Shown: piece by piece, positions 1 through 64,000 of the stretch | Layout of the letters: each line of letters begins with the position of its first letter | Position numbering within the stretch: the first letter of the stretch is position 1 | NCBI GenBank assembly: GCA_944323785.1 | Contig: CALUTU010000010.1 | Coordinates: 1-64,000, forward strand | From: an uncultured Bacteroidales bacterium | Lineage (GTDB): Bacteria > Bacteroidota > Bacteroidia > Bacteroidales > UBA932 | Length of the DNA stretch: 64,000 nt | Direction of reading: 5' to 3' | Translations under genes and position numbers: made by a program | The notes under the pieces: model-generated | Told to the model about the DNA's origin: nothing | The model's database searches: none | What the model saw: the letters and a program-made list of their open reading frames with translations, nothing else

Positions 1-122
1 AGGGCCTTTTCCCTAAGGGCGTCCTGTCTGACTTGCTCGCGTCTTTCCTTTCTCTCATCCCAGTAGCGGGGCTCGTAATGGAAGACGCGGTGGCTCGGTG
101 TCTTGAAAAAACTTATATTCAT
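1..122 (-). CDS. conserved hypothetical protein, N-terminal fragment (clipped by window edge)
   Basis: The first 40 codons of a minus-strand gene are visible, starting at an ATG at 122-120 and running off the window. The product begins MNISFFKTPSHRVFHY and continues as a very basic, charged stretch rich in Arg and Glu. I know this kind of short basic protein as a conserved hypothetical in Bacteroidales, but no function can be given. A good promoter, a TTTG box and a -7 box TAATTTTG, lies just upstream and supports this start. Confidence 0.6.
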   Translation of the reverse strand, partial: MNISFFKTPSHRVFHYEPRYWDERKERREQVRQDALREKA

Positions 123-145
123 TTCAAAAATGCTTTTGCAACTGA

Positions 146-175
146 CAAAATTACAAAAAAATGCTCATAAGCAAA
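146..175 (-). promoter_or_regulatory. Bacteroidota-type promoter for the clipped gene
   Basis: On the minus strand TTTG (175-172) is followed after 18 bases by TAATTTTG (153-146), matching the TTTG/TAnnTTTG consensus. It sits 23 bases before the ATG at 122. Confidence 0.5.
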
Positions 176-321
176 AACGGAGTGCGCGGGGATACGGAAA
201 ATAGTGATATATTTGTTATTGTTTATTGGATGCTTTATGTACTATATTGCTGTTGGATGTGACCGCTCGGGGTCCGGCACATCGGAACCGGAACAGGTGA
301 AATGTTTTTATAAATAAAATA

Positions 322-1710
322 ATGATGAATAGAACCTTAATCTATGTTTTTACGGCTGTCATGACAGCTTTGTTCATAGGGTGTAGACCGGATGAGGAAA
401 AAGAACCGGATGCCGGGATGCTTGTCCCTGAGATAGTACTGGACAATGAGAGTGATGTGAATATGCCGGCAGAGGGGGGAAAGATATCTGTACCTTTTCA
501 TATAGTCAATCAATATGACGGAGGAAAGGTTTCGGCTGACAGTGAGTCAGACTGGCTGTCGCTTTCCTGCAGTGAGTCGGAGGTGTCTGTTGAAGCCGTA
601 CCCAATACGGAGACATCGGCCAGAACGGCAGTTGTGTCCGTATGCTACACTTATGGTGAGGCAGGTGATACGGTCATGGCTCATTTTGACGTCATCCAGG
701 CAGCGGAAGAGTGGCAGGAAGATCCGGAATATGATTACGAATTTGAGGCTGCATATTTTTCCGGGACATATTTTGGAAATATCTATGGTCAGAACGGAGA
801 GTACTGCTTCGATGCGTATTTGATGGACAAGCCTATGGACGGAGATTATTTCGAGGCAGGCACCACCGCCTATCTGTTCGATATATTCACGACGGCTCCC
901 GGGGACAGCAAGAATCCACGGCCGGCTCCCGGAGTTTATACTCTAGGAGAGCTTTATGCGACTGTATCCATGACATTCACACCGGATCTTTCCTGCAGGA
1001 TGTATCAGAATGAGGACGGCAGCGTGACCAGGGTCATGTTGTCAGAAGGAACCTTGATTATCAGCGAGGAAGGCGGGAGTGTGCTCTTTGAGGCTTTCCT
1101 GACGGACGAGGACGGCAAGACCCATCATGTGACTTATTCCGGTCCGACTGAGTATGTGTCGGACGGTGTTGTCGGCGGCGGGGAACTGGATGTGCTGGAG
1201 AGTGACCTGGACATCCAGGCTGGCATAGCAGACGCATCCTGGCTGGCTGATGCCGGAAACGATGTGATGGAGGTAAATATCGCCTTTACGGACATGGATA
1301 CTGATGAGGCCGGTTATGTGATTCCTCCCGGATCCATCCTGTATGTGGACGCATATATGCCATTCGACGAGAACGGCATGATTGCTCCCGGCACATATGA
1401 TTTCTCGCATCAGCAGGGAGAGGCATTCTCGCTGTATCCGGGAGACTCTCAGGAGGTGATGGCCGGACTCGTCATGCCTTTCGGAACGTATGCGGATTAT
1501 ATGGTGACGGACAGTCAGTCGTACACCGGACTTATCAGGCAGGGCAGTATGACAGTAAGCGGATCTGCGGGCAGTTACACGATTGAGTGCAGTTTCACCA
1601 CCGTCGAGGACTATAGCGTCAAGTGCAGTTACAGCGGAGACCTGACGGTGCACAATATCCCCGTCGTACACCGGCCAGCTGACCGGCACCATGTATTACG
1701 GCGGCTATGA
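322..1710 (+). CDS. surface lipoprotein with BACON-like domain and two internal repeats; C-terminus frameshifted
   Basis: This is a probable outer-membrane lipoprotein of unknown role. A signal peptide ends in the lipobox LFIGC (Cys21). Residues about 36-127 resemble a BACON/Ig-like domain (SDWLSLS, then AVVSVCY). Two related beta-rich repeats follow, about 145-275 and 300-440: compare APGVYTL with APGTYDF, and EGTLIISEEGGS with QGSMTVSGSAGS, each closing in YSG. The last 14 or so residues (PVVHRPADRHHVLRRL) do not look like the rest. The +1 frame beyond the CCCC run at 1659-1662 reads SYTGQLTGTMYYGGYEGEY and runs to a stop at 1742-1744. One surplus C would explain this. BACON proteins often bind glycans or accompany glycan systems, but no such partner is adjacent here. 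Confidence 0.7.
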   Translation: MMNRTLIYVFTAVMTALFIGCRPDEEKEPDAGMLVPEIVLDNESDVNMPAEGGKISVPFHIVNQYDGGKVSADSESDWLSLSCSESEVSVEAVPNTETSARTAVVSVCYTYGEAGDTVMAHFDVIQAAEEWQEDPEYDYEFEAAYFSGTYFGNIYGQNGEYCFDAYLMDKPMDGDYFEAGTTAYLFDIFTTAPGDSKNPRPAPGVYTLGELYATVSMTFTPDLSCRMYQNEDGSVTRVMLSEGTLIISEEGGSVLFEAFLTDEDGKTHHVTYSGPTEYVSDGVVGGGELDVLESDLDIQAGIADASWLADAGNDVMEVNIAFTDMDTDEAGYVIPPGSILYVDAYMPFDENGMIAPGTYDFSHQQGEAFSLYPGDSQEVMAGLVMPFGTYADYMVTDSQSYTGLIRQGSMTVSGSAGSYTIECSFTTVEDYSVKCSYSGDLTVHNIPVVHRPADRHHVLRRL

Positions 1711-1801
1711 GGGAGAATATGTGACAGAGAATGGACAGGGGTAGTCGAAACAGTGGCTCTGTCCGTCAGGCAAAGAAACCGCTGATGTTACGGATAATAT
1801 G

Positions 1802-1841
1802 AAGAAGAGGCTGCCCCGGTGTACGGAAGCAGCCTCTTCTT
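1802..1841. terminator. bidirectional terminator between the lipoprotein and glnA
   Basis: A perfect 13-bp inverted repeat, AAGAAGAGGCTGC (1802-1814) and its complement (1829-1841), with a 14-base loop. It lies between convergent genes and is T-rich on both sides. Confidence 0.75.
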
Positions 1842-1869
1842 GTATTGTAGTACAGTATGTGTCAAGGAA

Positions 1870-3372
1870 TTATCCGCAGTGATAGTAGCGTCTTACCAGC
1901 TCCATCATCAAGCCCTTGTCGCGTTTGACCTCTTCGCGGATGTTGGCGTCGTTGTAGGCGCGGAGCATGGCGATGCGGCCGTCAATCATGCTCTTGGAGA
2001 ACACGCCCTTGGCCTCGTACAGTGCCCTGTTCTTCTCCAGCTCGTCAGCGGACTCGGCGCAGGATGTAGGAAGCTGTGCCAGCGAGTTGAGGATGGCTTC
2101 GTTCTTGGCATCGTGGATATTGACGTCCACATAGGTCTTCTTGGCAATCTCAAGCGCGTCGGGCAGCTCGAATCCGATGCGTGCGGCTGTTACCAGTCCA
2201 GCGAGCATCAGGTGGATGTCGGCCGAGCCGTCACCTGAGCGCAGCTCTACAGTCTGCTTGTCGGGCATCACGATGTCGGGATTCTGGGGCAGGCCGTTGG
2301 CGATGGCGGACATGTCGCTCTTTCCTGTCCAGCCGAGGGGTACGCGCACGAGTACGGAACGGTTGCGGTCACCCCAGCAGATGCTGGTTGGAGCCTCCTG
2401 ATGAGGTACCAGACGGAAGTATGAGGTAGGGTTTGCATTTCCGAAAGCGGTAAGGGATGACGCGCAGGTCATATAGCCGGCGATGGCCTTGCGTGCCTCG
2501 TCGGAGAGATGTCCGTCCTTGAGCATCACTGAGTGCTCCCCGTTCATGATGCGGGTATGGAAGTGCAGTCCGCTTCCGGCCTTGCCCTCGGTGATCTTGG
2601 GTGCGAATGTGATGTCGAAGCCGTACTGCCATGCCAGGGTGCGGAGAATCCATTTGGCCATCACCAGCTGGTCTGCCGCCGATTCTACGGGCGATACGAG
2701 GAACTCGATCTCATTCTGCTCGTACACCTTGCCGTCCAGGGTGAAGTTGCCTACCTCGGAGTGTGCGTACTTGATGTTGCCGCCGACCTGAGAGATGAGT
2801 TTCATCGCCTCTGTGCGGAAAGCCTCTACCTTTGTGAAAGGGGTGGACTCATGATATCCGCGCTGGTTCTCTGACGGGAAGCAGTTGTCATCGTCGTAGA
2901 TGACGTAGAACTCCAGCTCGCCCATGGCCTCGAAGGTGTAGCCTGTGGTCTTCTTGAACTCCTCGTGGGCCTTGCGGAGGGTGTACTCAGGAGAACTCTC
3001 CAGCGGCAGTCCGTCCTTGGTGAAGTAGGAGCAGAGCATGCCGAGTGTGGGGATCTCGGCGAATGGGTCGATGTAGGCTGTCGAGAAGCGGGGAATGACA
3101 TAGAGGTCGCTTGAGCCGGCCTCGATATAGGAAAACAGACTGGAGCCGTCAACTCTCTCTCCGAACGAGAGGATCAGGTCCAGATACTGAAGGCTGCTGA
3201 CCGGGAAGTTGAGGGTCTTCAGCCTGCCGTCTCCCGCGATGTAGCGGAAGTTCACGACACGGATGTCGTTGGCGGTGATGAAATTGATTATGTCATCCTT
3301 TGTGAACTCATCGGGCATCTTGCCGATGGCACTCACCAGAGGATTGATGTTGTACGTCAATGCTGCGTTCAT
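1870..3372 (-). CDS. glnA: glutamine synthetase
   Basis: Glutamine synthetase makes glutamine from glutamate, ammonia and ATP in the cytoplasm. The 500-residue product has the expected order. An N-terminal beta-grasp domain comes first (VVNFRYIAGDGR region). The catalytic barrel follows, with a metal/substrate Glu motif (MGELEFYV), the ATP-site motif GKAGSGLHFHTR near residue 265, and NPTSYFRLVPHQEAP with the later RNRSVLVRVP and VELRSGDGSADIH motifs. The frame stays open to an ATG at 3405, but the second ATG (3372, MNAALTYN) gives a normal N-terminus. The gene stands alone, with a strong terminator after it. Nothing nearby shows how nitrogen controls it. Confidence 0.93.
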   Translation of the reverse strand: MNAALTYNINPLVSAIGKMPDEFTKDDIINFITANDIRVVNFRYIAGDGRLKTLNFPVSSLQYLDLILSFGERVDGSSLFSYIEAGSSDLYVIPRFSTAYIDPFAEIPTLGMLCSYFTKDGLPLESSPEYTLRKAHEEFKKTTGYTFEAMGELEFYVIYDDDNCFPSENQRGYHESTPFTKVEAFRTEAMKLISQVGGNIKYAHSEVGNFTLDGKVYEQNEIEFLVSPVESAADQLVMAKWILRTLAWQYGFDITFAPKITEGKAGSGLHFHTRIMNGEHSVMLKDGHLSDEARKAIAGYMTCASSLTAFGNANPTSYFRLVPHQEAPTSICWGDRNRSVLVRVPLGWTGKSDMSAIANGLPQNPDIVMPDKQTVELRSGDGSADIHLMLAGLVTAARIGFELPDALEIAKKTYVDVNIHDAKNEAILNSLAQLPTSCAESADELEKNRALYEAKGVFSKSMIDGRIAMLRAYNDANIREEVKRDKGLMMELVRRYYHCG

Positions 3373-3516
3373 AATTGCATTTAAATTATTTAGAATTGAC
3401 AGCAAATTAGTGCAAATTTTTTAATTATTCCAAACTTTTACGGCAAGAATCTTACTTGTTGACTCTGTCTCTGCTAATTTCACGGTGTGGATGTAGTGAA
3501 AATCGGAACGGCTTTT

Positions 3517-3524
3517 TATCTTTG
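3517..3524 (+). promoter_or_regulatory. -7 box (TATCTTTG) of the GH84-GH20-MFS cluster
   Basis: TATCTTTG followed by CA lies 20 bases before the GH84 ATG at 3545. No clear -33 TTTG is visible at the usual distance. Confidence 0.5.
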
Positions 3525-3544
3525 CATGAATTTAAGAAATCAGT

Positions 3545-6043
3545 ATGGAAAAGAAGTTAAGAATAATAGTCACGGCGGCCGTGTTGGTGACGGCAGCCTG
3601 TCTCCGCTCGGAAGCAGGAGAGACTCCGTGCGATGTGCCTGTTGTCAACCCGACACCGCATGAGGTGGTGATGCTTCCGGAGGAAGGGACTGTGGATATT
3701 TCCGCAGGAGTAAGGCTAATGGACAAGTCGGGGCTGTTCCGGGAGGCTGCCGGTTTTCTGCCCGCAGGTGATAAGAAAGCGGTCGGTCTTACGGTTGATT
3801 TCGGGGAGAAAAAGGCTGTCAGGGCAGGAGTCAGGGCTGTCTCCGGCGCTTACCTGCTTGCGATAGGCAGCAAGGAAATATCCGTTCTTGGATACGATGA
3901 GCGTGGGGTTTTCTACGGGCTTCAGACCCTGCGTCAGATAGCGGCTCAGGCCGGAGACGGGCATATGCCGTGCATGACGGTCAATGACTGGCCGGATCTT
4001 CCGGCAAGGGGTGTGGTCGAGGGATTTTACGGTACTCCATGGTCGCATGAGGCAAGGCTGTCCCTGATAGATTTCTACGGCAGGTATAAGATGAATACCT
4101 ACATATATGGCCCGAAAGACGATCCGTATCACAGTTCTCCCGATTGGAGGAAGCCTTATCCGGCGGAGGAAGCAGCTCAGATAAAGGAGCTTGTCGAGGC
4201 CTGCAGGGCCAATTACGTGGATTTCGTCTGGGCCATACATCCCGGGCAGGACATAAAGTGGAACGAGGAGGACTATGCGGCTCTCATGACCAAGTTCGAG
4301 AGCATGTATGCCTTGGGAGTCAGGGCATTCGCCATATTTTTCGATGATATATCCGGAGACGGGGCCAATCCTTTCCGGCAGGTGGAACTGCTCAACCGTA
4401 TGAATGAGGAGTTCGTCAAGGCAAAGGGGGATGTGGCTCCGCTGATCATCTGTCCTACCGACTATAACCGCTCCTGGGCCAATCCCACCGAGCGCGGCAG
4501 TCTGGCTGTCTACGGCAGGGAACTAGATCCTTCTGTACGGGTGTTCTGGACAGGGGACTATGTGTGCAGCGACCTGACTCCGGCCACTCTGGAGTGGGTG
4601 GGCTCCAGAATACAGCGTCCGGCCCTGTACTGGTGGAATTTCCCGGTTACGGACTACTGCCGCCATATCGTCATGCAGGGCCCCGTATACGGTCTGGACC
4701 AGACGCTTACGGCAGAGAACCTTTGCGGCTTCGTAAGCAATCCCATGGAACATGCCGAGGCCTCCAAACTGGCCCTGTACGGTGTGGCCGATTATACCTG
4801 GAACATTGAGGACTATGATCCTCTGGCCAACTGGGAGCGCGGCCTCGGTGTACTGGCCGGAGAAGATGCCGGGGAGGCTTACCGGACATTCGCCATACAT
4901 TCATGCGACACGGAGTCCGGCTACCGCCGCGATGAGTCCTGGGAAACGGAGGTTTTTGACTTTGACGACTATACTCAGCAGCAGTACGACGCTCTGCTGG
5001 AGGAATTCCGCAGGGTGGAGGCTGCTCCGGAAGAGATGGCCGAGAACTGTTCCAATGAAGCCCTTATGCGCGAGCTTTCTCCCTGGCTGGAGGAGTTCGG
5101 CAAGCTGGGTGCCAGAGGTGTCCGGACTCTTGAACTGATTAAGGTGTTTGAGAGTGGAGATGATGCTGCTTTCTGGTCGGCTTATACGGCCAACCTTATG
5201 AGCCCCGAGGAGAAAGCGGCCTATGAGGCGCACAAATCCGGATCATTGAAACTCAATCCGTTCTGTGAGAGGGCTATGGACGGTATGGCGGCAGCATTTT
5301 ACCGTCGGGTGGCCGGTCGCAGTCCATATTCCTACACGGCTATGGGTTCGTTTGCCAACTCGGGGACAGTGTCCGGAAAGCTCATGTTCGATGATGACTC
5401 TACTACGTTCTATACCTCAGCATATGCCCAGCAGACCGGTGACTGGATAGGTGTCGATCTCGGCCTGGTAAGGGGCCTTAGGGAGATAGATATACTTCAG
5501 GGCCGCAATTCGGTGGACGATGTGGACTATTTCGACAGGACTGTCCTGGAGGCTTCCAAGGACGGACAGATATGGTTTCCTGTGATTGCAGACACGCTGG
5601 AGAGGCAGTATGTGATAAAGTGGCAGGGCCGCGGGATTGACGCCAGATATGTGCGTCTGCGCAAGATTGAGTCTGACAAGACCAACTGGGCCGCTGTCCG
5701 TACATTCAGTGTCAACCCGGTAAGGCCTGACAGTCTGGGCTTTGACCTGCAGGCACCGGACAGGGACAAGGCCGTATACGCCTTTGACAACAATCCTTAT
5801 ACGTATTACGCTTTGGACGGTGCGATGTCGTTCGGAATTGTCCGTGATGACAGTACTCAGGTCTCCGTGGACAAGGTACTGCTGCTCAGGCCTCGTTCCG
5901 AGGTGACGGTTACCCAGTATTCTGCAGACGGCGCAACAGTCGGACATCTCAGCACGGAAGACCCGTATTGCTGCGTCAGACTGAGTCAGGATGCGGTGCG
6001 GGTCAGGATAGAGGGAGATACGGATATTTTTGAGATACTGTAA
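3545..6043 (+). CDS. GH84 beta-N-acetylglucosaminidase (O-GlcNAcase/hyaluronidase-like), secreted
   Basis: A family GH84 enzyme that removes terminal beta-linked GlcNAc by substrate-assisted catalysis. A signal peptide (about 1-24, with a possible weak lipobox VTAAC) precedes an alpha/beta GH20b-like domain (about 30-145). The catalytic barrel opens with RGVVEGFYGTPW (155-166) and carries the diagnostic adjacent aspartates D267 and D268 in FFDDISGD. A helical part (about 450-590) is followed by a discoidin/F5-8C-like module (about 600-710) and a final beta module. At 832 residues it matches Bacteroidota GH84 proteins. Only 14 bases separate it from the GH20 gene, so the two are probably co-transcribed. 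Host O-glycans, mucin or GlcNAc-modified proteins are likely substrates, by inference. Confidence 0.92.
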   Translation: MEKKLRIIVTAAVLVTAACLRSEAGETPCDVPVVNPTPHEVVMLPEEGTVDISAGVRLMDKSGLFREAAGFLPAGDKKAVGLTVDFGEKKAVRAGVRAVSGAYLLAIGSKEISVLGYDERGVFYGLQTLRQIAAQAGDGHMPCMTVNDWPDLPARGVVEGFYGTPWSHEARLSLIDFYGRYKMNTYIYGPKDDPYHSSPDWRKPYPAEEAAQIKELVEACRANYVDFVWAIHPGQDIKWNEEDYAALMTKFESMYALGVRAFAIFFDDISGDGANPFRQVELLNRMNEEFVKAKGDVAPLIICPTDYNRSWANPTERGSLAVYGRELDPSVRVFWTGDYVCSDLTPATLEWVGSRIQRPALYWWNFPVTDYCRHIVMQGPVYGLDQTLTAENLCGFVSNPMEHAEASKLALYGVADYTWNIEDYDPLANWERGLGVLAGEDAGEAYRTFAIHSCDTESGYRRDESWETEVFDFDDYTQQQYDALLEEFRRVEAAPEEMAENCSNEALMRELSPWLEEFGKLGARGVRTLELIKVFESGDDAAFWSAYTANLMSPEEKAAYEAHKSGSLKLNPFCERAMDGMAAAFYRRVAGRSPYSYTAMGSFANSGTVSGKLMFDDDSTTFYTSAYAQQTGDWIGVDLGLVRGLREIDILQGRNSVDDVDYFDRTVLEASKDGQIWFPVIADTLERQYVIKWQGRGIDARYVRLRKIESDKTNWAAVRTFSVNPVRPDSLGFDLQAPDRDKAVYAFDNNPYTYYALDGAMSFGIVRDDSTQVSVDKVLLLRPRSEVTVTQYSADGATVGHLSTEDPYCCVRLSQDAVRVRIEGDTDIFEIL

Positions 6044-6057
6044 ATAATAATCGACTT

Positions 6058-8250
6058 ATGAAAAGAATACTGTCATTGTGCATGGTGCTGACGGCTTCTG
6101 TTGCCCTGTCGGCACAGACCTACAGCAACTTGGTGCCGCAGCCTCTGAGCGTCAGTCCCGAGGACGGCGCGTTTGTTATGCGGAAAGGCCTTTCGGTATG
6201 CGCTTCCGACGATATGACTTTCGAGAGAGAGTATTTGAAAGAGCATATGGAGAATATTTTCGCCTTTGAGATACCTGTCAACGAAGTCCCTGTCTACAAC
6301 GGCATCGTCCTGATGCTGACAGAGGGCATGGAGAGCGAGGCCTATCGGCTTGACGTGACGGAAGACAATATCATCATAGAGGCTTCTGACTGTGCCGGGA
6401 TATTCTACGGTATCCAGACTTTGCTTCAGATGATGCATCCGGCTGTCTATGGAGGCGACAGCCCGGAACTTACCCGCTGGGTGCTGGACGGAGTTACTGT
6501 CGAGGACTCTCCGCGCTATGCCTACAGGGGAACGATGCTGGATGTCTCCAGGACATTTTTCGATGTCGACCATGTCCTGAGGCTTCTGGACTGGATGGCT
6601 TATCACAAGCTCAACCGTTTCCACTGGCATCTGGCTGATGACAACGGCTGGCGGATAGAGATAAAGAGATATCCGCAGCTTACGGAGAAAGGTGCATGGC
6701 GGGGAGACGGGGAAGTGACTCCGGCCGCATACGGTCAGGGACATGGGCGTTATGGCGGCTACTATACGCAGAAGGATATCCGGAGGGTGGTGCGCTATGC
6801 GGCAGAGCGTCATATAGAGATTATACCCGAGATAGACCTGCCCGGACACAGCCGCTCGCTGATAGGGGTGTTCCCGGAGATGGCCTGCGATATGGATGTC
6901 CCTTATATAAGTGTCAACGGAGAGACGGACAATGTGCTTTGTGTGGCCAGGGAGGAGAATTACAGGATACTCTCCAATATATTCAGGGAGATAGCTTCTT
7001 TGTTCCCGTCGGAGTATATCCATATCGGTGGGGACGAGGTGGACCATACGTCGTGGAACGACTGTCCGCGCTGTCAGGCCTTGATGCAACTATACGGTCT
7101 GGACGGGCCGGAGGAGCTGCACAGCTGGTTTGTGTATGAGCTGGAGGACATACTCTCCAAGTGCGGCAAGAAGATGGCCGGCTGGGACGAGATAGTGATA
7201 TCGGATGCTGTCTATGACAGTTCCGCTCTCGTCTATGCGTGGAGAAGCGTTGAGAGCGGACGTATGTCGGTGGAAAAGGGTTACAATACAGTGGTGCAGA
7301 TAGGGGAGTACTGCTATTTGGATATGAAACAGTCGCCCGCCGAGAGGGGACACAGCTGGGCCGGCATAGTGCCTCTGTCCAAGACTTACTCACTTGAGCC
7401 GGATGAGATATTGGTCGGCTCACCTGCGGACAGCTCTCTGATAGCCGGAGTGCAGGCCGGTCTGTGGGCTGAGCTTATGGCCTGGCCGCCGCGTCTGATG
7501 GAATATCAGTATTTTCCGCGTCTGTGCGCTTTGGCCGAGGTGGGCTGGAGCTCTAAGGCCAACCGTGGTTTCGGGGATTTTGAGAGCAGACTTTACCAAG
7601 AGCATTTCCAGAGACTGTACCGTATGGGCATAGCGTTCCGTGTGGCTCCGCCGGAAGTGACTTTTGACGGTCAGGTGCTGCATGTGCGGCCGCCTCATCC
7701 TTCTGCGGTTGTGCGCTACAGTATGGACCGGACGGCCCCGACGGCCTCGTCTCCGGTGTGCCGGGGGGATATTTTAACGGACAGACCGGAGGACTTCCGT
7801 TTCGCTACGTTTTTTGCGGATGACCTCAGCAGCATTGCCGTGGGAGCCTCCAATATCGAATTGTATGATTATCTGGATCCGAAGATGACTGTAGAAAGCA
7901 ATTTCCCGCTGTCTGACGGCAACAAGCGGAGTCTCTCAGGCCGGGACGGAGTCGGATATTCCGGACGGGTGCTGCAGGCCGGGGACACGCTGTCATTTAT
8001 TATGGAAGAGCCGGTGGAGTGCAGCCGTATCACATTCACTTCCGGAGCTCCGTCCTCAGGCATGTTCTATGTGACTGATGCTTATGTGGAGTATGTGACG
8101 GCTGACGGTGAGGCTGTCAGGGCCGGAGAGCTCTATCATGGAGAGCTGGCTTTTGAGCCGCTGTCTCCGGTGAAAGAGGTCCGTGTGGTGATGACGGACT
8201 CCAACGATGGATATACTGCGGTGTTAAGAGGTTTGATGATTGAAAAATAA
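6058..8250 (+). CDS. GH20 beta-N-acetylhexosaminidase, secreted
   Basis: A family GH20 exo-hexosaminidase releasing terminal GlcNAc or GalNAc. A signal peptide ending at LSAQ (residue 20) leads to the N-terminal GH20b domain (about 23-150). The catalytic barrel starts at SPRYAYRGTMLDVSR, contains HWHLADDNGWR (189-199), and has the catalytic Asp326-Glu327 pair in HIGGDEVDH. Aromatic substrate-site motifs such as YAWRS follow. The C-terminus carries a chitobiase-type beta domain (about 540-600) and a discoidin-like end. With the GH84 gene upstream and the transporter 6 bases downstream it forms a degradation-and-uptake set for N-acetylhexosamine glycans. Confidence 0.93.
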   Translation: MKRILSLCMVLTASVALSAQTYSNLVPQPLSVSPEDGAFVMRKGLSVCASDDMTFEREYLKEHMENIFAFEIPVNEVPVYNGIVLMLTEGMESEAYRLDVTEDNIIIEASDCAGIFYGIQTLLQMMHPAVYGGDSPELTRWVLDGVTVEDSPRYAYRGTMLDVSRTFFDVDHVLRLLDWMAYHKLNRFHWHLADDNGWRIEIKRYPQLTEKGAWRGDGEVTPAAYGQGHGRYGGYYTQKDIRRVVRYAAERHIEIIPEIDLPGHSRSLIGVFPEMACDMDVPYISVNGETDNVLCVAREENYRILSNIFREIASLFPSEYIHIGGDEVDHTSWNDCPRCQALMQLYGLDGPEELHSWFVYELEDILSKCGKKMAGWDEIVISDAVYDSSALVYAWRSVESGRMSVEKGYNTVVQIGEYCYLDMKQSPAERGHSWAGIVPLSKTYSLEPDEILVGSPADSSLIAGVQAGLWAELMAWPPRLMEYQYFPRLCALAEVGWSSKANRGFGDFESRLYQEHFQRLYRMGIAFRVAPPEVTFDGQVLHVRPPHPSAVVRYSMDRTAPTASSPVCRGDILTDRPEDFRFATFFADDLSSIAVGASNIELYDYLDPKMTVESNFPLSDGNKRSLSGRDGVGYSGRVLQAGDTLSFIMEEPVECSRITFTSGAPSSGMFYVTDAYVEYVTADGEAVRAGELYHGELAFEPLSPVKEVRVVMTDSNDGYTAVLRGLMIEK

Positions 8251-8256
8251 TAAAAT

Positions 8257-9567
8257 ATGAAAGTTCAGAAATTCAAGTTGATTCTGCTCAGTTTCCTGCA
8301 GTTCGCAGTGTGGGGAGCGTATCTGACGAGCCAGGGCCGCTATCTTGCGGAGGCCGGTTTCGGAAGCCGGATAGGATGGTTCTATTCCGTTCAGGGTATT
8401 GTGTCCATCTTCATGCCTGCAATCATGGGCATCATAGCCGACAAGTGGATTCAGGCTCAGAGGCTGCTCGGTCTGTGTCATGCGGTGGCCGGAGCTGCCA
8501 TGATAGGAGCCGGCATATACGGGGTGTCAGCCGGAGCGGACGTGGAGTTCGGAGTCCTTTTCGGTCTGTATACTCTCAGTATCGCATTTTTCATGCCCAC
8601 GATAGCAATATCCAATTCGGTGTCCTACACCGTACTGGAGAAATCCGGCCTGGATCCGGTGAAGGACTTTCCGCCTATCAGGGTATGGGGTACGGTGGGC
8701 TTCATCTGTTCCATGTGGTTCGTGGATCTGGTAAAGGTCGGCGGTGCGGCCATGCAGGAGACATCCATGCAGTATGTGGTGTCGGGTGCTCTGAGTGTCA
8801 TCCTGGCCCTGTATACGCTGACACTGCCTGAGTGCCCCGTGAACAGGACGGCTCAGAAGAAGTCGCTGGTGGACGCCATGGGGCTCAGGGCATTTACCCT
8901 GTTCAGACAGAGAAAGATGGCCGTGTTCTTCATTTTCTCCATGCTGCTCGGAGTCGCCCTGCAGATAACCAACGGCTTCGCCAATCCCTTCCTGGCGGAC
9001 TTCGGCAACTTGTCCGAGTATCAGGGAACATTCGGTGTCGAGCATTCCAACATGCTGATATCCCTGTCGCAGATATCCGAGACCCTGTGTATCCTCCTGA
9101 TACCGTTTTTCCTCAAACGTTACGGCATCAAGAACGTGATGCTCATAGCGATGCTGGCCTGGACGCTGCGTTTCGGCTTCTTCGCCCTCGGCAATCCGGG
9201 CAGCGGTGTATGGCTGATAATCCTGTCCATGTTGGTCTATGGAGTGGCTTTCGACTTTTTCAACATCTCGGGCTCGCTCTTTGTCAACCAGACTACGGAC
9301 AGCTCAATCCGCTCCAGTGCTCAGGGACTTTTCATGCTGATGACCAACGGTGTGGGAGCGGCAGCCGGCACTATCGGGGCCCAGGCTGTCGTCAATGCCC
9401 TTGTGAACTCGCATAAGATACCCGGAGCCGACGGAGTCATTGACTGGCATACCGTGATGACAGGCTGGAGTCATGCATGGTGGCTCTTTGCAGCCTATGC
9501 CCTGGTGGTAGCCATATTGTTCGCCCTGATGTTCCAGCACAAGCACGACGGCAAGGCCGCTGCGTAG
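8257..9567 (+). CDS. MFS transporter, nucleoside:H+ symporter-like (NupG type)
   Basis: An inner-membrane major facilitator protein of 436 residues with about 12 hydrophobic segments. The start KLILLSFLQFAVWGAYLTSQG and the SNSVSYTVLEKSG and FPPIRVWGTVGFICSMW segments are characteristic of the nucleoside H+ symporter family (NupG/XapB). It starts 6 bases after the GH20 gene. In Bacteroidota such proteins often sit beside glycosidase genes, so it may import a sugar released by GH84/GH20 rather than a nucleoside; that is inference from context. The substrate cannot be read from the sequence. Confidence 0.8.
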   Translation: MKVQKFKLILLSFLQFAVWGAYLTSQGRYLAEAGFGSRIGWFYSVQGIVSIFMPAIMGIIADKWIQAQRLLGLCHAVAGAAMIGAGIYGVSAGADVEFGVLFGLYTLSIAFFMPTIAISNSVSYTVLEKSGLDPVKDFPPIRVWGTVGFICSMWFVDLVKVGGAAMQETSMQYVVSGALSVILALYTLTLPECPVNRTAQKKSLVDAMGLRAFTLFRQRKMAVFFIFSMLLGVALQITNGFANPFLADFGNLSEYQGTFGVEHSNMLISLSQISETLCILLIPFFLKRYGIKNVMLIAMLAWTLRFGFFALGNPGSGVWLIILSMLVYGVAFDFFNISGSLFVNQTTDSSIRSSAQGLFMLMTNGVGAAAGTIGAQAVVNALVNSHKIPGADGVIDWHTVMTGWSHAWWLFAAYALVVAILFALMFQHKHDGKAAA

Positions 9568-9641
9568 TCCGGAATCAAAAAAAAAGAGCGTCACAAGGCG
9601 GAGATATTTACATTAACCTGAAAACATTAAACTTATCAGAT

Positions 9642-10895
9642 ATGAAAAAGAAATTTATAGTAATGTGTGCGGCGGTTCTGCCGCTGGCATCCTGCGGCCT
9701 TCTGGATGATGATAAAGAGATTACTCCCTCTGGGGACGATAATTATGTGTCTGTCTCAGTCTCGGATGTGAAGGACGGATATTTCAAGCTTGATTTTGAG
9801 TGCGGAGAAGGTACTCAGACCATTGAGTATGCGGTATGCCGCGCCGTGAACATGAAGACCGACTCGGTGGCGTTCAAGGCCGGAGAGCTGGACGGAGTTC
9901 AGCGCATCGAACTTTCGGACGGCGCGGCAGCCGCGACAGTGGAGTACGACTGCTCCAGGCCTATGGATTTCGGACCATATACGGTATATGCCCGTGCGGT
10001 ATCTTCAACGGGCGAGGTGTCCGCTCCGGTCAAGGCTCAGGTCTGCGCCCTCACCACCGGTGTCACAGTGGAGTACGTAAGCAGAGCAATCTACAAATTA
10101 AAGGCATCCTATCATGGAGATGGATTTATTGTCAATATGTACAGAGGCTCTAAAAAGGCTCTTTATGAGAGGATGGGAAACACTTTCGAAGCAAGTTTGG
10201 ACGGATTCGTTGATTATATGCTGTCAGAGACAAAAGAGTCGTCATGGATTGACGTATCCTCGCCTTTTCTTATTGACGGACAAGAATTGAACGTTCAGAT
10301 GTTCTATAATTACTATTTAGTAGAAACTCCGTATCTTGATGACCAGTTGCTGGGATTTGTAGTGTCTGACGGAACGAGTATCACGGGCGCTTATGCGTTT
10401 GATGTTCCTTTGCAGGACAAAGATCCCTCCATACCTCTGCCTGACAGTATTGACGTTGAGATTGACTTCTCATCTCCACAGGAAGTTGAGGGAGGCGGAT
10501 ATGTGTTGATGGACCTTTTAATGGGCGATAATACAGATTGCTATTATTGGGGAATGTTCAACGGATGTTTCTATGTCAATCCCCCTGTTGATGATGAGGA
10601 CAGTTTTTGGTATTTCATTGAAAGTGTCAAAGAAACCAATAGATTTAATGTTTCTAATGAAGAAGCTGCCAAACTCTTTTTTACATGCGGAGGATTCGGG
10701 AGCCAGAATATAAGGCATTTCTATAGCAATACGGAAAGTACATTTGGTGCCGGCTTTATTTACCATGAAATATTTACAGATGAGGAATACTATTATCCGA
10801 AAGTACTGATTGCCGTATATCCTGTGAACTGGAATAACGAGGGGTTTTTACAGTTATTTGAAATAGAAGTGCCGGAAGAACTGTTGGGACTGTAA
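9642..10895 (+). CDS. putative surface lipoprotein, mosaic gene
   Basis: A 417-residue lipoprotein of unknown function. The start used is the ATG at 9642 because it gives a proper signal peptide with lipobox PLASC (Cys about 18); the frame is open further upstream but overlaps the MFS gene. Residues about 25-145 are a fibronectin-III-like beta domain (YAVCRAVNMKTDS, then GPYTVYARAVSSTGEVS). From about base 10090 the DNA becomes clearly more AT-rich until about 10890, covering the C-terminal two thirds. Just after the stop, in another frame, lies coding-like sequence resembling the tail of this same protein. The C-terminal part therefore looks replaced by recombination with a relative. No match to a named family. 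Confidence 0.7.
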   Translation: MKKKFIVMCAAVLPLASCGLLDDDKEITPSGDDNYVSVSVSDVKDGYFKLDFECGEGTQTIEYAVCRAVNMKTDSVAFKAGELDGVQRIELSDGAAAATVEYDCSRPMDFGPYTVYARAVSSTGEVSAPVKAQVCALTTGVTVEYVSRAIYKLKASYHGDGFIVNMYRGSKKALYERMGNTFEASLDGFVDYMLSETKESSWIDVSSPFLIDGQELNVQMFYNYYLVETPYLDDQLLGFVVSDGTSITGAYAFDVPLQDKDPSIPLPDSIDVEIDFSSPQEVEGGGYVLMDLLMGDNTDCYYWGMFNGCFYVNPPVDDEDSFWYFIESVKETNRFNVSNEEAAKLFFTCGGFGSQNIRHFYSNTESTFGAGFIYHEIFTDEEYYYPKVLIAVYPVNWNNEGFLQLFEIEVPEELLGL

Positions 10896-10903
10896 TACAA
10901 AGT

Positions 10904-11203
10904 AGGTTTGGCAACTTCCGCTTCGATGACGGAGCTACCGGTTTGTATGTGGGTTCAGAACCTGATGACGGTTATTCATCGTTTGGCGAAACCCTGGTGT
11001 ATCTCGCTTGTCCGATCAACTCCAATTTTGAATCAGGAAAGCTTCTTGTAAAAGAGATACCGGTGCCGTCCAAGGAGGAGCTCCCGGATCCAGTCCCGGG
11101 GGAGAGCAGTGCTCCTGGATTGATATTCCGCTCAGGTCTTGCAGGTCAATCCAGAGTTGTCCTGCAGGCGGGAACCGTCAGCCGTTTTGTAGATTTTATC
11201 TGA
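10904..11203 (+). pseudogene. out-of-frame remnant of a lipoprotein C-terminus
   Basis: In frame 2 the sequence after the upstream stop reads RFGNFRFDDGATGLYVGS and continues open to a stop at 11201-11203. It resembles the end of the preceding protein: GLYVGSEPDDGYSSFGE matches GFIYHEIFTDEEYYYPK, and KEIPVPSKEEL matches FEIEVPEELL. It has no start codon in a sensible context and no promoter, and its base composition matches the surrounding genome rather than the AT-rich insert. An ATG at 10943 exists but would begin inside the conserved domain. Best read as the displaced native 3' end of the gene upstream. Confidence 0.5.
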
Positions 11204-11234
11204 AATTGTTACTTTCGCGCTGTAAAGTGCGATT

Positions 11235-12536
11235 ATGAGAAAGACAGTATATATTTTGGCAGTATTCCTGGCCGTGGCGACGGTGTCACTGCCGGGATGT
11301 AAGAAGCCGACGGCCGGATGGGGCAGTCTGAGCGGACATGTTACAGCATCTGTGTCCGGAGAACCTTTGGAAGGTGTGTCTGTCATGTACGGAGATTCAG
11401 CGGTCATGACAGATTCTGAGGGAGCGTACTTCTATGAAGGGGTGCCGGACGGCCTTCAGGGAATAAGATTCAGTATGGGTGGATACTATCCACTTATGAA
11501 ACAAGTCAATATAACGGCGGGTGGAGAGGTTGTCTGCGATGTCGTTATGGATATCATCACGGCAGGCTGGGCAGTAGGAGCAGGTGACAGCGGCTACGGG
11601 ACGATTCTGTATTCCTCGGATGCCGGCAGGTCATGGGTTCGGCAGGGCTCTCCTTCAATGGTTCCTGATGTGAGGTTGAAAGACGTTTTTGCAGTGGATG
11701 ATCAGATATGTTGGATAGGAGGTGAGGCTGATACCCTGCATGGAACGACGGTGATTCTATTTACCAAGGACGGCGGGGCTACCTGGAGCAATCAAGGTTC
11801 TTCACTCAGAACTTCGCGACCTGTGTCCATAGCGGCCATAGTAGCTCAGAACAAGGATACTGCCTGGGCGGTTACTTCAGATACGTGCATGGTCTTGAAG
11901 ACGATAAACGGGGGAGGCTTGTGGAGTGTCTGCAGGGAGTCATCCTCAGTGGCGGCATATTCAGCATTGACAACATTGGACGGCAGGAGTCTTTGGTGTT
12001 GCGGAAAGTCCGCTGACGGAAATGTCGTGGTGGAGTATTCTCCGGACGGAGGTACTACATGGTCGGAGATGCCTGTGAATGCGGCTTCTTCTTCTCAGAC
12101 ACCTACTGATATATATGCTGTGCCTGGTCCTGTGCTGTATCTCTCAGGTACAGGGTCAATGGGTGTTCTCCGTTCAAATGATAAAGGAAGTACATGGGTG
12201 CAGGCCTTGGCCGCTGATGTGGACATTCGTGCCTTGGAGGCGTGTTTTGATTATTGCCTGTGGGCTGCCGGTGAAGAGGGCGTGATGTATCTTTCCAGAG
12301 ACAGTTTCAGTACCAGGGAGGAGATTCATCCAGGCGATGACGTATATTCTTCCGGAGCGATATCTTCTATATCGATGTTGAGAGATGCTGCCAGGGGAGC
12401 ATGTTCTGTCTTGTCTTATTCAGGTGAGATAGGCACTATATACTATACAGTAGATGAAGGCCGGACATGGAGCCGGAGTTCGGTTCCTTTTGATTTCAGT
12501 ATAGAATCTATAGATTTTGTCGGAGGAAACAATTAG
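11235..12536 (+). CDS. lipoprotein with carboxypeptidase-regulatory-like domain and BNR/YCF48-type beta-propeller
   Basis: A 433-residue probable surface or periplasmic lipoprotein of unknown function. The lipobox is SLPGC (Cys22). Residues about 31-105 are a CarboxypepD_reg-like fold (SLSGHVTASVSGEPLEGVSVMYGDS, abbreviated here as SGHVTASVSGEPLEGV). From about 110 to the end the chain has repeated Asp-box-like blades: YSSDAGRSW, FTKDGGATW, YSPDGGTTW, RSNDKGSTW, YTVDEGRTW. These repeats form propellers in sialidases and in the photosystem assembly protein YCF48, but no catalytic residues are evident, so a binding or scaffold role is more likely. It lies 31 bases after the pseudogene fragment. 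Confidence 0.75.
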   Translation: MRKTVYILAVFLAVATVSLPGCKKPTAGWGSLSGHVTASVSGEPLEGVSVMYGDSAVMTDSEGAYFYEGVPDGLQGIRFSMGGYYPLMKQVNITAGGEVVCDVVMDIITAGWAVGAGDSGYGTILYSSDAGRSWVRQGSPSMVPDVRLKDVFAVDDQICWIGGEADTLHGTTVILFTKDGGATWSNQGSSLRTSRPVSIAAIVAQNKDTAWAVTSDTCMVLKTINGGGLWSVCRESSSVAAYSALTTLDGRSLWCCGKSADGNVVVEYSPDGGTTWSEMPVNAASSSQTPTDIYAVPGPVLYLSGTGSMGVLRSNDKGSTWVQALAADVDIRALEACFDYCLWAAGEEGVMYLSRDSFSTREEIHPGDDVYSSGAISSISMLRDAARGACSVLSYSGEIGTIYYTVDEGRTWSRSSVPFDFSIESIDFVGGNN

Positions 12537-12605
12537 TTTGGCACGGAGTTTGTAATAGAAATAAGCGATAGTTTTTTCATAGGTTAAGTTTTAGGTTAAG
12601 TTAAG

Positions 12606-12640
12606 CAGCACACCCTAAGTCGTGAGATTTGGGGTGTGTT
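12606..12640 (+). terminator. terminator after the BNR-repeat lipoprotein
   Basis: GCACACCCTAA and TTGGGGTGTGTT form a stem of about 10 bp with one mismatch and a short loop, followed by TATTTTATT. It may also end the minus-strand nitroreductase gene. Confidence 0.5.
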
Positions 12641-13217
12641 ATTTTATTCGTATGACCAGTTCCTGAAGGCTGCGTTTTGGAACATGATGCGTCTCATCGG
12701 CGTCTCTCCAGTATTTGTAGTCTCCATCTCTCATGTCTTCCAGCACGACTGTCTCCTTCGGCTTGCCGAGGGCTATCACATTCATGACCGAGAATCTGTC
12801 ATCGAGTTCCAGCACAGCGTGGAGCTCTTTTCTCCTGACAGCCGCAATTATGCATCCTCCGTAGCCGAGGGCCGTGGCCTGCAGTAGTATGCTTTGGGCG
12901 GTAATGCCACAGTCCTCGGACATAATGTTCGGCGTGAGGCTTTTATCCAACAACTGTATTATGTATGCGTAAGGGCGTTCTCCCTCTTCCGGACCCGGCC
13001 ATTCGGCCAGATATCCCGCCCATGCCAGGGTGGGGAAAATCCGGCTGTTCAGATGCTGATTGCTGGATATTAGGAATTTGAGAGCCTGAATGTTGCGGCC
13101 GGAGGGAGACAGGCGGGCAGCATCGGCAATGGTCATCAGGTCGTTTTCTGGTATGATGTAATCTTGGTAGAAACGTCTGCGGCTCCTGTTTCTGAGGAGT
13201 GCTTCCCGGACATCCAT
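12639..13217 (-). CDS. nitroreductase family protein
   Basis: A small FMN-dependent oxidoreductase of the nitroreductase fold, 192 residues. Visible features are the N-terminal Arg-rich FMN phosphate-binding motif (RNRSRRRFY), DAARLSPSGRNIQALKF for FMN/NAD binding, and the C-terminal GYGGCIIAAVRRKEL and VIALGKPKE segments. Such enzymes reduce nitroaromatics, quinones or flavins in the cytoplasm; the physiological substrate is unknown. It ends the minus-strand pair beginning with the cyclophilin gene, 12 bases away. Confidence 0.85.
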   Translation of the reverse strand: MDVREALLRNRSRRRFYQDYIIPENDLMTIADAARLSPSGRNIQALKFLISSNQHLNSRIFPTLAWAGYLAEWPGPEEGERPYAYIIQLLDKSLTPNIMSEDCGITAQSILLQATALGYGGCIIAAVRRKELHAVLELDDRFSVMNVIALGKPKETVVLEDMRDGDYKYWRDADETHHVPKRSLQELVIRIK

Positions 13218-13229
13218 TGTGCTGTACCG

Positions 13230-13916
13230 TTATATGATAGGCATGATTGAAATGATTCTTATGTCATTGACAGGACAGTCCCGGGAGTCTGTCTGTGCAG
13301 ATGCAATGCGGTCTATGACGTCAAAGCCGTCCAGGGTCTCGCCGAATACGGTGTATTGCCCGTCAAGATGGGAGCAGTAATCCGGATTGTGGACGATGTA
13401 GAACTGGGAGCCGGATGATTCTCTTTGCGGATTGGCGGTGTCGCCCTTTCTGGCTGCGGCAAGGGCTCCTTTCTTATGGGTGTGGTTCGGCAGAATCTCG
13501 GCCGGGATGGTGTAACCGGGGCCTCCGGTGCCATAGGAGGGCTTGTTGGCCGGATCTTTTGTGAGGGGGTCTCCGGTCTGAATCATGAAATTATGGATGA
13601 CTCTGTGAAAGAGCAGGCTGTCGTAGAATCTTTCCGAAGCCAGTTTTACAAAGTTGTCTCTGTGAAGAGGGGTGTCCTTGTACAGCATGATAGTTATGGT
13701 ACCCTCAGTCGTGTATATCTCGAATAAAGGCTCTTCAGGAAGGTCATTCGGGTTGAATGCGAGAGTAGAGTCAATGGGGGGAACCTGTGTCGTATCCTGA
13801 TCGTGATTGTCGTTCCCGTTCTGGCCGGAATTGTCTGATTGATAGTTGCTTCTGTCGTTGCATGAGAAAAGGGCCAATATGGCGGCGGCTGTCATAATAA
13901 AAATTTTTGATTTCAT
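13230..13916 (-). CDS. cyclophilin-type peptidyl-prolyl isomerase, lipoprotein
   Basis: A peptidyl-prolyl cis-trans isomerase expected to act in the periplasm on folding envelope proteins. I use the ATG at 13916 (228 residues), which gives a signal peptide with lipobox ALFSC; the longer open frame would overlap the divergent promoter. A low-complexity linker rich in Asn, Asp, Gln and Thr (about 23-50) precedes the cyclophilin domain. Core motifs are DNFVKLASERFYDSLLFHRVI, shortened here to FYDSLLFHRVI, then FMIQTGDP, SGSQFYIVH and YTVFGETLDGFDVID. It is transcribed divergently from the patatin gene. Confidence 0.88.
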   Translation of the reverse strand: MKSKIFIMTAAAILALFSCNDRSNYQSDNSGQNGNDNHDQDTTQVPPIDSTLAFNPNDLPEEPLFEIYTTEGTITIMLYKDTPLHRDNFVKLASERFYDSLLFHRVIHNFMIQTGDPLTKDPANKPSYGTGGPGYTIPAEILPNHTHKKGALAAARKGDTANPQRESSGSQFYIVHNPDYCSHLDGQYTVFGETLDGFDVIDRIASAQTDSRDCPVNDIRIISIMPII

Positions 13917-13937
13917 GATGATGTTTCTATATCTTTG
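13906..13937 (+). promoter_or_regulatory. promoter of the patatin-barrel gene
   Basis: TTTG (13906-13909), 20 bases, then TATCTTTG (13930-13937) is a near-ideal Bacteroidota promoter. Transcription would start near 13943, which argues that translation begins at the ATG pair 13957/13960 and not at 13939. Confidence 0.7.
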
Positions 13938-13956
13938 AATGAATTTTACAAAGATA

Positions 13957-16293
13957 ATGATGAACATCCGAATTATCCCAATATTTTTGCTTTTATTTCA
14001 TTCCGTGGCGATATTGCCGGCGTCGGGACAGTCTGTCGGACTTGTTCTCAGCGGTGGAGGAGCGAAGGGCCTTTCCCATATCGGCGTGATAAAGGCATTG
14101 GAGGAGAACGGCATCCCTATAGACTACATATCAGGGACTTCCATAGGCTCCATAGTGGGTGGCCTTTATGCCGTGGGACTGTCTCCGGATGACATCATAT
14201 CCCTTATGAAGACCGAGCAGTTCAGGACATGGTATACGGGAGAGGGGGAGAGGGAGTTCTTTACCCATCTTTATTCGGGCTATCCTACTCCGTCGATGAT
14301 TACAGTCAATATGAAGTGGGATGAGAAGGCGCTGGAGGAAGGCAAGCGCAAGGTCAAGATATCACTGCCTACGTCGCTGGTTTCCCCGTTCCCGATGGAT
14401 ATAGCCTTTGTCCAGATCTTCGCCAATGCCTCGGCTGCGGCTGGCTATGATTTCGATAATCTGATGATTCCGTTCTTTTGTGTGTCGGCTGATGTGATGA
14501 AAAAGCAGCCATATGTGTCGGACAGCGGGGATTTGGGGACTGCCATACGGGCATCGATGACATTTCCGGCGTATTTCAAGCCGGTGAAGCTGGACTCGCT
14601 GCTGCTTTTTGACGGGGGATTCTACAATAATTTCCCATGGGAGATAATGAGGAACAAATATCATCCCGATGTCATAATAGGCTCCAAGTGTGTCAAGGGC
14701 GAGCCGATAAGCGCGGATCAGGATGATCTTTACAAACAGTTGGAGACCATCATGACTGTGGATACGGACTATGATATACCTGAGAGCGAAGGTGTGCTGA
14801 TATCGGGAGTGTACGATTATTCCCTTCTGGAATTTGACAAGATAGATGAACTGGTGCAGAAGGGTTATGATACGGCGATGCTCTATATGGACGAGATCAA
14901 GGAGAGAGTACACAGGCGCAGGGATATCTCGCAGGTGGATTCTATGCGTATTGCTTTCCGCAAACGTTGTCTGGAACTTAAATTCGACTCGGTGTCGGTG
15001 GAGGGTAACCTGACTGAGGATCAGAAACAGTATATAAGCGCCACGATTACGGATAAGAAGAAGATATTCTCTTTCAACCAGGCGAAAAGAGGATATTACA
15101 GGGTTCTTTCGACAAATGCCGTACAGTCATTCTTCCCGACAGCTGAACTGGGACGCGACTCGCTGTTTATCCTCCGCCTGCAGACTACGCCAAAGAACGT
15201 GCTGTCTCTTTCGGTCGGCGGCAATATCTCCTCCTCGTCCCTGATGCAGGGGTATGTTGGACTGTCGCATACTCATTTTTCCAAACATCCGTGGAACGCC
15301 GCGGTCAATCTGGATATAGGGCAGTTCTTTACTGGAGCGGGACTGTATTTCAGGCAGCACATAGGTATCAAGCCGCTGTTCCTGTATGAGGTGATGCTGA
15401 ATGCGCAGTCTTTCGATTACTTCAGGAGCAGCCAGGGAATACTGCAGTCCAATTCGCTGGCCAAGAATATCCGGGAGACCGAGTATTTCCTGACGCTGAA
15501 CATGGGTACTCCGATTTCCTACAATAGTAACATCCTGCTGGAATTCGGAGCCACAGCAGGTGTCAATAGATATGATTATTTCCCGGCAGAGAACTATTCC
15601 CAGTACGACAAGAAGGACAGGACGTATCTGTCCTATCTTACAGCCAGGCTGAAGATGGCCCAGACAACATTGAATTACAACATGTATCCGTCTTCGGGAC
15701 GGCACCGTCTGCTGGAGTTCCGCTATATACTCAGCCATGAGAGGCACGTTGAGGGAACTATGTATGCGGACGGCACGTCAGTAACCCAGCCGCTTAAGAG
15801 CACTCTTCTGGCCCGGCTCAATCTGGAGGATTATTATGACCTGGGCAGATGGTTCTCGCTGGGTTACAATCTGGACATTACGGTATCCACTCCGCTTGAT
15901 CTCTGTGATTATACATCTACGATGATGGCCATGCCGGCTTTCCAGCCGACAATACACAGCAGGACCCTGATGCTGGAGGCTTACCGGGCTCCGATATATG
16001 TCGGTTTTACCGTAAATCCTGTAATAAAGTTTACAAAGACAGTATTCCTGCATCTATCCGGAGGCTATTTTCAGCCTTATAAAGAACTGTTGGAGACGGC
16101 AAGTGGAGGATATACTTATTCGCAGCCTCTTCCCCGTGGCGGTTTTGTAGGCAATGCCGCTATTGTATGGCAGTCTCCGATAGGACCGATATCGCTTTCC
16201 TGCGCCTATTATGAGAAGGCGGAGAAAGCCAAGTGGTATCCTTCGTTCAACATAGGTTTTCTGATATTCAGGGAACACGGTCTTAGAAATTAA
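13957..16293 (+). CDS. patatin-like phospholipase with POTRA-like region and outer-membrane beta-barrel
   Basis: A predicted outer-membrane phospholipase/esterase. A signal peptide ends near PASGQ, and the patatin domain begins at GLVLSGGGAKG (oxyanion loop). The nucleophile lies in GTSIG (Ser68 counting from the ATG at 13939) and the partner Asp in DGGFYNN (Asp225). A POTRA-like segment (KFDSVSVEGNLTEDQK) follows near 345-405. The last 380 or so residues have the alternating pattern of a BamA/FadL-like barrel and end in NIGFLIFREHGLRN. This matches the patatin plus surface-antigen architecture common in Bacteroidota, akin to type V autotransporter PlpD. The start at 13957/13960 is preferred because the promoter overlaps the region just before 13939. 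Confidence 0.88.
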   Translation: MMNIRIIPIFLLLFHSVAILPASGQSVGLVLSGGGAKGLSHIGVIKALEENGIPIDYISGTSIGSIVGGLYAVGLSPDDIISLMKTEQFRTWYTGEGEREFFTHLYSGYPTPSMITVNMKWDEKALEEGKRKVKISLPTSLVSPFPMDIAFVQIFANASAAAGYDFDNLMIPFFCVSADVMKKQPYVSDSGDLGTAIRASMTFPAYFKPVKLDSLLLFDGGFYNNFPWEIMRNKYHPDVIIGSKCVKGEPISADQDDLYKQLETIMTVDTDYDIPESEGVLISGVYDYSLLEFDKIDELVQKGYDTAMLYMDEIKERVHRRRDISQVDSMRIAFRKRCLELKFDSVSVEGNLTEDQKQYISATITDKKKIFSFNQAKRGYYRVLSTNAVQSFFPTAELGRDSLFILRLQTTPKNVLSLSVGGNISSSSLMQGYVGLSHTHFSKHPWNAAVNLDIGQFFTGAGLYFRQHIGIKPLFLYEVMLNAQSFDYFRSSQGILQSNSLAKNIRETEYFLTLNMGTPISYNSNILLEFGATAGVNRYDYFPAENYSQYDKKDRTYLSYLTARLKMAQTTLNYNMYPSSGRHRLLEFRYILSHERHVEGTMYADGTSVTQPLKSTLLARLNLEDYYDLGRWFSLGYNLDITVSTPLDLCDYTSTMMAMPAFQPTIHSRTLMLEAYRAPIYVGFTVNPVIKFTKTVFLHLSGGYFQPYKELLETASGGYTYSQPLPRGGFVGNAAIVWQSPIGPISLSCAYYEKAEKAKWYPSFNIGFLIFREHGLRN

Positions 16294-16305
16294 ATACGGC
16301 GTGCT

Positions 16306-17808
16306 ATGGGAATGAGACAGATATTGGGTAAGCTGGCCGGGCAGACGGCAATCTACGGGACGAGCACCATCGTGGCCCGTTTCCTGAACTATATGCTGCT
16401 GCCTCTGTACACCTATACGCTTTCCACTTCGGATTACGGAGTCCTGACGGAGTTCATGTCTTATATTGCGGTGTTTCAGGTGCTGCTGACCCTGGGCCTG
16501 GAAACCGGCTGCTTCCGTTTCGCCAACAAGGAAGGATATGAGCCCAGAAAGGTCTTTTCCAGTGCTCTTCTGGCAGTGTCCGCTGTGTCGGCGGTCTTCC
16601 TGCTGCTGATGATTCTGTTCGGCAAGGATCTGGCCGTGAGGATGGGGTACGGAGGATACTGGAATATCTATATCTACATAGGTGTCATCCTGTTCGCCGA
16701 TTGTTTCACTGCTATTCTGTTCGCCAAGCTCCGGTGTGAGTCCAGGGCCTGGAGATTCGCCGTTTTCAAGACGGTAAAGATTCTGACGGAAGCGGGGACC
16801 AATCTGCTGCTGTTCCTGTGGTATCCAGGATATGCGGCGGCTCATCCGGACAATCTGCTTTCGGGGCTGATTCCGGCAGTGCCGGATTTCTCGTATCCGA
16901 TATTCGCCATAGTCGTGAGCTGCGTGGTGTGCCTCCTGCTGTTTATCCCCGAGCTGTTCCGCCTGCGCCTGTCACCGGACGGGACAACACTTAAGAGGAT
17001 GCTGCGTTATTCCCTGCCGCTGATGGTGGCCGGTCTGCCCGGAGTCATGAACGATTTTCTGGACCGTATCCTCTTCCGTTTCTTCAACGTGGACGACTCG
17101 TTGTGGAGGGCTGATCTCGGTATATATCAGGCCGGAGTGAAGGTGGCGGTCATCATGTCGCTCTTCGTGCAGATGTTCCGTTTCGCGGCTGAGCCGTTCT
17201 TCTTTTCCAATACCGGGCAGAAAGATTTCAAGCGGGTATACGCCTCTGTCATGGAGTATTTCGTGATGTTCTGTATGCTCATCTTCCTGGGTGTCGTCTT
17301 TTACCTGGATGTCATCGAACTGATAGTCGGGCGGGATTTCCGGGCCGGTATGGATATCGTGCCGGTGATGCTGCTGGCCTATATGATGATGGGGATGCTC
17401 TTCAACGTCTCCATGTGGTACAAGCTCTCTGACCGTTCCTCATTTGCGATATACATTACCCTGGCCGGCCTGGCGGTGACGGCCGTCATCAACATCTGTT
17501 TCCTGCCGGTGTATTCCTATCACGCTGCTGCATGGGGACATTTCGTCAGCTATTTTGTCATGCTTGTGCTCAGTACAGTCCTGGGCAACAGGTTTTATCC
17601 CATACCTTATAAGTGGGGCCGGATTCTCTCGGTCATAGCCTTCGCGCTGCTGCTGTACGGGGCCGCCATGGCCCTGCCTGACTCCGTCCCTTACGGATGG
17701 ACCCTTGCACTGCGGACTCTCCTTATCGGAGTGTACCTGGGCGGACTTTATTTTTCCGAAAAATATTTAAAACGATATAAGCGACATGAAAGTAAAGATA
17801 GTCAATAA
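16306..17808 (+). CDS. polysaccharide/lipid-linked oligosaccharide flippase (Wzx/MviN-like)
   Basis: An inner-membrane protein of 500 residues with 12-14 hydrophobic segments. The N-terminus [22 protein letters not shown] is characteristic of the oligosaccharide flippase (PST/MOP) superfamily. These move undecaprenyl-linked glycans or lipid II to the outer leaflet. It begins 12 bases after the patatin gene and its last 23 bases overlap dut. With murF and a family 2 glycosyltransferase downstream, a role in cell-wall or surface-glycan assembly fits. The exact substrate is unknown. Confidence 0.82.
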
Positions 17809-18220
17809 CTCCCCTTTCGGGCTGCCTTCCTATTCAACTCCCCTTTCAGCGGGGATGGACCTTCGGGCAGCTCTCTCTGAACCGGTGACTCTTAAGCCGC
17901 TGGAGAGGCAACTTGTTCCCACCGGACTGCATATTGAACTGCCGGCCGGATACGAGGCGCAGGTGAGGCCCCGCAGCGGACTGGCCGCGAAGCACGGTAT
18001 ATCAATTGTCAATTCGCCCGGGACGATAGATGCCGATTACCGTGGGGAGATCAAGGTGATACTTGTGAACCTTTCGACAGAGGATTTTGTAATCAACCCT
18101 GGAGAGCGCATAGCCCAGATGGTGGTGGCCCGTCATGAGAGAGTCGAGTGGGAGGAGGTAGATGTATTGGAGGCCAGTGAGAGGGGAGAGGGCGGTTTCG
18201 GATCAACAGGAAGAAAATAA
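17786..18220 (+). CDS. dut: deoxyuridine 5'-triphosphate nucleotidohydrolase (dUTPase)
   Basis: Hydrolyses dUTP to dUMP and pyrophosphate, keeping uracil out of DNA and feeding dTMP synthesis. The 144-residue trimeric-type enzyme shows all five motifs: [39 protein letters not shown] and the C-terminal GGFGSTGR. The start overlaps the flippase gene by 23 bases, indicating translational coupling, and murF follows within 8 bases. Confidence 0.96.
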
Positions 18221-18228
18221 TCTTGTGT

Positions 18229-19560
18229 ATGAACAGAGAATTGGAAAACAGGCTGTACGATGCATTTGTCTCCAGCAGCGGGGTCTCTACCGACAGCCGC
18301 AGGATAGAGAGCGGAGCGATGTTCTTCGCTTTGCGCGGAGACAATTTTGACGGGAACCGGTTTGCTCAGCCGGCCTTGGACAAGGGTGCGGTGTATGCGG
18401 TGGTGTCCCGGGACAGCGGGTTTGCCGACGGCGGCAGGTTCATAGTGGTGGACGACACTTTGGAGGCTTTGCAGGCTCTGGCCCGGATGCACCGTTCCCG
18501 TTTCCGCATACCCGTTATCGGCCTTACCGGGACCAACGGCAAGACTACCACGAAAGAGCTTCTTTGTTCCGTGCTCTCGGCAAGATACCGTGTGACCGCT
18601 ACGCAAGGCAATCTGAACAACCACATCGGGGTGCCGCTCACCTTGCTGCGCATTACGGAGCGGACAGAGGTGGCTGTGGTGGAGATGGGAGCCAATCATC
18701 CCGGAGAGATAGCCGCACTGGCTTCGATCGCGCTTCCGGATTACGGACTTATAACCAATGTCGGCAAGGCGCACATAGAGGGCTTCGGCTCTTTCGACGG
18801 AGTCAAGAGGGCAAAGGGAGAGCTGTATGACTATCTGCAGAGGACGGCGGATACCGCTTTCCTCAATGTGGATGACGACAATCTCTGTGCGATGGCCTCC
18901 CAGCGGCCTGACCTGTGGACTGTACGTTATGGAGTGGAGTCTGCGGGAGTGGAGATCCTGCCGGTGACTGCCGAAGAGCCTTATCTGAGACTGGATGTGC
19001 CGGACGGAGACGGAATGCTGCGTGTCAATACCAGGCTCATAGGCTCTTACAATGCTCCCAATGTGATGGCGGCCCTGTGTGTGGGACAGTATTTCGGCGT
19101 AGCCTTGAAGGATGCCGCTGCGGCTGTGGAGGCATACGTGCCCGCCAACCTCCGTTCGCAGCTGGAGCGGACGGAACGCAACCTGCTGGTGCTGGACACC
19201 TATAATGCCAATCCTTCAAGCATGAAAGCCTCGCTGGACAATTTCTCCGCATCGCGCTTTCCTCATAAGATGGTGATTTTAGGGCAGATGCTGGAACTCG
19301 GCCCGGATTCGTCGGATGAGCACCGGAGGGTTATAGATAGGGTGGCGGCCATGAAGGACTGTGAGAGAGCGGTCTTCGTAGGGGAGGAGTTTGAGAAAGC
19401 GGCGGCTGTATGTCCTGTGGCTGGGGATGCGCGTTTCAGGTTCTGCCATGATGTCGCTGAGGCCCGTGAGGTTCTTGGAAAAGAGCCGGCGGAAGGACTG
19501 TCAATATTGATGAAGGGCTCCAACGCTGTCGGTCTGCCTTCACTGAAAGATTTATTATAG
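18229..19560 (+). CDS. murF: UDP-N-acetylmuramoyl-tripeptide--D-alanyl-D-alanine ligase
   Basis: Adds D-Ala-D-Ala to the UDP-MurNAc tripeptide in the cytoplasm, the last soluble step of peptidoglycan precursor synthesis. An N-terminal domain with STDSRRIESGAMFFAL (UDP-substrate recognition) is followed by the ATP-binding loop GTNGKTTTKE (101-110), the Mur-ligase motifs EMGANHPGEI and TNVGKAHIEGFG, and the C-terminal domain with LDTYNANPSSMK. Length 443 is normal. I start at ATG 18229; an in-frame TTG lies two codons earlier. Confidence 0.94.
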   Translation: MNRELENRLYDAFVSSSGVSTDSRRIESGAMFFALRGDNFDGNRFAQPALDKGAVYAVVSRDSGFADGGRFIVVDDTLEALQALARMHRSRFRIPVIGLTGTNGKTTTKELLCSVLSARYRVTATQGNLNNHIGVPLTLLRITERTEVAVVEMGANHPGEIAALASIALPDYGLITNVGKAHIEGFGSFDGVKRAKGELYDYLQRTADTAFLNVDDDNLCAMASQRPDLWTVRYGVESAGVEILPVTAEEPYLRLDVPDGDGMLRVNTRLIGSYNAPNVMAALCVGQYFGVALKDAAAAVEAYVPANLRSQLERTERNLLVLDTYNANPSSMKASLDNFSASRFPHKMVILGQMLELGPDSSDEHRRVIDRVAAMKDCERAVFVGEEFEKAAAVCPVAGDARFRFCHDVAEAREVLGKEPAEGLSILMKGSNAVGLPSLKDLL

Positions 19561-19572
19561 GTACGGCTGATT

Positions 19573-20595
19573 ATGTCCTCAACTGCTGTTGTCATACTCA
19601 ATTGGAACGGAAAGGATTTCATGAAGAAATTCATTCCGCAGATACTGTCACGTACTTACTTTTCAGGCGGTTCTGCCCTGTATGTGGCCGACAACGGTTC
19701 TCAGGACGGGTCTGTGGAATGGCTCAGGGAGACGTGGCCGGACGGGGAGGTTAGACTTATCTGCTTTGACCGCAACTACGGCTTTACGGGAGGTTACAAC
19801 CGGGCCTTTGCGGAGATTGAACGCTCCGGGGCGAAGTTTGACTACTATCTGCTGCTCAATTCGGATATAGAGGTTACGGACGGCTGGCTCGGGGAACTGG
19901 AGCGTTTTATGGACTCGCATCCACGCTGCGGAGCATGTGCGCCCAAGATTCTCAGCTATGACCGCAGGACGATGTTCGAACATGCCGGAGCCTGCGGCGG
20001 ATATGTGGACAGGTGGTATTTCCCTTACTGCCGGGGCCGTATTCTTTCAAAGGTAGAGGAGGACATGGGACAGTACGATACTCCGTGCCGGGTGTTCTGG
20101 GCTTCCGGTGCCGCTCTTATGGTCCGCTCCGGGCTATGGAAGCAGTCAGGAGGGCTGGATGAGTCGTTTTTCGCGCACATGGAGGAGATAGACCTGTGCT
20201 GGAGGGCTCAGCTTGCCGGCTGGGAGATATGGGCGGTGCCTTCTTCCAGGGTCTATCATGTCGGGGGAGGAACTTTGCCCAACAACTCGCCCCGCAAGCT
20301 GTACCTCAATTTCCGCAACAACCTCCTGATGATGTACAAGAATCTTCCGGACGGTGCCCGTGGGCGGATAGTGCTGTCCAGGATGTGCATAGACGGTATT
20401 ATCGCCTGCCTGTATCTTCTGGCGGGAAAGATGTCGTTTTTCAAGGCTGTCATCAAGGCTCACAGGGACTTCCGCAGTATGCGCCGGAGTGTGGTCAGGA
20501 CAGTCGCGGCATGTTCTGTGACGCGCCCGAAAGTCACTATGGTGGCCCTGGCGTTGAAAGGATTCAGATATCCTGACGGAAAAATTGGAGATTGA
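19573..20595 (+). CDS. family 2 glycosyltransferase (rhamnosyltransferase-like)
   Basis: A GT-A-fold glycosyltransferase of 340 residues, probably making a cell-surface glycan. The N-terminal motif AVVILNWNGK, the DNGSQDGS nucleotide-sugar site and the metal-binding motif LLNSDIEV (DxD equivalent NSD) are present, as is the acceptor-side MEEIDLCWRAQLAGW typical of the WbbL/rhamnosyltransferase branch. The C-terminal 90 residues include an amphipathic/hydrophobic helix that may attach it to the membrane. It follows murF by 12 bases. Donor and acceptor cannot be deduced. Confidence 0.85.
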   Translation: MSSTAVVILNWNGKDFMKKFIPQILSRTYFSGGSALYVADNGSQDGSVEWLRETWPDGEVRLICFDRNYGFTGGYNRAFAEIERSGAKFDYYLLLNSDIEVTDGWLGELERFMDSHPRCGACAPKILSYDRRTMFEHAGACGGYVDRWYFPYCRGRILSKVEEDMGQYDTPCRVFWASGAALMVRSGLWKQSGGLDESFFAHMEEIDLCWRAQLAGWEIWAVPSSRVYHVGGGTLPNNSPRKLYLNFRNNLLMMYKNLPDGARGRIVLSRMCIDGIIACLYLLAGKMSFFKAVIKAHRDFRSMRRSVVRTVAACSVTRPKVTMVALALKGFRYPDGKIGD

Positions 20596-20614
20596 GGATA
20601 TTATATTACTTTTG
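20584..20614 (+). promoter_or_regulatory. promoter of the [FeFe] hydrogenase gene
   Basis: ATTG (20584-20587), 19 bases, then TACTTTTG (20607-20614) fits the Bacteroidota consensus and lies 35 bases before the ATG. It overlaps the end of the glycosyltransferase gene. Confidence 0.5.
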
Positions 20615-20649
20615 CAGCGTTTTTGTAACAACATATTATAACCTATTTT

Positions 20650-22131
20650 ATGGCTTTTACTAACAATGTGATGATCGTGCGCCACAAACTGCTGGCGATG
20701 ATGGTTAATAAGTGGAAACAGGACAAACTCTGCACAGATATAGATCGGCTGCCTATAGAGCTGAGTCCGCGCAGGTCCGAGGTGCTGGGCAGATGCTGCG
20801 TCCATAAGGAGAGAGCGGTATGGAAATACAAGATGTTCCCCCTGCTGGGTTACGACATGAACGACGAGAAGGACGAGCTGACACCTCTGTCGGACTACGC
20901 CCGCCGGGTGGTCAATAGGGAAAGAGAGCAGAAGGACAATATCATGTGCGTGATTGACGAGGCCTGCTCATCTTGCGTGAAGACCAACTATGAGATTACC
21001 AATCTCTGCCGCGGATGTGTGGCCCGCAGCTGCTCCATGAACTGTCCCAAGCACGCCATCACCCATGACAAGAAGAATCACGGTCAGGCTGTGATAGATC
21101 ACGATCTCTGCATCAACTGCGGAAAGTGCTATCAGAGCTGCCCTTATCATGCTATAGTATATGTTCCCGTGCCCTGCGAGGAGGCCTGCCCTGTAAAGGC
21201 TATTTCCAAGGATGAGTACGGAGTGGAGCATATCGATGAGAGCAAGTGTATCTATTGCGGAAAGTGCCTGAACGCATGTCCTTTCGGCGCTATATTCGAG
21301 ATATCTCAGGTCTTCGATGTGCTGAACAGCATCCAGGACGGAGAGTCTGTGGTGGCTATGGTGGCTCCTTCTATCCTCGGTCAGTTCAATACCACTAAGG
21401 AGAAACTTTACGGTGCCATCAAGGCCATCGGCTTTTCGGCAGTGGTAGAGGTCGCCGAGGGTGCCATGCTCACAGTCTCCAACGAGGCTGTCGAGCTTAA
21501 GGAAAAGCTGCAGGAAGGTCAGCCTTTCATGACCACCAGCTGCTGCCCTTCATATATCCAGCTCGTCAGGAAGCATATTCCGGATATGGCTCCGTTCGTG
21601 TCGGCATCCGGATCTCCGATGTACTACAGTGCCCAGGTCATCAAGGAAAAGTTTCCCGATGCCAAGCAGGTGTTCATCGGCCCGTGCATAGCAAAGCGTA
21701 AGGAGGCCAAGGAGAATCCCAATGTGGATTACGTCATGACATTCGAGGAACTCGGAAGCGTCTTCTCCGGTTATGAGATAGATTTCGACAAGGTAGAGCC
21801 TTATCATGTGGAATATCTCTCCGTCAAGGAGGCTCACGCTTTCGGACAGAGCGGAGGAGTCGCCGGCGCAGTGCAGTCGTTCCTCGGGGAGAATGTCAAC
21901 TTCCTCAAGGTGGCCGGCATGGACAAGAAGAACATCGCCCTGCTCAAGAGCTACGCGAAGACCAAGAAGGCTCCGGCCCAGTTCCTGGAGATGATGGTAT
22001 GTCCGGACGGCTGTATATCCGGCCCCTGCACCTACAACGATGCTGCCGCCGGCAAGAAACAGTACAACACCGAGCTGGACACCATCGACGACACCTACGC
22101 CTCCCGCCGCGAGGCCCCTAAGACCGAATAA
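20650..22131 (+). CDS. monomeric [FeFe] hydrogenase with N-terminal ferredoxin-like clusters
   Basis: Catalyses reversible proton reduction to H2, most likely disposing of ferredoxin electrons in fermentation. The 493-residue protein has an N-terminal Cys-rich region (CVIDEACSSC, CRGCVARSCSMNCP) and two 4Fe-4S motifs (CINCGKCYQSCP, 154-165; CIYCGKCLNACP, 200-211). The H-cluster domain carries L1 TTSCCPSY (C298 as proton-transfer Cys, C299 as ligand), L2 GPCIAKRKE (C346) and L3 EMMVCPDGCISGPC (C451, C455). These differ from classical clostridial enzymes in Tyr after CCPS, Gly for Met in L2 and GPC in place of GGG in L3, and fit the less-studied group B type seen in Bacteroidota. Maturases HydE, HydF and HydG are not in this window. 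Confidence 0.9.
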   Translation: MAFTNNVMIVRHKLLAMMVNKWKQDKLCTDIDRLPIELSPRRSEVLGRCCVHKERAVWKYKMFPLLGYDMNDEKDELTPLSDYARRVVNREREQKDNIMCVIDEACSSCVKTNYEITNLCRGCVARSCSMNCPKHAITHDKKNHGQAVIDHDLCINCGKCYQSCPYHAIVYVPVPCEEACPVKAISKDEYGVEHIDESKCIYCGKCLNACPFGAIFEISQVFDVLNSIQDGESVVAMVAPSILGQFNTTKEKLYGAIKAIGFSAVVEVAEGAMLTVSNEAVELKEKLQEGQPFMTTSCCPSYIQLVRKHIPDMAPFVSASGSPMYYSAQVIKEKFPDAKQVFIGPCIAKRKEAKENPNVDYVMTFEELGSVFSGYEIDFDKVEPYHVEYLSVKEAHAFGQSGGVAGAVQSFLGENVNFLKVAGMDKKNIALLKSYAKTKKAPAQFLEMMVCPDGCISGPCTYNDAAAGKKQYNTELDTIDDTYASRREAPKTE

Positions 22132-22151
22132 TATTTGGAGAGTATAAAGCC

Positions 22152-22187
22152 AAAGGCCCTGGTTGCCAATGTGCGGCCAGGGCCTTT
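22152..22187. terminator. bidirectional terminator, hydrogenase / nucleotidyltransferase
   Basis: AAAGGCCCTGG (22152-22162) pairs perfectly with CCAGGGCCTTT (22177-22187) across a 14-base loop. It lies between convergent genes, with TTTT on the plus side. Confidence 0.8.
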
Positions 22188-22200
22188 TATGGTGAGAGGG

Positions 22201-23115
22201 TTATTTCCAGAGGTGCTCAGGGTAGATGCCTGCGTTTATCAGCTGGCGGATGCGGCTGACTACGTAGGGACGGTCCTCCTTGTAGGTGACACCGAACCAC
22301 TGGGCATCGCTGTTGAGTACTTTGAGGCTGGCTTTGCCCTCGTTTATGAGCTGGTTGACGCACAGAGGGATGAAGAATTCGGCCTTGGGGTTGGCCATGT
22401 TGGCCGGGTCGGAGAGGAACTTCTTAAAGAGACGTTCAGACTCGTCGAAAAAGTCCGGGGTGAATCCGAACAGGTTCATGGAAACGACGGTGTTCTCGTC
22501 CAGGGGATGCAGGCCGTCCCCGTCCTTGTACATGATGCGGCCGTCCTCCATACGCTGAATCGCAGTGCGCTCTACTATTGAGACTAGATTGCCGTCAGCA
22601 TTGACGGAGCACTCTCCGCGGGACACAGTGCCGTAGTCGGAGAGGGTGTTGTGCAGATTGTAGCCGACCATGGAGTACTTGCCGGTCTGTCCGTCTACGC
22701 TGCGCAGGTAGTCGGCCAGTACGGTGTAGCCTTCACGGCCGTAGAAGTCATCGGAGTTGATGACGGCGAAGGGAGTGCTGACTACAGGAGCGGCCATCAT
22801 TACGGCGTGACATGTGCCCCAGGGTTTCTCGCGGCCCTCCGGTACTGAGAAACCATCGGGCAGGTATTCGAGTTCCTGAAAGACGAACTCAATCTCAACC
22901 TTTCCGCCGAAATGCTCCGGTGTGAATATCTCTCGGAAAGCCTTTTCAAATGAGTGGCGGATGATGAACACTACTTTGCCGAATCCAGCCCGTACGGCAT
23001 CGTAAATCGAGTAATCTATGATGGCCTCACCGTTGGGACCGACTCCGTCCATCTGCTTGAGGGAGCCGTAGCGGGAACCCATGCCCGCCGCCAATACTAC
23101 TAATGTCGGTTTCAT
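22201..23115 (-). CDS. NDP-sugar/choline-type nucleotidyltransferase
   Basis: A 304-residue nucleotidyltransferase of the sugar-nucleotide pyrophosphorylase fold. It opens with LVVLAAGMGSRYGSLKQ, the G-x-G-x-R signature that binds the nucleotide, and has the metal-binding NSDDFYG and the later ERTAIQR segment. It would activate a phosphorylated sugar or similar molecule with NTP for surface-glycan or phospholipid synthesis. The related Bacteroidota proteins are usually left as nucleotidyltransferase family, and the substrate cannot be specified. It stands alone between two terminator-like hairpins. Confidence 0.8.
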   Translation of the reverse strand: MKPTLVVLAAGMGSRYGSLKQMDGVGPNGEAIIDYSIYDAVRAGFGKVVFIIRHSFEKAFREIFTPEHFGGKVEIEFVFQELEYLPDGFSVPEGREKPWGTCHAVMMAAPVVSTPFAVINSDDFYGREGYTVLADYLRSVDGQTGKYSMVGYNLHNTLSDYGTVSRGECSVNADGNLVSIVERTAIQRMEDGRIMYKDGDGLHPLDENTVVSMNLFGFTPDFFDESERLFKKFLSDPANMANPKAEFFIPLCVNQLINEGKASLKVLNSDAQWFGVTYKEDRPYVVSRIRQLINAGIYPEHLWK

Positions 23116-23190
23116 ATGTGCAATCTTGATACGTTATCAGGGAACACTGTAAATGGTTAAATGGTTGAAACTCAGTCTGTTTAAAAATAG

Positions 23191-23233
23191 AAAGGTGCCG
23201 TGTCCAGGTTTCAAAAGGCAACGTGGCACCTTT
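23191..23233 (-). terminator. hairpin terminator after the serine operon
   Basis: AAAGGTGCC (23191-23199) pairs with GGCACCTTT (23225-23233). On the minus strand it is followed by CTATTTTTAAAC. Both flanking genes run on the minus strand, so it should end transcription of serC-serA-DUF1015. The plus side also has a T-run. Confidence 0.6.
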
Positions 23234-23301
23234 TTGAATCGTATTAATCTGATTATTAAGACATTGGTAAATAAAGCCAATCCCGCGCGTTATATAAAAG
23301 A

Positions 23302-23331
23302 GGCCGTAACGGATATACATCAATTACGGCC
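23302..23331. other. second inverted repeat in the intergenic region 23116-23418
   Basis: GGCCGTAA (23302-23309) and TTACGGCC (23324-23331) form a perfect 8-bp stem with a 14-base loop. It could be an auxiliary terminator or an operator. The rest of this 300-base gap holds no gene, tRNA or motif that I recognise. Confidence 0.4.
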
Positions 23332-23418
23332 CCTAAATCAAAGTGCATAAGGTGTGTCAGAGTCGGTAAACCGCAAGGCATCGCAGCTGTTTGCCTGCTA
23401 TGACGCGCCGCACCGTAA

Positions 23419-24663
23419 TTATCGCTCCAGCTTATGGATAGCCAGTCCGCTCCTGAGCTTAGGCTCGAACCAGGTAGTCTTGGGAGGCATGATGTTGCCT
23501 GTATCGGCTATCCTGATGAGCTGCTTCATGGATACTGGATACAGGGCGAAAGCCGCTGCCATCTCGCCTGAGTCAACTCTCTTCTTGAGCTCTCCGAGTC
23601 CACGGATACCGCCTACGAAATCAATACGTTTCGAAGTGCGGAGATCCTTGATGTCGAGGAGCTTGTCGAAGATGAGGTTGGAGCAGATGGTGACATCGAG
23701 TCCACCGATGGGATCGTTGTCATCGTATGTGCCCTTCTTGGCTGTCATTGAGTACCAGTGTCCACCGAGGTACATCGAGAAGTTGTGCAGGTTCTTGGGC
23801 TTGTATATGTCTGTACCCATGTCCTTGATCTCGAAGTCCTCGCCAAGTTTATCGAGGAACTGCTCGGGAGTCATGCCGTTGAGATCCTTTACAACGCGGT
23901 TGTAGTCGATGATCTTGAGGTGGCTCTCAGGGAATACCACTGCCATGAAGTAGTTGTACTCCTCAGTTCCGTTGTGGTTGGGGTTCTGACGGCGTTTCTC
24001 CTCACCTACGAGAGCAGCTGCGGCGGTCCTGTGGTGACCGTCTGCTACGTAGAAGGCAGGGATGGTAGAGAATATCTCTGTTATCCTTTTGATGTCCTCA
24101 TCGTTGTCTATTACCCAGAAATGGTGTCCAAAACCGTCGTCCTCAGCTACGAAGTCATATTCGGGCTTGCCGTCAGTGTACTTCTTCACGATAGCATTGA
24201 TCTCGGTGTTGTCAGGGTATGCGAAGAATACGGGCTCGATGTTGGCGTTCTGGATACGGACGTGGATCATACGGTCCTCTTCCTTGTCCTTGCGGGTGAG
24301 CTCATGCTTCTTGATCTTACCTGTCATGTAGTCCTCAACGTTGGCACAGAGCACGATACCGTACTGGGTACGGCCGTTCATGGTCTGGGCGTAGACATAG
24401 TAGCACTCCTTCTTGTCCTGCACGAGCCAGCCTTTTTCCTGCCATTTCTTGAAGTTCTCGACAGCCTTGTCATAGGCCTGCTGTGAGTGCTCGTCGATGA
24501 TGGGGTCGAAGTCGATCTCGGGCTTGGTGATGTGAAGGAGGGACTTCTCGCCTGCCTCAGCCTTGGCTTCCTGGGAGTTGAGCACGTCGTACGGACGGGC
24601 GGCCACTTCCTTTACGATGGCCTTGGGAGGGCGGATAGCTGCGAAAGGTTTTACTTTTACCAT
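23419..24663 (-). CDS. DUF1015 family protein
   Basis: A 414-residue soluble protein of the DUF1015 family, with no established function. Visible conserved motifs are VKPFAAIRPP at the start, ARPYDVLNSQEA, the histidine-rich YVADGHHRTAAAA (about 205-217, a plausible metal or nucleotide site), and IRIADTGNIMPPKTTWFEPKLRSGL at the end, shortened here to NIMPPKTTWFEPK. It begins 19 bases after serA with no terminator between, so it belongs to the serine operon. The same neighbourhood is familiar in other Bacteroidota, which suggests a link to serine or phosphoserine metabolism, by association only. Confidence 0.85.
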   Translation of the reverse strand: MVKVKPFAAIRPPKAIVKEVAARPYDVLNSQEAKAEAGEKSLLHITKPEIDFDPIIDEHSQQAYDKAVENFKKWQEKGWLVQDKKECYYVYAQTMNGRTQYGIVLCANVEDYMTGKIKKHELTRKDKEEDRMIHVRIQNANIEPVFFAYPDNTEINAIVKKYTDGKPEYDFVAEDDGFGHHFWVIDNDEDIKRITEIFSTIPAFYVADGHHRTAAAALVGEEKRRQNPNHNGTEEYNYFMAVVFPESHLKIIDYNRVVKDLNGMTPEQFLDKLGEDFEIKDMGTDIYKPKNLHNFSMYLGGHWYSMTAKKGTYDDNDPIGGLDVTICSNLIFDKLLDIKDLRTSKRIDFVGGIRGLGELKKRVDSGEMAAAFALYPVSMKQLIRIADTGNIMPPKTTWFEPKLRSGLAIHKLER

Positions 24664-24682
24664 ATTGTTTCTCTCCTATTGA

Positions 24683-25603
24683 CTATTTGTTTACCTGGAA
24701 CTTGCGGTTGCCTGTGGCGAAGAAGTCGCAGATCTGGTTGGCTGCTGCTACTCCCGCGTTGATATTGGCCTCGGCGGTCTCGGCTCCCATCTTCTTGGGG
24801 GTGGCGAAGACTCTCTTGCCGAACTTCTCGTTGAGCTCTGCCTGGTTGGTGGCGGCGATATCTGTGATGTACTTCAGGTCCTGTCTCTCCTCGAGTACCT
24901 TTACGAGTTCTGGCTCGTTGATGACTTCCTTGCGGGCGGTGTTCACGAGGCAGCCTCCCTTAGGCATTCTGGACAGAAGTGCGTAGCCGATAGAGTTCTT
25001 TGTCTCATTGGTGGCAGGAATGTGCAGGGACACGAAGTCGCTCTTTGCATAGAGGTCCTCGAGTGAGGCGGCTACCTCGACTCCTTCAGCCTGAATCTTC
25101 TCAGCGGGAACGAAGGGGTCAAAGGCCATGATCTTCATGCCGAAGCTCTTTGCGTGAGCGGCTACCAGACGGCCGACATTGCCGTAAGCCTGGATACCGA
25201 GGGTCTTGCCCTTGAGCTCTGAGCCTGTGCCCGGAGTGAACTGGTTACGTGAGATGTAGATCATCATGCCGATAGCGAGTTCGGCCACGGCGTTGGAGTT
25301 CTGGCCGGGAGTGTTCATGGCCACGATGCCTCTCTCGGTGCAGGCTGCCAGGTCGAGGTTGTCATAACCGGCGCCGGCGCGGACTACTATCTTCAGCTTG
25401 GGTGCGGCAGCAATGACTTCCTTGGTTACCTTGTCGGAACGCACGATAAGAGCGTCTGCATCGGCTACGGCTGCATAAAGGTCTTTGACATCAGTGTATT
25501 TCTCAAGAGTTGCAAGCTCATGACCGCCTTTCTCCACGATTTCGCGGATCTGGTCGACGGCTACCTTTGAGAAAGGTTTCTCGGTTGCTACTAAAACTTT
25601 CAT
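24683..25603 (-). CDS. serA: D-3-phosphoglycerate dehydrogenase, short lysine-type
   Basis: Oxidises 3-phosphoglycerate to 3-phosphohydroxypyruvate with NAD, the first step of serine synthesis. At 306 residues it has no ACT or ASB regulatory domain. The cofactor-binding loop is LGIQAYGNVGR (135-145), with Gln at a place usually occupied by Gly, and the catalytic Arg is in NTARKE (Arg224). Where most enzymes have TPHIGAST, this one reads TPKKMGAET, so a lysine (270 or 271) replaces the catalytic histidine. That matches the type III lysine enzymes known from Bacteroides and Entamoeba. Serine feedback inhibition is unlikely without an ACT domain. Confidence 0.93.
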   Translation of the reverse strand: MKVLVATEKPFSKVAVDQIREIVEKGGHELATLEKYTDVKDLYAAVADADALIVRSDKVTKEVIAAAPKLKIVVRAGAGYDNLDLAACTERGIVAMNTPGQNSNAVAELAIGMMIYISRNQFTPGTGSELKGKTLGIQAYGNVGRLVAAHAKSFGMKIMAFDPFVPAEKIQAEGVEVAASLEDLYAKSDFVSLHIPATNETKNSIGYALLSRMPKGGCLVNTARKEVINEPELVKVLEERQDLKYITDIAATNQAELNEKFGKRVFATPKKMGAETAEANINAGVAAANQICDFFATGNRKFQVNK

Positions 25604-25647
25604 TGTGAATATTTTAAAGTGTTGATTATAAACTATTGAAAAAACCG

Positions 25648-25687
25648 AACCCCGGCAGTCCGGTTATGATGTGGATATGCCGGGGTT
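25648..25687 (-). terminator. terminator or attenuator between serC and serA
   Basis: TGCCGGGGTT/AACCCCGGCA forms a perfect 10-bp stem (25678-25687 with 25648-25657). On the minus strand it is followed by CGGTTTTTTC. It lies inside the serine cluster and could reduce serA expression relative to serC or separate two transcripts. Confidence 0.65.
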
Positions 25688-25698
25688 GCGGAGTTTAA

Positions 25699-26772
25699 TT
25701 ATTTGTGCATCTTCTCGAACTCCTGCATGCAGGCGATCAGAGCCTCTACTGCCTCGATAGGGCAGGCGTTGTAGATGGAGGCGCGGAATCCGCCTACTGA
25801 GCGGTGGCCCTTGATACCTACCATGCCTTTCTCTTTTGCGAATGCGAGGAACTCGTCCTGGAGGTCCTCATGGCCGGGAGCCATTACGAAGCATACGTTC
25901 ATCAGTGAACGGTCCTCCTTGGCGGCTGTACCTACGAAGAGTGAGTTGCGGTCGATCTCGTCATAGAGCATGCCGGCTTTCTTCTTGTTGAGCTCGTACA
26001 TGGCCTTTACACCACCCTGAGCCTTAACCCACTTCAGGGTCTCGGTCATAACGAAGATGGAGAACACAGGAGGAGTGTTGAACATGGACTCACCCTCGAT
26101 GTGTGTGCGGTAGTCGAGCATGGTGGGCAGATAACGGGATACCTTGCCGAGAATCTCGTCCTTAACGATAACGAATACTACTCCGGCAGGACCTACGTTC
26201 TTCTGGGCACCTCCGTAGATCAGAGCATACTTCGAAATGTCCACGGGACGGCTCATGATATCGGATGACATATCGGCTACGAGGGGCACGGGGCAGTCCA
26301 TATCCTCATGAATCTCAGTGCCCTTGATGGTGTTGTTGGTGGTGATGTGGAAATAGTCGAGGTCTGTGGGAATCTCGTATCCCTTAGGGATGTAGGTGTA
26401 GTTCTTGTCAGCTGAGGAAGCCACAGCATAGGCGTTGCCGATACCCTTGGCCTCTTTCAGGGCTTTCTTTGCCCATACGCCTGTCTCCAGGTAGCCGGCC
26501 TTGTTCTCGAGAAGGTTCATGGCCACATAGAGGAACTGGAGGGATGCACCGCCGCCCAGGAAGAGGACGCTGTATCCTTCAGGAATGTTGAGGAGCTCTT
26601 TCCAGAGAGAACGGCACTCGTCCATAACGGCCTCCCACTCCTTGCTTCTGTGAGACACTTCTATTACGGACATTCCTGTACCCTTAAAGTCTTTGAGGGC
26701 CTCGATAGCCGCTTCGATAGCCGGTTTGGGCAGAACGCAGGGACCGGCGTTGAAATTATAAGCTTTTTTCAT
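25699..26772 (-). CDS. serC: phosphoserine aminotransferase
   Basis: A PLP enzyme converting 3-phosphohydroxypyruvate and glutamate into phosphoserine; it can also serve pyridoxine synthesis. The 357-residue protein begins [11 protein letters not shown], has the phosphate-binding HRSKEW, the PLP-site GGGASLQF (73-80), and the Schiff-base lysine in [11 protein letters not shown] (Lys191). The length is standard. It is first in the minus-strand cluster with serA and the DUF1015 gene, though a strong hairpin separates it from serA. Confidence 0.95.
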
Positions 26773-26813
26773 ATTGTAAAAATTGTTAAAAATGTTTAAT
26801 CGTTATTAAGCGA

Positions 26814-26821
26814 CAAAGTTA
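26814..26821 (-). promoter_or_regulatory. -7 box of serC
   Basis: On the minus strand TAACTTTG (26821-26814) lies 41 bases before the serC ATG. A matching -33 box is only approximate (ATTG). Confidence 0.45.
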
Positions 26822-26848
26822 CAAAATATTTGTGACAATGGGTAAAAA

Positions 26849-27298
26849 TTATAAATCAGTAATCTTTTCGCAGTATACGCACTGCAACTGTATCTCAGAG
26901 CCTTTTACTATGGTCCTGAACCTTGTCGGGATATCTTCGTGGTTGGTCACGCACATGGGGTTGATGCACTTGACTATGCCGCAGATGGTCTCAGGGATGG
27001 TCAGCAGCCGTTTTTCAACTACTTTGAAGTCCCGTATGATGTTCACGCTGGCGTTGGGGGCGATGAGGGCTATCTTGTTCAACTCGTCGTCCCTGAAGAA
27101 TCTTTCGGATATCTTGATGATGCCCTTGCGGCCCATGGACTTGCTGTCCAGATTGACCCCGAATGTGACCGGATGCTCGGATCCGCTCAGACCGAGGATG
27201 TCTATTACCTTGAATACCTGGCAACTGGGGATGTGATCCAGAACGGTGCCGTTCTTTATCGCGCTTACTTTGAGTTGTCTGTCGTCGTTTCTTTCCAT
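26849..27298 (-). CDS. pyrI: aspartate carbamoyltransferase regulatory subunit
   Basis: The regulatory chain of aspartate transcarbamoylase; it binds nucleotide effectors and holds the catalytic trimers together. The 149-residue protein has an N-terminal allosteric domain (KVSAIKNGTVLDHIPS) and a C-terminal zinc domain with all four cysteines: C111, C116, C140 and C143 (CINPMC and CVYC). It follows pyrB by 12 bases on the minus strand. Allosteric control of pyrimidine synthesis by CTP/ATP is therefore expected. Confidence 0.96.
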   Translation of the reverse strand: MERNDDRQLKVSAIKNGTVLDHIPSCQVFKVIDILGLSGSEHPVTFGVNLDSKSMGRKGIIKISERFFRDDELNKIALIAPNASVNIIRDFKVVEKRLLTIPETICGIVKCINPMCVTNHEDIPTRFRTIVKGSEIQLQCVYCEKITDL

Positions 27299-27310
27299 AA
27301 GGCTGTCCTC

Positions 27311-28216
27311 CTATCTTTTACCGAGTAAGTATGAGATGATGGCCATGCGGACGTACATTCCGTTCTCGGCCTGCTTGAAATACCATGCGTAGGGCGTGTC
27401 GTCCACGTCCGTGGATATCTCCTGCAGTCTGGGCAGGGGATGAAGTATCTTCATGTTCGGACGCACGTCAGAAAGCATGGACGCATTGAGGCTGTATACA
27501 TTCTTGACTTTCTCGTATTCCACTGGGTCGGTGAACCGCTCCTGCTGGATGCGGGTCATGTACAGGATGTCCGTGCTGTCCAGATATTCCCGCAGGTCGG
27601 CAGTCTCCTTATAGGGGATGCCCTTGCTGTCCATGAAGTCGCGGTACTCCTGAGGCAGCTTCAGCTCGTCCGGAGCGGTGAACTCGAACTCAGGGGAGAA
27701 GTGGCTCATGGCCTGGAGCAGGGAGTGTACGGTTCTGCCGTACTTGAGGTCGCCCACCATGTTGATATTGATGTGGTCCAGACGGCCCTGGGTCTGTCTG
27801 ATGGTGTACAGGTCCAGCAGGGTCTGGGTGGGGTGCTGGTTGGCTCCGTCGCCGGCGTTGATGACGGGCACTGAGGCAACCTCCGAGGCATAGCGTGCGC
27901 TGCCCTCCAGGGGATGCCGCATAACTATCAGGTCTACATAGTTGGATACCATCTTGATGGTGTCCTTCAGGCTCTCACCCTTGCGGATACTGGTGTTGGC
28001 CGCGTCAGAGAAGCCGATGACTCTGGCACCAAGCCGGTTGGCCGCAGTCTCGAAGCTCAGCCTGGTTCTGGTGGACGGCTCGAAGAAGATGCAGGCCACG
28101 ACCTTGTCGCTCAGAAAAGTCTGGGACTTGTTGTGCTCCATCTCCTCGGCTACATCGAGGATGTGCAGTATCTCCTCTTTGGTGAAGTCCTGAATGGATA
28201 TTAAACTTTTAGGCAT
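27311..28216 (-). CDS. pyrB: aspartate carbamoyltransferase catalytic subunit
   Basis: Condenses carbamoyl phosphate and aspartate to N-carbamoyl-L-aspartate, the committed step of pyrimidine synthesis. The 301-residue protein has the carbamoyl-phosphate loop [12 protein letters not shown] (STRTR at 48-52), the GANQHPTQ motif (HPTQ 128-131) and the aspartate-side HPLPRLQEI near the C-terminus. It is flanked by yigZ upstream (12-base gap) and pyrI downstream (12-base gap), forming one minus-strand operon. Confidence 0.97.
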
Positions 28217-28228
28217 ATATCATTTATA

Positions 28229-28840
28229 TTATATGTGTTCCACTTTGGCCTCGGCATCGGTCATGCGCTGGACGAACCGGTCCGAGTCGCGGAGTCGTAC
28301 GCTCATCTCCAGGCGGCATTCGTTCCCTGTATCGAACCTGGAGGGGGACAGGCCCATGTCCTTCATCACCTTCATTACCCGGTCCATACCGGTGTAGTCA
28401 AATGTCACCGCAAAGGTCTCGGTTGCGGTTTTCTCCACTATCCTGCCGTGGGCTACCGCATCAGCGGCCGCGCTCCGGTAGGCGTTGATCAGACCTGGTA
28501 CTCCGAGTTTTATGCCTCCGAAGTAACGGACGACCACGATCAGTATGTCACTCAGTCCGGCCGACTGTATCTGCCCGAATATCGGCCTGCCGGCAGTGGA
28601 CGAAGGCTCTCCGTCATCGTTCATCCTCCACACATTGCCCTCAAGCCCGAGCCTGTACGCATAGCAGTGATGCCGCGCATCGTAGTATTCTTTCCGTATC
28701 CGCTCCAGATGCTGTTTTATCTCCTCTTCCGATGTCACCGGATATGCAAAAGCGAGAAACTTGCTGCCTTTCTCCTTATACAGCCCCTCCGACGGGGCCT
28801 CCAGGCTCTTGAAAGTGTCGTTTCTCTCCTGTGTATCCAT
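28229..28840 (-). CDS. YigZ/IMPACT family protein (UPF0029)
   Basis: A 203-residue cytoplasmic protein of the YigZ/IMPACT family. The N-terminal domain contains EKGSKFLAFAYPV, ARHHCYAYRLG, DDGEPSSTAGRPI and VVVRYFGGIKLG, all hallmarks of the family. The smaller C-terminal RNA-binding-like domain begins near residue 137. Eukaryotic IMPACT modulates the Gcn2 stress kinase; the bacterial role is uncertain but may involve translation or RNA. It is the first gene of the pyrBI operon. Confidence 0.9.
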   Translation of the reverse strand: MDTQERNDTFKSLEAPSEGLYKEKGSKFLAFAYPVTSEEEIKQHLERIRKEYYDARHHCYAYRLGLEGNVWRMNDDGEPSSTAGRPIFGQIQSAGLSDILIVVVRYFGGIKLGVPGLINAYRSAAADAVAHGRIVEKTATETFAVTFDYTGMDRVMKVMKDMGLSPSRFDTGNECRLEMSVRLRDSDRFVQRMTDAEAKVEHI

Positions 28841-28897
28841 GTCTGTCCGTTTGAGCCCCTAAGTTAGGCAAAAAAGGCGGATGAGCCTAAAATTTTT

Positions 28898-28905
28898 TAT
28901 CTTTG
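28898..28905 (+). promoter_or_regulatory. -7 box of the acyl-CoA reductase operon
   Basis: TATCTTTG followed by GGC lies 20 bases before the ATG at 28926, in the divergent gap facing the yigZ-pyrBI operon. Confidence 0.5.
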
Positions 28906-28925
28906 GGCTGTCAACTGATTGAAAA

Positions 28926-29960
28926 ATGCATAGAGGTCAATTTATAGAAAGGTATGCGGCTTTGGGGAGAAGGATTGAGGGGTGGCTGGAGGGGAAAGAG
29001 AAATGGCCGGAGCTGGATGCGGCGGTGGAACTTTCGGCGCGGGACAATGTGTTCTTCACGCCGTGGATGCAGTGCCGTGCCCTCGGAGCCCTGGCGGAAG
29101 GGATGCTGAGGGAGGACGTGCTGAGGAAGTGGCTGGAACAATATACTGTTCCAGGAGCGGCGGCATCGGGAAAGGTCTGCGGAGTGGTGGCGGCCGGCAA
29201 TATCCCGGCGGTAGCGTTTCACGATATCCTGTCGGTGCTGGCGGCGGGCTGGAAGCCGGTGGTCAAACTCTCATCGAAGGACCGGTATCTGCTGCCGGTG
29301 CTTTTCCCCGGAGTGGAGTTCTGTGACTCGACCGACGGTTGGACGCCTGATGCCCTGCTGACAATGGGAGGCGATGCCGCGGCGGCGTATTTTGAAACAT
29401 ATTTTCCTTATATCCCCAAAATCATCAGGGCCTCGCGGTTCAGCATGGCCGTGCTCACGGGAGATGAGGCCCGGGCCGGCCTGGAGGCTCTTGCAGAAGA
29501 CATGCTGCTGTACTACGGTATGGGCTGCCGCAGCGCGACATGCCTGCTGGTGCCGCAAGGGGACGATCTCTCAGGGGCAATGGCTGCTGCCGAAGCTTTC
29601 GCCCTTAGGCATTGGGAACGGCCAGGAAGGGACAATCACCGCAGGAACAGGGCTGTACTTACCCTGTCCGGAGAAGAGTTCCTGGACAGCGGCACCGTCA
29701 TTTTCCGTGACCTCAGACGGCTGATACCGGGAGCGTCGGAAGACATCAGCCTCTGCAGGCCGCTGGACATGAGCCTGCATGTGGGAGAGGTGTGGTATGT
29801 GGAATACCGCTCTGAAATGGAACTGGAAAAATTTATCGGAGCCAATGAGGACAGAATTCAAAAAATTATCCGTAACTTTGGCTATGCTCAGAGGCCTGCT
29901 CTGGACGACTGGCCGGACGGGGTCGATACTGTGGGTTTTCTGAGAGGAGTAAATAAATAA
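28926..29960 (+). CDS. acyl-CoA reductase, LuxC-like
   Basis: A 344-residue protein of the acyl-CoA reductase (LuxC) family, related to aldehyde dehydrogenases. Supporting segments are SARDNVFFTPWMQ, the nucleotide-loop-like CGVVAAGNIPAVAFHD, KLSSKDRYLLPVL, MGCRSATCLLVPQ with the expected active-site Cys, and NHRRNRAVL near the C-terminus. The family reduces fatty acyl groups to aldehydes, but its role in Bacteroidales is not settled. It heads a probable operon with the pRiA4b-ORF3-like gene 5 bases downstream. Confidence 0.8.
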   Translation: MHRGQFIERYAALGRRIEGWLEGKEKWPELDAAVELSARDNVFFTPWMQCRALGALAEGMLREDVLRKWLEQYTVPGAAASGKVCGVVAAGNIPAVAFHDILSVLAAGWKPVVKLSSKDRYLLPVLFPGVEFCDSTDGWTPDALLTMGGDAAAAYFETYFPYIPKIIRASRFSMAVLTGDEARAGLEALAEDMLLYYGMGCRSATCLLVPQGDDLSGAMAAAEAFALRHWERPGRDNHRRNRAVLTLSGEEFLDSGTVIFRDLRRLIPGASEDISLCRPLDMSLHVGEVWYVEYRSEMELEKFIGANEDRIQKIIRNFGYAQRPALDDWPDGVDTVGFLRGVNK

Positions 29961-29965
29961 AAGTT

Positions 29966-30466
29966 ATGACAGTATTCAGATACAAGGCGGTAATTCCCGG
30001 CAATAAGATATTCATGCGGGAATACGAGCTGGAGACCAGGATGAGTCTGTTCAAACTGCATGAGTTTCTGGACAGGGACCTGGGATTCTCTCCGGATCAG
30101 ATGACGATGTTCGAGACATTGTCGGGCAAGGGTGAGATAATGCGCAGGATCGGCCTGTTCGATTTCGGAGACGGCTCCATGGACAAGGTCTCCGTTGAGG
30201 ACGCTTTCAAGGACGGGGCGGCAGTCCGTTATGTGTACAATATGGGCAAGGGCCTGTCCCTGGAACTGCGTTTTGTGTCGGAGGCGGAATACAGTCCGAG
30301 GCGGTCCTATCCGGTGCTGGTGGCCGAGAAAGGCCGGAATCCGGACCAGTTCTCGTCAGTGTATGAGGACTACGAGGAGTTCTCTGGCGGCAGTCCGTCT
30401 CAGCCGGACGCTCAGGAAGAGGTCTTTGATGACGAGGAACTTCCCGAGGGGGAGGAAACGGTATAG
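29966..30466 (+). CDS. plasmid pRiA4b ORF3-like family protein
   Basis: A 166-residue soluble protein. The N-terminal beta-alpha pattern VFRYKAVIPGNKIFMREYEL, abbreviated VFRYKAVIPG, and SLFKLHEFLDRDLGF, with DFGD and a YVYNMGKGLSLEL strand, fit the PRiA4_ORF3/IS1096 TnpR-like family. That family occurs widely in chromosomes with no known function, despite its name. The last 30 residues are strongly acidic. It lies 5 bases from the gene before and from miaA after it, so it is likely co-expressed with miaA. No sign of a mobile element accompanies it. Confidence 0.75.
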   Translation: MTVFRYKAVIPGNKIFMREYELETRMSLFKLHEFLDRDLGFSPDQMTMFETLSGKGEIMRRIGLFDFGDGSMDKVSVEDAFKDGAAVRYVYNMGKGLSLELRFVSEAEYSPRRSYPVLVAEKGRNPDQFSSVYEDYEEFSGGSPSQPDAQEEVFDDEELPEGEETV

Positions 30467-30471
30467 ACCGG

Positions 30472-31308
30472 ATGGAGAAAACCCTGACACTAGTACTTGG
30501 TCCGACTGCGGTCGGCAAGACGGACTATGCCATAGAACTGGCAAAGGAATACGGCTCTCCGGTCATATCCTGCGATTCCAGGCAGATATTCAGGGAGATG
30601 CGTATAGGTACCGCCCCTCCGTCCGAAGAACAGCTCAGGGAAGTCAGGCATTATTTCATATTCAGTCACTCGGTGGCGGACCATTATTCGGCAGGCCGGT
30701 ATGAGCTGGAGGCCATGGCCCTGCTGTCCGGACTTTTCAAGGAGCACGACCGTCTGGTGATGGTGGGAGGCTCGGGTCTGTACGCCGATGCGGTCTGCTA
30801 TGGCTTTGATGATTTTCCGCCGGCGGATCAGGACTTGCGCAGAAAGTTGACGGAAAGGGCAATGAGTGAGGGAGTCGGTGCTCTTGCTGAGGAACTGCGG
30901 GAGCTGGATCCGGAGAGCTATGCCGCTATAGACTTGTCCAACCGTCAGCGGGTCGTAAGGGCTCTGGAAGTGACGCTCTCCACGGGACGTAAATTCTCCT
31001 CGTTCAAGACCAATCCTCAGAAGAAACGCTTTTTCAATGTGGAACGGAAAATCCTGACCATGCCCAGAGAAGAACTCTACGCCCGTATAGACCGCAGGGC
31101 CGAGAAGATGTTCGAGGCAGGACTGGTAGATGAGGTGCGCTCGCTGGCCGCATACCGCGACATGCCGGCTCTCCGGACTGTCGGTTACAGCGAGGTCTTT
31201 GATTATCTGGACGGCAATGTATCCCTGGACGAGGCGGTGGAACTGGTCAAGCGGAATACCCGCCGCTATGCCAAGCGGCAGATTACCTGGTTCAACAGAT
31301 ATCTTTAG
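30472..31308 (+). CDS. miaA: tRNA dimethylallyltransferase
   Basis: Transfers a dimethylallyl group to A37 of tRNAs reading codons that begin with U, improving reading-frame fidelity. The P-loop is GPTAVGKT (10-17). SCDSRQIFREMRIGTAPPS, shortened SCDSRQIFREM, is the substrate-site motif; VGGSGLYADAVCYG and NRQRVVRALEV follow. At 278 residues it is a little shorter than the usual 300-320 because the insertion domain is compact. It ends 6 bases from the convergent recQ stop with no terminator between. Confidence 0.94.
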   Translation: MEKTLTLVLGPTAVGKTDYAIELAKEYGSPVISCDSRQIFREMRIGTAPPSEEQLREVRHYFIFSHSVADHYSAGRYELEAMALLSGLFKEHDRLVMVGGSGLYADAVCYGFDDFPPADQDLRRKLTERAMSEGVGALAEELRELDPESYAAIDLSNRQRVVRALEVTLSTGRKFSSFKTNPQKKRFFNVERKILTMPREELYARIDRRAEKMFEAGLVDEVRSLAAYRDMPALRTVGYSEVFDYLDGNVSLDEAVELVKRNTRRYAKRQITWFNRYL

Positions 31309-31314
31309 CAGAGG

Positions 31315-33522
31315 TTAATTCGCGACTTCGGAGAGGAACTTGATACGTACCAGCCTTATCTCATCTTCCTGATAGTCCGGTCCCAGTTCCTTGACTGCGT
31401 CGGCTATTGAGTCTGTCTCGGCTTCTTCCTTGAAGTAGTCATAGATGTCTTCCACCTTGTCGTCATCCACAGCCTGCCTGATGTAATAATTGATGTCTAT
31501 CTTCGTGCCGGCTGCTACGATGGCCTCCAGTTCGTCCAGTATCTCGGAAAACTCCATGTCCCGGGCCTCCGCAATGTCCTCGAGAGGAATCTTGCGGTCA
31601 ATGCTCTGTATGATGTAGACCTTATTGGCCGACTTGTTGACTATGGATTTGACCACTATGTCATCAGGCCTCTGTATGTCATTCTCCTCTACGTATTTGG
31701 CGATAAGATTGATGAACTCCTTGCCGAATTTGCGGGCCTTGCCCTCTCCTACGCCCTGACAGTTCTTGAGTTCGTCCAGGGTGATGGGATAGTGTATGGA
31801 CATATCCTCCAGGGAAGGGTCCGTAAAAATCACGAATCCCGGCAGTTTCAGCTTTCTGGACATATCCTTGCGCAGGTCCTTGAGCATCGCGAACAGCGCC
31901 GGGTCTCCGACTCCGCCGCCGTGCCTTACGGCTGATATGGCCGCCGAATCCTCGTCCTCCTCCTCGTCTCCGTCGGCGAACTCCCTGTCCTCGGCCATCA
32001 TGACCGAGTGGGGATGCTCCAGAAATTCCTTGCCCTCAGGAGTTATGGATATCAGTCCGTACTGTTCCAGATCCTTGTGCAGGAAATGCATGACTACTGC
32101 CTGCCGGATAATGGCAATCCAGAACCTGACGCCCTTGTCCTTGCCCATGCCGAAGAACTCGCTGAGATGGTGCTTGTAGGACTTTATTATGGAGTTGGTC
32201 TCTCCGGCAAGTATATTGGCCAGATGGTCCACTTTGAAATTCTCTTTCATGGAGTCCACCAGTTCCAGTACTGTCGCCAGATATTCCTGGCCCTCAAAGA
32301 GCTTTTTCGGGTGCAGGCAGTTGTCGCAGTTGCCGCAGTTCTCCTGGGTGTAGTCTTCTCCGAAATAGTTGAGCAGAATCTTTCTCCGGCACCGGTTGGA
32401 CTCGGCGTAGGCTACGGTCTCCAGCAGCAGCTGCTTTCCTATCTCCTGCTCGGACAGAGGCTTGCCCTGCATGAATTTCTCCAGTTTCAGGATGTCCTTG
32501 TAGCTGTAGAATGTGATGCATTTGCCTTCCTTTCCGTCCCTGCCGGCGCGTCCGGTCTCCTGGTAGTAGCCCTCGAGGCTCTTGGGGATGTCATAGTGAA
32601 TCACGAACCGCACGTCAGGTTTGTCTATACCCATGCCGAAGGCTATGGTCGCCACTATGACGTCCACCTCCTCCATGAGGAACATGTCCTGGTTCTTGGC
32701 CCTGGTGGCGGCGTCCATGCCGGCGTGATAGGGCAGGGCCTTGATGCCGTTGACATTGAGGAACTCGGCTATTTCCTCTGTCTTTTTCCTGCTGAGGCAG
32801 TAGATGATGCCGGACTTGCCCTCATTCTCCTTGATGAAGCGGATCATCTCTTTCTTTACATTGACCTTGTCGCGGACCTCATAGTAGAGATTGGGCCGGT
32901 TGAAAGAGCTCTTGAACACCTTTGCGTCCATCATGCAGAGATTCTTCTGTATGTCCGCCTGAACTTTCGGGGTGGCGGTGGCGGTGAGGGCTATTATGGG
33001 TGCCGAGCCGAGCTCGTCCACGATACGGCGGATATGGCGGTATTCCGGACGGAAATCATGTCCCCATTCGGAGATACAGTGCGCCTCGTCTATGGCGTAG
33101 AACGAGATATGAATCTGCCTGAGAAGGGCTACCGTCTCATCCTTGGTCAGTGACTCCGGAGCCACGTACAGCAGCTTTGTCACGCCTGAGAGCAGGTCGT
33201 CCTTGACTTCCTGGATCTGAGCTTTATTGAGTGATGAGTTGAGGAAATGCGCTACTCCGTCCGAGCCTGAGATAAATCCCCTGATTGCATCCACCTGGTT
33301 CTTCATCAGGGCTATGAGCGGGGAAACGACGATGGCGGTACCCGGCATGAGCAGGGCCGGCAGCTGATAGCACATCGATTTGCCTCCGCCGGTAGGCATC
33401 AGGACAAATGCGTTGTTCCCCTCAATAAGATGTGTTATAATCTTTTCCTGTTCCCCTTTGAATGTATCAAAACCGAAAAACTTCTTTAAATTGGAGTGTA
33501 ATTCCTCTGAACTAATCTTCAT
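31315..33522 (-). CDS. recQ: ATP-dependent DNA helicase RecQ
   Basis: A 3'-5' DNA helicase for recombination repair and stalled forks. Counting from the ATG at 33522 (735 residues): Walker A PTGGGKS (43-49), DEAH box in YAIDEAHCISEWGHDFRP (145-148), motif VI QETGRAGRDG, then the RQC zinc module with CRRKILLNYFGEDYTQENC, shortened CRRKILLNYFGED, and CGNCDNC. An HRDC domain follows (LRKDMSRKLKLPGFVIF, abbreviated) with its helix-hairpin NCQGVGEGKARKFG, and an extra acidic C-terminal extension of about 120 residues. The frame is open upstream to 33615 but that region contains the divergent promoter. Confidence 0.94.
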   Translation of the reverse strand: MKISSEELHSNLKKFFGFDTFKGEQEKIITHLIEGNNAFVLMPTGGGKSMCYQLPALLMPGTAIVVSPLIALMKNQVDAIRGFISGSDGVAHFLNSSLNKAQIQEVKDDLLSGVTKLLYVAPESLTKDETVALLRQIHISFYAIDEAHCISEWGHDFRPEYRHIRRIVDELGSAPIIALTATATPKVQADIQKNLCMMDAKVFKSSFNRPNLYYEVRDKVNVKKEMIRFIKENEGKSGIIYCLSRKKTEEIAEFLNVNGIKALPYHAGMDAATRAKNQDMFLMEEVDVIVATIAFGMGIDKPDVRFVIHYDIPKSLEGYYQETGRAGRDGKEGKCITFYSYKDILKLEKFMQGKPLSEQEIGKQLLLETVAYAESNRCRRKILLNYFGEDYTQENCGNCDNCLHPKKLFEGQEYLATVLELVDSMKENFKVDHLANILAGETNSIIKSYKHHLSEFFGMGKDKGVRFWIAIIRQAVVMHFLHKDLEQYGLISITPEGKEFLEHPHSVMMAEDREFADGDEEEDEDSAAISAVRHGGGVGDPALFAMLKDLRKDMSRKLKLPGFVIFTDPSLEDMSIHYPITLDELKNCQGVGEGKARKFGKEFINLIAKYVEENDIQRPDDIVVKSIVNKSANKVYIIQSIDRKIPLEDIAEARDMEFSEILDELEAIVAAGTKIDINYYIRQAVDDDKVEDIYDYFKEEAETDSIADAVKELGPDYQEDEIRLVRIKFLSEVAN

Positions 33523-33528
33523 ATTTAT

Positions 33529-33536
33529 TACCTTTG
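33529..33536 (+). promoter_or_regulatory. -7 box (TACCTTTG) of the agmatinase-like gene
   Basis: TACCTTTG ends 42 bases before the ATG at 33579. It lies only 6 bases outside the divergent recQ start. Confidence 0.5.
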
Positions 33537-33578
33537 CGCGTCTAAAATTACCGAAAAGTTTATTTTCTTGCAAAAAAA

Positions 33579-34637
33579 ATGAAAAATAATATCGAAAATT
33601 TGGAAAAAACATCATTTGACCCCGATGCGCCGGGGGTTGCCAACGGTAATTTCTTCGGACTGCCGTGCGGAGAGCAGGAGGCTGATACTGTGATAGTGCA
33701 GGTGCCCTGGGATGCTACCGTGTCCTATGGAAAGGGAACCGCCGACGGTCCGCAGGCGATGCTGGATGCATCTCTTCAGGTGGATCTGTTCGACGAGAGA
33801 TTCCCGGATGCGTTCCGGATGAAAGTCTGGACCCTTCCGGAAGAGCGGGGACTTCGGGAGCTGAACTGCAGGGCCAGAGGCGCGGCCGAGCAGGTAATCT
33901 CGGCTTTGGAACAGGGGCAGCCTCAGGAGTCTCTGACCGGACTTTGCGGAGAGGTGAACGCCTGTTCCGCTGAGTTGAACGCCTACGTGGAGGGTGTTTC
34001 GGAAAAATACCTGTCGGCGGGCAAGTCCGTGGTGTTGACCGGTGGGGAGCACAGTGTCCCCCTCGGGCTCATCAAGGCCCTTGCAAGAAGATATCCGGGT
34101 ATGGGCATCCTGCATATTGACGCGCATTCGGATACCAGGAATGCGTATGAGGGCTTTAAGTATTCCCATGCATCCATAATGTACAATGCGGCTGCCGAGG
34201 CTGAAGGATTGGGTCGCATTACTCAGGTAGCGGTCAGGGATTTCTGCTCCTCTGAACATTCCATGATGACCGGATCGGAACTTTTTGTGCCGTTTACGGA
34301 TTTCAATATAAAGGACAGGCTTTTCAGCGGGGAGTCATGGAAAAGCATCTGTCAGGACATTGTCTCGACCCTGCCTCAGGACGTTTATGTCAGTTTCGAT
34401 ATTGACGGACTGTCTCCTGAATACTGCCCCGGTACTGGAACTCCGGTGCCCGGGGGACTGACGTTCTCGCAGGCCGACTACCTATTATATTTATTGGCAA
34501 TGTCGGGAAGGAGGATAGTCGGAGCCGATCTGTGCGAGGTCGCTCCGGGAAGTCAGGGAGAATGGGATGCGAATGTCGGAGTCAGGATGCTTTTTAAACT
34601 CTTGCTGTGTTCGACGTACTCCCGTAAGAAAAAATGA
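33579..34637 (+). CDS. agmatinase/arginase-family ureohydrolase
   Basis: A manganese ureohydrolase that splits urea from agmatine or a related guanidino compound. The 352-residue protein has all metal ligands: His158 in GGEHSVP, Asp181, His183 and Asp185 in DAHSDTR, and Asp274 and Asp276 in SFDIDGLSP. The family motif is usually SxDxDxxDP, so the Ser before Pro is a mild deviation. The 35-residue N-terminal extension is common in Bacteroidota copies. Agmatine use would feed putrescine, but no polyamine gene is adjacent, so the substrate remains inferred. Confidence 0.87.
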   Translation: MKNNIENLEKTSFDPDAPGVANGNFFGLPCGEQEADTVIVQVPWDATVSYGKGTADGPQAMLDASLQVDLFDERFPDAFRMKVWTLPEERGLRELNCRARGAAEQVISALEQGQPQESLTGLCGEVNACSAELNAYVEGVSEKYLSAGKSVVLTGGEHSVPLGLIKALARRYPGMGILHIDAHSDTRNAYEGFKYSHASIMYNAAAEAEGLGRITQVAVRDFCSSEHSMMTGSELFVPFTDFNIKDRLFSGESWKSICQDIVSTLPQDVYVSFDIDGLSPEYCPGTGTPVPGGLTFSQADYLLYLLAMSGRRIVGADLCEVAPGSQGEWDANVGVRMLFKLLLCSTYSRKKK

Positions 34638-34670
34638 TTAAATTTGTCGGCTGCTAAACGAAATAGTACA

Positions 34671-35894
34671 ATGAAGCGGAATAAAGTCTATGTCCTGCGC
34701 CGGCGGGTGCTGATGCACAGGCTGCTCCACAGCGATATGACTGGCGGTGTGCTGCTCATGGCGTGTGCGGTGACAGCAGTGCTTGCCGCCAACATCCCGG
34801 CGATGGAAGGGCTGCACCGTCTGTGGGACACAGCGCTGACTGTATCGTTCGGAGACAACACTTTGAGCATGCCGCTGAGAACATGGATAGACGATGTCCT
34901 GATGGCGGTATTTTTCTTTTCCGTAGGATTGGAGATAAAGAGGGAACTGCTTGTCGGAGAGCTTTCCACCAGAAAGAAAGCCATGCTTCCCATGTTCGCG
35001 GCGCTCGGCGGCATGATATTCCCTGCTGTCATCTATACTGTTTTCAATGCCGGAACGCCTTCTTCCGGCGGATGGGGCATACCCATGGCTACGGACATAG
35101 CTTTTGCGATAGGCGTGCTCTCACTGCTGGGAACGCGCTGCCCTGTCGGATTGAAGGTGCTTCTGGTGGCTCTGGCAGTCGTGGACGATATCGGGGCCAT
35201 AATAGTGCTTGCGCTATTCTATCCCTCACATGATATTCATCTCATCTATCTGGTATATGCCGCGGTGACGGTTCTTGTCCTGCTGGCCGTCAATAAGGCT
35301 GGCATACGGTCTGTGCTGGTGTATTTGACTCTTGGCGTAGTGCTGTTTGTCTTTGTGTTCCGTTCGGGCATACATGCCACTATCGCTGGAGTGGTGCTGG
35401 CCATGACTATACCGGCCAGGACATCCAAAGGGGATGTCAGGACTTTCACCGGTCCGGACTCTCTGCTGTGCCGAATGGAGGCGGCCCTTCATCCGTGGGT
35501 CAATTTCCTCATTATGCCCCTTTTTGCGCTGGCCAATGCCGGAGTCATGATTGACCCGGAGTCTTTGGGCGGGCCGATGCCGGCGGTGATACCCGGTATT
35601 TTCTTCGGTCTGCTGTTCGGGAAGCCGCTTGGAATCCTTGCTTTCAGCTGGCTGGCGGTCAAGCTGGGCCTTGCCGGTCTGCCTGAGGGAACGAAATGGC
35701 GTCAGGTCCTTGCACTTGGCATATTGGGCGGGATCGGATTCACGATGTCAATATTTATCGATAACCTGGCATTTGCAGATACACGTCTGATAAATGCAGG
35801 GAAACTGGCCATACTTGCGACATCTTTTCTCGCGGCATGTGCCGGTCTGGCAGCACTGTATATGACAACCAACAAAACTAAATTAATAAAATGA
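34671..35894 (+). CDS. nhaA: Na+/H+ antiporter NhaA
   Basis: An inner-membrane antiporter that exports Na+ in exchange for H+ and controls internal pH. Starting at ATG 34671 it has 407 residues and 11-12 hydrophobic segments. Key sites are FFFSVGLEIKRELLVGEL, ATDIAFAIGVLSLLG (the conserved Asp of helix IV) and VVDDIGAIIVLALF (the adjacent aspartates that bind Na+). An open TTG nine codons earlier is unlikely. Its stop overlaps the FKBP start in ATGA, indicating coupled translation. Confidence 0.95.
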   Translation: MKRNKVYVLRRRVLMHRLLHSDMTGGVLLMACAVTAVLAANIPAMEGLHRLWDTALTVSFGDNTLSMPLRTWIDDVLMAVFFFSVGLEIKRELLVGELSTRKKAMLPMFAALGGMIFPAVIYTVFNAGTPSSGGWGIPMATDIAFAIGVLSLLGTRCPVGLKVLLVALAVVDDIGAIIVLALFYPSHDIHLIYLVYAAVTVLVLLAVNKAGIRSVLVYLTLGVVLFVFVFRSGIHATIAGVVLAMTIPARTSKGDVRTFTGPDSLLCRMEAALHPWVNFLIMPLFALANAGVMIDPESLGGPMPAVIPGIFFGLLFGKPLGILAFSWLAVKLGLAGLPEGTKWRQVLALGILGGIGFTMSIFIDNLAFADTRLINAGKLAILATSFLAACAGLAALYMTTNKTKLIK

Positions 35895-36646
35895 AAAAGT
35901 CAGTAATTGCAATCGTCGCTGCGTTTGCAGCCGTTTCAGCTCTGTCATCCTGCGCTGGAACTTATCAGAAAGGAGACAGGATGCCCGAGACAACAACCGC
36001 ACAGATTGACACTATCAGCTATGCGTGGGGTATGAATTTCGGAAAAGTCATTAAGAACAATCCTGTAGGAGAAATCAATCTTAATCAGGTTAAGAAGGGA
36101 TTCTTCGATGTTATCAATGATGAGGAGACTTTGCTTGATGAGCAGGAGATGATAAGATTGCTGCAGAGTTTTCTAAGAGACCGTATGGCTTATGTGGCCG
36201 AGCGTAGCCTTGAGGAAGGTAAGGAGTTCCTTGCCGCAAATAAGGAGAAAGAAGGTGTGGTGGAGACCGAGAGCGGCCTGCAGTATAAGATAGAAGTGGA
36301 GGGTACCGGTATTTCTCCCGAGGAAACCGATACTGTAGAGGTGAATTACGTAGGACGTCTGATTGACGGTACGGTATTCGACTCTTCCTATGACAGAGGA
36401 GAGAGTGCCAAGTTCCCTCTTAATAGAGTAATCAAAGGATGGTCCGAAGGTCTTAAATACGCCAAGGAAGGAGGCAGGATAGAGATCTATGTGCCTTCAG
36501 AGCTCGGCTACGGTGGACGTGGTGCGGGTCCGATTCCCGGAAACAGTGTTCTTATCTTTGACGTGGAGCTGGTCAAGGTCAGCAAAGCCATACCGAAGGA
36601 GGAGAAAGAAGTGAAATCGGTATCTACAAAAATATCTAAGAAATAA
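35891..36646 (+). CDS. FKBP-type peptidyl-prolyl isomerase, lipoprotein
   Basis: A periplasmic or outer-membrane folding catalyst of 251 residues. The signal peptide ends in lipobox ALSSC (Cys21). A helical dimerisation-type N-terminal region (ISYAWGMNFG to about 110) is typical of FkpA/Mip proteins. The FKBP domain (about 130-228) shows GLQYKIEVEGTG, VEVNYVGRLIDGTVFDSSYDRG (shortened VNYVGRLIDGTVFDSS), VIKGWSEGL and YVPSELGYG. Its start overlaps nhaA by four bases and a large envelope protein follows 4 bases later. Confidence 0.93.
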   Translation: MKKSVIAIVAAFAAVSALSSCAGTYQKGDRMPETTTAQIDTISYAWGMNFGKVIKNNPVGEINLNQVKKGFFDVINDEETLLDEQEMIRLLQSFLRDRMAYVAERSLEEGKEFLAANKEKEGVVETESGLQYKIEVEGTGISPEETDTVEVNYVGRLIDGTVFDSSYDRGESAKFPLNRVIKGWSEGLKYAKEGGRIEIYVPSELGYGGRGAGPIPGNSVLIFDVELVKVSKAIPKEEKEVKSVSTKISKK

Positions 36647-36650
36647 TTAG

Positions 36651-38885
36651 ATGAACAGGAGGAGTATAATCGTCTACTCGGTGGTGGCTGTGCTGCTGCT
36701 GTCCGGTGTAGGATATCTGTTCTGCTCTCTTTTTTTCGGAGGCAGTAGTGAAACTGTAAGAACGGACCGGCTTACAGACGGAGTGGAAGCTGTTCCTTCC
36801 GATGCCATATTCCTCTTTGAAACCGGTTCTTTTTCAGAAATTAAGAATTTGACGGATGATGGGAGTGCGCTCGGCAGACTGATCGGGTGCATTCCCTCAG
36901 TCTCGTCAGAATGGGAAGCCGCCTTGTCAATGCACTATTCCAGCAAGAATGCGGTTTCTCCTTTGCTGGTACTTTCCATCCCGGAGAAAACTGATCCGGC
37001 ATTGTTCCTGGAGGACGTGCTGGATGAATGCGGGGGTGTTATAGAGAAAAGGTACGGACAGGTGGCCGTGCATAAGGCAGCCGTTCCCGATGCTTCCTTT
37101 GCTGTCTATGGCCGTTTTTTGATAGCCAGTCCTTCTATGGTCATAGTGGAATCGTCTCTTAGACATCTTGAAAACGGGACTTCCATCAAGGACGAACCTC
37201 TGTATTCCGATATTACCGGTGTTACTTCGGACCGAGGTGTCCTGCATGTCAATTTCTCCAATCTCGGCAAGCTGTTTTCCGGAGCTGCAGACCGTAAGTA
37301 TGTGTCCTTTGCGTCTTTTTTTCAAAGTATAACCGACTGGGGAGCTTTCGGACTGGAGGACGGAGACTCTCCTGAGACATTTGACGGACGCTTGGTAGAC
37401 GGACGCTCCGGAGGGAGGTATGCCGATGTGCTGATCTCGCAGAGAGGCAGCAGGCCCGACGTATATTCCATAGTGCCGTATAATGCATCTTATGTGCTGA
37501 CAGTTCCTCTATCGTCGGCAGATGAATATATAAAGGCTTATCATGGCTGGTTGGCGGCATCCGGACGTAAAAAAGACTATGATTATGTCAATGCCGTGGT
37601 TTCAAAGCAGGACAGCCTGGGTGTCTCTGCCGGTGACTTTGTCGGTTCCTTGGATATCAAGGAACTTTCGGTGTTCTCGTATGCTTCTGACGGCTTGGAA
37701 CATAAAATAATGGCTTTCAGGACGGACAATAAGAAAGCGTTGAAAAACTATAAGGATACGGTCTGTACGTATCTGTTCAAAGGGTATATCCCGGCTTATA
37801 TGGGTGAGGTATTCCGGCCTTCAGCCGAGGATGCCTACTGTGCTTTAGGAGACTGGATTATTGTCGGAGAGCAGAATGAGATACAGGCTCTCAGACAGGA
37901 ATGGAAACGGGGGACATTTTTCTCACTGCGGGAGTATCTGGAACAGACTCCGGCGGCTGACGAACTTCGGGAGGTATCTTGTATGACAATGATTGTAAAT
38001 GTTGTCAGATATGCCGACTCGATAGGGACATTCTTTAAAAAACAATATAAGGATGCAGTAGAAAAAAGTCTTGGAAAAAAGAACTTTGAATTTGCCGTAC
38101 TCAATACTTATCGCGCCGGCGACAGGCTGGGTGTGAGGGCATCTATGTATTCAGAGGATATTGAATCGTTGCCTGTGCCCGGTAATGTCCTTGCAGAGGA
38201 TATGGTTGTGGAGGATGTTCCGGTTACGGTGCCTTCCGGTCCTTTCCCGGTGAAGAACTTCATAGACGGCTCGACAAATTATCTTGAACAGTTGAAGAAT
38301 TATGATCTGCGTCTTCTGGGCAGATCGCGTAACCCTGTGTGGACGGTCAAATTTGACAAACCTCTCTGCGGAACAGTAAGACAGATCGATTATCTGAAGA
38401 ACAACAAGCTCCAGATGATCTTTGGAGCCGGTAATAAGGTTTATCTGCTGGACAGACTTGGGCGCAGGGTCAGTGATTTCCCGGTTACGTTGGAAAAAGA
38501 CATCCTTTTGGGACCGGACATCTATGATTTCAAGGGTACGAAGGATTATATTATGATGATTCTGCATACTGACAACACTATCGCTCAGTATGACCTGTCC
38601 GGTAAACGATGCAGCGGATGGAGCGACATACAGCTTAGCGAGCGCATAATGTCGCTGCCTGAATGTCTGGAAGTGGGCGGAAAGACATATTGGGTAGTCC
38701 GCACCTCGTACCAGAGTCTCATATATGATTCACATGGCACGTTATGTGCTGACTTTACAAAAAAACGGAAACTAAAGAAAGATACATCCGTAGAGCCGGT
38801 CTCCTCGCATGAGGTGGCAGTTACGGTTGCAGATGGAAAAGAGATGATTCTTGATCTGTCAGACGGATCATTTAGAAAAAGATAG
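36651..38885 (+). CDS. large membrane-anchored protein, DUF3352-like, unknown function
   Basis: A 744-residue protein with one N-terminal hydrophobic anchor (about 7-30) and a long extracytoplasmic part. The first 450 residues alternate beta strands and helices in a pattern resembling DUF3352-type proteins (VPSDAIFLFETGSF near residue 48, YSIVPYNASYVL near 275). The last 170 residues, beginning near RNPVWTVKFDKPL, look like partial beta-propeller blades (KVYLLDRLGRRV, IAQYDLSGKRC). No catalytic motif is seen. Tight spacing with the FKBP gene (4 bases) and with the small membrane protein (8 bases) places it in one envelope operon with an MsbA-like exporter. Confidence 0.7.
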   Translation: MNRRSIIVYSVVAVLLLSGVGYLFCSLFFGGSSETVRTDRLTDGVEAVPSDAIFLFETGSFSEIKNLTDDGSALGRLIGCIPSVSSEWEAALSMHYSSKNAVSPLLVLSIPEKTDPALFLEDVLDECGGVIEKRYGQVAVHKAAVPDASFAVYGRFLIASPSMVIVESSLRHLENGTSIKDEPLYSDITGVTSDRGVLHVNFSNLGKLFSGAADRKYVSFASFFQSITDWGAFGLEDGDSPETFDGRLVDGRSGGRYADVLISQRGSRPDVYSIVPYNASYVLTVPLSSADEYIKAYHGWLAASGRKKDYDYVNAVVSKQDSLGVSAGDFVGSLDIKELSVFSYASDGLEHKIMAFRTDNKKALKNYKDTVCTYLFKGYIPAYMGEVFRPSAEDAYCALGDWIIVGEQNEIQALRQEWKRGTFFSLREYLEQTPAADELREVSCMTMIVNVVRYADSIGTFFKKQYKDAVEKSLGKKNFEFAVLNTYRAGDRLGVRASMYSEDIESLPVPGNVLAEDMVVEDVPVTVPSGPFPVKNFIDGSTNYLEQLKNYDLRLLGRSRNPVWTVKFDKPLCGTVRQIDYLKNNKLQMIFGAGNKVYLLDRLGRRVSDFPVTLEKDILLGPDIYDFKGTKDYIMMILHTDNTIAQYDLSGKRCSGWSDIQLSERIMSLPECLEVGGKTYWVVRTSYQSLIYDSHGTLCADFTKKRKLKKDTSVEPVSSHEVAVTVADGKEMILDLSDGSFRKR

Positions 38886-38893
38886 AACAATGT

Positions 38894-39139
38894 ATGGCAC
38901 TTATTAATATTATACTGCTTATAGTTTTCGGAGCTGTGCTGCTGGTCCTGGCTTTGCCGCTCTATGTGCTCAGGCGAATTAGAGGTACTTCTCAGCGTTG
39001 GCAAGGATTCCGGAGGGACAGGAAGGAGGGAGAGGTCTCGGTCTCCGGTAAGGATGCCGGTGCTGATGAGAAGATAGTGGGGGACAATATCGGCGAGTAT
39101 GTGGACTATGAGGAGGTTGAAGATGATAAAAAGCAGTAG
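38894..39139 (+). CDS. small single-pass membrane protein (DUF4834-like)
   Basis: An 81-residue protein with one transmembrane helix (residues 3-27, INIILLIVFGAVLLVLALPL) followed by a basic stretch (RRIRGTSQRWQGFRRDRK) and an acidic tail (EYVDYEEVEDDKK). Size and layout resemble the DUF4834 family of Bacteroidota. By the positive-inside rule the tail is cytoplasmic. It sits 9 bases before the ABC exporter gene, which makes a helper or regulatory role conceivable, though nothing direct shows it. Confidence 0.7.
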   Translation: MALINIILLIVFGAVLLVLALPLYVLRRIRGTSQRWQGFRRDRKEGEVSVSGKDAGADEKIVGDNIGEYVDYEEVEDDKKQ

Positions 39140-39148
39140 ATTAGTACA

Positions 39149-40972
39149 ATGAAAGCGTTTACAAGAATTCTTTCCTATGCCAGACCTTATCATCGTTTCT
39201 GGCCCGGATATCTGATTTTCTCAATACTTTCCGTAATATTCGGAGTTGTCAACTACGCTTTGATAAAGCCGTTGCTGGAAGTCCTGTTTGACCCGGACGC
39301 CGTTGAGAAGTATACTGCTCTGCCGGAGTTTTCCCTCAGCGTGGATTATTTTTACGGGGTGTTCCAGTATTATCTGACGCGGGTTATGGAGGCCAGCGGA
39401 GTGCTCCGCAGTCTGCTTTTTGTATGTCTTGTGCTGATTATCACATCGTTTTTGTCCAATTTGACCAGATTCCTTTCCCAGAAGATCTTGGTGAATATGA
39501 AGACTTACGTGATGAAGAATATCCGCACTGACCTCTTTCATAAGATAACCAGGCTCAACGTAGATTACTTTCAGGAGCAGCGCAAGGGTGACATCCTTTC
39601 CAGCGTGTCAAACGATGTCAATGAGGTGCAGAACAGCGTGGCCAGCAGTTTCCATATCATATTCCGCGAGCCCTTGCTGGTGATAGGCTTCCTGATAGGT
39701 CTCTTCTATATGTCTCCTAAGCTGACTCTGCTGACATTGATAACACTTCCCATATCGGCATTTGTCATAGGTGCCGTCACCAGGAAACTTAGAAGAGGAG
39801 CGACCAGGACACAGGCTCTTATGGGTAGAATAATCAGCCATTTCGAGGAGGCCATATCAGGAGCGAGAATCATAAAAGCGTTCAATGCTCAGAAGTATGT
39901 AAGAGACAGTTTCGAGCGTACCAATGATGAGCACAAGGCCGTGAGCCGCGCCATGTATACCCGTCAGGAGCTGGCGTCCCCTCTTTCAGAATTTCTCGGT
40001 ATATCAGTGGCGGCGGCCGTCTTATTTTATGGTGGGGTGCTGCAGATGCGCGGAGAGTTGGGAATGGGACTCTCGGACTTTATCGTGTATATCGCATTCT
40101 ACTGGAGGGTTCTGGAGCCTTCCAAGGCCATAGCGGCGGCGTATTCCAATATCCAGAAAGGTCTGGTGTCAGGTAACAGGATATTTGCAATTCTGGATGC
40201 GGTGCCGTCGATACGCAAGGCGGAGCATCCGGTGCATGTATCGGAATTCACCAGTGCCATCGAATACCGCGATGTATCGTTCAAGTATTCTACTGACTAT
40301 GTGCTGAAGAACATAGACCTGACGATTCCCAAGGGCAAGATGATAGCCATAGTGGGACCTTCCGGGGCAGGCAAGTCAACATTGGCGGACCTGCTGCCGC
40401 GTTTCTATGATGTCTCCGAAGGAGGCATATTCATAGACGGCGTGGATATCCGGCAGTATTATCCCAAGGAGCTTATATCTCTTATGGGTATCGTGACTCA
40501 GGAGGCTATATTGTTCAATGATACTGTCCGCAACAACATCACCTTCGGTATGGAGCATGTCTCCGACGAAGATGTGAAACGGGCTGCCAGGATAGCCAAT
40601 GCGGATGAGTTCATCATGCAGATGGAACACGGTTATGACACCAATATCGGAGACCGTGGAGGTAAGCTCTCAGGCGGCCAGCGGCAGCGTATCGCCATTG
40701 CCAGGGCGGTGCTGAAGAACCCTCCGATTCTGATTCTGGACGAGGCCACCTCGGCTCTGGATACCGAAAGCGAGAGGCTTGTACAGGATGCCCTCACCAA
40801 CTTGATGAAGAACCGCACCTCCATAGTCATCGCCCACCGTCTGTCCACGATACAGCATGCGGACGAGATAGTGGTGATGAAAGAGGGGCGCATAGTGGAG
40901 AGGGGTACTCATACGGAACTGCTCAAGGCAGGAGGACTCTACTCGCATCTGTGCGATATGCAGGCTTTTTGA
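39149..40972 (+). CDS. ABC exporter, MsbA/lipid-type (fused permease and ATPase)
   Basis: A half-size ABC exporter of 607 residues: six transmembrane helices (about 1-330) and a nucleotide-binding domain. Walker A GPSGAGKST lies near 402-410, the Q-loop region in VTQEAILFNDTVRNN, the signature LSGGQRQRIAIARA near 505, Walker B ILILDEATSALD and the switch His in IAHRLST. The similarity is to MsbA and lipid or drug exporters. It may flip lipid A core or another lipid; substrate is not determinable. It belongs to the operon beginning with nhaA. Confidence 0.9.
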   Translation: MKAFTRILSYARPYHRFWPGYLIFSILSVIFGVVNYALIKPLLEVLFDPDAVEKYTALPEFSLSVDYFYGVFQYYLTRVMEASGVLRSLLFVCLVLIITSFLSNLTRFLSQKILVNMKTYVMKNIRTDLFHKITRLNVDYFQEQRKGDILSSVSNDVNEVQNSVASSFHIIFREPLLVIGFLIGLFYMSPKLTLLTLITLPISAFVIGAVTRKLRRGATRTQALMGRIISHFEEAISGARIIKAFNAQKYVRDSFERTNDEHKAVSRAMYTRQELASPLSEFLGISVAAAVLFYGGVLQMRGELGMGLSDFIVYIAFYWRVLEPSKAIAAAYSNIQKGLVSGNRIFAILDAVPSIRKAEHPVHVSEFTSAIEYRDVSFKYSTDYVLKNIDLTIPKGKMIAIVGPSGAGKSTLADLLPRFYDVSEGGIFIDGVDIRQYYPKELISLMGIVTQEAILFNDTVRNNITFGMEHVSDEDVKRAARIANADEFIMQMEHGYDTNIGDRGGKLSGGQRQRIAIARAVLKNPPILILDEATSALDTESERLVQDALTNLMKNRTSIVIAHRLSTIQHADEIVVMKEGRIVERGTHTELLKAGGLYSHLCDMQAF

Positions 40973-40995
40973 TAAATGACAGAATTTAAACATTA

Positions 40996-42666
40996 ATGTG
41001 TATGAATCCTAAATCGCTGAATAAGATCATAGAAGAAAGCATAAAGAAGAACTGGGACTGTCCGGCTCTGTCTGATTACAACGGTGTCACTCTCTATTAC
41101 AGGGATGTGGCCCGTAAGATCGAGAAGATACATATCATGCTGGAGATGTGCGGACTGAAACGGGGCGACAAGATTGCGATATGCTCCCGTAACCAGGCCA
41201 ACTGGGCGGTGTCTTTTCTCGCATCCCTGACCTACGGGGCTGTACCTGTGCCTCTGCTGCACGAGTTCAAGAGCGGCAACATCTATCATCTTGTCAATCA
41301 TTCCGATGCCCGCGTCCTGTTCGTGGGCGACATGGTATGGGACGGCCTCTCCCAGTCGGAGATGCCCGGCCTTGATGCCATTATTCTGATGAATGATTTT
41401 TCCCTGCTGTATGCGTCCAATGACAAGATAACCCATACGAGAGAGCATCTCAACGAACTTTTCGGCAAGAAATACCCGCACAGCTTCCATCCCGACTGCG
41501 TCAGTTATTATGAGGACTCCCCCGATGAGCTGGCCATGATAAATTATACGTCAGGCACGTCCGGCTTCTCCAAGGGTGTGATGCTGCCTTACCGTTCCAT
41601 CCTCTCCAACGTCCTGTTCGGCTTTGAGGTACACGGACATCTGGACAACGCCTCCAACTGCGTCTCCATGCTGCCTACGGCCCATATGTACGGGATGCTG
41701 TTCGAGTTCCTGGTAGAGTTCTGTCTAGGCTGTCACGTGCATTTTCTTACCAGGCTCCCGACCCCCAAGATCATCCTCGATGCCATGGGAACGGTCAAGC
41801 CGGACCTGATAGTGACAGTGCCGCTGGTTATTGAGAAGATATACAAGAAAAAGCTGGAGCCTCTGATCAACCGCAGGGATATCCGCCTGCTGCTGAGACT
41901 TCCCGTCATCGACGAGAAGATACTCAAGAAGATCAACCACCAGCTGGACGAGGCCTTCGGAGGCAAGTTCGACGAGGTCATCATAGGTGGAGCGGCTTTC
42001 AACCGCGAGGCCGAGGCATTTTTCCGCCGTATCGGATTCCGCTTCACGGTGGGCTACGGTATGACCGAGTGCGGACCTATCATCACATACGCACGCTGGA
42101 ACCAGACCAAGCTCTACTCCTGCGGCAAGGCTGCACCGAGGATGCAGGTGATGATTGACTCCGCTGATCCTCAGAATGTTCCGGGAGAGATACTGGTCAA
42201 GGGCGACAATGTCTTCCTGGGTTACTACAAGAACGAGCAGGCTACGGCCGAGGCCTTCACCGAGGACGGATGGTTCCGCACCGGTGATATGGGCATCATA
42301 GATTCCGACGGCTTCCTATTTATCAAGGGCCGCTGCAAGAGTATGATTCTGGGACCTTCAGGCCAGAATATTTATCCGGAGGAGATAGAGGGTGAGATCA
42401 ACAACATGCCCTATGTCAATGAGTCCCTGGTCATAGAGGACAACAACGGGCTCCGGGCCCTGGTCTATCCTGATTCGGAGATGGCCGCAGCTGACGGACT
42501 CTCCAAGGATGAGATGCTGGCCAGGATTCAGCAGAGCATCAAGGAGATGAATGCTCATCAGCCCAATTACTGCAAGGTGGGAGCGGTCGAACTTTTCCCC
42601 GAAGAGTTCGAGAAGACCCCGAAAAAGAGCATAAAGAGATATCTTTATCAGCGTTCCAACAATTAA
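40996..42666 (+). CDS. long-chain acyl-CoA synthetase-like AMP-binding protein
   Basis: Activates a fatty acid to acyl-AMP and then acyl-CoA. The 556-residue protein has the AMP-binding loop INYTSGTSGFSKGVML (about 178-193), the acyl-site motif GYGMTECGP, the hinge motif FRTGDMGIIDSDGFLFIKGR (shortened RTGDMGIID) and the catalytic C-terminal lysine region EFEKTPKKSIKRYLY (shortened TPKKSIKRY). Start is ATG 40996 or ATG 41002. The gap to the ABC exporter is 23 bases. The specific acid is unknown. Confidence 0.88.
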   Translation: MCMNPKSLNKIIEESIKKNWDCPALSDYNGVTLYYRDVARKIEKIHIMLEMCGLKRGDKIAICSRNQANWAVSFLASLTYGAVPVPLLHEFKSGNIYHLVNHSDARVLFVGDMVWDGLSQSEMPGLDAIILMNDFSLLYASNDKITHTREHLNELFGKKYPHSFHPDCVSYYEDSPDELAMINYTSGTSGFSKGVMLPYRSILSNVLFGFEVHGHLDNASNCVSMLPTAHMYGMLFEFLVEFCLGCHVHFLTRLPTPKIILDAMGTVKPDLIVTVPLVIEKIYKKKLEPLINRRDIRLLLRLPVIDEKILKKINHQLDEAFGGKFDEVIIGGAAFNREAEAFFRRIGFRFTVGYGMTECGPIITYARWNQTKLYSCGKAAPRMQVMIDSADPQNVPGEILVKGDNVFLGYYKNEQATAEAFTEDGWFRTGDMGIIDSDGFLFIKGRCKSMILGPSGQNIYPEEIEGEINNMPYVNESLVIEDNNGLRALVYPDSEMAAADGLSKDEMLARIQQSIKEMNAHQPNYCKVGAVELFPEEFEKTPKKSIKRYLYQRSNN

Positions 42667-42675
42667 ACTACAGAT

Positions 42676-43098
42676 ATGACAAAGCAAGAGCAGTTTGACA
42701 GAAGTTATCTGGAAATGGCGAGGGTATGGGCCAAGAACTCGTATTGTACCCGCCGAAAGGTGGGGGCCCTGCTCGTCAAGGACAGGATGATAATATCGGA
42801 CGGTTTTAACGGTACCCCGTCCGGCTTTGAGAATATATGCGAGGATCCGACCACCGGCAAGACCAAGCCTTATGTGCTTCACGCCGAGGCCAATGCCATA
42901 ACCAAAGTGGCCAAGTCCGGCAACAACAGCGAGGGCGCCACGCTGTATGTTACCGATGCTCCGTGTCTGGAATGTTCCAAACTGATCATCCAGGCCGGAA
43001 TAAAGAGGGTGGTGTATATGATTGAGTACAGCGTCAAGGACGGTATCGAACTGCTGCGCCGGGCCGGAATCGAAGTCTGCAAGTACGACAATATATGA
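42676..43098 (+). CDS. dCMP deaminase (cytidine/deoxycytidylate deaminase family)
   Basis: A zinc deaminase of 140 residues that probably converts dCMP to dUMP for thymidylate synthesis. The zinc site is His69-Ala-Glu71 (LHAEANAI) and Cys97/Cys100 (PCLEC), and the substrate loop FNGTPSGFENICED is typical of ComE/dCMP deaminases. The 9-base gap before it and the four-base ATGA overlap with the protease gene after it place it inside the same transcription unit. Confidence 0.92.
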   Translation: MTKQEQFDRSYLEMARVWAKNSYCTRRKVGALLVKDRMIISDGFNGTPSGFENICEDPTTGKTKPYVLHAEANAITKVAKSGNNSEGATLYVTDAPCLECSKLIIQAGIKRVVYMIEYSVKDGIELLRRAGIEVCKYDNI

Positions 43099-44669
43099 AA
43101 ACTCTGAAACTGGTTCTGTGGTCCGTCATTATGCTGCTGGCCGGCAGTATCGTCACCCGTGTGGTGATGATGCGCGGCAATGCGGACAGATACTATGTGG
43201 ACGGCCACGGATGGGATAAGCTGGAACTGGTGCTTCAGCAGATAGACCAGAACTATGTGGATGACATAGACCGTGGTAAACTGACCGAGGAGATACTTCC
43301 GGTGATACTGGGAGATCTGGATCCGCATTCAGTTTATCTTCCGCCGGAGAACTTGAAGCAGGCCAATGCAGAACTGGAGGGAAACTTCGACGGCATAGGC
43401 ATCACCTTCAATGTGCCTGAGGATACGGCCATAGTCATCAGCGTGATAGCCGGAGGTCCCTCCGAGCGGGCCGGTCTGATGTCCGGAGACCGTATTATGA
43501 CAGTGGACGGAAAGAATGTCGCCGGTGTGCGGATAGATCAGGATTCGCTGGTCGGTATGCTGAAGGGGGTGTCCGGGACCAAGGTGCGGCTGGATATCCT
43601 CAGGGACGGGGAGAACGTGGAGTTTGAGGTGACCCGTGACAAGATACCGGTGAAGAGCATAGATGTGGCCTATATGCTGGATGATACTACGGGATATATG
43701 AAACTGTCGAAGTTTACCCGTACCAGTTATGAGGAATTCGAGGCGGCATTGCCTGCGCTTCTCGAGGCCGGTATGACCAAGCTGATATTTGACCTGCGTG
43801 ACAACTCAGGCGGGTATATGGACCAGGCCCTGCTGCTCTCCAACGAGTTCCTGCCTGAGGAGAGTCTTATCGTGTATATGGAGGGTGCCCATCGTCCCCG
43901 TCAGAACTTTTATGCGGACGGCAGCGGCAAGTGCCAGGATATAGAACTGGCCGTGCTTGTCAATGAGAACAGTGCGTCGTCCAGCGAGATATTCGCCGGA
44001 GCGATGCAGGACAATGACCGAGGACTCATCTACGGCCGCCGCAGTTACGGCAAGGGTATGGTGCAGGAGCCTATATTTTTCACTGACAATTCCGGTATCC
44101 GTCTGACCGTAGCCCGTTTCTATACCGCTACGGGACGCTGCATACAGAAGCCGTATACGCCCGGAGGCGGTGCGGATTATATCTACGATATCTACGAGCG
44201 GTATGTACACGGGGAGATGACCAGCGCGGACAGCATAGCCCGCAATGACTCGCTTAAATACATTACCCCCGGCGGCAATGTGGTCTATGGCGGCGGAGGC
44301 ATCATCCCGGATGTGTTCGTGCCTATTGATACGGCCGGAGTCACCGACCTTCTGATACAGATCAACCGTCAGGCCCTGACTGTCAAGTATGCCTCCGAGG
44401 CGGCGGATAAGTACCGCAGTGAGCTTCGGGACGTGGCTTCGCTTGATGAACTGAATGCCCTGCTGGACAGTATGGATCTGGAGAACCGTTTCCTGGCTTA
44501 TCTCCGGCTCAAGGGAGTGACGGTGGATATGGAGCAGTGGCGGGTGTCCCGTCAGTTTGTGCTGACACAGCTGCGGGCTCTTGTCGGCAGGTATTCCTCG
44601 CTGGATGACAATGCTTTCTATCCCATCCTAGCTGAGATTGACAACGTCATTCAGGCAGCAGCGGAATAG
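43095..44669 (+). CDS. S41-family C-terminal processing peptidase
   Basis: A periplasmic serine protease of the CtpA/Prc type, 524 residues, anchored by an N-terminal hydrophobic segment (5-25). A PDZ domain (about 100-185, GGPSERAGLMSGDRIMTVDG) presents the substrate C-terminus. The catalytic domain has FDLRDNSGGYMDQA, Ser297 in NSASSSEIFAG and the general-base Lys320 in RSYGKGMVQ. A C-terminal helical domain follows, about 400-524. Such proteases trim or degrade envelope proteins. It is the last gene of the operon; tRNA-Leu follows. Confidence 0.94.
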   Translation: MKTLKLVLWSVIMLLAGSIVTRVVMMRGNADRYYVDGHGWDKLELVLQQIDQNYVDDIDRGKLTEEILPVILGDLDPHSVYLPPENLKQANAELEGNFDGIGITFNVPEDTAIVISVIAGGPSERAGLMSGDRIMTVDGKNVAGVRIDQDSLVGMLKGVSGTKVRLDILRDGENVEFEVTRDKIPVKSIDVAYMLDDTTGYMKLSKFTRTSYEEFEAALPALLEAGMTKLIFDLRDNSGGYMDQALLLSNEFLPEESLIVYMEGAHRPRQNFYADGSGKCQDIELAVLVNENSASSSEIFAGAMQDNDRGLIYGRRSYGKGMVQEPIFFTDNSGIRLTVARFYTATGRCIQKPYTPGGGADYIYDIYERYVHGEMTSADSIARNDSLKYITPGGNVVYGGGGIIPDVFVPIDTAGVTDLLIQINRQALTVKYASEAADKYRSELRDVASLDELNALLDSMDLENRFLAYLRLKGVTVDMEQWRVSRQFVLTQLRALVGRYSSLDDNAFYPILAEIDNVIQAAAE

Positions 44670-44708
44670 AAAATCGCACTTAGGTGATACAACTTACGGA
44701 AAAAGTAT

Positions 44709-44716
44709 TATCTTTG
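44709..44716 (+). promoter_or_regulatory. -7 box (TATCTTTG) of tRNA-Leu
   Basis: TATCTTTG ends 25 bases before the mature tRNA 5' end, in the short gap after the protease gene. Confidence 0.6.
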
Positions 44717-44741
44717 CACTCCCATTTAACGGAATGTGTCT

Positions 44742-44825
44742 GCCCGGATGGTGAAATTGGTAGACACGCTAGTTTCAGGGACTAGTGGCCGCAAGGCTGT
44801 GCAGGTTCGAGTCCTGTTCCGGGCA
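44742..44825 (+). tRNA. tRNA-Leu (anticodon CAG)
   Basis: An 84-nt class II tRNA. The acceptor stem GCCCGGA pairs with TCCGGGC (44818-44824) and A is the discriminator. The anticodon stem CTAGT/ACTAG encloses loop TTCAGGG with anticodon CAG at 44776-44778. A long variable arm (GTGGCCGCAAGGCTG) and the T-loop GTTCGAGTCC follow. CCA is not encoded. Confidence 0.95.
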
Positions 44826-44828
44826 CAA

Positions 44829-44864
44829 AAAAAAGGTCTGAATCGCGCGATTCAGACCTTTTTT
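44829..44864. terminator. bidirectional terminator, tRNA-Leu / MFS gene
   Basis: A perfect palindrome of 24 bases, GGTCTGAATC-GCGC-GATTCAGACC, is flanked by six A on the left and six T on the right. It serves both the tRNA (plus) and the convergent MFS gene (minus). Confidence 0.9.
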
Positions 44865-44878
44865 GTGCCATGGGCACC

Positions 44879-46060
44879 CTATCGGAGGCGGGGCTGGAGG
44901 TAGATGGTGCAGCAGAGGCAGGCGGCGATGCTGATGAGGCCGCCGATGTAGCCGATGGCACCTACGCTGATGCCCGAGCAGACCAGGCCGCCGATAAGGG
45001 CGCCGCTGCCGATGCCGACATTGTAGATGCCGGAGTAGATGGACATGGCTATGGACGTGCCTTCGGGGACGGTGCGGATGATCTCGGACTGGAAGACCAT
45101 ATTGAAGAAGCAGTTGGCCAGCCCCCAGAATATGCACAGCGTCACGGCTGTCTGGTGTGTCATGGCTGCCGGACGCAGCAGTAGGAGGCAGCAGCCGATG
45201 CCGATGACGGCGTAGCGCATGAAGAAGCTGCGGTGTGAGTCGAAATATCTGGAGAACAGCAGGCTGCCGATGATGCCAGTAATGCCGAAAAGGGTGAGAA
45301 TCATGGTGATGGAGCCGGCTTTGAATCCGGCAATCTGGGCCAGGAACGGCTCGATATAGCTGTATCCTGTGAAATGCGCTGTGACTGACAGTACAGTTAC
45401 CAGATAGATGCCCGGCAGTGAAGGGGTCCTGAGCAAGCCGGGAAGCTGCTTCAGTGAGAAGGCCTTTTCGCCTTGTGTCCTGGGCAGAACAGCCGCTATC
45501 AGCAGCATCACGGCGAAAGCCGTGCATCCGATAAGCAGAAATGTCATTCTCCAGCCGGCTGCCAGTCCGATGGCGCGGCCCAGGGGCAGGCCCGCTATCA
45601 TGGCGATGGATGAGCCCGCGACGATGATGCTCAGGGCGATGGAGCCTCTGCCTTTCGGGGCGATCTTGACCGCCAGCGGGGTGACAATCGACCAGAATAT
45701 GGCGTGGGAGCAGGCGACTCCGATGCGGGAAAGCATCAGCATGTAATAGCCGGTGGAGAGAGCCGAGCCTACGTGACTGATGACGAACAGGCCGAATATG
45801 CCGAGCATCAGCCGCTTGGACTCGGTGCCGGAGACCATGAGCATCAGGGGCAATGAGGCTATGGCCACGACCCAGGCATAGACGGTGATCAGTACGCCGG
45901 CCTTGGACTCAGTGATGGCGAAGTCTGCGGCGATGTCGCTCAGCAGCCCGATGGGTATGAACTCGGAAGTGTTGAATATGAAAGTGGAGAATGCAAGTGC
46001 CACCAGCGGCAGCCATTCTCTCAGCACGTGTCCTCTGCTTATGGATATATTATTCTGCAT
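44879..46060 (-). CDS. MFS sugar-efflux transporter (SotB/AraJ-like)
   Basis: A 393-residue, 12-helix major facilitator protein. Its start ALAFSTFIFNTSEFIPIGLLSDI, shortened FNTSEFIPIGLL, and the motif-A equivalents identify the DHA1 subfamily containing SotB and AraJ, which export sugars or drugs. SHAIFWSIVTPLAVKIAP is also typical. It is a single gene with its own promoter, divergent from the beta-galactosidase gene 74 bases away; a shared sugar signal is conceivable but unproven. Confidence 0.85.
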   Translation of the reverse strand: MQNNISISRGHVLREWLPLVALAFSTFIFNTSEFIPIGLLSDIAADFAITESKAGVLITVYAWVVAIASLPLMLMVSGTESKRLMLGIFGLFVISHVGSALSTGYYMLMLSRIGVACSHAIFWSIVTPLAVKIAPKGRGSIALSIIVAGSSIAMIAGLPLGRAIGLAAGWRMTFLLIGCTAFAVMLLIAAVLPRTQGEKAFSLKQLPGLLRTPSLPGIYLVTVLSVTAHFTGYSYIEPFLAQIAGFKAGSITMILTLFGITGIIGSLLFSRYFDSHRSFFMRYAVIGIGCCLLLLRPAAMTHQTAVTLCIFWGLANCFFNMVFQSEIIRTVPEGTSIAMSIYSGIYNVGIGSGALIGGLVCSGISVGAIGYIGGLISIAACLCCTIYLQPRLR

Positions 46061-46089
46061 AATGCTCCCTCTCCCTTTGAAAAATCGCG

Positions 46090-46097
46090 CAAAGATA
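46090..46097 (-). promoter_or_regulatory. -7 box of the sugar-efflux MFS gene
   Basis: On the minus strand TATCTTTG lies 29 bases before the MFS ATG. The gap also contains TTAATTA-rich inverted sequence (TAATTAAC, then GTTAATTA, at about 46095-46122) that could be an operator for the divergent pair. Confidence 0.55.
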
Positions 46098-46122
46098 ATT
46101 AACTTCGCAAATCGTTAATTAA

Positions 46123-49347
<3,225 letters not shown>

Positions 49348-49386
49348 TTTATAACTTGCCGCGTTTTTCAAAAATACAGATAGGAT

Positions 49387-51441
49387 ATGAAGGAATTTAA
49401 GCGTTATCTTGTTACGTCCGCTCTGCCTTATGCCAACGGACCTGTTCACATCGGACACCTTGCGGGAGTATATGTGCCCGCCGACATCTATGTGCGTTAT
49501 CTCCGGATGTGCGGCAGGGACGTGTTCTTCGTCGGCGGTTCGGACGAGCACGGAGTGCCCATTACCATACAGGCCCGCAAGCAGGGCTGCTCTCCCCAGG
49601 ATATCGTGGACAAATACCATAAACTGATCAAGGATTCGTTCGCGGAGCTCGGCATCAGTTTCGACATATATTCCAGGACCACGTCCAAAACTCATTACAA
49701 GACGGCCTCGGAGTTCTTCAGCAAGCTCTATAAGGACGGCAAGTTCATCGAGAAGGAGAGCGAGCAGTACTATGATGAGGAGGCCAGGCAGTTCCTGGCT
49801 GACCGCTATATCGTGGGAACATGTCCCAAGTGCGGCAACGAGAACGCTTATGGGGACCAGTGCGAGAAGTGCGGCTGCACTCTCAGTCCGGACGAACTCC
49901 TCAATCCCCGCTCGGCCCTGAGCGGAAACCCTCCGGTGAAACGCAGGACCAAGCACTGGTATCTGCCTCTGAACGAATACGAGCCCTGGCTTCGTCAGTG
50001 GATTCTGGAGGATCATAAGGAGTGGAAGGTCAATGTCTACGGTCAGTGCAAGTCCTGGCTGGACGGCGGCCTGCAGCCCAGGGCGGTGAGCCGCGACCTC
50101 GACTGGGGCATCCCGGTGCCAGTGGAGGGTGCCGAGGGCAAGGTGCTCTACGTCTGGTTCGACGCTCCGATAGGCTATATATCCAACACCATTGAGGCTC
50201 TTCCCGACAGTTGGGAGCAGTACTGGAAGAGTCCGGACACCAAGATGGTGCACTTTATCGGCAAGGACAACATCGTCTTCCACTGCATCGTCTTCCCCTG
50301 TATGCTGAAAGCCTACGGAGACGGATTCATCCTGCCTGAGAACGTGCCCGCCAACGAGTTCCTCAACCTCGAGGGCGACAAGCTCTCCACTTCGCGCAAC
50401 TGGGCCATCTGGCTGCACGAGTACCTGCGGGACTTCCCCGGCAAGCAGGACGTACTCCGCTACGTGCTCTGCGCCAATGCTCCCGAGACCAAGGACAACG
50501 ATTTCACCTGGAAGGACTTCCAGACCCGCAACAACTCCGAGCTCGTGGCCATCTACGGCAACTTCGTCAACCGCGCCGTGGTGCTGACCCATAAGTATTT
50601 CGACGGGAAGGTCCCCGCAGACCTCAGACATGAGGCCATAGATGACGAGACCCTCGCGCAGGTTCCGGCCATCAAAGCTGCCATCACGGAGGCTCTGGAG
50701 CACTACCGTTTCCGCGAGGCCCTCAAGGAGGCCATGAACCTGGCCCGTCTGGGCAACAAGTACCTGACCGACACCGAGCCGTGGAAGGTGGCCAAGACCG
50801 ACATGGACCGCACCGCCTCGATTCTCAATGTGTCCCTCAGGCTCTGCGCCGACCTGGCCATAGCATTCGCCCCGTTCATTCCGTTCTCCTCGGAGAAACT
50901 TCTGAACATTCTGAATCTTCCGAAAGATACCCTGAAGTGGGACAATATAGGCTGCGGCGGCCTGCTGCCCGCAGGGCATCAGCTCAGCAAGGCCGAACTT
51001 CTCTTCGAGAAGATTGAGGACGAGGCCATAAACGCCCAGATGGAGCGTCTGGAGAATATCCGCAAGGCAAATGCCGCCGCAGCGGCTGCCGCAGCTCCGA
51101 TCGAGCCGCAGAAGGCCGAGTGTACTTTCGACGAGTTCGGGAAGATGGATATCCGCACGGCCACCGTACTGGAGGCAGAGAGAGTGCCCAAGACCGACAA
51201 GCTTCTGAAACTCACGATAGATACAGGTATAGACAAGAGGGTGATAGTCTCGGGCATCGCCGAGTACTATACGCCTGAGCAGATGGTCGGCAAGCAGATC
51301 TGCATCCTGGCCAACCTGGCTCCCCGCAAGATACGCGGTATAGAGTCCAAGGGCATGATACTGATGGCACGCCAGCCCGACGGCAGGATGCGTGTTGTCT
51401 CTCCCGAAGAGACTCTGAAAAATGGGTCAACGATAGGCTAG
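49387..51441 (+). CDS. metG: methionyl-tRNA synthetase with C-terminal tRNA-binding domain
   Basis: Charges tRNA-Met. The HIGH motif is HIGH at 21-24, the zinc knuckle has Cys146, 149, 159 and 162, and the KMSKS equivalent is KLSTS (332-336). An anticodon-binding helical domain follows. The C-terminal EMAP/Trbp111-type domain (about 578-684; [19 protein letters not shown], shortened [12 protein letters not shown], and [18 protein letters not shown], shortened [12 protein letters not shown]) is complete. It is joined by an Ala-rich linker near 560. Its stop codon overlaps the convergent gene's stop. Confidence 0.96.
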
Positions 51442-52163
51442 GCTCCCTGCTGCTGTATCAGTTCCAGCTCCTCGTCGCTGTAGATGAGTGAATCAAGATG
51501 GCCGCTGCGTCCGAGCAAGATAAGGATGACAGCGGCTATTATTATGGCCGCTGCGACAGACAGCAGTATGATCCATATCCTGCTTCGTCCTTCGTGAGTG
51601 GTGGTGCCGTTTTCCGGAGCAGGTCCGGGCTTTTCTTGTTCCTGTTCCGGCTCCGGGTTGTGTATATCTGTCGTATCAGGTTCGCAGGTGGCCGTAGGAG
51701 TCTCATCGGGTCGGGACGTGCTCTCTGAAGATCTGGTGACCGGCTTCAATATTACCGGCTCGAATCCGAAGGCCTGTGAGAACACTCCTCCGTCGGTATT
51801 GTCGGTTACAAAGTAGGCGCTGCCGTCCAAAGTCAGTTTGAGCCTCCCGACTCCTGGAAAGTCTATGAATTTCCTTTCATGGAGCATCGGTTTAAGCTGT
51901 TTTAGAAAGGTGTCCAGCTCTATGTCGGCAGTGTTCCTGTCAATGCCGTATGTCTTGGTATAATAAGCCGCGAGCATATCTCCGGATGCCCTGTCGTCCC
52001 ACTTGAACGATATCCGCTTGGAAGGCGGGTAGATGGTCTTTCCGTCCTCGGAAAAATATGCCGGCATCGGCTCTGCCTGGAAATATCCCATTCCGGGAAG
52101 CGCAATGCGGTCATTATCAATGATCAGCTCCTTCAGGAGACGGGAAAGAAGATGGACATCCAT
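51438..52163 (-). CDS. membrane-anchored HU-CCDC81-like DNA-binding-fold protein
   Basis: A 241-residue protein from the ATG at 52163. The N-terminal half (about 1-125) carries two HU/CCDC81-type folds: [26 protein letters not shown], shortened [13 protein letters not shown], and [17 protein letters not shown], shortened [11 protein letters not shown] Pro/Glu/Thr-rich linker (about 140-195) leads to one transmembrane helix ([22 protein letters not shown], shortened [18 protein letters not shown]) and a 20-residue acidic end. Related Bacteroidota proteins usually continue with a SPOR peptidoglycan-binding domain; this one stops without it. The likely role is cell division or envelope-chromosome contact, by inference. 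It converges on metG with overlapping stops. Confidence 0.8.
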
Positions 52164-52227
52164 AGATAAATGCTTAAATTTTTTCAAGACAAAGTTAATT
52201 TATTTTTGGCTTATAAAAAAAAATATC

Positions 52228-52235
52228 TATCTTTG
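52228..52235 (+). promoter_or_regulatory. -7 box (TATCTTTG) of tRNA-Asn
   Basis: TATCTTTG ends 18 bases before the tRNA-Asn 5' end. It is AT-rich upstream and faces away from the HU gene. Confidence 0.6.
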
Positions 52236-52253
52236 CAGTCCCTAAAGGGAAAT

Positions 52254-52327
52254 TCCTCTTTAGCTCAGTTGGTTAGAGCACCTGACTGTTAATCAGGGGG
52301 TCCTAGGTTCAAGTCCTAGAAGGGGAG
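52254..52327 (+). tRNA. tRNA-Asn (anticodon GTT)
   Basis: A 74-nt tRNA. Acceptor TCCTCTT pairs with AAGGGGA (52320-52326), with one T-G wobble, and G is the discriminator. The D-arm is TAGCTCAGTTGGTTAGAGC-like, anticodon stem CCTGA/TCAGG with loop CTGTTAA and anticodon GTT at 52288-52290, and T-arm CTAGG/CCTAG. Its last 28 bases are part of a 96-bp repeat that recurs at 53113. Confidence 0.95.
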
Positions 52328-52395
52328 CGAGATTTACTATGTTTTCATAATGTTATTTTTTCCCCCTCTTCATGTGAATGACGAGGGGGTTTTTT
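52300..52395 (+). repeat. left copy of 96-bp direct repeat (tRNA-Asn 3' end plus terminator)
   Basis: Covers the T-arm, acceptor 3' strand, the following GCGAGATTTACTATG spacer and the CCCCCTC/GAGGGGG terminator with its T-run. It matches 53113-53208 at 94 of 96 positions; the differences are at 52314 (T/C) and 52318 (A/G), both in the T-arm. Confidence 0.95.
52362..52395 (+). terminator. tRNA-Asn terminator (left copy)
   Basis: CCCCCTC (52362-52368) and GAGGGGG (52383-52389) with an inner TTCA/TGAA helix form a stable hairpin followed by six T. Confidence 0.85.
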
Positions 52396-52430
52396 ATGTA
52401 TCTTTGGGTTGTATTTTTATATAACTTTAG

Positions 52431-52438
52431 TATCTTTG
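52431..52438 (+). promoter_or_regulatory. -7 box (TATCTTTG) of the toxin-antitoxin operon
   Basis: TATCTTTG ends only 4 bases before the toxin ATG, so the transcript would be nearly leaderless. A further TATCTTTG (52399-52406) lies upstream and aligns with the dnaG promoter copy. Confidence 0.55.
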
Positions 52439-52442
52439 CAGT

Positions 52443-52766
52443 ATGAAAAGGATAATCGCATACAAGGGGTACTATGCCGAATTCATGGCAAAGTTGTCGG
52501 AGCAGGAGAGGAAGAAGATAATGCGTGCGTTGCTGCTGTTTGAGACGGAGGACAAGATACCGCATCATTACATCAAGTTCATAAGGGACGGAATATACGA
52601 GTTTAGGGTGAACTATGGAAACAATGAGTTCCGGCTGTTCTTTACCTATGACGGAGATACGATAGTCATTCTCTTCAACTGCTTCAAGAAGAAGACGCAG
52701 AAGACCCCTAAAAGCGAGATAGACAAGGCAATAAAGTTAAAAAATGAATATTATGAGCACAAATGA
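52443..52766 (+). CDS. HigB/RelE-family toxin (phage-derived Gp49-like)
   Basis: A 107-residue basic protein of the RelE/HigB ribosome-dependent mRNA-interferase superfamily. The pattern KGYYAEFMAKLSEQERKKIMRAL (shortened KLSEQERKKIMRAL), KFIRDGIYEFRVNYGNNEFRLFF (shortened GIYEFRVNYGNNEFRLFF), IVILFNCFKKKTQKTP and a C-terminal helix with KNEYYEHK matches the Gp49/HigB type. It is followed by an antitoxin overlapping its end by 23 bases, in the toxin-first order typical of HigBA. It probably cleaves mRNA on ribosomes until bound by the antitoxin. It is enclosed by tRNA-Asn repeats. Confidence 0.85.
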   Translation: MKRIIAYKGYYAEFMAKLSEQERKKIMRALLLFETEDKIPHHYIKFIRDGIYEFRVNYGNNEFRLFFTYDGDTIVILFNCFKKKTQKTPKSEIDKAIKLKNEYYEHK

Positions 52767-53046
52767 CATTTACGATGTTAGCGCAGAACTTGAGAAGGAG
52801 TTCGGAGCAAAAGGCACGCCTCAGAGAGAAGCAGCGATAAACCATGCATGGGAGGAGTACAATGCTCAGATTCTTCTGGATGCAAGGAAGAATGCAGGAC
52901 TGACACAGGCAGAGCTGGCCAAACGCATAGGAGCCGACAAAGGCTATATCTCCCGTGTGGAGCGAGGTCTGACCATACCCACGGTCGCAACACTCTACAA
53001 GATAGCAGCGGCAATGGGAATGACGGTTGAGCTGAGACCTCTATAA
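52744..53046 (+). CDS. XRE-family antitoxin (HigA-like)
   Basis: A 100-residue antitoxin with an acidic N-terminal toxin-binding helix (AELEKEFGAKGTPQRE) and a C-terminal helix-turn-helix (about 50-95): ARKNAGLTQAELAKRIGADKGYISRVERG (shortened LTQAELAKRIGADKGY). The DNA-binding domain should repress the operon, and the N-terminal part neutralises the toxin. The start may be ATG 52744 or ATG 52753. It overlaps the toxin gene, so expression is coupled. Confidence 0.87.
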   Translation: MNIMSTNDIYDVSAELEKEFGAKGTPQREAAINHAWEEYNAQILLDARKNAGLTQAELAKRIGADKGYISRVERGLTIPTVATLYKIAAAMGMTVELRPL

Positions 53047-53112
53047 TCTTCGTGACAATACGTGCTGACTAATACAACTCATTGATTTACGCCCGAATGT
53101 AAACCGTTATGA

Positions 53113-53208
53113 GTCCTAGGTTCAAGCCCTGGAAGGGGAGCGAGATTTACTATGTTTTCATAATGTTATTTTTTCCCCCTCTTCATGTGAATGACGAGGG
53201 GGTTTTTT
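53113..53208 (+). repeat. right copy of the 96-bp repeat (tRNA-Asn 3' fragment plus terminator)
   Basis: A 28-base tRNA fragment (53113-53140: T-arm and acceptor 3' strand) without a 5' half, then the same spacer and terminator (CCCCCTC 53175-53181, GAGGGGG 53196-53202, T-run). The 11 bases before it (ACCGTTATGAG) weakly resemble the anticodon arm, so a longer tRNA copy may have decayed. Confidence 0.95.
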
Positions 53209-53211
53209 TAT

Positions 53212-53219
53212 TACTTTTG
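53212..53219 (+). promoter_or_regulatory. -7 box (TACTTTTG) of dnaG
   Basis: TACTTTTG ends exactly 4 bases before the dnaG ATG, the same spacing as for the toxin gene, suggesting a leaderless transcript. Confidence 0.55.
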
Positions 53220-53223
53220 GCTT

Positions 53224-55299
53224 ATGATAGACAGGGAAACGGTAGACAGGATACTGGACGCGGCTGACATCGTGGACGTGATCAGCGACTTCGTGACGCT
53301 CAGGCGGCGCGGGGCGAACTATATCGCATGCTGTCCGTTCCACAACGAGAAGACCCCGTCGTTCTCTGTCTCTCCGAGCAAGGGTATATTCAAGTGCTTC
53401 GGATGCGGCAAGGCCGGCAGTGCCGTAACCTTTATCATGGAGCACGAGCAGATGACCTATCCCGAGGCCCTGAAATATCTGGCCCGCAAGTACGGAATAG
53501 AGGTACACGAGCAGGAAGAGACTCAGGAGGATGCGCAGGACCGTCTGAAGAGAGAGTCGATGATGGCCGTGTCGGAGTTTGCGGCCAAATACTACACCGA
53601 CATGCTGTTCGGTTCCGCTGAGGGACATTCCGTGGGACTGTCCTATTTCAGGCAGAAGCGCGGCTTCTCCGAGGAGACCATACGGAAATTCGGGCTGGGC
53701 TGGTCGCCTTCCGGCAGATCATTTGCCGGAGAGCCGCCGGTGCCGTCCTTGGCAGAGGCTGCGTTGAGAGCCGGGTACAAGAGAGAGTTCCTGATCTCCA
53801 CCGGCCTGTGCTATGAGCACGGAGGAGAGTTGGTGGACAAGTTCCGCGAGAGAGTCATTTTCCCGATATATTCGCTCAGCGGCCGCATCATAGCTTTCGG
53901 AGCCCGGACGCTGAAAGACGACAAGAGCGTCGCCAAGTACCTCAATTCTCCCGAAAGCGAGATCTATCACAAGAGCAGCTCCCTGTATGCGATATATCAG
54001 GCCAAGTCCGCAATAGCCAGGGCGCAGAAATGCTATCTGGTAGAGGGCTATGCCGATGTCATATCGATGCATCAGGCCGGGATAGAGAATGTCACCGCCT
54101 CTTCGGGCACATCCCTGACAGTCGAGCAGATAAGGCTGATAAAGCGTTTTACCAACAATGTGACAGTGATGTACGACGGAGACTCGGCCGGTATCAAGGC
54201 CGCTCTGCGCGGAATCAATATGCTGCTCGAGGAGGGTATGACCGTCAAGGTGGCCCTGCTGCCGGACGGTCACGATCCGGATTCGTTTGCCCGGGCTCAT
54301 ACCCGGCAGGAGATTCTGGATTTTCTCCAGGAGCACGAGACGGATTTCATAGAGTTCAAGTATGCGCTGCTTTCATCGGACATCCAGAAGGATCCGATAC
54401 AGAAGGCTGAGCTGATAAGGGATATCATCGACACCATAGCGGTGATACCCGATCAGATAACGCGCTCGCTGTATGTCGAGCAGTGTGCTCAGCGGCTGTC
54501 CATGAAGGAGGACATGCTTTTTGCCGAGGTGGCGCGGATAAGGCGCAGGAAGATAGAGTCAGGAGAATACGAGCGGCGCAGGAGGGAGGAGAAGGAGGCC
54601 CGGTATGCCGCTGCCGTCGAGGAGGGCGATGCGGCGGTAGGAGAGTTTTCTGGGGCGGACCGCGGTACCGGTGCGGGGCAGGTGTCTTTCAGTCCGGTCC
54701 CGGTCCTGGACCTGTCGGAAAGGGAGCTGCTGTATTATCTGCTGAAGTTCGGGGAGTGCCTGATGACGTTCGAGGATCATCAGAAGTACGGGGCGGAGGC
54801 TCCGGTGATGGAGATAACCGTGAACGAATATATCTCCGCCAACCTGTCCAATGATGACCTGGAGCTTCACAATCCCCTGTACCGGAAGATATACGGGCTG
54901 TATTTTGACTTTCGGAAGGAACTGCTGGATGCTGCCGGGGAGACGGTTCCTGCCTCTGATGACCTTCAGACCGGGATAATGCACCGTATGGTCAACTGCG
55001 GTGATCCGGAAGTGACTAAGACGGTGGTGGATATCACAGAGGACAAGTACGAGCTGAAGGTGAAGGAATACATCAAGGCCCAGATTCCGGAACGTAATGT
55101 GATAGACAAGAATGTCCCCAAGGCAGTGCTGGTCTACAAACTCAAATATGTGGAATACACCTGCTCGCAGCTCATGGAAAGTCTCAGGCAGATGCAGCAG
55201 GACGCTGACACTGAGGCCCAGCAGGACATAATGCACCGGCTCAAGCTGCTGCTGCAGATTAAGAATGTCCTGGTCAAGGACCTGAACAGGGTGTCGTAG
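53224..55299 (+). CDS. dnaG: DNA primase
   Basis: Synthesises RNA primers at the replication fork. With the ATG at 53224 the protein begins MIDRETVDRILDAADIVDVIS (shortened MIDRETVDRI), the canonical primase start; an in-frame ATG 11 codons earlier lies inside the terminator repeat. The CHC2 zinc site has Cys37, His40, Cys58 and Cys61. The TOPRIM core has Glu274 in YLVEGYADV and the DGDSAG motif (Asp318, Asp320). The C-terminal helicase-binding region is about 470-691. It is the first gene after the tRNA-Asn repeat region. Confidence 0.96.
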   Translation: MIDRETVDRILDAADIVDVISDFVTLRRRGANYIACCPFHNEKTPSFSVSPSKGIFKCFGCGKAGSAVTFIMEHEQMTYPEALKYLARKYGIEVHEQEETQEDAQDRLKRESMMAVSEFAAKYYTDMLFGSAEGHSVGLSYFRQKRGFSEETIRKFGLGWSPSGRSFAGEPPVPSLAEAALRAGYKREFLISTGLCYEHGGELVDKFRERVIFPIYSLSGRIIAFGARTLKDDKSVAKYLNSPESEIYHKSSSLYAIYQAKSAIARAQKCYLVEGYADVISMHQAGIENVTASSGTSLTVEQIRLIKRFTNNVTVMYDGDSAGIKAALRGINMLLEEGMTVKVALLPDGHDPDSFARAHTRQEILDFLQEHETDFIEFKYALLSSDIQKDPIQKAELIRDIIDTIAVIPDQITRSLYVEQCAQRLSMKEDMLFAEVARIRRRKIESGEYERRRREEKEARYAAAVEEGDAAVGEFSGADRGTGAGQVSFSPVPVLDLSERELLYYLLKFGECLMTFEDHQKYGAEAPVMEITVNEYISANLSNDDLELHNPLYRKIYGLYFDFRKELLDAAGETVPASDDLQTGIMHRMVNCGDPEVTKTVVDITEDKYELKVKEYIKAQIPERNVIDKNVPKAVLVYKLKYVEYTCSQLMESLRQMQQDADTEAQQDIMHRLKLLLQIKNVLVKDLNRVS

Positions 55300-55305
55300 G
55301 AAGTA

Positions 55306-56166
55306 TTACTGATTTTTCCCCTCGATACCGTAAACGGCTGTCACAGGTACCGTCATGAGGATAACGTTGGGGTCTATCTGCTTGGCTGTCTTTACGATGT
55401 CGTTTGAATAGCTCTTGCGGCTGACTACCATCAGCATCTTCTTCTCACCCTCAGTAGACCACTGTACGGACTTTACCGAGCGGTTGCCCTCGATGCTCAG
55501 GGTCTGGAGCCTGGCCGCTATCTCGTCGTTGTGCTCCGAGAGTATGAGGGTCTGTACGGACTGCTGCGAACCGGTCAGGAACATGTCCACGGCGTAGGAA
55601 AAGGCTATGATCTCCACGAATCCGTATACAACGTCGGCCAGGGTCTTGTCGTTGACCAGCAGAATCGACATCACTATAAGAGAATCGCATACGAGGTATA
55701 TACGTCCTGGAGAGATGTTCTTGTATTTGTTGATGGAGAGCGCGATGATATCTGTACCGCCGGTACTGCCGCCCTGGGTGATGATGATGGCGATGCCGAT
55801 ACCGCTCATGGCACCTCCGATGAGGGCGTTGATCAGATTGTCCGTAATGCCGGCGGACAGGCTTGTCAGACCCGGAATCATGGGCATGAACTGGAAGAAC
55901 ACGAAGCTCATGGCCACGCAGTATATCGTCTTGATGCCGAATCCCTTGCCCAGGATGATAAATCCTACGACCAGCAGCAGTATGTCTATCGCGAACTTGG
56001 CGTAGGAGACGGGGATGCTGTTGATGCCGTAATGAATCACTGATGCAAGACCGGCGATGCCGCCTCCGGTAATCTCATGAGGGTTGAGGAATGCGGTCCA
56101 GCCGAAGACGAACACGGCCAGTCCGAGAGTCATGATGACGTATTCTTTGATGTATTTCAGTACCAT
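55306..56166 (-). CDS. YitT/DUF161 family membrane protein
   Basis: A 286-residue inner-membrane protein with about five or six hydrophobic helices in the first 200 residues and a soluble C-terminal DUF2179 domain (about 205-280). Marker segments are NPHEITGGGIAGLASVIHYG, shortened TGGGIAGLASV, ITQGGSTGGTDIIALSIN (shortened TQGGSTGGTDIIA) and SRKSYSNDIVKTAKQIDPN (shortened RKSYSNDIVKTAKQ). The family is widespread, possibly transporters, but lacks a firm function. It converges on dnaG, 6 bases apart. Confidence 0.87.
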   Translation of the reverse strand: MVLKYIKEYVIMTLGLAVFVFGWTAFLNPHEITGGGIAGLASVIHYGINSIPVSYAKFAIDILLLVVGFIILGKGFGIKTIYCVAMSFVFFQFMPMIPGLTSLSAGITDNLINALIGGAMSGIGIAIIITQGGSTGGTDIIALSINKYKNISPGRIYLVCDSLIVMSILLVNDKTLADVVYGFVEIIAFSYAVDMFLTGSQQSVQTLILSEHNDEIAARLQTLSIEGNRSVKSVQWSTEGEKKMLMVVSRKSYSNDIVKTAKQIDPNVILMTVPVTAVYGIEGKNQ

Positions 56167-56274
56167 ATCTTAATATTTCCGGCCGCGAAGATAACAAAAA
56201 TCAAGATATTTGTAACAAAATGAGAGGTGCGGGCGTTATATAGGTACAGATGATTTAAAGGTTAATAGAGTTAA

Positions 56275-56787
56275 GTGAATACAGAGGAGTTCAAATCCAC
56301 ATTTTTGCCGCTGGGCCCGCTGCTCTACCGCATCGCTTTCCGGATGCTGGGCAGCGGGGAAGATGCCCGGGACGCGGTGCAGGAGCTGTATGTGAGGCTC
56401 TGCCGCAAGGGAGACCGGGCTCTGCGGAGCGGCAATCCGCAGGGCTACTGTGTCAGGATGATGCAGAATGTCTGTGCGGACATTCTGCGGCGGCGCGGGC
56501 ACAATGTCCTCCGGATGGCGGCGGACGTGACGGAGGTGAGGGGAGGCCCGGCGGTCGAGGCTGTGGATTCTTCGGTCGAGGGCAGGGAGGAGGCGGCTTT
56601 GGTGCGGAAGGCCCTGACCGCATTGCCCCGGAAACTGCGTGAGGTGGTGCTTCTGAGAGACCTCGAACAGATGGAAATGTCCGAGATAGAGGCACTGACC
56701 GGTATGAGTCAGGTCAATATCCGGGTCACACTATCCAGAGGCAGAAAGATGTTGAAGGAAAAAATATCGAAATTTATAAACAGGTAA
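56275..56787 (+). CDS. ECF-type RNA polymerase sigma factor
   Basis: A 170-residue alternative sigma factor with region 2 (RIAFRMLGSGEDARDAVQELYVRL, shortened GEDARDAVQELYVRL) and region 4 with a helix-turn-helix (LPRKLREVVLLRDLEQMEMSEI, shortened LPRKLREVVLLRD, then MSQVNIRVTLSRGRKML). It would direct RNA polymerase to a small stress or envelope regulon. The start is GTG at 56275; no earlier ATG fits. It is followed by a membrane protein 11 bases downstream, the usual place for its anti-sigma factor. Confidence 0.88.
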   Translation: MNTEEFKSTFLPLGPLLYRIAFRMLGSGEDARDAVQELYVRLCRKGDRALRSGNPQGYCVRMMQNVCADILRRRGHNVLRMAADVTEVRGGPAVEAVDSSVEGREEAALVRKALTALPRKLREVVLLRDLEQMEMSEIEALTGMSQVNIRVTLSRGRKMLKEKISKFINR

Positions 56788-56798
56788 AAATTTAAAAA

Positions 56799-57305
56799 AT
56801 GGGCGGGAATTTAAAAATATCGGAATTGTTGGAGCGTTTCTATGCCGGACAGACTTCTGCCATGGAGGAGCAGGAGCTGACCGGGAGGCTTGATGAGGCT
56901 TCCACCGGGGACAAGGCCCTCTTTCGGGGACTGTCCGGGATGCGGATTCCGGATGAGAATGTACCTGTTCCGGAGGACCTTTATCAGATGATAGAGCGGA
57001 CGGTGGACCGGGAGCTCGGACGCCGTAGCGGCAGGATGAGGCTGATTGCGTCCGTCTCCGCCATAGGGGTTGCTGCTGCGATAGCGGCTGTGGCGTTCCT
57101 TACACCGCTTCATATAGAAGAGCCTGAGGATACGTTTGACAATCCTGAGGAAGCCTACGCGGCTGTGGTGGAGGCACTGGGACTTATCGGTCAGAATCTG
57201 GGCAAGGGTATGTCCTTTGCCGCCGGCAATATAGAGAAAGTCGTTCAGAATACGACTTCAGGCATAGAAGCCATGATTGTACAAGAAGACTCAGTTGAAG
57301 AATAA
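56799..57305 (+). CDS. probable anti-sigma factor, single-pass membrane protein
   Basis: A 168-residue protein with an N-terminal cytoplasmic half (SELLERFYAGQTSAMEEQELTG, shortened LLERFYAGQTSAMEEQEL), a transmembrane helix (about 85-105, SVSAIGVAAAIAAVAFL) and an extracytoplasmic acidic tail (EEPEDTFDNPEEAYAAV). The position right after the ECF sigma gene and the short N-terminal ~AGQTS~EE motif, seen in Bacteroidota anti-sigma factors, support this call. No zinc-binding HxxxCxxC motif of classical ZAS domains is visible. Confidence 0.65.
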   Translation: MGGNLKISELLERFYAGQTSAMEEQELTGRLDEASTGDKALFRGLSGMRIPDENVPVPEDLYQMIERTVDRELGRRSGRMRLIASVSAIGVAAAIAAVAFLTPLHIEEPEDTFDNPEEAYAAVVEALGLIGQNLGKGMSFAAGNIEKVVQNTTSGIEAMIVQEDSVEE

Positions 57306-57322
57306 TTAAAATAAGTCAATTT

Positions 57323-57955
57323 ATGAAAAGAGTTGTTGTAACATTGTTTGTTCTGTTGATTTCGTTCGTCAGGATTTTCGCATCTGCCGTCCCTGAACGG
57401 GAGGTTGAGGATAGCCGGTCTTTTAAGGCCATTTATGATAAATATAAGGATTCTCCTGCGGTCTCAGCCTTGTATGTGTCTGAGTCATTGCTGAAAACAA
57501 TGGTTCAGACACTTGGGGACAGTGTCTTGATTGAAATCTCCAATCTGCATATAAATGATAGTCCGGATATAGCTCCGTTATTGGATTTAGACAAGATGAC
57601 GGGAGTATACATCCTGTCGTCAGATGAATTGTCAACGGCTACGAATCTGAGGCAGGACATCGGCAGGTTTGTAGCACAGAACAGTGACTCTCAGGAGGAA
57701 TTGCTTAGGTTCTCAGAAGAAGGGAGCGACATTACATTCTATTATGTTCCTGCTGAAGACAGTCATAGTATCAGTAATTTTTTAATGGTGCAGCAGGAGA
57801 AATCGGCTTCGGGCGAGACTGTGATTATAGATAAGACAGGAGCTGTGAATACCGGAACATGCTCTTCCATTACTGTGATTGAGATCGAGGCCGAGGGGCT
57901 AACGCTGTCTGATATAGTCAAAATGACAGTGGAACTGGCCAAAACTATGGAATAA
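57323..57955 (+). CDS. DUF4252-like secreted protein
   Basis: A 210-residue exported protein: signal peptide (MKRVVVTLFVLLISFVRIFA), then alternating helix and strand. The pattern ALYVSESLLKTM, MTGVYILSSDELSTA and FYYVPAEDSHSISNFLMVQQE (shortened) resembles DUF4252 proteins, which repeatedly occur after ECF sigma/anti-sigma pairs in Bacteroidota. Function is unknown. It starts 17 bases after the putative anti-sigma gene and ends before a strong hairpin, so it completes a three-gene unit. Confidence 0.7.
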   Translation: MKRVVVTLFVLLISFVRIFASAVPEREVEDSRSFKAIYDKYKDSPAVSALYVSESLLKTMVQTLGDSVLIEISNLHINDSPDIAPLLDLDKMTGVYILSSDELSTATNLRQDIGRFVAQNSDSQEELLRFSEEGSDITFYYVPAEDSHSISNFLMVQQEKSASGETVIIDKTGAVNTGTCSSITVIEIEAEGLTLSDIVKMTVELAKTME

Positions 57956-57973
57956 GGGTGCGTATTTTGTCGT

Positions 57974-58016
57974 AAACTGTCTAAATCCTGCAAAAAAATC
58001 GAGATTTAGACAGTTT
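57974..58016 (+). terminator. terminator of the ECF sigma unit
   Basis: A perfect 14-bp inverted repeat, AAACTGTCTAAATC (57974-57987) and GATTTAGACAGTTT (58003-58016), with a 15-base A-rich loop. Confidence 0.75.
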
Positions 58017-58105
58017 CTGACATTGTAGGGGCGGTGTCTCAGGGGGTGGAAGTGTATATAAACGTTTATAGCCGTTTTGATATTGCTATGGTTCGGATTT
58101 TAGAT

Positions 58106-58113
58106 TATATTTG
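58106..58113 (+). promoter_or_regulatory. -7 box (TATATTTG) of recA-trpS
   Basis: TATATTTG ends 22 bases before the recA ATG. No LexA-type palindrome is apparent in the 120 bases between the terminator and the gene, so the SOS status is unclear. Confidence 0.5.
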
Positions 58114-58135
58114 CGGATATTTTAATTGAAGAAGT

Positions 58136-59167
58136 ATGGCAAAAGAACTCGAACAGAATGATGTTGCGGCGGCTAACGCAGCCAAGCTCAAGGCTTTGCA
58201 GGCAACAATGGACAAGATTGAAAAGGATTTCGGTAAAGGGGCTATCATGAAGCTCGGAGACCGTCCTGAGGGGGATGTTTCAGTGATTCCGTCGGGGTCC
58301 ATCGCACTGGATCACGCTCTGGGAATCGGCGGGTATCCGAGGGGAAGGGTGATCGAGATATTCGGTCCTGAGTCCAGCGGTAAGACGACCCTGGCCATAC
58401 ATGCCATAGCGGAGGCCCAGAAGGCCGGCGGCTTCGCGGCCATTATCGATGCGGAGCACGCTTTCGACCGCACATACGCGAAGAACCTGGGAGTGGACGT
58501 GGACACTCTCCTCATATCCCAGCCGGACAACGGCGAGCAGGCTCTTGAGATAGCCGACGACCTGATCCGCAGCGGGGCTATCGACATCATCGTGGTGGAC
58601 TCAGTCGCGGCTCTGACTCCCAAAGCCGAGATTGAGGGCGAGATGGGAGACCAGAAGATGGGACTGCAGGCAAGGCTGATGAGTCAGGCCCTGAGGAAGC
58701 TGACGGCCAATATCTCCAAGACCAACACCTGCTGCATCTTCATCAACCAGCTGCGCGAGAAGATCGGCGTGATGTTCGGCAATCCCGAGACCACTACCGG
58801 CGGCAATGCCCTGAAGTTCTACGCCTCCGTCCGCATCGACGTGCGCAAGGTGACCCAGCTCAAGGACGGAGACGATCCCACAGGCAACCGTACCCGCGTC
58901 AAGATCGTCAAGAACAAGATGGCTCCTCCTTTCCGCAAGGCCGAGTTCGATATAGTATTCGGCGAGGGTATCTCGAAGATAGGAGAGATTGTAGACCTTG
59001 GTGTGGAGTTCGATATCATCAAGAAGAGCGGCTCGTGGTTCAGCTACGGTGAGTCCAGGCTGGCCCAGGGCCGGGATGCGGTCAAGAAACTGCTTATGGA
59101 CAATCCGGAGCTGACAGAGGAGATAGAGGGCAAGATCCGTGAGGCAATGAACAATATGGAGGACTAG
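58136..59167 (+). CDS. recA: recombinase RecA
   Basis: ATP-dependent strand-exchange protein for recombination and SOS signalling, 343 residues. Walker A is GPESSGKT (77-84); the ATPase core has IDAEHAFDR and [20 protein letters not shown] (shortened [13 protein letters not shown]), and loop L2 reads [13 protein letters not shown]. The C-terminal domain is complete. trpS follows after 3 bases, so the two are probably co-transcribed. Confidence 0.98.
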
Positions 59168-59170
59168 GCT

Positions 59171-60220
59171 ATGCAGACAGTATTAAGCGGTATCCGCTCC
59201 ACAGGACATCTTCACCTGGGCAACTATTTCGGTGCCCTCCGCAATTTCGTGAGGATACAGGACGATTACAACTGTTATTATTTCATAGCGGACCTGCATT
59301 CGCTGACCACTCATCCGCACCCGGATGACTTTCACGCCAATGTAAGGACTATCCTGGCAGAGTATCTGGCCGCCGGTCTGGATCCGGAGAAGGTTACGAT
59401 ATTCGTGCAGAGCGACGTGCCCGAGGTGAGCGAGCTTTATGTGCTTCTGAACATGATATCCTACAAAGGCGAGCTGGAGCGTACCACCACCTTTAAGGAT
59501 AAAGTGCGTCTGGCCAAGGCAAAGGCCCGCAATGTCCGTCTGGAAGATGTCGCGGAGGATGACCACAACGACGAGGGCATCAACATCAGCGCAGGCCTTC
59601 TGACTTATCCGGTTCTGATGGCCGCCGATATCCTGATTCACCGTGCGGACTTCGTGCCGGTCGGCAAGGATCAGGAGCAGCATCTGGAGTACGCCAGGGT
59701 TCTGGCCCGCCGCTTCAACAATATGTACGGCGAGGAGGTCTTTACTGAGCCGAGGGCGTTTAATTTCGGAAGCGGTCTCATCAAGGTGCCCGGTCTGGAC
59801 GGCAGCGGAAAGATGGGCAAGAGCGAGGGTAACGGCATCTATCTCTACGACGATGAGAAGACCATCACCAAGAAAGTGATGAAGGCCCTGACCGACAGCG
59901 GTCCCGTCGAGCCGAACAGTCCTATGCCCGAGTGCATAGAGAACCTCTTCACCCTCATGGCACTTGTGTCAGAGCCGTCTACCGTAGAGTATTTCAAGGA
60001 GAAATGGAACGACTGCTCGATCCGTTACGGAGACCTTAAGAAGCAGCTTGCAGCCGATATCTGCAAGGTGACCCTGCCGATACGAGAGCGCATCGATGCC
60101 ATCTACAACGATGACGCTTATCTGCACCGGGTGGTGTCGGAAGGCCGCGACAAGGCCCGTGCCAGTGCCTCCGCTACCTTGGCCCTCGCTCGCAAAGCTA
60201 TGGGATTCAAGGTGTTCTAG
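59171..60220 (+). CDS. trpS: tryptophanyl-tRNA synthetase
   Basis: Charges tRNA-Trp. The 349-residue protein starts QTVLSGIRSTGHLHLGNYFGAL (shortened SGIRSTGHLHLGNYFG), where HLGN is the HIGH-motif variant, and has the KMSKS-type loop GSGKMGKSEGN. Other sites are FIADLHSLTTHP and AADILIHRADFVPVGKDQEQH (shortened ADFVPVGKDQEQH). It starts 3 bases after recA and ends before a strong hairpin. Confidence 0.97.
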   Translation: MQTVLSGIRSTGHLHLGNYFGALRNFVRIQDDYNCYYFIADLHSLTTHPHPDDFHANVRTILAEYLAAGLDPEKVTIFVQSDVPEVSELYVLLNMISYKGELERTTTFKDKVRLAKAKARNVRLEDVAEDDHNDEGINISAGLLTYPVLMAADILIHRADFVPVGKDQEQHLEYARVLARRFNNMYGEEVFTEPRAFNFGSGLIKVPGLDGSGKMGKSEGNGIYLYDDEKTITKKVMKALTDSGPVEPNSPMPECIENLFTLMALVSEPSTVEYFKEKWNDCSIRYGDLKKQLAADICKVTLPIRERIDAIYNDDAYLHRVVSEGRDKARASASATLALARKAMGFKVF

Positions 60221-60271
60221 TGCTATGACACGGATCGTGCTGCCGTAAATTGATACAATTCAGGATGCAAT

Positions 60272-60305
60272 AAAGGCTGTGCCGGGAAATCCAGACACAG
60301 CCTTT
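60272..60305 (+). terminator. terminator after trpS
   Basis: AAAGGCTGTG (60272-60281) pairs with CACAGCCTTT (60296-60305), followed by a further T and CTGTTTC. It may also serve the convergent rubrerythrin gene. Confidence 0.8.
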
Positions 60306-60335
60306 TCTGTTTCGGGGCTCAGCGACTAAGCCCTC

Positions 60336-60911
60336 TTAGTAGTTCTCTTTCTTGGGCTCGAAGTATGCCTTGGGATGCTGGCATGCAGGGCATTTCTCCG
60401 GGGCTTTCTTGCCTTTGTGTACGTATCCGCAGTTGCGGCACTGCCAGTAGATCTCGCCGTCACGCTCGAAGACAGTACCTGTCTCTACTCTCTCGAGAAG
60501 CTTGCGGTAACGGGCCTCGTGTTCGGCCTCGACCTTGGCTATCATCTCGAATGCCACGGCTATCTCGGTGAAACCTTCTTCCCTGGCCACTTTGGCGGCC
60601 TCGGGATAGAGGACTGTCCATTCCTCATTCTCGCCCTCGGCGGCGGCCTTGAGGTTCTCCAGAGTGGTGGAGATTATTCCCGCGGGGTATGTCGATGTGA
60701 TCTCTACCATACCGCCCTCGAGGAATTTGAAGAACTTCTTGGCGTGCTCCTTCTCCTGCTCGGCTGTCTCCAGGAAGATGGCGGCTATCTGCTCATAGCC
60801 CTCTTTCTTGGCCACGCTTGCGAAGTAGGTGTATCTGCCTCTGGCCTGGGATTCTCCGGCGAATGAGGCGAGAAGATTCTTTTCGGTTCTTGTTCCTTTG
60901 ATTGATGCCAT
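60336..60911 (-). CDS. rubrerythrin
   Basis: A non-haem diiron peroxidase that reduces hydrogen peroxide in anaerobes, 191 residues. The four-helix domain has the diiron ligands in AEQEKEHAKKF and KVEAEHEARY plus ESQARGRYTYF, and the C-terminal rubredoxin domain has its four Cys in CRNCGYVHKGKKAPEKCPAC. It is a single gene with its own promoter, convergent to trpS and divergent from the SDR gene. Confidence 0.97.
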   Translation of the reverse strand: MASIKGTRTEKNLLASFAGESQARGRYTYFASVAKKEGYEQIAAIFLETAEQEKEHAKKFFKFLEGGMVEITSTYPAGIISTTLENLKAAAEGENEEWTVLYPEAAKVAREEGFTEIAVAFEMIAKVEAEHEARYRKLLERVETGTVFERDGEIYWQCRNCGYVHKGKKAPEKCPACQHPKAYFEPKKENY

Positions 60912-60940
60912 AATAGTAAGTGTTTGTGTTGATATAGGAG

Positions 60941-60948
60941 CAAAGATA
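60941..60948 (-). promoter_or_regulatory. -7 box of rubrerythrin
   Basis: TATCTTTG on the minus strand, 29 bases before the ATG. It lies back to back with the SDR promoter. Confidence 0.6.
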
Positions 60949-60960
60949 CGATAAAAGTTC

Positions 60961-60968
60961 TAAATTTG
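60961..60968 (+). promoter_or_regulatory. -7 box (TAAATTTG) of the SDR gene
   Basis: TAAATTTG followed by CGG lies 22 bases before the ATG at 60991. Confidence 0.5.
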
Positions 60969-60990
60969 CGGACTTCAATTCAGGTATTTT

Positions 60991-61797
60991 ATGTCAAGTC
61001 ACAATAAATACGCTCTTGTCACCGGCGGTTCCTCGGGTATGGGTCTGGAATATGTCAGGATTCTGGCCGCGAAGGGCTACAATGTCATCATCGTGGCCCT
61101 CTTCCAGAACGAGACGGATGCCGTCCGGGACGATATGGCCGGGCAGTATCCCGATCTGGATTTCCTGTCGGTAGGCGTTGACCTGTCGGCGGTGGACGCT
61201 CCCCGGAGAGTCTTCGATACGGTCAGGGAGCAGAGGCCGGAGGCCGAGGTGGAGGTGCTGGTCAACAACGCCGGGATGCTGCATCCGATGCATTTCCGCA
61301 ATATGCCGCCGGAGAAGGTGAGCAGCATCATCATGGTACACAACCATGCGACGGCCATGCTCTGCAGGTATTTCCTGCCGGGGATGCTGGAGCGCGGCAA
61401 AGGCTATATACTGAACATATCTTCCCTGGCCGCGTGGTTCCCTTTCCCTTTTCTCACCACTTATGCCTCGACCAAGTCGTTTACCCGCATCTTTACCCGT
61501 GCGCTCAGGACCGAGTGCCAGAAGACGGGGGTCACTGTGTCCGCCATCTATTTCGGAGCGGTGGATACGCCCCTGTTGGGTCTGCCGCCCAAGTACAGCC
61601 GTCTGGCCCGCAGACTCGGCATCATGATCAGGCCTGAGACGGCTGCCCGCAAGGCCATGAATATGATGTTCAAGGGCCGTTCCGGCAGGATTCCGGGCTT
61701 GATCAACAAGATAGGCTGGCTGTTTGCTCCCCTTATCCGCCCGTGGATATTCGGCCCGATAGAGCGGAAAGTTACCCGTCACTGGAACCTGAAATAG
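60991..61797 (+). CDS. short-chain dehydrogenase/reductase
   Basis: A 268-residue NAD(P)-dependent oxidoreductase of the classical SDR family. The cofactor loop is TGGSSGMGLEY, NNAG is present, and the catalytic Ser-Tyr-Lys lies in NISSLA and YASTKSF. A longer hydrophobic C-terminus (WLFAPLIRPWIFGPI) suggests membrane association. Similar proteins reduce ketones of lipids or sugars, but the substrate is unknown. It is followed 9 bases later by a membrane protein gene. Confidence 0.87.
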   Translation: MSSHNKYALVTGGSSGMGLEYVRILAAKGYNVIIVALFQNETDAVRDDMAGQYPDLDFLSVGVDLSAVDAPRRVFDTVREQRPEAEVEVLVNNAGMLHPMHFRNMPPEKVSSIIMVHNHATAMLCRYFLPGMLERGKGYILNISSLAAWFPFPFLTTYASTKSFTRIFTRALRTECQKTGVTVSAIYFGAVDTPLLGLPPKYSRLARRLGIMIRPETAARKAMNMMFKGRSGRIPGLINKIGWLFAPLIRPWIFGPIERKVTRHWNLK

Positions 61798-61806
61798 AGC
61801 CCGAAA

Positions 61807-62751
61807 GTGGAAGTCCCCGGATTCAGACAAAGGTGTGCCGCAGCTGTCAGGAAAGTGCTGCCGTCCACACTTAAGACCGCGCTGTGGATGATTAAGATCA
61901 CGGTAGGGGTGTCCTTTGCCATTATGCTGCTGGGGTATTTCGGATTCATTGACTGGCTGTCAGCTGTCCTGTCGCCTCTGTTCGTGCATTTCGGACTCCC
62001 GGGAGAGGCCGCCCTGGCCTATGTCTCGGGCTACTTCGTCAATATGTATTCGGCAGTTACGGCTGCGGTCGCCCTGGACCTGGACGCGAGGGCTGTGACG
62101 ATACTCGGTGTGATGGTGCTGTGCTCGCACAATATGATAGTGGAGACGGCCGTGCAGAAGAAGACGGGAAGCCCTGCGCTGCTGATGGTGCTGGTGCGTA
62201 CTCTTTCAGGAATAATTCTTGCATACGTTCTGAATCTGTTGCTTCCGGAGACTGTGTCCGAGGCTGCGGTCATGGATGCCGTGTCAGGAAGACCCGAGTT
62301 CCGGGACGCGGTGCTGGATTGGCTCATGAACGTGTGTGTGCTGGTCCCCAAGATGCTGGTTATCATATTTGCCCTGAATATTCTGCAGGCCCTGCTGGCC
62401 GAGTTCGGGATAATCAGGCTGATATCCAGGATGCTGAGACCGGTGATGAGGGTCTTCGGACTTTCGGCCAGATGTTCGGTGCTGTGGATTATAGCCAATA
62501 CGCTCGGCCTTGCCTATGGGGCTGCGGCTATGATAGAGGAGGCCGGAAATGACAAGCTGCGGAAGGCGGACATAAATGGCCTCAATCTACATATCGGCAT
62601 CAGTCACAGCAACTTGGAGGATTTGTTCCTGCTTGCGTCCATAGGTGCTGCGTGGTGGGTGCTGCTTTTGGCAAGATGGGCTATGGCGATAATTTTAGTG
62701 TGGGGATACAGATTGGAAGCGTATATTAAGAATAAATATGTATCTTTGTAA
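61807..62751 (+). CDS. nucleoside-recognition (Gate) domain membrane protein
   Basis: A 314-residue membrane protein with about seven hydrophobic segments. Segments VMVLCSHNMIVETAVQKKTGS (shortened SHNMIVETAVQKKTG) and LHIGISHSNLEDLFLLASIGA (shortened ISHSNLEDLFLLASIGA) belong to the Gate/nucleoside-recognition domain also found in SpmA/SpmB and concentrative transporters. The reading frame begins with GTG at 61807. It ends 13 bases into the upstream part of the bamD reading frame but before its real start. Function is unknown; coupling with the SDR is possible. Confidence 0.75.
   Translation: MEVPGFRQRCAAAVRKVLPSTLKTALWMIKITVGVSFAIMLLGYFGFIDWLSAVLSPLFVHFGLPGEAALAYVSGYFVNMYSAVTAAVALDLDARAVTILGVMVLCSHNMIVETAVQKKTGSPALLMVLVRTLSGIILAYVLNLLLPETVSEAAVMDAVSGRPEFRDAVLDWLMNVCVLVPKMLVIIFALNILQALLAEFGIIRLISRMLRPVMRVFGLSARCSVLWIIANTLGLAYGAAAMIEEAGNDKLRKADINGLNLHIGISHSNLEDLFLLASIGAAWWVLLLARWAMAIILVWGYRLEAYIKNKYVSL
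62741..62748 (+). promoter_or_regulatory. -7 box (TATCTTTG) of bamD-rpoZ-coaBC
   Basis: TATCTTTG lies at the very end of the Gate-domain gene, with a start expected near 62755. This rules out the ATG at 62738 for bamD and favours 62762 or 62771. Confidence 0.65.
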
Positions 62752-62761
62752 GTTCGGAAAG

Positions 62762-63586
62762 ATGAATGATATGAGAAATGTCCCGTTCAGGTCGGTTGTC
62801 GCAGCAGTGCTTTCAGCAGTCATGCTGCTGGCTTTTCAGTCATGTAAGAGCCAGTATGAGCTGATGCTGGAGAGTCATGATATCCCGGCGAAGTACAAGA
62901 TGGCGTTCGATCTGTTCGATGCCGGAAAGTATGCGAAGGCAGCCGGTATGTTCGAGAGCCTTAAGATAGCGGTGGGAGGTACGGCTCAGGACGATACCGT
63001 TCAGTACTACACTGCGTATTCCCATTACTGCTATGGGGATATGGCTGCAGCGGAGCAGGCTTTTGAGTCTTTTATCAATGTGTATCCGCGGAGTCCGTTT
63101 GCAGACAAAGCCCGTTTTATGTATCTGGACTGCCTGTACAGCAGCACGTATCGCTACGAACTGGATCAGACTCCTACCTATAAGGCCCTCGCGGCCATTA
63201 CCAATTATCTGATCGATTATCCTGGCAGTGAGTATGCGGCACAGTGCCATGCCATGATAGACAGACTGGAGGAGAGACTGGATAGGAAAGAGTATGAGTC
63301 TGCCAAGCTGTATTATACCATCGAGGATTACAAGGCGGCACATTATGCGCTTAAGCTGGTGCTGAAGGAGGACGCGGACAATGTCTATCGGGAGGATATC
63401 ATGTACTATACCGTGATGTCTGCCTACAAGTATGCCGTCAACAGCGTTGCGGCCAGACAGAGGGACAGATATGTGACATTTACGGATGACTATTTCACAT
63501 TTGTGAGCGAGTTCCCCGATTCCAAGTACCGTAAGGAACTGGACGGACTCGCGGCTAAGGTTCAGAATATTTTAAATAAGAAATAA
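62762..63586 (+). CDS. bamD: outer-membrane assembly lipoprotein BamD
   Basis: A TPR-type lipoprotein of the BAM complex that folds outer-membrane proteins. The lipobox is AFQSC (about Cys28 from the ATG at 62762). The TPR repeats are recognisable as AFDLFDAGKYAKAAGMFESL (shortened FDAGKYAKAAGMFE), YSHYCYGDMAAAEQAFESFI (shortened GDMAAAEQAFESFI), YPRSPFADKARFMYLDCLY (shortened YPRSPFADKARFMY) and the C-terminal TFVSEFPDSKYRKEL. ATG 62762 or 62771 is the start because the promoter occupies 62741-62748. The omega-subunit gene follows 1 base after the stop, in an operon with coaBC. Confidence 0.9.
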   Translation: MNDMRNVPFRSVVAAVLSAVMLLAFQSCKSQYELMLESHDIPAKYKMAFDLFDAGKYAKAAGMFESLKIAVGGTAQDDTVQYYTAYSHYCYGDMAAAEQAFESFINVYPRSPFADKARFMYLDCLYSSTYRYELDQTPTYKALAAITNYLIDYPGSEYAAQCHAMIDRLEERLDRKEYESAKLYYTIEDYKAAHYALKLVLKEDADNVYREDIMYYTVMSAYKYAVNSVAARQRDRYVTFTDDYFTFVSEFPDSKYRKELDGLAAKVQNILNKK

Positions 63587-63587
63587 G

Positions 63588-63905
63588 ATGGAAATCAAAC
63601 AGGTACCTACAAACACTATTACCAGGAATCTCTCGGAGCTGGCAAAGCCTACCGGCAACATCTACGAGACAGTGATGATCATCGCCAAGAGGGCCAATCA
63701 GATCTCTGCCAATGTAAAGCAGGAGCTCAGCCAGAAACTGGAGGAGTTCTCCAACTATGCCGACACTCTTGAGGAGACCTTCGAGAACCGCGAGCAGATA
63801 GAGATCTCGAAGCACTACGAGAGACTTCCCAAGCCGACGCTTGTAGCCATTGAGGAGTTCCGTGACGGCGAGATTTATTACCGCAAGGTGGACGAACAGC
63901 AATAG
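63588..63905 (+). CDS. rpoZ: DNA-directed RNA polymerase omega subunit (Bacteroidota type)
   Basis: A 105-residue protein of the omega family, which helps assemble RNA polymerase. The recognisable part is TGNIYETVMIIAKRANQIS, followed by VKQELSQKLEEF, and the C-terminal PKPTLVAIEEFRDGEIYYRK (shortened PKPTLVAIEEFRDGE) is typical of the Bacteroidota form. It lies between bamD and coaBC, the usual arrangement in the phylum. Confidence 0.85.
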   Translation: MEIKQVPTNTITRNLSELAKPTGNIYETVMIIAKRANQISANVKQELSQKLEEFSNYADTLEETFENREQIEISKHYERLPKPTLVAIEEFRDGEIYYRKVDEQQ

Positions 63906-63914
63906 TATCTTCCG

Positions 63915-64000
63915 ATGCTGAGAGGAAAGCACGTACTTCTGGGTATTACAGGCAGTATAGCCGCTTACAAGGCGGCTTATATTGTACGTCTGCTTGTCAG
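63915..64000 (+). CDS. coaBC: phosphopantothenoylcysteine decarboxylase/synthase, N-terminal fragment
   Basis: The first 28 codons are visible. The product begins MLRGKHVLLGITGSIAAYK, the flavoprotein start of CoaBC/Dfp, with the FMN-binding GITGSIAAYKA motif. The gene is 9 bases from rpoZ and continues past the window edge. Confidence 0.85.
   Translation, partial: MLRGKHVLLGITGSIAAYKAAYIVRLLV

Follow-up and report, generated by a model that had tools for sequence, protein, structure and literature searches.

How a toxin-antitoxin pair came to be the sole occupant of the space between two copies of a tRNA gene end is the question raised by the tRNA-Asn/dnaG locus of an uncultured Bacteroidales bacterium of the gut, which lies in the 64,000-nucleotide stretch of contig CALUTU010000010.1 that we analysed (the window). 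A direct-repeat search of 3 kb at this locus returned two copies of the tRNA-Asn 3' end and terminator, spaced 813 bases apart and identical at 94 of 96 positions (the mismatches are 52314 T/53127 C and 52318 A/53131 G). The second-longest direct repeat in the same stretch was 26 bases, and the match between the two copies is beyond chance. A HigBA-like pair supplies the sole genes between the copies, and the 0.8-kb unit separating tRNA-Asn from dnaG contains no integrase or other recombinase (Table 1). ARAGORN recognised one complete tRNA-Asn and no tRNA in the right copy. The alignment, the open reading frames and the ARAGORN result agree with the sequence-only reading, which had described the copies, the two genes between them and the missing 5' tRNA half on the right.

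Table 1. Features of the tRNA-Asn/dnaG locus, in window coordinates
Feature	Position	Strand	Basis
tRNA-Asn (gtt), complete	52254..52328	+	ARAGORN
Left repeat copy: T-arm, acceptor 3' strand, terminator	52300..52395	+	Repeat alignment; 99-base identity with the G009 tRNA-Asn 3' end plus terminator
Cassette, present elsewhere in relatives	52401..53090	+	89-97% DNA identity
Palindrome GTTGTATTTTTATATAAC, putative operator of the pair	52408..52425	+	Similar pattern upstream of 35/44 relatives
TATCTTTG, putative -7 promoter element	52431..52438	+	TA-n-TTTG pattern upstream of 41/44 relatives
HigB-like toxin, 107 aa	52443..52766	+	PF05973, E 2.9e-23; HigB1 structures, E 8e-5
HigA-like antitoxin, 100 aa, overlapping the toxin gene	52744..53046	+	HTH_3, E 2.7e-15; best solved match HigA 6af3
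Two island right-arm pieces	53040..53111	+	Alignment to G002
Right repeat copy: displaced tRNA-Asn 3' fragment and terminator, without anticodon arm	53113..53208	+	Repeat alignment; ARAGORN
dnaG, native right-hand neighbour	53224..55299	+	ORF call, profile match, empty sites of relatives

The toxin matched PF05973 (HigB/Gp49 family) at 82.2 bits (cut-off 23.9), and the antitoxin, whose gene lies beside the toxin gene and overlaps it, matched HTH_3 at 56.5 bits (cut-off 23). The pair is predicted to be a HigBA-like type II toxin-antitoxin system. It shares with HigBA systems the toxin-first gene order, both protein families and the overlap, but its toxin scores 36.2 bits against TIGR02683, the NCBIfam model closest to it, where the cut-off is 62.85, and its activity is putative. 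Upstream patterns were counted at 44 of the 51 loci. The palindrome GTTGTATTTTTATATAAC, whose pattern recurs upstream of the pair in 35 of these 44 relatives, is likely its operator; TATCTTTG, with the TA-n-TTTG pattern found in 41, is likely a -7 promoter element, which we take to be of the Bacteroidota type. dN/dS ratios between the window and its relatives were drawn from a set of 8 copies (toxin found in 7, antitoxin in 6). Six comparisons of the toxin gave 0.02-0.13 and five of the antitoxin 0.00-0.04; the all-pairs toxin ratio was undefined owing to saturated pairs. These ratios show purifying selection on both genes.

Comparison of the same junction across the genus supports the proposal of an insertion at tRNA-Asn. 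In 6 of the 18 other genomes tRNA-Asn is joined directly to dnaG, and the window unit is therefore an insertion. The window arrangement was seen in none of the 18, whereas its presence in every relative would have refuted the sequence-only reading, and no second complete tRNA was seen at the position of the right copy in relatives whose junction was read. One genome (G009) carries a 610-bp insert at this site; it matched only its own contigs and 35 bases of the dnaG side, and the comparison sequences revealed no island left end in it. The similarity between the copies had also been read as continuing into the dnaG promoter (TATCTTTGGGTT on the left, TACTTTTGGCTT on the right). The duplication probably does not reach that far: the left text is assigned to the cassette because TTGGGTTG also precedes the pair in G002, G008, G015 and G016, and the right text to dnaG because it is present at the empty sites of G012 and G015.

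The pair is foreign to this site. Copies at other places share 89-97% of their DNA with it, also in genomes whose dnaG is only about 80% identical; in G002 and G008 the pair is 96% identical and dnaG 80% and 79%, respectively. A search for the unit at other insertion points recovered the cassette; in 199 family genomes it gave no second site occupied by an identical, intact-ended unit. The toxin is at least 92% identical in 13 named relatives, of which 8 lie no more than about 0.7 kb from a displaced tRNA 3' fragment and 4 have no tRNA fragment nearby; two of the loci (L109 and L122) are probably halves of one copy, and the 13 may therefore represent 12 copies. Often the pair forms the right end of an island in a tRNA gene. 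The 10.6-kb tRNA-Gly island of G008 begins on the left with a tyrosine integrase and closes on the right with the pair; its core copies measure 94 bp, and no transfer gene appeared among the Pfam matches of the 10 proteins scanned from part of it. In G002 the dnaG side carries the pair, an island arm and a piece of tRNA-Asn, with the left end hidden by a contig end and a right end that lacks the terminator. None of the relatives examined showed a tRNA-Asn island complete at both ends.

Direct repeats bracket the pair in 4 of 44 usable relatives, against 0.11 expected for random intervals (44 of 51 loci used, 7 dropped for short flanks). The limits, set after an exploratory look, were a minimum repeat length of 30 bp, 85% identity and a spacing of 650-1600; they exclude L103, whose bracketing repeats are separated by about 2 kb, and the 10.6-kb island copy of G008. 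Two loci are bracketed by something other than a tRNA core, L094 by a terminator only and L106 by the end of a protein gene. The core copies of G008, L083 and L122 include the terminator, a counterpoint to the terminator objection taken up below. Relatives of the pair were also found in one phage record (48% identity), two plasmid records (53% and 34%) and five IMG/VR loci (65-79%); phages and plasmids are not supported as its main carriers. Integron- or transposon-like ends were set aside on inspection by eye only.

What ties the window unit to such islands is the stretch between the pair and the right copy. It consists of two pieces of an island right arm, 53040-53090 (44 of 51 bases identical to G002) and 53084-53111 (26 of 28), which meet over a 7-base GATTTAC repeat. 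Near-full arm matches were found at 8 places in 6 of 19 genomes, the place of the query among them, each followed by a tRNA fragment. In the window most of the right arm is missing and the right copy lacks the anticodon part, in which the right crossover place would have lain.

We therefore favour, with a probability of about 0.6, the reading that an immobilised remnant is left here of a genomic island once seated in the tRNA-Asn 3' end, its addiction module having survived. An ancestral island would have integrated into the 3' end of tRNA-Asn, and the pair would have been its rightmost module, flanked by the cargo on one side and on the other by the arm plus tRNA fragment that formed attR; this is a frequent position of the pair in islands of this clade. 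Integrase and cargo would then have been lost, the right arm cut to two pieces and the right core left without its anticodon part; with the integrase gone, the arm reduced and that part missing, site-specific excision is no longer expected. That would leave the pair, under its own promoter, with a tRNA 3' end and terminator on either side. The two copies could still recombine by homology and so remove the pair, but cells losing the antitoxin gene would suffer from leftover putative toxin, which would explain why exactly this module survived; both toxin activity and addiction as the reason for survival are presumed here. Counted for the remnant reading are the empty sites, the high identity of the pair in G002 and G008, the 8 close relatives near a displaced tRNA fragment, the arm pieces and arm matches, the G008 island, the G002 layout, the dN/dS ratios and a deletion at tRNA-Phe in the same genome; counted against it are the lack of a complete tRNA-Asn island, the two native and identical terminators of the window unit, L094 and L106 without a tRNA core, and the 4 of 13 relatives without a tRNA fragment. 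Of the minimal element without integrase that had been suggested, either decayed or mobilised in trans, the decayed form is the one favoured by the arm pieces and by the islands with the pair at their right end.

A parallel series is seen at tRNA-Phe within one genus, where islands of 11.8 and 7.5 kb with an integrase occur as well as units of 0.95 and 0.80 kb without one; among the small units, one has kept nothing but a nucleotidyltransferase/HepT-like pair, and in another the HepT gene is shortened. The 796-bp tRNA-Phe unit of the window genome has a left end of the type found in the G015 island and a right end of the G013 type, and is therefore the product of an internal deletion.

The strongest alternative, which we regard as possible but rather improbable, is an unequal join between chromosomes with an empty site and with an island, by template switch or one-sided illegitimate recombination. 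The strand would have left the empty allele just past the tRNA terminator and continued from a point of the occupied allele immediately to the left of the pair, so that the pair would be the island's right-end module and no deletion within one chromosome would be needed. Both window terminators are of the native type and identical over 75 bases, and the left junction adjoins the promoter region of the pair, which speaks for such a join; gene conversion between the copies could equally have made the terminators alike. At tRNA-Phe, each side of the 947-bp G010 unit carries a terminator of the native type (by eye), whereas the islands of G013 and G015 have an island-type terminator on the left, so that a simple deletion in them would not produce a native terminator at both ends; the window genome's own tRNA-Phe unit is nevertheless a plain internal deletion. 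The layouts of L094 and L106 are similar to that expected from a join. So are tRNA-end or terminator copies around short gene-less inserts at four other tRNAs of the window genome (survey of 63 tRNAs, 28 from this genome; a separate count there gives 40). A join alone leaves the missing anticodon part and the shortened right arm unexplained. Internal deletion and unequal join are both possible routes to the window unit.

Quite unlikely for the window copy is a mini-element consisting of the pair alone that the tyrosine integrases of related islands would move in trans: the right copy has no anticodon part, the greater part of the arm is gone, and the failure to find an identical intact-ended unit at a second site speaks against it too. 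It would fit the integrase-less units at several tRNA genes, which carry two other toxin families at tRNA-Pro and tRNA-Phe and stand two in tandem at tRNA-Pro in G016; it would also fit the retention of the anticodon part in both or visible core copies of L122 unit 1 and L083, and the four integrase matches elsewhere in the window genome, three of them above the cut-off. A local tandem duplication enclosing a resident pair by chance, to which the direct-repeat geometry had pointed, is highly improbable in its plain form because pair and arm pieces are both absent from the empty site and the pair is common to distant relatives at high identity, and of the duplication idea only the unequal join survives.

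Several described elements are close to the window unit. CIMEs, described in the part of PMC5704250 that defines them as cis-mobilizable elements, are decayed ICEs or IMEs retaining attL and attR. The window unit likewise has no integrase or transfer genes and is bracketed by copies of the target-gene end, and a tandem arrangement with other units is known from the tRNA-Pro of G016; it is, however, below 1 kb, has a toxin-antitoxin pair as its only cargo, and its attR is not intact. It may be called a CIME-like decayed island; the right-arm pieces point to an island as its ancestor, and an origin of that island from an ICE or IME would be conjectural. The same source presents sgiAT of SGI1 as a toxin-antitoxin system stabilising an integrative element. 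There, as here, the pair is carried by integrated islands and post-segregational killing is possible, but at the window locus the element would have been reduced to the pair itself, and its stabilising role is putative. Tycheposons, in the account of PMC10872708 as far as it concerns their structure, are tRNA-bordered cargo transposons of 4-200 kb with a tyrosine recombinase; the tRNA gene at the border and the 3'-end copies are shared, whereas the window unit is far smaller and has no recombinase. With tRNA-integrated genomic islands in general it shares the displaced 3' fragment of the target tRNA and the empty sites of relatives, but not the integrase, only the pair lying between the copies.

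More tentatively, units of about 0.8-1.2 kb with only a toxin-antitoxin system might recur at Bacteroidales tRNA genes as a class of their own, in which toxins of three unrelated families repeatedly become the sole cargo between tRNA 3'-end and terminator copies. Island integrases could move such units in trans, or recombination at the right ends of islands could trap them, and loss of the right crossover site would lock some of them in. No published pair-only unit between tRNA-end copies in Bacteroidales was found in titles and abstracts, subscription journals lying mostly outside the scope of that search. Whether addiction modules survive beyond their mobile elements is an old question, and the tRNA-Phe loci offer a natural series within one genus, from integrase islands through a pair-only unit to a unit with a shortened HepT gene, so that the idea can be tested by strain comparison and simple loss assays. 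The window unit further suggests that lone chromosomal pairs beside tRNA genes may be island relics.

The sequence-only reading had claimed that the toxin-antitoxin pair lies between near-identical copies of the tRNA-Asn end, and the comparison bears this out: 94 of 96 positions are equal, and both mismatches (52314/53127 and 52318/53131) fall in the T-arm. As also claimed, the right copy has no tRNA 5' half and belongs to no complete tRNA, and only a toxin, an antitoxin and short spacers were found between the copies. Among solved structures, the toxin sequence matched HigB1 chains only and the best match of the antitoxin was a HigA. Between the window and relatives, the toxin had a dN/dS of 0.02-0.13 and the antitoxin one of 0.00-0.04, and on these low values both genes look functional. 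A promoter of its own, located behind the tRNA terminator, probably drives the pair; the presumed promoter region includes a palindrome that also precedes the pair in 35 of 44 relatives and may be an operator.

Coordinates of features in the window and at related loci, with the direct repeats that bracket the pair
Feature	Coordinates	Length	Description
Upstream neighbour, window	51438-52187 (-)		protein with two CCDC81-type HU domains (PF18174, PF18175)
tRNA-Asn, window	52254-52328 (+)		complete
Left repeat copy, window	52300-52395	96 bp	tRNA-Asn 3' end and terminator
Cassette, window	52401-53090		
Toxin, window	52443-52766		PF05973
Antitoxin, window	52744-53046		HTH_3
Right repeat copy, window	53113-53208	96 bp	tRNA-Asn 3' end and terminator
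dnaG, window	53224-55299		
L083 bracketing repeat		110 bp	tRNA 3' end
L094 bracketing repeat		36 bp	terminator behind tRNA-Lys
L099 bracketing repeat		54 bp	tRNA-Gly end
L099 displaced tRNA-Gly 5' half	2721-2757		ahead of complete tRNA-Gly (by eye)
L106 bracketing repeat	2794-3839 (locus)	160 bp	protein-gene 3' end and its terminator, no tRNA
L038 (G016)	3505-5207		tandem units behind tRNA-Pro, with L037
L136 (G000:C5)	2446-3340	796 bp (unit)	integrase-less unit at tRNA-Phe

The window's genome is a draft (1.97 Mb, 36 contigs), as are all genomes compared, and several contigs terminate at tRNA-end repeats. An empty site, with tRNA-Asn, a single terminator and dnaG in succession, was found in 6 of the 18 other genomes of the genus (G004, G011, G012, G013, G015, G016). 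Five others (G001, G003, G008, G010, G017) have 3.2-3.4 kb between tRNA-Asn and dnaG; in G010 three long ORFs are encoded there, all on the opposite strand. On the dnaG side, G002 carries the pair, an island right arm and a tRNA-Asn fragment, its complete tRNA-Asn lying at the end of another contig. In G007 tRNA-Asn and dnaG are 12 kb apart and point in opposite directions, and the junction was not seen in G005, G006, G014 and G018. The closest relative, G009, has an insert unlike the window's, although its neighbouring gene matches without a difference over 750 bases; an ATG directly behind the left terminator is common to both. At this site of G009 (L041, L042; contigs C11, C73), a 164-base stretch of the insert recurs on both contigs, and there is another, incomplete 5' end of dnaG with ~88% identity to that of the window.

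The cassette is 96% identical to those of G002 and G008, although their dnaG genes share only 80% and 79% identity with that of the window. The corresponding values are 97% and ~99% for G015, and for G009 the cassette is only 89% identical despite a dnaG at 99.7%. The pair moves and is associated with tRNA ends. The 51 named relatives of the pair include 13 whose toxin reaches 92% identity or more over the matched part. At seven of these 13 (L079, L081, L082, L083, L085, L117, L122) a displaced tRNA T-arm lies ~0.7 kb or less from the toxin gene, on the same strand, and an eighth, L080, overlooked by the pattern, was found by eye; near the toxins of L084, L098, L123 and L129 a displaced tRNA fragment is absent. 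L109 terminates at a tRNA-Pro-end/terminator copy and probably forms one copy together with L122. A complete tRNA on the same strand lies <400 bp upstream of four of the remaining 38 relatives (L087, L094, L099, L104). The 271 kb scanned overall yielded a single extra fragment-like pattern, within a toxin gene (L115).

Direct repeats bracket the pair at 4 of 44 usable loci, against 0.11 expected when 600-bp intervals are placed at random away from the pair. Two of the four, L094 and L106, are at odds with a simple model of integrase action at a tRNA. The L083 unit (1.5 kb) contains the pair plus a DUF6567 protein. At tRNA-Gly of G008 there is a 10.6-kb island with the integrase on the left, the pair on the right and a 94-bp repeat at 97%. 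By eye, text like a tyrosine recombinase end was noticed behind the right copy of L099.

The island right arm was searched in 19 genomes with the 153 bases of G002 between pair and tRNA fragment. Eight near-full matches were obtained in 6 genomes, one being the query itself; in every case a displaced tRNA fragment comes next, within ~20 bp, and never a complete tRNA. Three further matches were restricted to the first 28-30 bases. The window retains pieces of this arm, 44/51 identical to G002 at the arm start and 26/28 at an inner piece; the two are fused over GATTTAC, and the sequence then continues directly in the tRNA, past the anticodon arm. We infer a crossover within the anticodon region from the starting points of the right copies in G002, L083, L122 and L044.

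The window unit is best read as an immobilised remnant of a tRNA-Asn island; its site-specific excision is unlikely, because an integrase is missing and the right core is shortened. As to its origin, the two native terminators, which are identical, and the sharp left boundary are explained by an unequal join between an empty site and an occupied one at least as well as by a deletion. Recombination between the two repeats could remove the unit, and cells that lost it would presumably be harmed by leftover toxin.

Units without integrase also occur at other tRNA genes. The tRNA-Phe island of G013 spans 11.8 kb, its integrase on the left and a nucleotidyltransferase/HepT-like pair on the right; that of G015 spans 7.5 kb and also has an integrase, whereas G010 has at this tRNA a 947-bp unit with the nucleotidyltransferase/HepT-like pair alone. 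The tRNA-Phe unit of the window's own genome (L136) holds a nucleotidyltransferase and a shortened HepT-like gene and retains ~70 bases of a G015-type left end, which shows an internal deletion there; the G010 unit is flanked left and right by native-type terminators and does not show one. Behind tRNA-Pro of G016 (contigs C76, C102), a tandem of two toxin-antitoxin units stands without an integrase; the units belong to different families and are separated by tRNA-Pro 3'-end copies. The toxin of the first (1232 bp) is a YafQ (PF15738) and its partner a weak match to HicB/ribbon-helix-helix proteins, and a 109-bp repeat at 98% brackets this unit; the second is a HigBA unit closed by a third tRNA-Pro-end copy (69 bp, 97%), and its size of 835 bp is calculated from two contigs that overlap exactly over 131 bases.

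In the window's genome, 5 of 28 other tRNAs examined (Phe, two Gly, Cys, Pro) are followed by copies that do not form complete tRNAs, and a general duplication process may therefore exist. Four of these (two Gly, Cys, Pro) surround short, gene-free, palindrome-like inserts. Such inserts, of ~100 bp and flanked by copies of a tRNA 3' end, of a terminator or of both, are present at L130 (G000:C6), L134 (G000:C32), L143 (G000:C2) and L149 (G000:C26), and at L151 and L160 of G016; at L134 the unit is repeated in tandem more than two times.
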